From assembly GCA_014730235.1 (NCBI GenBank), contig WJIO01000194.1:1-13582 (forward strand): a stretch of 13,582 nucleotides of DNA, read 5' to 3'. The notes beneath the pieces were generated by a model. It did no database searches. It had not been told where the DNA came from and was given only the letters and a program-made list of their open reading frames with translations. This document shows positions 1 through 13,582 of the stretch, one piece after another. The position numbers and the translations under genes were made by a program. The first letter of the stretch is position 1. Each line of letters starts with the position of its first letter. This DNA is from Candidatus Poribacteria bacterium (lineage in GTDB: Bacteria; Poribacteria; DTPJ01; WJIO01).

Positions 1-410
1 CAACGGAACTGCCCGGGGTCCCAACCTTCAGTACCCCACTGAATCTTAAATGTGCCTTCGGAGTCAAACTTCTGGATGCGGTCATTCCATGTATCAGCTA
101 CATATACGTTACCGGAACTGTCAACGCATATACCGGCAGGCCCACGGAACTGCCCGGGGTCCCAACCATAATTACCCCACTGAATCTTAAATGTGCCTTC
201 GGAGTCAAACTTCTGTATGCGGTGATTATCTCTATCAGCCACATATACGTTACCGGAATTATCAACAGCTACGCCAGCAGGCTCCCGTAGGCCCATTATT
301 TCCTCTGGCCACTGCCGCACAAACACATATTCTCCTTCAGCCTTTACAACAGTTGAGCATAATAAAAACACCGCCACAGCCAATAACAGGTTAAATATTC
401 TTTTACCCAT
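1..410 (-). CDS. Exported NHL-repeat (beta-propeller) protein, C-terminus beyond window
   Basis: Open from an ATG at 410 down to base 1 without a stop, so the 3' part is missing; about 136 residues are visible. GGGAG lies a few bases upstream of the ATG. Residues 1-27 form a signal peptide (MGKR, then a leucine/valine-rich core, ending near VVKAEG). NHL repeats follow, with the typical GVAVD-SGNVYVAD-NHRIQKFDSEG pattern; two are nearly complete and a third begins at the edge. The repeat unit is 47 residues (141 bp), and the DNA copies at 3-143 and 144-284 are about 85% identical by eye. NHL repeats build propellers that usually bind proteins or carbohydrates; no enzymatic residues are visible. 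The gene is 59 bp downstream of the binding-protein gene on the same strand, so it may be in the ppdK operon or use its own weak promoter. The family is well supported; the function is unknown. Confidence 0.85.
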   Translation of the reverse strand, partial: MGKRIFNLLLAVAVFLLCSTVVKAEGEYVFVRQWPEEIMGLREPAGVAVDNSGNVYVADRDNHRIQKFDSEGTFKIQWGNYGWDPGQFRGPAGICVDSSGNVYVADTWNDRIQKFDSEGTFKIQWGTEGWDPGQFR

Positions 411-459
411 AGCATTCTCCCTTCATACACTTAAGATCAGCAGCCATTTCCTTTTGCAT

Positions 460-486
460 ATTATAACGCTCATCTCCCCGAATCAA
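460..486 (-). promoter_or_regulatory. Possible sigma-70 promoter for the NHL-repeat gene
   Basis: Reading the minus strand, TTGATT (481-486) is followed after 15 bases by a perfect TATAAT (460-465), about 50 bases upstream of the NHL-protein ATG. The spacer is shorter than the usual 17 bases and the -35 box overlaps the 3' end of the preceding gene, so this is only a candidate internal promoter. Confidence 0.3.
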
Positions 487-1480
487 GCTGGGGCCATGTT
501 TTATTCATCAGGGATATATTTTCTTTTGTAATAATCCTCAAAGGCCCGAATTTGACTTTAATTTTTGGGTCTTGTTCTCCTAGTTCTTCATCATAACCGA
601 AATCGCTATCTTTTGCAACAGCAATTGCAATGCTTAAGGCCTCAATTCCTCTTTCGTATAACATCCTGTCAACTTCTGCGTCGTGATTGCCGTTTTTTAT
701 GGCCATACAGGCGTTTAGTTTTGCACCTATGCCAGCAGTGATGATCCGGTCTGTAAGCCTTCTTTCTTTTACAGCTTTTACTGCACCCATTGACAGTTCA
801 CTACTGCATGCGATAATTGCCTGGATATTATCGGCGTATTTATTCAGCGTTTCTCTTGTTGTCTGGGCTGCAAGTCTTTCGTCCCATTCAGGGTGATATT
901 CATCTGCTACAACCCTTATGCCTTCGCTTTTTTCCAGTATTCTGTATATGCCCAGTGTAAGCTGTCGGGAAACATTATCGTTGCGTGGGCCTTCTAATAT
1001 AATTACATTGCCGCTTCCATTAAGACGCTTTACCACGAAATCAGCTATAGCTTTACCGGCTTCAAAATTATCAAATTTGACATATCCTTCTACATGGGTA
1101 TCGGGAGGCAGGGGGTCATTTAGTAATACTACAGGTATACCAATTTTATGAGTTTCTCTTATAATTAATTCCCGTTCTCTGGAATGATAATGGCTTAGAA
1201 TTAACGCCGCTATATCTGATTCTAAAATTGTCGGAAAGCCTTCTTCACTTCTGACTATTTTTGCACCATATTTTTCAGCGTTATCTTCAATACCCTCATC
1301 CATCACCATACAGTCAAATTGATTCGCTCCGGAAAGGATAACGCCTATTTTTGTGCGTTCTTCTCCCTTATCACATGCTGTCAACACGATTAATAGAGTT
1401 GTATATATAAAGCAGAAAAGCACAAGGCGTAAAACACCCTGTGCTCTTCCGTTATTTTCGGTTTTCCTTTGAAGCTTCAC
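470..1480 (-). CDS. Sugar-type periplasmic substrate-binding lipoprotein (RbsB/XylF-like fold)
   Basis: 336 residues. The start is GTG at 1480, directly abutting the TAA of ppdK, which suggests translational coupling; a purine-rich stretch within the last ppdK codons would serve as ribosome site. The N-terminus is basic (MKLQRK), then a hydrophobic core and a lipobox LTAC with the lipidated Cys at residue 36, so the mature protein is membrane-anchored and faces the periplasm. The rest resembles the sugar ABC-transporter binding family (Peripla_BP_4): a KIGVILSG first strand near 44-51 and a FDNFEAGKAIADF...GNVIILEGP segment in the middle. No permease or ATPase gene is in view. It may serve a distant transporter or act as a sensor partner; ligand unknown. 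The PBP fold is fairly sure, the sugar ligand only inferred from the family. Confidence 0.85.
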   Translation of the reverse strand: MKLQRKTENNGRAQGVLRLVLFCFIYTTLLIVLTACDKGEERTKIGVILSGANQFDCMVMDEGIEDNAEKYGAKIVRSEEGFPTILESDIAALILSHYHSRERELIIRETHKIGIPVVLLNDPLPPDTHVEGYVKFDNFEAGKAIADFVVKRLNGSGNVIILEGPRNDNVSRQLTLGIYRILEKSEGIRVVADEYHPEWDERLAAQTTRETLNKYADNIQAIIACSSELSMGAVKAVKERRLTDRIITAGIGAKLNACMAIKNGNHDAEVDRMLYERGIEALSIAIAVAKDSDFGYDEELGEQDPKIKVKFGPLRIITKENISLMNKTWPQLDSGR

Positions 1481-4132
1481 TTACTCGTCCATTTTACCTT
1501 CTTCACGCAGTTTAGCATGAGCGGCTGCCAGTCTGGCAACAGGAACGCGGAATGGTGAGCAGCTGACGTAGTTAAGACCAACTCTGTGGCAGAAATCTAC
1601 CGTCTTGGGATCGCCGCCGTGCTCGCCGCAGATACCTACTTCCAGGTCATTAGTAGTTGAGCGACCTTTTTCCACAGCGATTCTGATGAGTTCGCCTACA
1701 CCCTTTTCATCAACAGTCATGAATGGGTTGACTTCCAGGATTCCGCCTTCGATGTAGTCCTGAAGGAATTTACCTTCTGCATCGTCGCGGCTCATACCGA
1801 AGGTTGTCTGAGTCAGGTCATTGGTTCCAAATGAGAAGAATTCAGCAAATTCGGCAATTTCATCAGCAGTCAGAGCAGCCCGGGGAAGCTCGATCATGGT
1901 TCCAACCATGTATTCAAGTTCAACACCGGCTTCTTCCAGAACTTCCTTGGCGACTCTGTCACATATTTCCTTCTGGAGTTCCAGCTCTCTTGCCTGACCT
2001 ACCAGAGGTATCATGATTTCCGGAATAACCTCTTTGCCCTTCTTGGCAACTTCAACAGCGGCTTCAATAATGGCCCTGGCCTGCATCTCGGTTATTTCAG
2101 GATAAGCGATACCTAAACGACAGCCACGATGTCCCAGCATGGGGTTAGCTTCGTGAAGGGATTCAATCTTGTCTTTCAGCTTTGCCAGGTCAATACCGAC
2201 CTCTTCAGCGAGTTCCTTAACTTCCTCTTCACTGTGTGGCAAAAACTCATGAAGCGGTGGGTCAAGGGTTCGGATAATGACCGGCAGGCCTTCCATAGCT
2301 TCAAATATTTCAATAAAGTCCTGTCTCTGCATAGGCAGAAGCTTTTCCAGGGCTTTTCTTCTATCTTCTTCGTTATTGGCAACTATCATCTCACGCATAG
2401 TGGTAATTCTGTCTTCTTCAAAGAACATGTGTTCTGTACGGCAAAGACCAATACCCTCAGCGCCGAATGAGCGAGCGCGTTTTGCACCGGCAGGAGTGTC
2501 GGTGTTGGTTCTGACGCCAAGTGTCCTGATCTCGTCTACCCATTCCATAAGTTCGCCGAAGTCGCCGCTCATGGTTGGTTCGATAAGCTCAACTTCACCC
2601 AGCATGACTTTACCAACGTGACCATCCAGACTGAGTACATCGCCTTCTTTGACAACAATATCCCCAGCGGTGAATTTTTTACCTGATTCATCTACGGTAA
2701 TATCACTACATCCAACAACACAGCATTTACCCATGTCACGACCAACGATAGCAGCATGGGATGTCATACCACCGGTAGCAGTAAGTATACCCTGAGATGC
2801 GTGCATGCCGCCAACATCTTCGGGAGAGGTGAAATTACGCACCAGGATGACTTTTTCGCCCAACTTAGCCATTTCCATAGCTGTTTCTGCGGTAAATACG
2901 GCTTTACCAACAGCAGCACCAGGGCCAGCCGGAAGACCTTCACCAATTACTTCAGCTTTGGATTTTGTGTTAACCATAGGGTGAAGCAATTGTTCGATCT
3001 TTTCAGCAGGAACACGAGAGACGGCTGTTTCTTTGTCTATCATGCCTTCTTTTACCATTTCAACGGCGATACGGACATCAGCCATAGCGGTTCTTTTACC
3101 ACGTCTGGTCTGAAGTAACCACAGTTTTCCTTGCTGAACGGTAAATTCCAGGTCCTGCATATCTTTGTAATGCTTTTCCAGCTTTTGTTCGATTTCACGA
3201 AGCTGATTATAAACTTCTGGCATAGCTTTCTGAAGTTCATCCACGTGGATAGGTGTTCTAATACCAGCAACAACGTCTTCGCCCTGGGCATTGAACAGAT
3301 AATCAGCGAAGAACTTGTTTTCACCTGTGGCCGGGTTACGGGTAAAGGCGACGCCTGTTCCTGAGTCATCACCCATGTTACCAAAGACCATAGTCTGAAC
3401 ATTAACAGCAGTAGAGCCTTCATCATCGCTAATACCGTTAATTCTTCTGTAGATAATAGCTCTTTCAGAATCACGGGAGCCAAATACGGCGTCTCTGGCC
3501 ATCAGTAACTGATCCATAGGATCCTGTGGGAATTCTTCACCCATTTCACGCTTGTATATTTCTTTATATTTTTCGATCAGTTTTTTCAGATCGTCAGCAT
3601 CCAGATCAGTGTCCAGTTCAACGCCTTTGTCTTTCTTCATCTCGGCTAAAGCGTCTTCAAAAAATTCAATGTCGACACCCATGGCCACGTCACTGAACAT
3701 CTGGATAAGTCTTCGATATGAATCATAAGCAAAACGAGGATTACCGGTCTTTTTTGCCAAGCCCTCAACTGTAACATCATTAAGACCGACGTTTAGTATG
3801 GTTTCCATCATACCGGGCATGGACATGGCAGCACCGGAACGAACAGAAAAAAGAAGAGGATCTTCAGGATCGCCAAATTTCATCCCCATTACTTCTTCTA
3901 CCTTGGCGATATTTTCTTTTATTTGCTCATCCAGGTCTTCGGGATATGTTTTATCATGGTCGTAATAATAACGACATACTTTAGTTGTAATTGTGAAGCC
4001 CGGTGGAACGGGGATACCGAGATTAGTCATCTCAGCCAGGTTAGCACCTTTGCCACCCAGCAGTTTTTTCATCTCGGCTTTTCCGTCTGCTTTACCGTCT
4101 CCAAAAAAGTATACATGCTTGTCTTGAGACAT
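1481..4132 (-). CDS. ppdK: Pyruvate, phosphate dikinase
   Basis: 883 residues, the usual length for bacterial PPDK, which reversibly converts pyruvate, ATP and phosphate to phosphoenolpyruvate, AMP and pyrophosphate in the cytoplasm. Order: N-terminal ATP-grasp nucleotide domain (about 1-340, with GGKGANLAEM near 26-35 and the SVRSGAAMSMPGMM segment near 96-109), the swivelling phosphohistidine domain with TGGMTSHAA and catalytic His459 (the preceding Thr457 matches the regulatory Thr of plant PPDK), and the C-terminal PEP/pyruvate TIM barrel with GICGEHGGDP and catalytic Cys835. All key motifs are intact. The ATG at 4132 has GGAGG about 6 bases upstream. It is transcribed from a good promoter at 4344-4372 through a structured leader of about 200 nt, and is followed without a gap by a binding lipoprotein. 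In anaerobes PPDK often works with pyrophosphate-linked glycolysis or gluconeogenesis. Confidence 0.98.
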   Translation of the reverse strand: MSQDKHVYFFGDGKADGKAEMKKLLGGKGANLAEMTNLGIPVPPGFTITTKVCRYYYDHDKTYPEDLDEQIKENIAKVEEVMGMKFGDPEDPLLFSVRSGAAMSMPGMMETILNVGLNDVTVEGLAKKTGNPRFAYDSYRRLIQMFSDVAMGVDIEFFEDALAEMKKDKGVELDTDLDADDLKKLIEKYKEIYKREMGEEFPQDPMDQLLMARDAVFGSRDSERAIIYRRINGISDDEGSTAVNVQTMVFGNMGDDSGTGVAFTRNPATGENKFFADYLFNAQGEDVVAGIRTPIHVDELQKAMPEVYNQLREIEQKLEKHYKDMQDLEFTVQQGKLWLLQTRRGKRTAMADVRIAVEMVKEGMIDKETAVSRVPAEKIEQLLHPMVNTKSKAEVIGEGLPAGPGAAVGKAVFTAETAMEMAKLGEKVILVRNFTSPEDVGGMHASQGILTATGGMTSHAAIVGRDMGKCCVVGCSDITVDESGKKFTAGDIVVKEGDVLSLDGHVGKVMLGEVELIEPTMSGDFGELMEWVDEIRTLGVRTNTDTPAGAKRARSFGAEGIGLCRTEHMFFEEDRITTMREMIVANNEEDRRKALEKLLPMQRQDFIEIFEAMEGLPVIIRTLDPPLHEFLPHSEEEVKELAEEVGIDLAKLKDKIESLHEANPMLGHRGCRLGIAYPEITEMQARAIIEAAVEVAKKGKEVIPEIMIPLVGQARELELQKEICDRVAKEVLEEAGVELEYMVGTMIELPRAALTADEIAEFAEFFSFGTNDLTQTTFGMSRDDAEGKFLQDYIEGGILEVNPFMTVDEKGVGELIRIAVEKGRSTTNDLEVGICGEHGGDPKTVDFCHRVGLNYVSCSPFRVPVARLAAAHAKLREEGKMDE

Positions 4133-4337
4133 TCAAATCCTCCAATTGTTAATTTTTTTATGAACAAAACGCATAGTTCAGCCTATGTGAAAGCTATGAT
4201 AGGAAATTCAGGAACGAAGTTTCTAATGGTGGGACAGGCGTTTATCTGTCCGGTTGGGTGAGAACCCGGTCTAGTGGAATTTATTCCTAGACAATAATTT
4301 TGTAAAAATATCTTGATTAAATTCAATCAATTCCCGA
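4133..4337 (-). promoter_or_regulatory. Structured 5' leader of ppdK (candidate cis-regulatory RNA)
   Basis: From the predicted start site near 4337 to the ppdK ATG is about 200 nt. It contains three closely packed hairpins: 4269-4292 (GTCTAG/CTAGAC plus GAAT/ATTC with a 2-nt bulge), 4256-4267 (GGGT, 4-nt loop, ACCC) and 4232-4251 (GGACAG, 8-nt loop, CTGTCC). A CCGG at 4250-4253 could instead pair with CCGG at 4266-4269, which would break the neighbouring stems, so alternative folds are possible. A weaker CATAG/CTATG pair lies nearer the gene. No U-rich terminator stem or sequestered GGAGG is obvious. I do not recognise a known riboswitch class. Hairpins look alike on both strands, so a plus-strand RNA cannot be excluded. 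Confidence 0.45.
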
Positions 4338-4343
4338 ATGAAA

Positions 4344-4372
4344 ATGTTAGCATACTAAAGGATAACTGTCAA
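4344..4372 (-). promoter_or_regulatory. Sigma-70-type promoter of the ppdK operon
   Basis: On the minus strand a perfect -35 TTGACA (4367-4372), a 17-base spacer and a -10 TAACAT (4344-4349, four of six consensus bases). The spacer and -10 hold a small palindrome TTAGTATGCTAA (4347-4358), a possible operator. Start predicted near 4337. Confidence 0.65.
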
Positions 4373-4390
4373 GTAAAGAATTAAGACACA

Positions 4391-4672
4391 AAGCATAAAT
4401 TTCTTGTCCGGATCCAAGCATAAAATTTATGTCCCTGTGTTATTGTGAAGAACGGTGTAACAAATAAAGTTTGGTTCTTCCGGGTTCAGTGTGTTAAAGA
4501 TAAGAAACTACTATATGCTGTCATTCCTGCGAAAGCAGGAATCCAGCATTTGTGCTGATGATTCCGGATTCCTGCTTTCGCAGGAATGACAGGCTGAGAG
4601 AATTTTCAAATTATTACCATACTCAAACTGGAAGAGCCAAAGTTTTCACGGACATAAAGTTTATGCTTGGAT
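4391..4672. repeat. Older inverted-repeat element interrupted by a MITE
   Basis: A 23-base arm at 4412-4434 (starting ATCCAAGCATAAA, ending TTTATGTCC) recurs inverted at 4650-4672 with one mismatch. A diverged direct copy of the AAGCATAAA...TTGTCC part lies at 4391-4409. The arms enclose a GG...CC-ended element (4473-4638); removing that element and one copy of its flanking AAAGTTT leaves the arms about 44 bases apart, so the outer palindrome is older. No coding potential; origin unknown. Confidence 0.6.
4473..4638. mobile_element. MITE-like element A, ISL3-type ends
   Basis: About 166 bp with no ORF. The ends are imperfect inverted repeats: GGTTCTTCCGGGTTCAGTG on the left, and GGCTCTTCCAGTTTGAGTA on the right read inwards. 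The GG(T/C)TCTT start is like ISL3-family insertion sequences. Inside is a long cruciform: TGTCATTCCTGCGAAAGCAG... at 4519 onwards answered by its inverse ending near 4592, with a small CAGCA/TGCTG hairpin at the centre. The direct repeat AAAGTTT abuts both ends (4466-4472 and 4639-4645), as a target duplication would. It lies inside an older inverted repeat. Confidence 0.7.
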
Positions 4673-4892
4673 TAAGACAAATTTAGTCATATTCAAATGA
4701 TCATATTATAGATATGCCACTAACCTCTGTAAATTATAACATATATTAATTTAAATTTCAACGGATTGGTTGAATAAAAATACATTAATAGATTTCCTTT
4801 GCCAGAAATTAACATTTTAATTGAAAATTCTCTCAGTTCGTCATTTCTGCGAAACTCTTATTCCCCTTTGCTCAAGCTTTTTGAAAAAGCTT
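4673..4892. other. AT-rich intergenic stretch with a MITE fragment
   Basis: No gene is seen. Bases 4823-4854 match, inverted, the right-hand interior of element A (GAAAATTCTCTCAG then a degenerate GTCATTTCTGCGAAA), so this is a broken copy. A 21-base perfect palindrome, CAAGCTTTTT, G, AAAAAGCTTG, occupies 4873-4893 and abuts the next element. It has no U-run after it, so I do not call it a terminator. Confidence 0.5.
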
Positions 4893-5041
4893 GGTTCTTC
4901 CGGGTTTAGTGTGGTAATGAAGAAAGATAACAAATTATACAAATTATAAAGGAAAAACCTACTTTTCATGTCATTCCTGCGAAAGCAGGAATGACAGCAT
5001 AAAGAAGTTTCTTATCTTTACCTCGCTAAACCCGAAAAACC
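4893..5041. mobile_element. MITE-like element B (rearranged copy with two left-type ends)
   Basis: Left end GGTTCTTCCGGGTTTAGTG. The right end read inwards is GGTTTTTCGGGTTTAGCG, then GGTAAAGATAAGAAAC as in the left interior of element A; both halves are thus of left type. The centre is a perfect hairpin, TGTCATTCCTGC / GAAA / GCAGGAATGACA, at 4969-4996. No flanking duplication is visible. With the nearby right-type fragment at 4823-4854 this suggests recombination between copies. Confidence 0.6.
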
Positions 5042-5054
5042 CTTTCTTTTTTAG

Positions 5055-5083
5055 TTGATCTGGATATATCAGTATTGTATCAT
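5055..5083 (+). promoter_or_regulatory. Probable sigma-70-type promoter of the kinase-regulator operon
   Basis: TTGATC (5055-5060, four of six), a 17-base spacer, then TATCAT (5078-5083, five of six). It begins 14 bp after MITE element B and would give a leader of about 280 nt before the histidine kinase. Confidence 0.45.
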
Positions 5084-5370
5084 ATTACGAAAGGGAATAA
5101 TAACATTTAATGCAATTATTTGCACATTTCTGGTTACTTTCATAAGAGTTGTACCGTCCAGACCTATTGCATGTGAATTCTCTTATACAGATATTATCAT
5201 CTGGACATCAATATTCGGCGTTGTCATAGCATTATTTTCCTATGGCGCATAACTCATGGAATTTACGGCAAAACACATATCCGGGGGCAGGTTTACATAT
5301 ACGTTTCGGCCCTGATTCAAATGCCACTTCTGCCAAACCTCCAGCAGAAGACAAGCATCCCTAAAAAGCT
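5084..5370 (+). other. Leader/intergenic region upstream of the histidine kinase
   Basis: No convincing gene. A 65-codon frame from TTG 5055 to 5252 ends in a hydrophobic stretch (DIIIWTSIFGVVIALFSYGA), but its start codon is the -35 box. A 40-codon frame, ATG 5242 to TAA 5364, ends 6 bases before the kinase ATG and is in the same reading frame as the kinase, with a hydrophilic tail (ATSAKPPAEDKHP). Neither has a good ribosome site; they could be remnants, a short leader peptide or chance. No -24/-12 promoter was found here. Confidence 0.3.
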
Positions 5371-8300
5371 ATGGAAGAATATGCTGAAAAAAAAGAAAAA
5401 TATATGGTAGTTTTAAGGGGATTTTTGGTTCTCCTGGCTATTTATTTGACTGGTTTTTATAATTATTTGTTATTTCACAGTCTGGCTGAATTATTCAGTA
5501 TTGTTGTGGCCTTCAGTATTTTTACTCTGGCTTATAATTCCAGGAGATTTATTGACAATAATTACCTGCTTTTTATGGGACTTGCTTCCTTTTTTATTGC
5601 AATACTGGACATGCTGCATACTCTCAGTTACAAGGGTATGGGAGTATTTCCGGGATTCACTGCAAATCTACCTACCCAGTTATGGATCATGGCCCGTTAC
5701 ATGGGCGGTATATCTTTCCTTATCGCCCCACTTATGCTGAAAAGAAAACTAAATATCGGACTTATTCTCATTATTTACTCAGCAGCTTTATCTCTGCTAC
5801 TTCTATCATTGTTTTACTGGCGTATATTTCCTGATTGTTATATAGAAGGCTCAGGATTGACGCCCTTTAAGATAGTAAGTGAATATATTATATCTTTGCT
5901 TTTATTAATCTCTGTAATATTATTATACTTAAAACGCAGGGAATTCGAAACCGGTATATTCTATCTTCTTTCAGCTTCTATTATTGTTACAATTGCTTCA
6001 GAATTAGCTTTTACTTTATATATAAGCGTTTACGGCTTTTCTAATATGCTGGGCCATTTGTTTAAGATAGTAGCATTTTACCTGCTATACAGAGCATTAG
6101 TGCAAACAGGACTGGTCAAACCTTATCTCCTATTGTTCAGAAACCTCAAAAACAGTCAGGAAATCCTTAAGCTAGAGCGGGATAAAGCCCAAAAATATCT
6201 GGAAGTTGCAGGCGTTATTATAATTTCAATTGCTCCGGATAAAAAAGTAACCACAATAAACCGTAAAGGCTGTGAAATATTGGGATATCCAAAGGAGGAT
6301 ATTATAGGCAAAAACTGGTTTCAGAATTTTCTACCGGAGAATGTACGGGATGAAGTAGAAAATGTATTCGAACAGTTGATAAAGGGAAAGACAGATATTT
6401 ATGAACACTACGACAGCCGTATAGTAAATAAAGATGGCGAAGAGAGGATAATATCATGGAATAATACTGTCCTTACCAATGAAGATGGTAAAATACTGGG
6501 AACATTAAGCTCTGGTGAGGATGTAACCGAAAATATAATTATGGAGGAAAACCTTCAATGGGAACTAATGGTAAATACAGCCATAGCAGACCTGGCAAAC
6601 GAATTAATTAACCCTTCATCTACAATAGAAAATATTACAAACAAAGTTTTAGAACATGCAAGAAAAGTAACAGAAAGCGAACACGGATATGTATCTTCTA
6701 TCGATCCCACCACTGGAAATAATGTTAGAATTGCTATAACAGACTTTTCAGGAAATAGTTTTTTAATACCAGACAAGAATAATAACATTGTATTTTCTGC
6801 TGATAAAAACGGTAAATATCCGGGTTTAAGGGGATATTCTCTTAACTCCCGCAAACCCTTCTACACAAATTCACCTCAGAACCATAAAGTGTATAAAGGT
6901 GTTCCCGAAGGACATATCCTCATAAAGAATTTTTTATCAACTCCTGCTGTAGTTGGGGATCAACTTATGGGACAGATAACCCTGGCTAACTCCAAAAGAG
7001 ATTACACAGAACAGGATATTAAAGCTGTAAAACGAATGGCTGATATATATGCTCTGGCTGTCCAGAACATGAGAGCTGAACAGGCTTTGAGAAAAGCACT
7101 GCAAATATCACAACAAAGGGAAGCTGAAAGTTCGGCTTTACTCGAAGGTTCTCGGGCAGTTCTTGAGTACCGGGATTTTAAAAGCGCAGCCAGTTCCTTG
7201 TTTGAATATTGTAAAAATATTGTAGGGGCTACAGCCGGGTGCATTGCATTGCTTTACAATAAAGGTCAGGAATATGATATTCTATATACGGACAACGGAA
7301 ATTTATCATGCAATGAAAACTCGGATGATCAAATACCCATAATGGAGTTGCGTCATAAAGTTTACAAAACCCGTAAAGCCATTTATTCTAACCGTATTTC
7401 CGTATCCGGAGATCGTTCCATAACTATAGAAAACGTTTTGTTTGCACCTATGATAATTGGAAAAGAAATGGTAGGATTGCTGGGACTTGCTGACAAGCCC
7501 GGTGGTTTTAATGAAAAAGACACATGGCTAGCGTCTCTGTTTGCTGAATTTGCCGCTATCGCTCTACATAACAGCCGAACTCTGGAATCTCTGGAACGAA
7601 GTGAACAAAGATTTAGATCTGTAATTCAGACCGCAAGTGATGCTATAATTGCATTTGACAGCGATTTTAAAGTAGTCTTCTGGAGTGAAAGCGCAGAAAA
7701 TCTTTTTGGTTATCCCTCCGAAGAATCTGAGGGATTATCTGTATTGGAAATAATTCCTGAAAAATTCCTGAACATATGCAAAAACGAGCTACCCCAGGTT
7801 AAAAAGACAGGAGAAACAAATAATACATTTGAAGTGACGGCTATGCGAAAAGATGGAATAGAAGTACCAGTAGAAATTTCCCTTACTTCCTGGTCTGCCA
7901 GGAATGAATTATTTTACACTGCCATAGCAAGAGATATAACAGATCGTAAAGAAGCGCAAGCCAAAAAAGCCGTAGAGCACGAAGCAGAACGTCAAAGGGT
8001 ATTGAGTATGCGTTCAGACAGATTACGTTCTCTTGGTGAAATGGCTGCCGGTATTGCTCATGAACTCAATCAACCTCTGGTGGGAGTCAGGGGAATGGCC
8101 GAACACCTGGTTATAAGCATTGAAAGGGACTGGGAACTGACAGATGAGAAAATTCGCGATCGGGCATCAACCATAGTGGAACAGGCAGACAGAATGGTTC
8201 ATATTATTGACCATATCCGGGTTTTTGCCAGAGAAGCAGGAAAACCAGAGGTAAAAGCTATAAAAGTCAACCAAATAGTCAGAGCAAGTATGGGGCTTTT

Positions 8301-8736
8301 GAAAACCCAGTTTCGTTCCAGAGGTATTCAACTGGAAAGCAATTTATCCGAAGGTCTACCTGAGGTTATGGCGAATCCATATTCCCTGGAAGAAGTGGTT
8401 ATTAATCTTCTTATCAACGCCCGGGATGCCGTAGAAGAATTGATGAACGAAGGTTCAGTCACCACTACCCCAAAAGTAACACTAAACACTACAGAAAAAT
8501 ACACGGGCAGCAAAACATTTGTTAGCATAGAAGTTACAGACACAGGAACAGGTATCCCAAAAAATATAATTGAAAAAGTTTTTGATCCCTTTTTCACCAC
8601 CAAAGGCCCGGATCGCGGGACAGGCCTGGGTCTTTCCATATCCAAGACTATTGTGGAAGAATTTGCAGGTAAGCTAGAAATTAAATCCGAGCCTGGAAAC
8701 GGAACTACAGTAACAATAATGCTGTCAGTTCTTTAA
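5371..8736 (+). CDS. Membrane sensor histidine kinase, MASE3-PAS-GAF-GAF-PAS-HisKA-HATPase
   Basis: 1121 residues. Residues about 15-250 are a multi-helix membrane module of MASE3 type (HSLAELFSIVVAFSIF, ILDMLHTLSYKGMGVFPG, NLPTQLWIMARYM). Then PAS1 (275-388, ending SGEDVTEN), GAF1 (about 408-570), GAF2 (about 590-735), PAS2 (about 744-862, ending ARDITDRKEA), a short coiled coil, HisKA with phospho-acceptor His897 in GIAHELNQPL, and HATPase_c with N-box Asn1016 (NLLINARDA), G1 DTGTGIP (1057-1063), F-box FDPFFTTK (1071-1078) and G2 GTGLGL (1083-1088). All catalytic boxes are intact. There is no large periplasmic domain, so sensing is likely within the membrane or by cytoplasmic PAS/GAF ligands. 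Only 22 bp separates it from the NtrC-type regulator, its obvious partner. The SD before ATG 5371 is weak; Met12 is an alternative start. Confidence 0.95.
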   Translation: MEEYAEKKEKYMVVLRGFLVLLAIYLTGFYNYLLFHSLAELFSIVVAFSIFTLAYNSRRFIDNNYLLFMGLASFFIAILDMLHTLSYKGMGVFPGFTANLPTQLWIMARYMGGISFLIAPLMLKRKLNIGLILIIYSAALSLLLLSLFYWRIFPDCYIEGSGLTPFKIVSEYIISLLLLISVILLYLKRREFETGIFYLLSASIIVTIASELAFTLYISVYGFSNMLGHLFKIVAFYLLYRALVQTGLVKPYLLLFRNLKNSQEILKLERDKAQKYLEVAGVIIISIAPDKKVTTINRKGCEILGYPKEDIIGKNWFQNFLPENVRDEVENVFEQLIKGKTDIYEHYDSRIVNKDGEERIISWNNTVLTNEDGKILGTLSSGEDVTENIIMEENLQWELMVNTAIADLANELINPSSTIENITNKVLEHARKVTESEHGYVSSIDPTTGNNVRIAITDFSGNSFLIPDKNNNIVFSADKNGKYPGLRGYSLNSRKPFYTNSPQNHKVYKGVPEGHILIKNFLSTPAVVGDQLMGQITLANSKRDYTEQDIKAVKRMADIYALAVQNMRAEQALRKALQISQQREAESSALLEGSRAVLEYRDFKSAASSLFEYCKNIVGATAGCIALLYNKGQEYDILYTDNGNLSCNENSDDQIPIMELRHKVYKTRKAIYSNRISVSGDRSITIENVLFAPMIIGKEMVGLLGLADKPGGFNEKDTWLASLFAEFAAIALHNSRTLESLERSEQRFRSVIQTASDAIIAFDSDFKVVFWSESAENLFGYPSEESEGLSVLEIIPEKFLNICKNELPQVKKTGETNNTFEVTAMRKDGIEVPVEISLTSWSARNELFYTAIARDITDRKEAQAKKAVEHEAERQRVLSMRSDRLRSLGEMAAGIAHELNQPLVGVRGMAEHLVISIERDWELTDEKIRDRASTIVEQADRMVHIIDHIRVFAREAGKPEVKAIKVNQIVRASMGLLKTQFRSRGIQLESNLSEGLPEVMANPYSLEEVVINLLINARDAVEELMNEGSVTTTPKVTLNTTEKYTGSKTFVSIEVTDTGTGIPKNIIEKVFDPFFTTKGPDRGTGLGLSISKTIVEEFAGKLEIKSEPGNGTTVTIMLSVL

Positions 8737-8758
8737 TATAATTACAGAAAGGATATTT

Positions 8759-10132
8759 ATGATGGCAAAAGCACTAAGAATTCTTATAGCCGACGACGAA
8801 CAAATTGTCCATCAAACTATATCTGCGTATCTGTCTGATTTAGGTCATAATGTTGATGGTGTCTATGATGGAATAAGTGCCATCAGCGCTTTTAAAGAAA
8901 AAGAATATGATCTGGCCTTTGTAGACATAAGAATGCCGGGTATGACAGGTCTTTCTGTAATGGCTCAGATGAAGCAAATTAAACCTGATATGGCTGTAGT
9001 AATTATTACAGGTCATGGCAATATGGATTCCGCTATTCAATCCCTGCGGTTAGGTGCATTGGATTTTCTGACAAAACCAGTAAAGCTGCTTGAACTGGAT
9101 GTGATTATCGAAAGACTTAATCAAATACGGGCTCTTCAGAAAGAAGAAAAACACCTTCGGGATACTATAAGGGGAATACAGGCATCTGAAGAAATTAGAG
9201 ACAGGAATCGCCAATTTATAGGAAAAAGCAAGGCAGCAAAAGAAATAAGACAAAAGATAAGTCAAGCCGTTGAAGCAAATTGCGATACAATACTAATCAC
9301 AGGAGAAACTGGAACAGGAAAAGAGGTAGTAGCGAGGGAAATACATTTCCTTGCAAGCCCTGAAGACCAGCCCTTTATTGCTGTAAGCTGTCCAGCATTA
9401 CCCGAATCCCTGGTAGAAAGTGAGCTTTTCGGTCATATAAAAGGTGCTTTTACTGGAGCAACTTCAGAACGCGCTGGTTACTTTGAACTCGCAAACGGAG
9501 GAACACTGTTTCTGGATGAAATCGCCGATCTATCAAAATCAACCCAGGCAACAATGCTCAGGGTGTTAGAGACAAGAACCCTTCGCCGTATAGGTGGTTC
9601 AGATGAAATAAAAGTCAATCTGAGGATCATTGCAGCTACCAATACATCCCTTAAGGAATTAACGGAAGGAAATAAATTTCGCTCAGATTTATTTTACAGA
9701 CTTGACGTTTTCTCAATATATATACCCCCGTTAAAAGAACGCCGGGAAGATATTATACCACTGGCTCAACACTTTTTGACCAATTATACATCTCAACGAA
9801 AGCTGGAATTTAAGGGGTTTACTGATAATGCCTGCGAAACTTTATTGAATTATGACTACCCGGGTAATGCCCGAGAACTGCGCAACATAGTGGAAAGAGC
9901 CGCCATAATAGCCCGTTCTGGGTGGATAAGCCCGGAGCATATGAATATGCCTGTAAAAACCAAAAATAAAAATTCTTCTTATAAATCGGATAATTACGAG
10001 GGAAAGCACGAACATGAACAAATACTTAAGGCTCTGGATGAAGCAAAATGGAATCGCCGGGAAGCCGCAAAAATCCTTGATATGCCTTATTCAACACTCA
10101 GATATAAAATGCAGAAGTTTGGTATTTCATAA
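8759..10132 (+). CDS. NtrC-family sigma-54-dependent response regulator (REC-AAA+-Fis HTH)
   Basis: 457 residues. The receiver domain (6-120) has Asp12/13, phosphoacceptor Asp56 (FVDIRMPG), Thr84 and Lys106. The AAA+ sigma-54 interaction domain (about 153-395) has Walker A GETGTGKE (182-189), an intact GAFTGA loop (229-234, required to contact sigma-54), Walker B LFLDEIAD (250-257) and YPGNARELRN (367-376). The C-terminal Fis-type helix-turn-helix (about 417-457) has EAAKILDMPYSTLRYKM. It hydrolyses ATP to open sigma-54 promoters. The double ATG at 8759 and 8762 follows AAAGGA by 5 or 8 bases; either may be used. It is co-transcribed with the kinase. Just downstream lie tandem palindromes and a -24/-12 promoter, so the next gene is a likely direct target (inference). 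Confidence 0.97.
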   Translation: MMAKALRILIADDEQIVHQTISAYLSDLGHNVDGVYDGISAISAFKEKEYDLAFVDIRMPGMTGLSVMAQMKQIKPDMAVVIITGHGNMDSAIQSLRLGALDFLTKPVKLLELDVIIERLNQIRALQKEEKHLRDTIRGIQASEEIRDRNRQFIGKSKAAKEIRQKISQAVEANCDTILITGETGTGKEVVAREIHFLASPEDQPFIAVSCPALPESLVESELFGHIKGAFTGATSERAGYFELANGGTLFLDEIADLSKSTQATMLRVLETRTLRRIGGSDEIKVNLRIIAATNTSLKELTEGNKFRSDLFYRLDVFSIYIPPLKERREDIIPLAQHFLTNYTSQRKLEFKGFTDNACETLLNYDYPGNARELRNIVERAAIIARSGWISPEHMNMPVKTKNKNSSYKSDNYEGKHEHEQILKALDEAKWNRREAAKILDMPYSTLRYKMQKFGIS

Positions 10133-10160
10133 ACTTCACCTAATCCAATTATCCTGCCTC

Positions 10161-10190
10161 TTAGCAACATTTGCTAGCAACATTTGCTAA
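10161..10190. promoter_or_regulatory. Tandem palindromic upstream activating sequence (candidate NtrC-type regulator site)
   Basis: Two copies of the perfect palindrome TAGCAACATTTGCTA (arms TAGCAA/TTGCTA, centre CAT) at 10162-10176 and 10175-10189, sharing two bases, so TTGCTAGCAA at the junction is palindromic too. The sites centre about 120-135 bp upstream of the predicted start of the -24/-12 promoter downstream, the usual place for enhancers of NtrC-family proteins. The adjacent Fis-HTH regulator is the natural candidate to bind; this is inference. Confidence 0.65.
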
Positions 10191-10278
10191 AAACCTATCA
10201 AAAACAAAAAAAACTCAGATTAGCATACCCTCAATTATATTCTTTATATATAAGACTTTACGGCCTTTTTCGGTCTTT

Positions 10279-10294
10279 TGGCATCAGCTTTGCT
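10279..10294 (+). promoter_or_regulatory. rpoN-dependent promoter: Sigma-54 (-24/-12) promoter
   Basis: TGGCAT, five bases, TTGCT (10279-10294), with GG (10280-10281) and GC (10292-10293) exactly ten bases apart as sigma-54 requires. It differs from TGGCAC-N5-TTGCA/T at a single position. Transcription should start near 10305, about 40 bases before the receiver-only gene. An enhancer-like palindrome pair lies upstream. Confidence 0.75.
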
Positions 10295-10346
10295 ATTTTC
10301 CTTGTTTGAAGGATTATTAATAATCTAATAAATGAGGAATTATAAT

Positions 10347-10817
10347 ATGAAATCTTCTTTACGTATACTCATAGCTGATGACCAGCCTATAGTAAATAAA
10401 ACACTTATAAGCTATATTAAAGATCTTGATCATCAGGTTGATAAGGCTTATGACGCTGCCACTGCTTTAGAAATTATTAAATCCAATAAATACGATTTAA
10501 CCATAATCGATTTACATATACCAGGAGCAAAAGGCCTTTCCATAATCGGCAAAATTCAACAACTAAAACCTGAAATGCCGATTGTAGTGATAACCTGTAA
10601 TGGCAATATAAACATGGCTGTAGAATCCCTACGTCTGGGAGCGACAGATTTTCTAACCAAACCTATCAGAATGCTGGAATTGGAGGGGGTTTTAATTAAA
10701 TCAGCAAGACTTAGCAAGCTTCATTCTCAGCAGACACAAAACATAAAAAAACTGGAAAATGAATGTGATGCATTAAAAGCAAGAATAAGTAAACTTACAA
10801 TGCAGCTTAAAAAATAA
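10347..10817 (+). CDS. Stand-alone receiver-domain protein with C-terminal coiled coil
   Basis: 156 residues from ATG 10347, preferred to the ATG at 10332 because GAGGA (10334-10338) sits 8 bases before 10347. The whole protein is one receiver domain (5-115) with Asp11/12, phosphoacceptor Asp55 (IIDLHIPG), Thr83 and Lys105 all present, then a heptad-like helix (about 118-153). It is about half identical by eye to the receiver of the neighbouring NtrC-type regulator (shared RILIADD, ESLRLGA.DFLTKP), but lacks the AAA+ and DNA-binding domains, so it is a truncated paralogue. It may be a phosphate sink for the same kinase, a competitor/dimerisation partner of the regulator, or a switch acting on the downstream sigma factor; these are hypotheses. 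It lies behind a -24/-12 promoter. Confidence 0.92.
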   Translation: MKSSLRILIADDQPIVNKTLISYIKDLDHQVDKAYDAATALEIIKSNKYDLTIIDLHIPGAKGLSIIGKIQQLKPEMPIVVITCNGNINMAVESLRLGATDFLTKPIRMLELEGVLIKSARLSKLHSQQTQNIKKLENECDALKARISKLTMQLKK

Positions 10818-10819
10818 GT

Positions 10820-10919
10820 GGTTTGATCGGCAAGTAACGTCTGTTCTGTCATTCCCGCAAAGCAGAAACCCACTTAGAAAAATAGATGTAATTTGCTAAC
10901 AAAGCTTATCGATCAAGCC
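10820..10919. mobile_element. Small inverted-repeat element D (100 bp) at the receiver gene's stop codon
   Basis: Ends are 15-base inverted repeats with three mismatches: GGTTTGATCGGCAAG (10820-10834) and, inverted, GGCTTGATCGATAAG (10905-10919). The direct repeat AATAAGT abuts both ends (10813-10819, 10920-10926); the left copy includes the TAA stop of the receiver gene, so the insertion left the protein unchanged. Inside is a decayed TGTCATTCCCGCAAAGCAG (10847-10865), akin to the hairpin core of the other elements, although the ends differ in sequence. Non-autonomous; no ORF. Confidence 0.6.
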
Positions 10920-10933
10920 AATAAGTTAGTTTA

Positions 10934-10962
10934 TTGACAATATAATATATATGGTAAATTAT
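10934..10962 (+). promoter_or_regulatory. Weak candidate promoter for the ECF sigma gene
   Basis: A perfect TTGACA (10934-10939) is followed by only poor -10 matches (AATTAT at 10957-10962 with a 17-base spacer, or TAAATT at 10955-10960). The -10 region abuts mobile element C, so transcription would begin inside the element. Confidence 0.3.
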
Positions 10963-10964
10963 TA

Positions 10965-11085
10965 GGTTCTTCCGGGTTTAGTGTAGTAAAGATAAGAACA
11001 TTCTTTATGCTGTCATTACTGCGAAAGCAGGAATGACAAGCTGAGAAAATTTTCAAATTATTACCACACTCAAGCCGAAAGAGCC
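10965..11085. mobile_element. MITE-like element C, ISL3-type ends, in the 5' region of the ECF sigma gene
   Basis: 121 bp. The left end GGTTCTTCCGGGTTTAGTG and right end (inwards) GGCTCTTTCGGCTTGAGTG match element A, as do the interiors (AGTAAAGATAAGAAC and AGAAAATTTTCAAATTATTACC). The central hairpin TGTCATTACTGC / GAAA / GCAGGAATGACA has one mismatch. The flanks AATTATTA (10957-10964) and AACTATTA (11086-11093) match at 7 of 8 bases, as expected for the 8-bp duplication made by ISL3-family elements. It ends 25 bases before the sigma-factor ATG, so a stable hairpin sits in that leader. Confidence 0.75.
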
Positions 11086-11110
11086 AACTATTATAAATGG
11101 AGAAAAGCCT

Positions 11111-11674
11111 ATGCAAATAGTACATGCAGAAAATATTACCACAAACAGGATGCAGGAATTTGAACTGGTAGCCCTTAAACATATAGATTCACTTCACAGA
11201 ACAGCCCTTTATATGTCCGGTAATGAAGATGATGCACTGGATCTGGTACAGGATACATACTTAAGGGCATACAGATTCTTTGACAAATTTCAGACTGGCA
11301 CTAACTGTAAAGCCTGGTTACTTACTATCCTGAGAAATACTTTTATGAATTCTATAAGACGGAAAAAACGCAAGCTACAAACAATTCATTTATCTGAGAT
11401 GGAAGAATATGGCTCAGAAATATCCGATGAATCAACGCCTGAAGATGACTTACTTAAAGACAAATTCGATGATGATCTAACAGCGGCTATTGAATCACTT
11501 CCAGCCGTATACAAAAAGGTAGTTTTGATGTCGGATCTTCAGGGATTATCCTACAAAGAAATAGCCGATTCAGTAGGATGTCCCATTGGTACTGTAATGT
11601 CCAGATTGAGCAGGGGCAGAGGATTGCTCAGAAAACGGCTGAAAAAATACGCTGTTCAAAATGGCTATATATAA
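11111..11674 (+). CDS. ECF-type RNA polymerase sigma factor (sigma-70 family)
   Basis: 187 residues, only regions 2 and 4 as in ECF sigma factors. Region 2 (about 15-85) has DALDLVQDTYLRAYRFFDKF and TNCKAWLLTILRNTFMN; region 4 (about 122-175) has LPAVYKKVVLMSDLQGLSYK and a helix-turn-helix in IADSVGCPIGTVMSRLSRGR. The GTNCKAWL and CPIGTVMSRL wording resembles the SigR/ECF12-like branch. GGAGA lies 8 bases before ATG 11111; Met14 is a possible shorter start. No anti-sigma factor gene is adjacent: the next gene, 73-79 bp on, encodes a CmpX-like membrane protein. That recalls the sigX-cmpX neighbourhood of Pseudomonas (from memory). A mobile element separates this gene from the receiver gene. 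Confidence 0.95.
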   Translation: MQIVHAENITTNRMQEFELVALKHIDSLHRTALYMSGNEDDALDLVQDTYLRAYRFFDKFQTGTNCKAWLLTILRNTFMNSIRRKKRKLQTIHLSEMEEYGSEISDESTPEDDLLKDKFDDDLTAAIESLPAVYKKVVLMSDLQGLSYKEIADSVGCPIGTVMSRLSRGRGLLRKRLKKYAVQNGYI

Positions 11675-11676
11675 AG

Positions 11677-11684
11677 AAGGAGGG
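11677..11684 (+). other. Orphan Shine-Dalgarno-like sequence after the ECF gene
   Basis: AAGGAGGG begins 2 bases after the sigma-factor stop but no ATG/GTG and open frame follows at a useful distance; the next gene has its own AGGAG (11741-11745). It may be a relic of a lost small gene (for example an anti-sigma factor) or chance. Confidence 0.3.
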
Positions 11685-11753
11685 ATAAAAAGCCTAATTA
11701 TTTGTATTATATTCAATTGGTAGTTTTTCATTATTAAAAGAGGAGATATGAAA

Positions 11754-13247
11754 ATGGAGAGTATTTGGAATCAAATTTCTCAAGCTTTTCAAACCTACGC
11801 ACCAAGTATTCTGGCAGCATTAGTCATTTTGATACTTGGATGGTTTTTTGCTTTGATTATTGCTGCTATAGTGCGCGGTGGTCTTCGCAAAACCGGTTTG
11901 GGACGAAAATTAGCAGACGCTCTTGGTGACAGCGTTCAAGCTCCGGGAGTAGAAAGAAAAATTGGAAAGATCACATATTATATTGTGATGATACTGGTGC
12001 TGGTGGCTTTCTTCCAGGTATTAGGATTAACACTGGTAACAGGCCCTCTTAACAGCCTGCTAAATCAGGTCTTTGAATATTTGCCCAAAGTAGTAGGTGC
12101 AGCGGCTTTACTGCTTATCGCATGGGTGGTAGCCACAATCCTCAGGCTGATAATAAATAAATCCTTGGAAGCCCTGAAGCTTGATGAACGAGTTGGCAGT
12201 CGTTTTGGGGCGGAAGAAGAAGAAAAAATAGTCCCACTGGCAAACACCATAGCCGATGCAGTATACTGGATAATCTTTCTGGTATTTTTACCCTCGGTAT
12301 TGGGTGCTTTGGGGTTGACTGGACTTTTGGTACCTGTGCAGGGGATGATTGACAAGGTTCTTACTTATCTGCCTAACATACTGATGGCAGCTGTTATAAT
12401 AGTTATAGGATGGTTCCTGGCCAGAATAATCCGACAGATAGTAACAAAACTGCTGTCCGCTGTTGGGGCTGACCAATTGGGAGAACGCATCGGCATGAGC
12501 AAAGTTCTGGGGGATCAAGGACTTTCCAGCGTAACAGGTATGGTAGTATATGTACTCATACTGATTCCGGTTTTACTCGCTGCATTAAATGCTCTGCAAC
12601 TGGATGCCATAACCCAACCCACCAGTAATATGCTTAATATTATACTATCAGCCATTCCTTCCATATTTGCAGCGGCTATTGTTTTGATTATAGCCTACAT
12701 GATAGGCAAGGTAGTTGCTGGATTGATTGCAAATCTGCTCTCCAGCGTAGGATTTGATAGATTGATGGCAAAGATAGGTATAGGTGGGAGCACTGAAGAA
12801 GGAAAATCGGCCTCGGCTGTGGTTGGAACGTTGGTTCTTGTCGCTATAATGCTGTTCGCTGCCATTGAAGCGGCAGGCATGCTGGGTTTCACTGCCCTGG
12901 TAGATATGGCATCGGATTTCATGGTACTTGCAGGACACGTTACCCTTGGATTGATAATATTCGGGATAGGTCTTTACCTGGCAAGTTTGGCAGCCAAAAC
13001 AATTCGCGCAAGCGGCACGAGTCAGGCAAATTTCCTTGCCGGTATCGCCCGAGTTGCAATATTAATGCTAGTAGGTGCTATCGCTTTAAGACAGATGGGA
13101 CTTGCTAACGAGATCATAAGCATTGCATTCGGCCTGCTTCTGGGTGCTATAGCAATTGCTGTAGCTATTGCTTTTGGCGTTGGCGGCCGCGACATTGCAG
13201 CTAAGAAGCTAAAAGAATGGACTGAAGCAATAGAAGCCGAAGATTAA
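11754..13247 (+). CDS. CmpX-like mechanosensitive-channel family protein with repeated conserved TM helices
   Basis: 497 residues from ATG 11754, chosen because AGGAG (11741-11745) is 8 bases upstream; the ATG at 11748 is only 2 bases from it. The protein is almost wholly hydrophobic and built from repeats of about 95 residues. Each starts with a conserved helix like YLPK.V.AA.LL.IAW (about 11-58, 105-152, 203-250, 295-343; helices 17-35, 111-130, 209-228, 304-322) followed by an amphipathic stretch with a GL/VG...R pattern, then a second helix. The last part (about 389-480) ends in FGLLLGAIAIAVAIAFGVGG, which resembles the glycine/alanine-rich pore helix of MscS channels. This is the 'conserved TM helix' family (PF05552-type), of which Pseudomonas CmpX is a member. 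It likely senses membrane tension or envelope state. It shares a transcript with the ECF sigma gene and ends at a strong terminator. Confidence 0.88.
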   Translation: MESIWNQISQAFQTYAPSILAALVILILGWFFALIIAAIVRGGLRKTGLGRKLADALGDSVQAPGVERKIGKITYYIVMILVLVAFFQVLGLTLVTGPLNSLLNQVFEYLPKVVGAAALLLIAWVVATILRLIINKSLEALKLDERVGSRFGAEEEEKIVPLANTIADAVYWIIFLVFLPSVLGALGLTGLLVPVQGMIDKVLTYLPNILMAAVIIVIGWFLARIIRQIVTKLLSAVGADQLGERIGMSKVLGDQGLSSVTGMVVYVLILIPVLLAALNALQLDAITQPTSNMLNIILSAIPSIFAAAIVLIIAYMIGKVVAGLIANLLSSVGFDRLMAKIGIGGSTEEGKSASAVVGTLVLVAIMLFAAIEAAGMLGFTALVDMASDFMVLAGHVTLGLIIFGIGLYLASLAAKTIRASGTSQANFLAGIARVAILMLVGAIALRQMGLANEIISIAFGLLLGAIAIAVAIAFGVGGRDIAAKKLKEWTEAIEAED

Positions 13248-13276
13248 ACACAAATTCTCCTCCAGGCCACAAGCGC

Positions 13277-13316
13277 TAAAACCCGTTTCTGTATCAGAAA
13301 CGGGTTTTATTTTTTT
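13277..13316 (+). terminator. Strong intrinsic terminator after the CmpX-like gene
   Basis: Perfect 14-bp stem AAAACCCGTTTCTG (13278-13291), TAT loop, complementary arm 13295-13308, then a T-run (13310-13316). It lies 30 bp after the channel gene and also between the two convergent genes, so it may act in both directions. Confidence 0.9.
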
Positions 13317-13317
13317 A

Positions 13318-13582
13318 TTAATGTAAAATATATACCATAATATTCTCCCGCTTACGTTTCTTTTGCCTCGTCTGAACTCGCTTTTTAAGACATTTAATTA
13401 TTTCCAAATCTGCTTTTTGCATATTCCTTTCCAGTCTTTTTAGAGCTCTTTTGCCGGAATGGTTTGAATAACCCAATATTATATATCCATCGGTTTTTAT
13501 ATAATTTCTCACCTGTGTAAGAAATCTTATTACAGTCTCCTGTTTTCTATCATAAGTAGCCAGTTCAGCCCGGCTTTTAGGC
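13318..13582 (-). CDS. C-terminal part of a probable class I SAM-dependent methyltransferase (partial)
   Basis: The frame is open from the right edge of the window to the TAA at 13318-13320 (87 codons), so the 5' part is missing; the GTG at 13512 is internal rather than a start. The segment QVRNYIKTDGYIILGYSNHSG resembles the late strand-helix of class I methyltransferases (...YLKPGGRLVL..S...), preceded by an ELATYDRKQETVIRFL helix. The tail is strongly basic (KKRVQTRQKKRKRE), which could help bind RNA or DNA. It is convergent with the CmpX-like gene across a terminator. The SAM-binding motif would be outside the window, so the family call is tentative. Confidence 0.5.
   Translation of the reverse strand, partial: PKSRAELATYDRKQETVIRFLTQVRNYIKTDGYIILGYSNHSGKRALKRLERNMQKADLEIIKCLKKRVQTRQKKRKRENIMVYILH

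Follow-up and report, generated by a model that had tools for sequence, protein, structure and literature searches.

A putative sigma-54 enhancer-promoter module suggests a built-in feedback circuit between an NtrC-type activator and a copy of its own receiver in an uncultured bacterium

An NtrC-type response regulator (RR) located beside a gene for a receiver-only protein (RO), with a pair of stacked palindromes and a sigma-54 promoter between them, suggests that an uncultured bacterium has a feedback circuit built into this locus. The genes lie in a 13,582-nt stretch of DNA (the window) from the 5.53-Mb draft genome of a Candidatus Poribacteria bacterium, where a sensor kinase, the activator, the putative enhancer, the promoter and RO all fall within 5.5 kb (Table 1). 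The regulatory part of this reading, in which RR would act at the stacked palindromes to activate RO by way of sigma-54 polymerase, is well supported by sequence comparisons, and we consider it very likely. The feedback part is plausible, and the whole reading, in which RR activates RO and RO feeds back on the kinase/RR pair, is judged on present sequence data to be probable, though by no means assured.

Table 1. Features of the kinase-RR-RO locus (window coordinates)
Feature	Coordinates	Strand	Remarks
Sensor histidine kinase	5371..8736	+	MASE3, PAS, GAF, PAS, HisKA, HATPase_c; Pfam MASE3 8.2e-91
RR, NtrC-type response regulator	8762..10132	+	Pfam Response_reg, Sigma54_activat, HTH_8
Putative enhancer palindrome 1, TAGCAACATTTGCTA	10162..10176	.	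Start 116 bp before start of the -24/-12 17-mer
Putative enhancer palindrome 2, TAGCAACATTTGCTA	10175..10189	.	Start 103 bp before start of the -24/-12 17-mer
Sigma-54 -24/-12 promoter, TTGGCATCAGCTTTGCT	10278..10294	+	Consensus match, GG-N10-GC exact
Ribosome-binding site, GAGGA inside ATGAGGAA	10333..10338	+	Read from sequence
RO, receiver-only protein, 156 aa	10347..10817	+	Pfam Response_reg 8.3e-27

RR consists of a receiver, a sigma-54 AAA+ domain and a Fis-type helix-turn-helix (HTH) whose recognition helix is PYSTLRYKMQKF, which is the architecture of the NtrC family. The intact GAFTGA and the Fis-type HTH that the original prediction had assigned to the upstream regulator were thus confirmed by Pfam domains and by sequence. 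The kinase encoded immediately before RR is its likely partner.

The predicted TGGCAT-N5-TTGCT promoter with exact GG-N10-GC geometry was found as described and is near-consensus, with a score of 15.6 out of 16.1 on a simple scale of agreement with the consensus that was devised for this analysis. The pattern TTGGCAYN5TTGCW occurs 11 times in the draft genome versus 0 in the reversed control, and most of these strong promoters, including that of RO, are located 50-100 bp upstream of a plausible gene start. The genome also encodes RpoN (Sigma54_DBD, E 1e-60). From the position of the promoter, the RO transcript would be expected to start near 10305. A ribosome site and the receiver-only gene follow, also as predicted, with a corrected start codon: the ATG at 10347, which has GAGGA about 8 nt upstream, is most likely used rather than the in-frame ATG at 10332. 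A sigma-70-like match at 10317-10346 was rejected, as it runs up to the start codon and is no better than expected by chance. No terminator was found between RR and RO, a weak GGCC/GGTC hairpin at 10262-10275 being not above shuffles.

Downstream of RO are genes encoding an ECF sigma factor and then a mechanosensitive-channel-like protein with four conserved-helix repeats (window 11111-13247), which are probably a separate unit from RO. A repeat family resembling a miniature mobile element, with ends GGTTCTTCCGGGTTTAGTGTR...CAARCCGGAAGAGCCA flanking a TGTCATTCCTGCGAAAGCAGGAATGACA hairpin, is found at window 4473-4640, 4891-5046 and 10966-11085, the last copy being located between RO and the ECF sigma factor gene.

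The palindromes had been described as two perfect overlapping ones. Two copies are indeed present and overlap, by 2 bp; they are not gapless, since each is a 6-bp inverted repeat around a 3-bp non-palindromic center (TAGCAA-CAT-TTGCTA). Their centers are 13 bp apart, the pair spans 10162-10189, and the overlap also generates a central TTGCTAGCAA. When the sequence between the two genes (10133-10346) was shuffled 5000 times with its dinucleotides preserved, two or more such N3 inverted repeats arose in 0.04% of the shuffles and the exact 13-bp tandem in none. A scan of the draft genome, which the original prediction had proposed, found the exact TAGCAANNNTTGCTA at the window only, where base composition predicts about 0.6 occurrences in the genome. 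One-mismatch palindromes elsewhere in the genome numbered 20, versus 11 in the reversed control, and among these the one at locus L105 alone is followed, at the right distance, by a good -24/-12 site. Another one-mismatch palindrome (L054) was considered as a candidate target and rejected, as it sits inside a coding gene.

The module as a whole was also searched for, as the pattern GCAAN3TTGC-N74-104-TGGN8TTGC, in 84 genomes of the phylum. In the genome of the window, the pattern matched the two window palindromes and one intergenic place, which was again L105 (minus strand; contig C314:6100-9100), and a spacing-shift control with N9 instead of N8 matched none of these three sites. L105 has a one-mismatch palindrome, CAGCAAAATTTGCTA, 101 bp before TTGGTATATCATTTGCA, upstream of a gene for a Rieske/FAD-dependent oxidoreductase. 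It is a single palindrome and lies about 200 bp from its gene; from its sequence, it is a second candidate target of RR. Because the module core alone gives about one match per genome across the phylum by chance, weight was placed on the full motif, its stacking, the spacing and the neighboring regulator.

All of these were found together in a genome from another family of the phylum (G035), at a locus designated L041. This 12.9-kb locus had already been selected for its RR homologue, separately from the module search that matched there (L041:2522-2672). L041 carries the exact TAGCAATAGTTGCTA twice (at 2522 and 2541) and a third copy with two mismatches (at 2555), followed by a -24/-12-like TTGGTATGTTAATTGCC; base composition predicts 0.3 exact copies in all of G035, and two were seen within 35 bp. 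The three palindromes start 101, 115 and 134 bp ahead of the start of the promoter, comparable to 103 and 116 bp in the window and 101 bp at L105. The palindromes are located 3.4 kb from the gene for the closest homologue of the AAA+/Fis-HTH part of RR, a protein 57% identical to RR over residues 144-456, which is the closest AAA+/HTH match in the phylum outside the window's own genome. Its recognition helix, PYSTFRSKMKKL, is close to that of RR, and among about 50 enhancer-binding proteins the frame PYST[LF]R.KM was found only in RR, in this protein and in an RR orthologue from another phylum (PYSTLRYKMKNF, locus L033, see below). The homologue in L041 has no receiver domain and no neighboring kinase. 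That the motif recurs in a second genome, near the protein most similar to RR in its AAA+/HTH part, supports the neighboring regulator as the activator, and it strongly suggests that RR binds the stacked palindromes.

It is also conceivable that another regulator, either a different NtrC-type protein or a repressor, binds the palindromes, and that the adjacency of RR is incidental. The genome has at least 28 NtrC-type matches, and the core of the palindrome is not unique to one regulator, because several other genomes of the phylum carry related TGCAA-N3-TTGCA-like elements (e.g. GTGCAAATTTTGCAC) 90-108 bp upstream of strong -24/-12 sites (L146, L148, L152 and L162), where they are probably the enhancer of another NtrC-type regulator. 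However, the full TAGCAA-N3-TTGCTA recurs beside the one homologue in G035 that shares the recognition-helix frame with RR, and no palindrome within one mismatch was found at any of the approximately 45 other enhancer-binding-protein loci examined. We therefore regard a different regulator as improbable, and RR as the protein expected to act at these sites.

The original prediction had further proposed that the unusually tight spacing of the palindromes might reflect slippage duplication. That idea is weakened by the 14- and 19-bp center-to-center spacings in L041, an independent locus. Since the copies in that other genome are stacked too, around TAG instead of CAT as the central triplet, the tight stacking looks selected rather than accidental, whatever its origin.

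Several other features of L041 were observed. The -24/-12-like site behind its palindromes lies ahead of a small reading frame (2840-3105) whose product would be a Cys-rich, secreted-looking peptide and in which the GTG that follows the ribosome site is directly followed by TAA. A near-copy of this promoter segment, without palindromes, is located at 5137-5263, before the gene for another small secreted-looking protein. The AAA+/HTH homologue (L041:5997-6968, minus strand) has GAFTDA in place of GAFTGA. With the same substitution of aspartate for glycine, NorR is freed from repression by its regulatory domain (PMC2941729).

A receiver is the only Pfam domain of RO, which has no output domain, lacking both an AAA+ and a DNA-binding domain. 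Its receiver is 46.6% identical to that of RR and 48% identical to that of the RR orthologue in L033; these two receivers were its best matches in the two genomes (1e-37 and 1e-40, respectively), the next being at 1e-21. In a tree of 59 receivers, RO was placed in a clade with both (support 98/82), nested in a larger clade with a receiver from L038 and with that of an RR paralogue from the same genome as the window, L040 (99/93). The sequence data show that RO is a duplicate of a receiver from the family of RR, and its description as a truncated paralogue of the RR receiver is borne out by this clade. RO as the direct sister of RR had support of 93/36, so the duplication may predate the split between RR and its orthologue in L033.

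The acidic pair D11/D12, the phospho-acceptor D55, T83 and K105 are all conserved in RO, which also has two Cys. AlphaFold2 confidently modeled RO as a receiver (mean pLDDT 90.9) with a final helix that is unbroken over residues 109-155, i.e. 47 residues, and has a coiled-coil-like, heptad-like pattern recognized by eye (I..L...C..L...I..L...L). The best structural and sequence matches were NtrX, RssB and NtrC1, with a resemblance also to Spo0F, and the predicted helix resembles the receiver plus linker of NtrC-family proteins and RssB.

Could RO simply be a decaying, truncated duplicate that retains an ancestral promoter and has no present function? It has diverged to 47% identity from RR, and no genome searched contains an orthologue of it. 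At that divergence, an idle duplicate would be expected to have lost its frame, active site and promoter, whereas the RO frame is open, its active site is intact, its ribosome site is good, its fold is confidently predicted, its C-terminal helix is newly shaped, and its promoter and enhancer are near-perfect. Decay thus appears very improbable.

The main rival to a feedback role is that RO is an output protein, a CheY/Spo0F-like messenger that is induced by RR, is phosphorylated by the neighboring kinase or another kinase, and acts on a target elsewhere. The retention of every residue of the receiver active site is consistent with this, as is the resemblance of RO to Spo0F and to the RssB receiver with its long helix, proteins that relay or adapt signals. 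On the other hand, no candidate target adjoins RO, the next gene being that for the ECF sigma factor beyond a repeat-rich gap, and RO is most closely related to the receiver of RR and to that of the RR orthologue, which predicts that RO meets the same kinase. A messenger role is accordingly considered unlikely, though far from negligible.

For the preferred reading, the following circuit is proposed. The kinase would phosphorylate RR, which would bind the stacked TAGCAA-N3-TTGCTA palindromes. By looping, the AAA+ ring of RR would reach the sigma-54 RNA polymerase bound at the -24/-12 site and switch on RO. RO would then damp the system by taking phosphate from the kinase or by blocking it. Alternatively, and not exclusively, RO might pair with RR through their shared receiver/linker surface. 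The net outcome would be a delayed negative feedback loop on the kinase/RR pair. We infer the feedback action of RO on this pair, with damping as its most likely direction. A more specific form, in which the coiled-coil tail of RO would pair with the activator and RO, as a dominant-negative subunit, would feed back by preventing the ring from assembling, is a doubtful proposal; no description of such dominant-negative control of NtrC-family activators by a receiver copy was found in the literature searched.

The 84 phylum genomes searched include, besides the window's own, none from its genus or family, and no orthologue of RO was found in them or in plasmids. The only other locus found with an orthologous kinase-regulator pair was L033, from Candidatus Magnetocorallium paracelense (Nitrospirota); when 176 and 395 additional genomes were searched for relatives of RR, none but this one was closer than 43%. 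The kinase core is 53% identical to that of the kinase preceding the L033 regulator, from which it appears that kinase and regulator moved jointly between phyla, with the sensor part changing. The original prediction had looked to orthologous loci for conservation of the palindrome and the -24/-12 box and would have counted the absence of both against the module, and this one orthologous locus has neither, no palindrome being found there within 2 mismatches. The L033 genome has no RO orthologue either, beyond the match to the RR receiver, and because the RO gene is missing too, this result bears on the age and spread of the module rather than on the module in the window. The full-length RR paralogue in the window's own genome (57% identity; L040:5044-6453) differs from RR in its recognition helix, which is SYSKLRYRLRKY, and a search of its locus allowing one mismatch found no palindrome. 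Among the loci examined for this, no other pair of an NtrC-type protein and a receiver-only protein was found except in the window.

If the proposed circuit is correct, it would be a compact and portable one, in which a feedback element was made by copying the input domain of the activator itself, and the stacked TAGCAA-N3-TTGCTA could be assigned as the motif of an NtrC-type subfamily in an uncultured lineage. It would also extend feedback of the FixT/Osp type to sigma-54 activators, with a phosphorylatable decoy.

In the literature on receiver-only proteins and sigma-54 autoregulation, nothing closer than FixT and Osp was found. FixT of Caulobacter crescentus and Sinorhizobium meliloti is a single receiver-type protein whose expression is induced by its own two-component system, FixL-FixJ, and which acts as a feedback inhibitor of that system's kinase (PMC7078487; PMC9430884). 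FixT has no acidic pair and does not become phosphorylated (PMC9430884), and Caulobacter FixT has a 4-Cys Fe-S motif (PMC7078487). In RO, by contrast, the acidic pair is retained along with D55, T83 and K105, and there are two Cys; its gene is located behind a sigma-54 promoter, and the protein is derived from a receiver of the neighboring regulator's family. Osp of Rhodobacter sphaeroides is a receiver-only protein of the CckA-ChpT-CtrA pathway, and its gene is activated by CtrA, the response regulator of the pathway that Osp inhibits; Osp acts on a hybrid kinase, has no acidic pair and is not phosphorylated (PMC9430884). The RO gene is instead behind a putative sigma-54 enhancer module. RO shares with both proteins the single receiver without an output domain and, because it keeps the acidic pair, is not classed as one of them, so that its mechanism need not be theirs. 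By analogy, RO may work like FixT or Osp at the level of the circuit.

The putative enhancer resembles the LuxO sites at the qrr promoters of Vibrionaceae, where the NtrC-family activator LuxO has two TTGCA-WWW-TGCAA sites ahead of a sigma-54 promoter (PMC10162802): the short inverted repeat with a 3-bp center and its presence in two copies are shared, and RR, as the probable activator, is also of the NtrC family. It differs in its half-site (TAGCAA/TTGCTA), in the stacking of its copies and in its target, which is a protein gene rather than a small RNA. Finally, in NtrC1 and DctD the receiver is followed by a long coiled-coil linker helix that holds an inactive dimer (PMC2941729). RO is likewise predicted to be a receiver with a long helix but, unlike these proteins, stops after the helix.
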